Translations under genes and position numbers: made by a program
NCBI GenBank assembly: GCA_007136585.1
Contig: SLGR01000213.1
Location: forward strand, 1-8,056
Length of the DNA stretch: 8,056 nucleotides
Direction of reading: 5' to 3'
From: Candidatus Sumerlaeota bacterium
GTDB taxonomy: Bacteria > CG03 > SLGR01
Shown: piece after piece, positions 1-8,056 of the stretch
Numbering within the stretch: the stretch's first letter is position 1
Layout: every line of letters begins with the position of its first letter
Notes under the pieces: generated by a model
Told to the model about the DNA's origin: nothing
The model's database searches: none
What the model saw: only the letters and a program-made list of their open reading frames with translations

Positions 1-62
1 ATGTTGTCAAATCGCCGTCAAGGGGATTGGGGTATATAAACCTGCCCGGTTAGAGGGGGTTT

Positions 63-1505
63 TTACTGATGAGCCGGGGTTCTGAAATAAATAACCGGGG
101 CCCTGACTCGGAAGTCCCTGTTTACCGCCTGGAGGGTCAGCGCGTACTCCGCGCCGGGGATGAGCCCTTCCGCAAGGTAACTGATACTTCCGGAAGCGGT
201 TTTTTCTATTACAGGGAACTGGTACTCCCACCTGTTTCCTTCAGGGGTTCTCTGCCATAGAAAATACACGGAGGTTTCACCGGATTTACCGCTTTCGGAG
301 AACTCCGCCCTAAACTCCGCGGAATACGGAGACAGGTTTTCTACCCGGAGGTTTTCTATGAGAGGTTTCTTAACAACGGACTCCATTACGGGAGACTGGC
401 CGCTGGCCCAGGAAGCGTAGGGGGAACGCCAGGTTTTAAGGAAAGAGTTTTCTATCAGTCTGTAGAGCTCTTCATCCTCAAAGGCTATCCCGCAGTCGCG
501 CCCGGAATCGTCAAAGACGAACCGGTCCCAGTTCATACTGGTTACAGCCCCCCCGGTTCCGTCAACAAGGAATATTTTCGTATGGTTTATTCCGCTGCCG
601 TCTATGGGGGGAGCCGCGCTTAGGTCGTTTATCTTTACGTAAATATTTTTCTCTCCGGCCAGGGCGTCTATTAACTCCTGGGATGAGCGGTCGTAAGTTG
701 ACTCGTCTATCAGGAGCTTTACTTTAACCCCCCTTCGGGCCGCGTCCCTGAGCCCGCTATGTATCCTTTCCCTTATATCAGAGAAAAACGGCAGGTACCG
801 GTATATTGAAACAAATATCTTCTCACGGGCATTCTCTATCTCCCTGAGCTGGTATTCATATACGGAGGTGAACTCCTCCGGAGTATAACTCCCCTGGGCA
901 AGGGGTATTACTGCCGGGTTATCAGGGTAGGAGCCGGAGTTTCTGACCTCTCCTCCTTCGGCTTCCCAGAGGGATTCAAAGAAATAGGTGAAGGCGAGAG
1001 ACGTATCGGGACACTCGGCGCAGAGGTTGTACTCGTAGTTCTGAACCATAGCTGACCAGGACCAGTTTGCCGATCCCGCGGTAACCTTCTTCTCGTCAAC
1101 TATCATATATTTAGAGTGTGCGGGAATACGTGTGTTTATGACCTCTATATCCGGGCACTCAAAAAACCCGCTGCTTATATGCTCATCCTCATCATCCAGG
1201 GCTCCCACCGCTATCCTTACCTTTACTCCCCTTCGGCAGGCTTCCTCAAGGGCATCATAAAGTTCCCGGACAGGGCCCCTATCATATTTCCACATATTCC
1301 AGACCTCTATATCAATATATTTCTCGGCGGAGTTTATCCAGGAGAGTTTCAGATCAAATATACTTTCTTTACCCTCACTGCGCATATCGGGCGAATGGGT
1401 CTCGGCGGGATAAAGCCGGGGGGCAGCCCCCCGGGTATATGCCGGAGGTACTGCGGAAAGAAGCAGGCATATAAAAGATATTATATGAAGACTGGCCGGT
1501 CTCAT
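63..1505 (-). CDS. Secreted phospholipase D-like protein with two HKD motifs and a fibronectin-III-like C-terminus
   Basis: Protein of 480 aa. Residues 1-25 form a signal peptide (hydrophobic IISFICLLLSAVPPAY), so the protein is probably periplasmic or secreted. Two PLD-superfamily half-domains follow, each with HxKx4D: H130/K132/D137 with GSAN at 144-147, and H308/K310/D315 with TSMN at 322-325, where the usual Gly is Thr. Paired HKD motifs form one active site working through a phospho-histidine intermediate, so phosphodiesterase activity on phospholipid or nucleic acid is plausible; the substrate cannot be read from sequence. Residues about 383-477 look like a fibronectin type III beta-sandwich, possibly for surface or substrate binding. 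The ATG at 1505 is chosen because it gives the signal peptide, although no clear Shine-Dalgarno precedes it. The gene is transcribed away from the neighbouring genes and seems unrelated to the metal operon. Confidence 0.88.
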   Translation of the reverse strand: MRPASLHIISFICLLLSAVPPAYTRGAAPRLYPAETHSPDMRSEGKESIFDLKLSWINSAEKYIDIEVWNMWKYDRGPVRELYDALEEACRRGVKVRIAVGALDDEDEHISSGFFECPDIEVINTRIPAHSKYMIVDEKKVTAGSANWSWSAMVQNYEYNLCAECPDTSLAFTYFFESLWEAEGGEVRNSGSYPDNPAVIPLAQGSYTPEEFTSVYEYQLREIENAREKIFVSIYRYLPFFSDIRERIHSGLRDAARRGVKVKLLIDESTYDRSSQELIDALAGEKNIYVKINDLSAAPPIDGSGINHTKIFLVDGTGGAVTSMNWDRFVFDDSGRDCGIAFEDEELYRLIENSFLKTWRSPYASWASGQSPVMESVVKKPLIENLRVENLSPYSAEFRAEFSESGKSGETSVYFLWQRTPEGNRWEYQFPVIEKTASGSISYLAEGLIPGAEYALTLQAVNRDFRVRAPVIYFRTPAHQ

Positions 1506-1628
1506 AGATAGAGTTTATTTTATTTCCACTTTCATAACAAGCGCGGGTTCAGGGTAATTCTTAAAAGGAGAATACTTTGTCAGAAGCCCGTAATATGTTA
1601 AAGTATCCGGTACCAGAGGTTTAATGCT
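1506..1628. promoter_or_regulatory. Divergent intergenic region between the PLD-like gene and the nucleotidyltransferase-like gene
   Basis: This 123-nt stretch must hold both divergent promoters. On the minus strand, TTGTTA, 17 nt, TAAACT is a moderate sigma70-like match that would start transcription almost at the ATG, giving a very short or absent leader. On the plus strand, TTGTCA (1577-1582) has only a poor -10 (TAAAGT, 1599-1604). A good Shine-Dalgarno, AAAAGGAG (1563-1570), stands 6 nt before a TTG codon that opens a 15-codon frame ending just before the next gene. None of the promoter matches is strong. Confidence 0.35.
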
Positions 1629-2156
1629 GTGAAATCAAAGAATCTCTTAAAAAAACTAGGCGGGGGCGGACCTGACCTTATAAAGCAGATAAAGGATACT
1701 TTAGAGAAGCTGAACATACCTTACTGCGTCACGGGCGGGTTCGCGGTAAACGCTTACGCCAAGCCTGTCATAACTCCGGAATGCGAGTTTGTTATTCCGC
1801 TTGATTATATAAAGGAGCTTATGCCGGTGCTTGACAAAAAGTACTGCGTGGAGATGCGCCGCGACTCAATGCTTCTTACCTCTCCGGACTCTGAGCTTAA
1901 AATCCTTATTCATACCGAGGCAGGTCTTCATAAACTCATAGACTCCTCCTCAGAACGGGATATTCTCGGATACAGGATGCCCGTGGCCGCTGTAGCAGAC
2001 CTTTTCGGCGTTATAGCGGGCAAAGCGGAGACCTCCCAGCAGAAACCCGCGGATAAAGAGAAACACTTTCTTGATCTTCTCAGGCTCATAGAGGCCGAAC
2101 CGGAACTTAAGAAACAGCTTCCCGAATCCCTTAAAGACAGAGTTAAATCACTCTGA
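1629..2156 (+). CDS. Nucleotidyltransferase-like protein (AbiEii/MNT-type fold) with altered catalytic acids
   Basis: Protein of 175 aa starting at GTG, preceded by AGAGG (1615-1619) at 9-nt spacing; an in-frame stop at 1599-1601 rules out a longer start. Residues 30-57 (IPYCVTGGFAVNAYAKPVITPECEFVI) follow the opening of small nucleotidyltransferases of the AbiEii/DUF6036 kind: a helix, a GG pair (G36-G37), a short helix, then the strand that usually carries the metal-binding D-x-D. Here that position reads E51-C52-E53, so activity is uncertain. Residues 131-165 are a charged helical region (KAETSQQKPADKEKHFLDLL onward) like the C-terminal helices of this fold. No partner antitoxin gene lies beside it. 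The fold assignment is inferred from pattern, not from a search; it may be a non-catalytic relative. Confidence 0.55.
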   Translation: MKSKNLLKKLGGGGPDLIKQIKDTLEKLNIPYCVTGGFAVNAYAKPVITPECEFVIPLDYIKELMPVLDKKYCVEMRRDSMLLTSPDSELKILIHTEAGLHKLIDSSSERDILGYRMPVAAVADLFGVIAGKAETSQQKPADKEKHFLDLLRLIEAEPELKKQLPESLKDRVKSL

Positions 2157-2174
2157 CCTGTTTTATTTAAATGT

Positions 2175-2204
2175 TTGACACCGGTTTCCCGGTTTTGCTA
2201 TAAA
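2175..2204 (+). promoter_or_regulatory. Predicted sigma70-type promoter of nikR
   Basis: A perfect -35 (TTGACA, 2175-2180) and a near-consensus -10 (TATAAA, 2199-2204) are separated by 18 nt, predicting a start near 2211. This is the best promoter in the window. The spacer contains a small inverted repeat, ACCGG-TTTC-CCGGT (2180-2193), followed by TTTT, which might also act as a weak terminator for the upstream gene. The predicted NikR operator covers the -10 and the start point. Confidence 0.7.
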
Positions 2205-2221
2205 TCTGAAATTCGTAACAC
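2195..2221 (+). promoter_or_regulatory. Predicted NikR operator 1, nikR autoregulation
   Basis: TTGCTAT, 13 nt, GTAACAC. The right half is an exact match to the half-site of the NikR operator described for metal-reducing deltaproteobacteria (GTGTTAC-N13/14-GTAACAC). The left half matches 4 of 7 positions. Extended inward, the strong arm reads AATTCGTAACAC, the exact reverse complement of the strong arm of operator 2. The site covers the -10 and the start point of the nikR promoter and ends next to the Shine-Dalgarno, as expected for nickel-dependent self-repression. Confidence 0.65.
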
Positions 2222-2227
2222 GGGAGG
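2222..2227 (+). promoter_or_regulatory. Shine-Dalgarno of nikR, deciding the start
   Basis: GGGAGG lies 2 nt before the ATG at 2230 and 5 nt before the ATG at 2233. The two codons are consecutive (ATGATG). The spacing favours 2233, though 2230 remains possible and would add only one Met. Confidence 0.7.
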
Positions 2228-2232
2228 CGATG

Positions 2233-2646
2233 ATGTCAGATTTAACAAGGTTCGGCGTATCATTAGAAAAAGCCCTGCTTGAGGAGTTCGACAGAGCCCT
2301 TAAGGAGCAGAATTATTCTACCCGATCAAAGGCGATAGGAGATCTAATAAGGCAGAGCCTGGCAGAACGCAGATGGAAAAAGGGCAAGGCTTCCGCCGGG
2401 GCCATTACTCTGGTCTATAACCACCATAAGAAAGAACTCTTAAACAAATTAATCTCAATACAGCACGATTACCACAATCTTATTATATCTTCTCAGCATG
2501 TGCATCTTGATCATGACCAGTGCCTGGAAATTATTGCGGTAAAGGGAAACCCCGGGGAGCTGGAATCCCTGTATCTTAAACTCAAATCCGAGAAAGGGGT
2601 GGGGTACGCCTCTCTCACATCCGCTATGGCGGGAAAGATAAAGTAA
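2233..2646 (+). CDS. nikR: NikR, nickel-responsive transcriptional regulator
   Basis: Protein of 137 aa, the usual NikR length. The N-terminal ribbon-helix-helix DNA-binding domain covers about residues 1-45 (beta strand LTRFGVSL, then two helices with the family's YSTRSKAIGDLIR). The C-terminal ACT-like ligand domain covers about 55-135. The four square-planar nickel ligands known from E. coli NikR (H76, H87, H89, C95) align with H78, H89, H91 and C97 here, in the segments IQHDYH and QHVHLDHDQCLEI. It should therefore bind Ni(II) tightly and act as a nickel-dependent repressor. E30 of the E. coli second metal site is Lys here, while the following Asp is kept. Two matching operators, before its own gene and before the receptor gene, support self-regulation and control of the downstream uptake genes. 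Confidence 0.95.
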   Translation: MSDLTRFGVSLEKALLEEFDRALKEQNYSTRSKAIGDLIRQSLAERRWKKGKASAGAITLVYNHHKKELLNKLISIQHDYHNLIISSQHVHLDHDQCLEIIAVKGNPGELESLYLKLKSEKGVGYASLTSAMAGKIK

Positions 2647-2663
2647 TATTTTTTTGGATATTT

Positions 2664-2690
2664 GTGTTACGAATTAAGGAAAAGTAATAC
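2664..2690 (+). promoter_or_regulatory. Predicted NikR operator 2, upstream of the TonB-dependent receptor
   Basis: GTGTTAC (2664-2670), 13 nt, GTAATAC (2684-2690): one mismatch from the ideal GTGTTAC-N13-GTAACAC dyad. Its first 12 nt (GTGTTACGAATT) are identical, in inverse orientation, to the strong arm of operator 1, and the spacing is the same. The site begins 17 nt after the nikR stop and ends 1 nt before the receptor ATG, so it encloses the receptor's Shine-Dalgarno. Confidence 0.8.
2676..2680 (+). promoter_or_regulatory. Shine-Dalgarno of the TonB-dependent receptor, inside the NikR operator
   Basis: AAGGA lies 11 nt before the ATG at 2692, between the two arms of the predicted operator. 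It supports 2692 as the start over the in-frame TTG at 2662, which would place the operator inside coding sequence and put ten hydrophilic residues before the signal peptide. Confidence 0.6.
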
Positions 2691-2691
2691 T

Positions 2692-4500
2692 ATGAAGACA
2701 AAAATCAAACTTCTGCTGGCGGTCTTCACATTGGCGGCTTTCACTAACGCGTTACCGGAGAATCCGGGCCTGGACCTGGGGGTTCTCATCGTTACCCCCG
2801 CCGGGATTACAAGCGGAGTGGAAGGCCTCCCCTTTTCGGTGAGCGTTATAGGAAGGCAGGAAATAGAAAGAGAAAATATGTTTTCCTACAGCAGGGTACT
2901 TGATTCGGTTGAGGGAGTGCATATACACAGAACCGGTGAGTTCGGAAGATCGGATATATCTGTAAGAGGGCTTGGAGACAGGGGAAGAAAAGTAATGGTG
3001 CTGGTGGACGGAAGGCCCACAAAAATGGGTCTTTTCGGGTGCACCATAACCCAGTCGCTTCCGGTTGATAATATTCAGAGGGTGGAGGTCATAAGAGGTC
3101 CGGCCTCGGTTCTCTACGGCTCCGATGCAATGGGAGGAGCGGTAAACATAGTTACACAAAAAGCCCGGAAGAAGGGTTTCCGTACAGAACTCCGTTCAGC
3201 GCTGGGGTCATTCAATACCAGAGAGCTCAGGCTCACTCACGGAGGAAGCACAGGCAGGCACAGCTACCTGGTTACCGCAGGAGGGGCCTGCTCCGACGGC
3301 TTCAGGGATAATTCCTCTTATAATTCGGAAAACTATTCTATCAGGTTTAACTCTATCGTAACTGACAGTTCAAAACTGGGCTTTAATATCAGGTACTACC
3401 AGGGAACCAAGGAGGAGCCGGCCCTTCTGGGCGAAGACCCGGCGCTTGCCGACAGATGGGAGACCTATAAAAGGGGCGCGGCAGAAATAGATTACGAATT
3501 AACTACTGAGAACTCACTGATAGGTTTAAAGGCCTACAGGAATTTTGGAGATCACGAATTCTCCGACGGGTATGAGTCAACCGATTTTACAAACGGACTG
3601 ATCCTTAACGCGGTCTCCCGAGTCTTTGGCAATAACAGGCTCATATCCGGAGCCGAGTTCAGAGAGCAGGCCGGGGAGTTTGAAAACAACAATTTTAATA
3701 AGAGAGAATACGCTCTTTACCTTCTTTATGAACAAAGGTTTTCCGACCGGATGAGCCTCTTTATGGGTGGAAGGTATAATATAGATGAGGTAACAGATAA
3801 CGTATTTACTACACATCTCGGAGCTACCTTCGGTCTTACAGAGAGGACCCGGTTTCGAATCTCAAGAAGCGAGGGCTTCAGGTCCCCGCAGATAAACGAC
3901 CTCTATATGTACCCGCCATCTAACGAGGATCTTAAACCCGAGACGGCCGTAAACTACGAGATCGGAGTAAGACACCTTATCACAGATAAGATCAATTTGG
4001 ATATCACCTTATACAGAACGATAGGAAAGGATATTATTGAGAGAGTCCCGAACGACACCCCACCGCCGCTACTGATATTTCAAAACACCGGAGACTTTGA
4101 ATTTACGGGCGCCGAGCTTGGCCTCAACGCGGCCCTAAGCGAGATTTCCGGGGCAAGGCTGTCATATACCTATATGGACCCGGGCAAGCACACTGCCGGA
4201 AGACCCGGAAACAAAGCGGTAGCTAAATTATTCTTTACTCCGGGAGATCTCTATTTAGATATAGGAGGCGAGTTCGTATCTTCATATTATGCCGCAAATA
4301 ACAGTGAAGATAAGATCGATGATTTCTTTATTATGAGAGCAAAGACGAGTTATGATATCTTAGAAAACTTAAGAGTCTTTGCCGGGGTTGAGAACATATT
4401 TGACATATCATACAGCATTTACGCCGACCTTCCAGGTGAGTCCGGGGTATATCCAATGCCCGGAAGAAGCTTTACCGGGGGTATCACCTATGCTTTTTAA
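2692..4500 (+). CDS. TonB-dependent outer-membrane receptor, predicted nickel or nickel-chelate uptake
   Basis: Protein of 602 aa, BtuB/CirA-sized. Residues 1-20 are a signal peptide (KIKLLLAVFTLAAFTNA). A TonB-box-like stretch (LGVLIVTPAG, 29-38) precedes the plug domain at about 42-155. The plug has the typical endings: ISVRGLG, VMVLVDGRP, and VEVIRGPASVLYGSDAMGG leading into AVNIVT. The rest is a 22-strand-type barrel with the usual SEGFRSPQINDLY and LKPETAVNYEIGVR segments, ending in an aromatic C-terminal Phe (GGITYAF) for outer-membrane insertion. Transport is powered by TonB-ExbB-ExbD, not encoded here. Substrate is inferred from context: a NikR operator sits directly upstream, and a metal ABC importer follows with an 11-nt overlap. 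Cobalamin remains an alternative by size, but the 45-nt leader is too short for a B12 riboswitch. Confidence 0.92.
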   Translation: MKTKIKLLLAVFTLAAFTNALPENPGLDLGVLIVTPAGITSGVEGLPFSVSVIGRQEIERENMFSYSRVLDSVEGVHIHRTGEFGRSDISVRGLGDRGRKVMVLVDGRPTKMGLFGCTITQSLPVDNIQRVEVIRGPASVLYGSDAMGGAVNIVTQKARKKGFRTELRSALGSFNTRELRLTHGGSTGRHSYLVTAGGACSDGFRDNSSYNSENYSIRFNSIVTDSSKLGFNIRYYQGTKEEPALLGEDPALADRWETYKRGAAEIDYELTTENSLIGLKAYRNFGDHEFSDGYESTDFTNGLILNAVSRVFGNNRLISGAEFREQAGEFENNNFNKREYALYLLYEQRFSDRMSLFMGGRYNIDEVTDNVFTTHLGATFGLTERTRFRISRSEGFRSPQINDLYMYPPSNEDLKPETAVNYEIGVRHLITDKINLDITLYRTIGKDIIERVPNDTPPPLLIFQNTGDFEFTGAELGLNAALSEISGARLSYTYMDPGKHTAGRPGNKAVAKLFFTPGDLYLDIGGEFVSSYYAANNSEDKIDDFFIMRAKTSYDILENLRVFAGVENIFDISYSIYADLPGESGVYPMPGRSFTGGITYAF

Positions 4501-5296
4501 TATTGTAAAAAAACTGCTTATACCGGCAATCATTCTATCCCAGTACGGTTGCGCCTCTCAGGAGTCACACGGTCTTACGGTGGTTGCCTCCACAACGTTG
4601 ATAGGAACAATCCTTGAAGAAATAGGAGAAGACCGCGTGAAGGTCAGTACAATACTCCCCGGGGGAATCTGCCCGGGTCATTTTGATCTTAAACCTTCTG
4701 ATATGAGGGCCTTCAGCGGGGCTCATATGATATTCTACCAGGGGTGGGAGCCTTGGATAAACGGGCTTCTGGACTCCGAAGACGCCCGGGATTCGGAGAA
4801 ACTGAGCATACTTACAGAAGGAAACCTTATGGTTCCGCCCCTACACATAGAAGCGGCGAGAGAGATAGCGGAAATTCTCCGGGGTAAAGACCCGGAAAAC
4901 AGTGCTTACTACACGGAAAACCTGGAAAGGTATATAAAAGAGATACGCGATTCCAAAAGAGAGATACTCGGACGCGCGGAGAGCTTTAAAGGCGTAAGGG
5001 TAGTATCATCCAGACACCAGAAGGCTCTCCTGGCCTGGCTGGGGTTTGAGGTAGTTGCAACGTATAAAAGGGCTGACGATATGTCGCCTTCGGATTATGC
5101 TTCAGTAATACGTATCGCAAGAGAGAAAAATGCAAGGGCGGTGATAGATAACCTTCAGAGCGGGCCGGAGGACGGAAAGATTATTGCAGAAGAGACGGGT
5201 ATACCACAGGCGGCATTATCCAATTTTCCGATTGACGGTTCCTACATCTCAACCTTAAGAAACAATTTTGCTAAACTCGAAACAATAATTAAATAA
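4490..5296 (+). CDS. Metal ABC transporter substrate-binding protein (ZnuA/TroA-like, cluster A-I)
   Basis: Protein of 268 aa that captures metal in the periplasm for the following ABC proteins. The ATG at 4490 is chosen because it opens a signal sequence (MLFNIVKKLLIPAIILSQYG), overlaps the receptor gene by 11 nt, and has GGGGG 8 nt upstream. C21 could be lipidated, but the lipobox (QYGC) is not canonical. The fold is recognisable from VVASTTLIGTILEEIG at 31-46, the long linking helix around 135-165, and the C-lobe from about 168. Candidate metal ligands are H64 in CPGHFDLKPSD, H119 in PPLHIEAAREIAEIL, and H176 in SSRHQKALLAWLGFEV, at the places of the three family histidines. The usual fourth acidic ligand region reads AVIDNLQSG, so D220 or another residue must serve. 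There is no His-rich zinc loop. Zinc or manganese would be the default annotation; NikR context argues for nickel. Confidence 0.88.
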   Translation: MLFNIVKKLLIPAIILSQYGCASQESHGLTVVASTTLIGTILEEIGEDRVKVSTILPGGICPGHFDLKPSDMRAFSGAHMIFYQGWEPWINGLLDSEDARDSEKLSILTEGNLMVPPLHIEAAREIAEILRGKDPENSAYYTENLERYIKEIRDSKREILGRAESFKGVRVVSSRHQKALLAWLGFEVVATYKRADDMSPSDYASVIRIAREKNARAVIDNLQSGPEDGKIIAEETGIPQAALSNFPIDGSYISTLRNNFAKLETIIK

Positions 5297-5304
5297 ACCT
5301 ATAA

Positions 5305-6117
5305 ATGAAGAATAAGGAAAACAACTATAACATTGTGGAGATGAGCGGGGTAAGCGTCCGACACAAGGGCTGCACCGCTATAGATAATATAACCCTTAAT
5401 ATCCGGAAGGGCTCTCTGCTGGCCCTGATAGGACCCAACGGAGCCGGGAAAACCACACTGCTTAACCTGATAAACGGATTCTCGGGGGCAACATCCGGTA
5501 CCGTAAAAGTATTCGGAAGAAAGATAAATAAAAAGACTTCAGGTGAGTTAAGGAAAAGAATCGGATACATCTCTCAGGAAGCCGTGAATGCTCCAAGGGC
5601 GCCGGTCTCGGTATACGAGGCGGTTTCTATAGGAAGGATCGGTAAGCGGGGCCTGCTGAGAAAACTTAAGGAAGAAGACCATAACGCAATAAAAAAGGCC
5701 ATTCATTCCGTTGGCCTTGGCGGCTTTGAGAGCAGACCGGTCGGAAGTCTTTCCGGAGGCGAGAGACAGAAAACAGCCATCGCCCGGGCCCTTTCCCAGC
5801 AGCCGGATATAATGCTGATGGACGAGCCTACAAGCAGCCTGGATCTGAAATCCGTAAGAGAGATCATTAATATCGTTGATGAGATATACAGGGAATATAA
5901 CATTACGGTAATATACGTAACTCACATACTCCAGCACATACCTCCTTCCTGCGGACGCGCAGTAATGCTCAAAAATGGCAGGATAATCTGGTCCGGAAAA
6001 CACAGGGGCTCTTACAGCGAAAAACTCATAATAGAGCTTTACGACCTTCCGGAAACCACTTTAACCGGCGGTGATGAAATCCCCTTCTCCGATAAGAGCA
6101 TCTGCAAATATGTTTGA
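5305..6117 (+). CDS. Metal ABC transporter ATP-binding protein (ZnuC-like)
   Basis: Protein of 270 aa, the ATP-hydrolysing subunit on the cytoplasmic side of the importer. All motifs are present: Walker A GPNGAGKTT (43-51), Q-loop Q91 (GYISQE), signature LSGGERQ (149-155), Walker B IMLMDE (169-174), D-loop SSLD (177-180) and switch H207 (VIYVTH). The ATG at 5305 lies 8 nt after the stop of the binding-protein gene and has no obvious Shine-Dalgarno, so translation probably depends on coupling. The domain needs at least residues 10 onward, so later starts are limited to GTG 5335 or ATG 5341, both poorer. The gene overlaps the permease gene by 8 nt. Nothing in the ATPase itself identifies the metal. 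Confidence 0.95.
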   Translation: MKNKENNYNIVEMSGVSVRHKGCTAIDNITLNIRKGSLLALIGPNGAGKTTLLNLINGFSGATSGTVKVFGRKINKKTSGELRKRIGYISQEAVNAPRAPVSVYEAVSIGRIGKRGLLRKLKEEDHNAIKKAIHSVGLGGFESRPVGSLSGGERQKTAIARALSQQPDIMLMDEPTSSLDLKSVREIINIVDEIYREYNITVIYVTHILQHIPPSCGRAVMLKNGRIIWSGKHRGSYSEKLIIELYDLPETTLTGGDEIPFSDKSICKYV

Positions 6118-6931
6118 TATTCTCAGTTACGGTTTTATGCGAAGAGCCGCGCTTGCTTCGGTTCTGGGGGGAGCAAGCTGCGGAATAGTCGGTGTATGGG
6201 TTATTATGCTTGGGATACCCTTTGTCGGGGTAGCCATGGCCCACGCCGCTTTTGCCGGAGCCCTTCTGGGGCTTTTGATCGGAGTGGACCCGGTCCTTTC
6301 GGGGTTTCTTTTCTGCCTTCTCTCGGCCTCTCTTATCGGACCGGTAGCCGACAGGGGCGATTTTGAACCCAACCTCTCAACAGGAATAATTTTCTCAATC
6401 GTTCTGGGCCTCGCCTTTTTATTTATGGGTCTTATTGAGGGGCCTAAGGCAGAGGCTATGAGATACATCTGGGGCAGTATTCTAACTGTAAGACAGACCG
6501 ATATAAACCTTCTGGCCCTGACAGCGGCTGCCATAGGATCGTTTCTTTTAATTTTCTTTAAGGAAATACTTGCGGTTCTATATGACAGAAGGACAGCAAG
6601 AGCGGCCGGAGTTCCCGATAAAGCAATTTTTTATCTTATACTCTTTCTCTGCGGCGCAACCGTAACTCTTAACCTTAATACGGTGGGAGGAATCCTCATA
6701 TTCAGCCTGGTAATCTCCCCGCCCGCCGCGGCCTACCAGCTGACTTACAGCCTTAAAAAGATGCACCTCATATCTGCAGCTTTCGGAGTAATATCCTGCC
6801 TGCTGGGGCTTGGATTCTCCTATGCCTTCAACCTGCCCTCCGGGGCGATGATAATAATAATTTCCGGACTTATATTCATAATCAGCCTGGTTTTTTCACC
6901 GAAAAGGAGAAAGGTTTATGTCAGAACATAG
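6110..6931 (+). CDS. Metal ABC transporter permease (ZnuB-like)
   Basis: Protein of 273 aa, the inner-membrane channel subunit, with about eight or nine hydrophobic segments (roughly 13-33, 44-58, 61-80, 90-108, 131-151, 171-188, 190-208, 218-240, 244-263). The start MFDILSYGFMRRA fits the family's N-terminus and overlaps the ATPase stop (ATGTTTGA); GTG 6071 and ATG 6074 would add a hydrophilic tail. The cytoplasmic coupling region is YDRRTARAAGVPD (158-170), and TVGGILIFSLVISPPAAA (191-208) is the family's late conserved helix. Relative to the common ZnuB motif GDAxSHAxxPG, residues 40-50 read GVAMAHAAFAG: the Asp is Val and the Pro is Ala, while His45 is kept. This may mark a distinct subgroup. 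It ends in a basic tail and overlaps the methyltransferase gene by 14 nt. Confidence 0.92.
   Translation: MFDILSYGFMRRAALASVLGGASCGIVGVWVIMLGIPFVGVAMAHAAFAGALLGLLIGVDPVLSGFLFCLLSASLIGPVADRGDFEPNLSTGIIFSIVLGLAFLFMGLIEGPKAEAMRYIWGSILTVRQTDINLLALTAAAIGSFLLIFFKEILAVLYDRRTARAAGVPDKAIFYLILFLCGATVTLNLNTVGGILIFSLVISPPAAAYQLTYSLKKMHLISAAFGVISCLLGLGFSYAFNLPSGAMIIIISGLIFIISLVFSPKRRKVYVRT
6904..6909 (+). promoter_or_regulatory. Shine-Dalgarno of the methyltransferase gene
   Basis: AAGGAG lies 8 nt before the ATG at 6918, within the last codons of the permease gene. It sets the start and shows the two genes are translated from one message. Confidence 0.75.
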
Positions 6932-7511
6932 AAAATTCTTTGACTCAATGGCCGGGTCTTGGGACGGTATGATCCCGCCCGGAGAGACCGGACGCCTGGA
7001 TAAAATACTGGACTCTATGAATATTATGCCGGGAGAGTCCGTTCTTGACGCGGGGTGCGGAACTGGGATACTCTTTCCTCTTATAAGGAAAAGGATAGGA
7101 GAAAAAGGAAAGATAACGGGTCTTGATATCTCCCCAGGAATGCTTAAGAAAGCGGAGAAAAAGTTTCCGGGCGAAGCGGAGCTTATAGAGGGTGATGCCG
7201 AATCCATACCTGTTGAGGACGGCGTATTTGACAGGGTAATATGCTTCTCCTCATTCCCCCACTTTAAAGACAGGGAGAGAGCCCTGAAAGAGTTTTACAG
7301 GGTCCTTAAGGAAAACGGAACCCTTCACATAATACATACTTCCTCAAGGGAAGATATCAACAAGCTGCACGCCGCAATAGAAGGCCCGGTAAAAAACGAC
7401 CGTATCCCGGATGACGATACTATGAATAATATTTTCTTATCGGCCGGGTTCGGCGAGGTTTCCGTTATAAACCTTAACAACTCATACCAAGCATCGGCCC
7501 GAAAAGTTTAA
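6918..7511 (+). CDS. Class I SAM-dependent methyltransferase
   Basis: Protein of 197 aa with a UbiE-like Rossmann fold, cytoplasmic. Motif I is VLDAGCGTG (42-50), the acidic residue after strand 2 is D70 in GLDIS, motif II lies around GDAESIPVEDGVFDRV (92-107), and motif III is FYRVLKENGTLHII (126-139). The C-terminal part is distinctive: HTSSREDINKLH (140-151), then IPDDDTM and a closing SAGFGEVSV (175-183). This is short for a UbiE protein and lacks a separate substrate-binding domain. The gene overlaps the permease by 14 nt and closes the operon, so it should be co-produced with the metal importer. The methyl acceptor is unknown; a small metal-binding ligand, a protein residue or a metal(loid) are possibilities without direct evidence. 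Confidence 0.88.
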   Translation: MSEHRKFFDSMAGSWDGMIPPGETGRLDKILDSMNIMPGESVLDAGCGTGILFPLIRKRIGEKGKITGLDISPGMLKKAEKKFPGEAELIEGDAESIPVEDGVFDRVICFSSFPHFKDRERALKEFYRVLKENGTLHIIHTSSREDINKLHAAIEGPVKNDRIPDDDTMNNIFLSAGFGEVSVINLNNSYQASARKV

Positions 7512-7567
7512 AACCACTATTCAGGCACATTTTCTCCTCAATAAATATTATTTTACACGACCAGGAT

Positions 7568-7583
7568 TAAAACCCGGGTTTTA
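7568..7583. repeat. Perfect 16-bp palindrome, possible operator or weak terminator
   Basis: TAAAACCCGGGTTTTA is a perfect palindrome centred between 7575 and 7576. It lies 56 nt after the methyltransferase stop and about 45 nt before the -10 of the next gene. As RNA it would give only a 6-bp AU-rich stem with a CCGG loop and no long U tract, so it is a poor terminator. A dimeric regulator's binding site is equally possible. The surrounding 170 nt contains no other clear hairpin. Confidence 0.4.
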
Positions 7584-7627
7584 CGGATATTTCACACTCA
7601 TTTCAATCCTCTTTCAAAGAAGAACCG

Positions 7628-7633
7628 TATAAT
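7628..7633 (+). promoter_or_regulatory. Consensus -10 box before the exported-protein gene
   Basis: TATAAT exactly, predicting a start near 7640, about 40 nt before the ATG at 7682. No -35 hexamer is recognisable at 16-18 nt upstream (around 7604-7611), and there is no TGn extension, so the promoter may need an activator, perhaps through the palindrome at 7568-7583. Confidence 0.5.
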
Positions 7634-7681
7634 AGTGGCGGAAACGGAAAGGAAACAATGGAAAAATTAAGGAGAAAAAAT

Positions 7682-8056
7682 ATGAAATCTCACATGAACT
7701 TGACAGTGGGGATACTGACAGCCGGGATACTGGCTGTGAGTTTTGGTTTCGCAGGGGCGACCAGACCGGATTTTGACCGGCTTAGGGCAGAGGGCCAGGC
7801 AAGACTTGACGCAATAAGTCAGAGGGCCCGAGATCGGGCCAGATCTGTCGGCAGGGTAACAGTTAGCTTCGGTTCATCTGGCGGTGGTGCACTTATGAGC
7901 TCGCCCCGCGCAGCTGGGGGCGCCCTTAATATAAAAACCCCCGGTCCCCGTACTCCCGTGATCCAGAGACCCAATATTCCCTCCGCATCAGATGTCAAAG
8001 CAATAAACGACCTTAAGGATACCTACCAGGACGCGCTGAAAGATATTCAGCAGGAC
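7682..8056 (+). CDS. Exported protein of unknown function, 3' end outside the window
   Basis: An open frame of 125 codons runs off the window end without a stop. I do not recognise the family. The ATG at 7682 has an excellent Shine-Dalgarno, AAGGAG (7669-7674), at 7-nt spacing; an in-frame ATG at 7658 has a weaker one at 4 nt and would add eight residues. Residues 1-26 are a signal peptide with an AGA cleavage site (24-26). Residues 28-58 form an Arg-rich charged helix with D/E and R alternating (FDRLRAEGQARLDAISQRAR). A Gly/Ser/Ala-rich stretch follows (63-83), then a Pro-rich stretch (86-100), then another charged helix from about 104. This low-complexity layout suggests a periplasmic, envelope-associated or linker-type protein. 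It has its own promoter and probably does not belong to the metal operon. Confidence 0.8.
   Translation, partial: MKSHMNLTVGILTAGILAVSFGFAGATRPDFDRLRAEGQARLDAISQRARDRARSVGRVTVSFGSSGGGALMSSPRAAGGALNIKTPGPRTPVIQRPNIPSASDVKAINDLKDTYQDALKDIQQD

Follow-up and report, generated by a model that had tools for sequence, protein, structure and literature searches.

Nickel is a limiting factor for hydrogenases, CO dehydrogenase/acetyl-CoA synthase and methanogenesis, and to our knowledge the nickel importer of many anaerobes has not yet been identified. The Helicobacter TonB receptors FrpB4, FecA3 and NikH are controlled by NikR and serve for nickel, as is predicted for the receptor described here. They are not known to be encoded together with an ABC importer of cluster A-I, and the likeness drawn here is one of role.

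The NikABCDE transporter of E. coli has NikR control and its presumed substrate in common with the locus studied here, but it is a cluster C peptide/nickel ABC transporter, its subunits are unrelated to those of the locus, and its operator half-sites (GTATGAT) differ. The ECF-type transporters NikMNQO and NikKMLQO of delta-proteobacteria are also unrelated to the ABC importer of the locus, but have the same operator consensus, GTGTTAC-N13-GTAACAC (PMC545781). The consensus was derived in delta-proteobacteria by Rodionov and colleagues as GTGTTAC-[N13/14]-GTAACAC, and sites with reversed half-site orientation were noted in the same study (PMC545781). The ZnuABC, AztABC, YfeABC and PsaABC importers share with the locus the binding-protein fold, the ABC-3 permease, the ATPase and the operon layout. 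The locus differs from them in that the metal ligands are gone, the binding protein belongs to a clade of its own, NikR boxes lead the operon, and no Zur or Mur gene is present in that role in the window (the whole 8,056-nucleotide stretch of DNA analysed). A possible archaeal counterpart, alike in gene neighbourhood, is found in Methanothermobacter, where NikR lies beside a putative ZnuABC; it was read as a zinc system, and a zinc-responsive NikR was proposed (PMC3087415). In M. marburgensis under nickel limitation, NikR1 and candidate transporters rise (PMC12350162). A description of the clade considered below as NikR-regulated was not found in the literature searched, which did not extend to the Rodionov 2006 NikR-regulon survey.

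Gene organization and predicted operator

The following features make up the locus (window coordinates):

2195..2221, + strand: second, weaker site of NikR type, TTGCTAT-N13-GTAACAC, located 5' of nikR, 3/14 mismatches to the consensus, a single strong half-site
2230..2646, + strand: nikR, predicted Ni-responsive ribbon-helix-helix repressor; alternative ATG at 2233, which is the start given in the preliminary description
2664..2690, + strand: predicted NikR operator GTGTTAC-N13-GTAATAC, with one base between it and the receptor ATG
2692..4500, + strand: TonB-dependent outer-membrane receptor, 602 aa, plug and barrel, BtuB/CirA-like
4490..5296, + strand: metal-binding lipoprotein with the cluster A-I (ZnuA/TroA) fold, from a separate clade that lacks the canonical ligands
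5305..6117, + strand: ABC ATPase subunit, PF00005 (ABC_tran)
6110..6931, + strand: ABC-3 permease subunit, ZnuB-type, PF00950 (187 bits)
6918..7511, + strand: class I SAM-dependent methyltransferase (Methyltransf_11), linked to the transporter in one of its two clades

The existence of the operon was confirmed, and its layout agrees with the preliminary description: the same open reading frames, gene order and tight linkage were obtained, with a gap of 45 nt between nikR and the receptor gene, an 11-nt overlap of the receptor and binding-protein genes, an 8-nt gap before the ATPase gene, and overlaps of 8 nt (ATPase/permease) and 14 nt (permease/methyltransferase). Family matches bear out the further claim that outer- and inner-membrane components, a TonB receptor and a Znu-type ABC importer, are encoded in one unit. 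The NikR protein matches NikR_C with 103 bits and the NCBIfam NikR equivalog with 149.8 bits (cut-off 105); it has a ribbon-helix-helix and an ACT-like domain, and all of its Ni ligands (H79, H90, H92, C98) are present. The receptor contains Plug and TonB beta-barrel domains. The binding protein matches the ZnuA family PF01297 with 107 bits, and its start was placed at 4490 instead of at a longer TTG start at 4379: a product beginning at 4490 has a signal peptide and a lipobox (LSQYGC). The transporter subunits thus fall into PF01297, PF00950 and PF00005, not into the SBP_bac_5 and BPD_transp_1 families of NikABCDE.

An operator between nikR and the receptor gene, absent from the preliminary description, is the strongest single item of evidence. 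Scored against the published delta-proteobacterial consensus (PMC545781), the site at 2664-2690 has 1/14 mismatches; it is the best match, and the sole one with no more than one mismatch to GTGTTAC-N13-GTAACAC, in the 1.88-Mb genome. In the window scan for NikR-type sites, shuffled sequences are expected to give 0.09 such sites. The weaker site at 2195-2221 points to possible autoregulation of nikR. A σ70 scan revealed no excess of promoter-like sites near nikR (1 versus 1.3 in shuffles), three weak terminator-like sites were seen in the nikR region, and an Rfam search of the window gave no match. Just 5' of nikR (1629-2156) a 175-aa protein is encoded, with no significant Pfam or NCBIfam match and a weak nucleotidyltransferase-like one (E 0.08); the minus strand at 63-1505 encodes a secreted phospholipase D-like protein with two domains.

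The operator is also present in a related genome from the same family, G001 (contig PWEK01000017.1; Elusimicrobia in the deposited record), which contains an operon of receptor, binding-protein, ATPase, permease and methyltransferase genes, while its nikR is located elsewhere in the genome. The sequence ATGTTAT-N13-GTAACAC lies upstream of this receptor operon. Since the operator is kept without an adjacent nikR, the transporter itself, and not nikR alone, appears to be the target. The G001 genome encodes two hydrogenases and one CODH-type protein.

Distribution of the binding-protein family and of NikR boxes

A scan of 84,980 species genomes, with an alignment of five relatives as a query, revealed 151 relatives of the binding protein. 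The best 80 of the 151 were examined; because similarity to the window decided which were kept, proportions among them do not represent the family as a whole. These 80 come from the bacterial groups Elusimicrobia, WOR-3, FCPU426, Armatimonadetes, Bipolaricaulota/Acetothermia, Atribacteria, Aerophobetes, Clostridia (Moorella, Desulfofundulus, Ammonifex) and Dehalococcoidia, and from several archaeal groups. Phylogenetic analysis, which the preliminary description had proposed together with a count of NikR neighbours, separated the family, with 99% SH-aLRT support, from 14 ZnuA-type proteins, canonical or other, and split it into two large clades; an FmdE-type gene accompanies most members of one, and a methyltransferase gene most members of the other. 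NikR is a neighbour in 23 of ca. 82 distinct loci, in both clades and in bacteria as well as archaea, and its adjacency changes at least ten times on the tree. In the NikRs adjoining the loci, the HHHC ligand set is kept in all 22 sequences aligned. Almost all of the Clostridia and Dehalococcoidia members tested are without NikR. NikR is so common, being present in 9 of 30 control genomes, that its co-occurrence in genomes is by itself weak evidence. A TonB receptor gene lies directly 5' of the binding-protein gene in about ten loci from diderm lineages, and the full gene order of the window is also found in FCPU426 (L054).

To monitor recurrence of the operator, pairs of GTGTTAC half-sites, whatever their orientation, were sought from -250 to +60 of the nikR, receptor, binding-protein and ATPase gene starts of 81 loci. 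At a spacing of 13 bp, 34 loci contained a site with at most two mismatches out of 14, 21 loci with at most one, and 10 with none. The corresponding means for 200 permuted half-sites were 0.35, 0.025 and 0.005 (maximum 11, 2 and 1), and other spacings from 8 to 18 bp yielded 0-7 loci at up to two mismatches. The box was present in 36 of 111 target-gene windows versus 3 of 590 windows of other genes from the same loci. An adjacent nikR is missing in 20 of the 34 box-bearing loci. The box occurred in 30 of 48 cases with NikR in the genome versus 3 of 29 without it, an association that is strong by Fisher's test but carries little weight, since it is not significant with independent pairs (a correction for relatedness). 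We conclude that control of the operon by NikR, as first suggested, is a well supported prediction: the operator at 2664-2690 is kept in a related genome and across phyla, and the H/H/H/C ligands of NikR are intact. Those proposals of the preliminary description that sequence can test were all borne out.

Direct-repeat half-sites, GTGTTAC-N13-GTGTTAC, were observed in L074, L076, L090 and L109 (also L091, L101, L104 and L110), and everted ones in L069, L088 and L097. NikR sites may tolerate every half-site orientation at a fixed spacing.

Binding site and proposed function

The AlphaFold model of the binding protein has the cluster A-I fold (pLDDT 92), and AztC, YfeA and ZnuA are its closest structural matches (Z about 25). 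Alignment with E. coli ZnuA and with the genome's own ZnuA, together with PDB alignment, revealed that none of the four canonical ZnuA/PsaA ligands (His, His, His/Glu, Asp/Glu) is kept: Gly63 stands in for the first His and is followed by His64; the His-rich loop is deleted, and with it the second ligand; Ser occupies the third position, and Asn245 that of the Asp. Outside the search pattern, Q177 (94%), N221 (100%), Q223 (98%) and N245-F246-P247 (98-99%) are conserved in the clade; the invariance of C61-P69 was not used as independent evidence, since it is partly imposed by the pattern. With canonical ligands lost and other residues conserved, the binding site has been rebuilt, and C61, H64, Q177, N221, Q223 and N245 (window numbering) presumably recognise Ni or a Ni complex.

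As anticipated in the preliminary description, annotation as a zinc (or manganese) transporter is likely: in NCBIfam the binding protein comes nearest to manganese or zinc families, but reaches none of their cut-offs by a wide margin (best 53.5 bits versus 485). The motif C-P-[GA]-H-[FY]-D...NLQSG...NFP together with the NikR box provides a means to re-annotate many such "zinc/manganese" transporters. The recurrence of the same transporter with the NikR switch in many bacterial and archaeal phyla suggests that it is probably an overlooked nickel importer filed under zinc/manganese.

The most likely function of the locus, at a probability of about three in four, is nickel import by a NikR-repressed uptake operon. 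Judging from the regulation and from the loss of zinc ligands, the substrate would be the Ni2+ ion, complexed nickel or Ni/Co; cobalt, too, is possible. Sequence establishes the genes, the operator and how it recurs, the separate clade and the missing ligands; we infer repression by NikR, nickel as the metal, its chelated form and the direction of transport. Ni-loaded NikR would repress the operon and, when nickel is scarce, would leave the operator at 2664-2690. The TonB receptor would then carry nickel, probably chelated, through the outer membrane; from there the lipoprotein would pass it to the Znu-type ABC importer for transport across the inner membrane. On balance, we also lean towards the wider view that the family comprises uncharacterised importers of Ni or Ni complexes with a remodelled cluster A-I site, widespread in anaerobic bacteria and archaea, controlled by NikR in many lineages and by some other regulator elsewhere, with an FmdE-type or methyltransferase partner, and a TonB receptor in some diderm lineages. 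The family would provide a testable case of one binding-protein fold changing its metal specificity.

Other metal genes of the host genome were also examined. A [NiFe]-hydrogenase large subunit of the energy-converting type, cut off at a contig end, is encoded, so the nickel enzymes looked for following the preliminary description are represented by a hydrogenase; the sole Prismane-family match, considered as a CODH, was rejected because it resembles the hybrid-cluster protein. ExbB is present. HypA was not found in the 88%-complete assembly. This result, the rejected CODH candidate, the near absence of NikR from the Clostridia and Dehalococcoidia members tested, and the Fur-family and FeoB neighbours described below count against nickel import. 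CbiM/NikM and NicO (NiCoT) transporters were not found in the genome, nor was CbiM or NicO found in most NikR-bearing relatives tested.

Import of cobalt, or of nickel and cobalt indiscriminately, for corrinoid use is improbable. The only full-length PDB matches of the receptor are to BtuB, and a cobalamin riboswitch occurs in 2 of 16 scanned loci (L050 and L066), 6-9 kb from the operon. However, in these 16 loci, from NikR-less Clostridia and Chloroflexi, no riboswitch adjoins the operon and none of cobalamin type leads it; NikR boxes lead it in 34 of the 81 loci scanned for them. It is still less probable that some other compound, for instance a chelated metal or an iron complex, is imported and merely co-regulated by NikR within a nickel-sparing response. 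The putative site is amide-rich and has lost carboxylate/His ligands, Fur-family regulators and FeoB adjoin in some lineages, and predicted NikR targets include genes outside transport, hydAB among them (PMC545781), but the link to NikR and its box spans the two major clades and includes archaeal as well as bacterial loci. A zinc importer with a zinc-sensing NikR homologue, as suggested for Methanothermobacter (PMC3087415), would agree with the Znu-type fold and subunits, but is very unlikely given that the clade keeps none of the four ZnuA ligands, that a separate canonical ZnuABC without a NikR-type box (L026) is encoded elsewhere in the genome, and that the square-planar Ni ligand set is intact in all 22 of the aligned adjacent NikRs.

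Neighbouring genes in other loci

In six Dehalococcoidia/Chloroflexi loci (L055, L073, L077, L079, L096 and L100), a Fur-family regulator gene replaces nikR just upstream of the binding-protein gene. NCBIfam assigns this regulator to none of Fur, PerR and Zur; it could be Fur, Zur, PerR or Nur. A feoB gene is convergent with the operon end in five Bipolaricaulota/Acetothermia loci (L087, L095, L107, L111 and L114).

An FmdE-type gene (PF02663) lies between the binding-protein and ATPase genes in one clade (L024, L070, L075, L078, L080, L099, L101-L104 and others), and a methyltransferase gene at the operon end or start in the other; the two are seldom found side by side and may be alternatives to one another. 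Most FmdE genes adjoin metal transporters, and mixed Zn/Ni was reported in an FmdE site (PMC2954224). In Armatimonadetes-like genomes, a type IV pilin-like gene (FTLIELLVVIAIIAILAAILFPVF) is located between nikR and the binding-protein gene (L060, L074, L076, L091 and L109).
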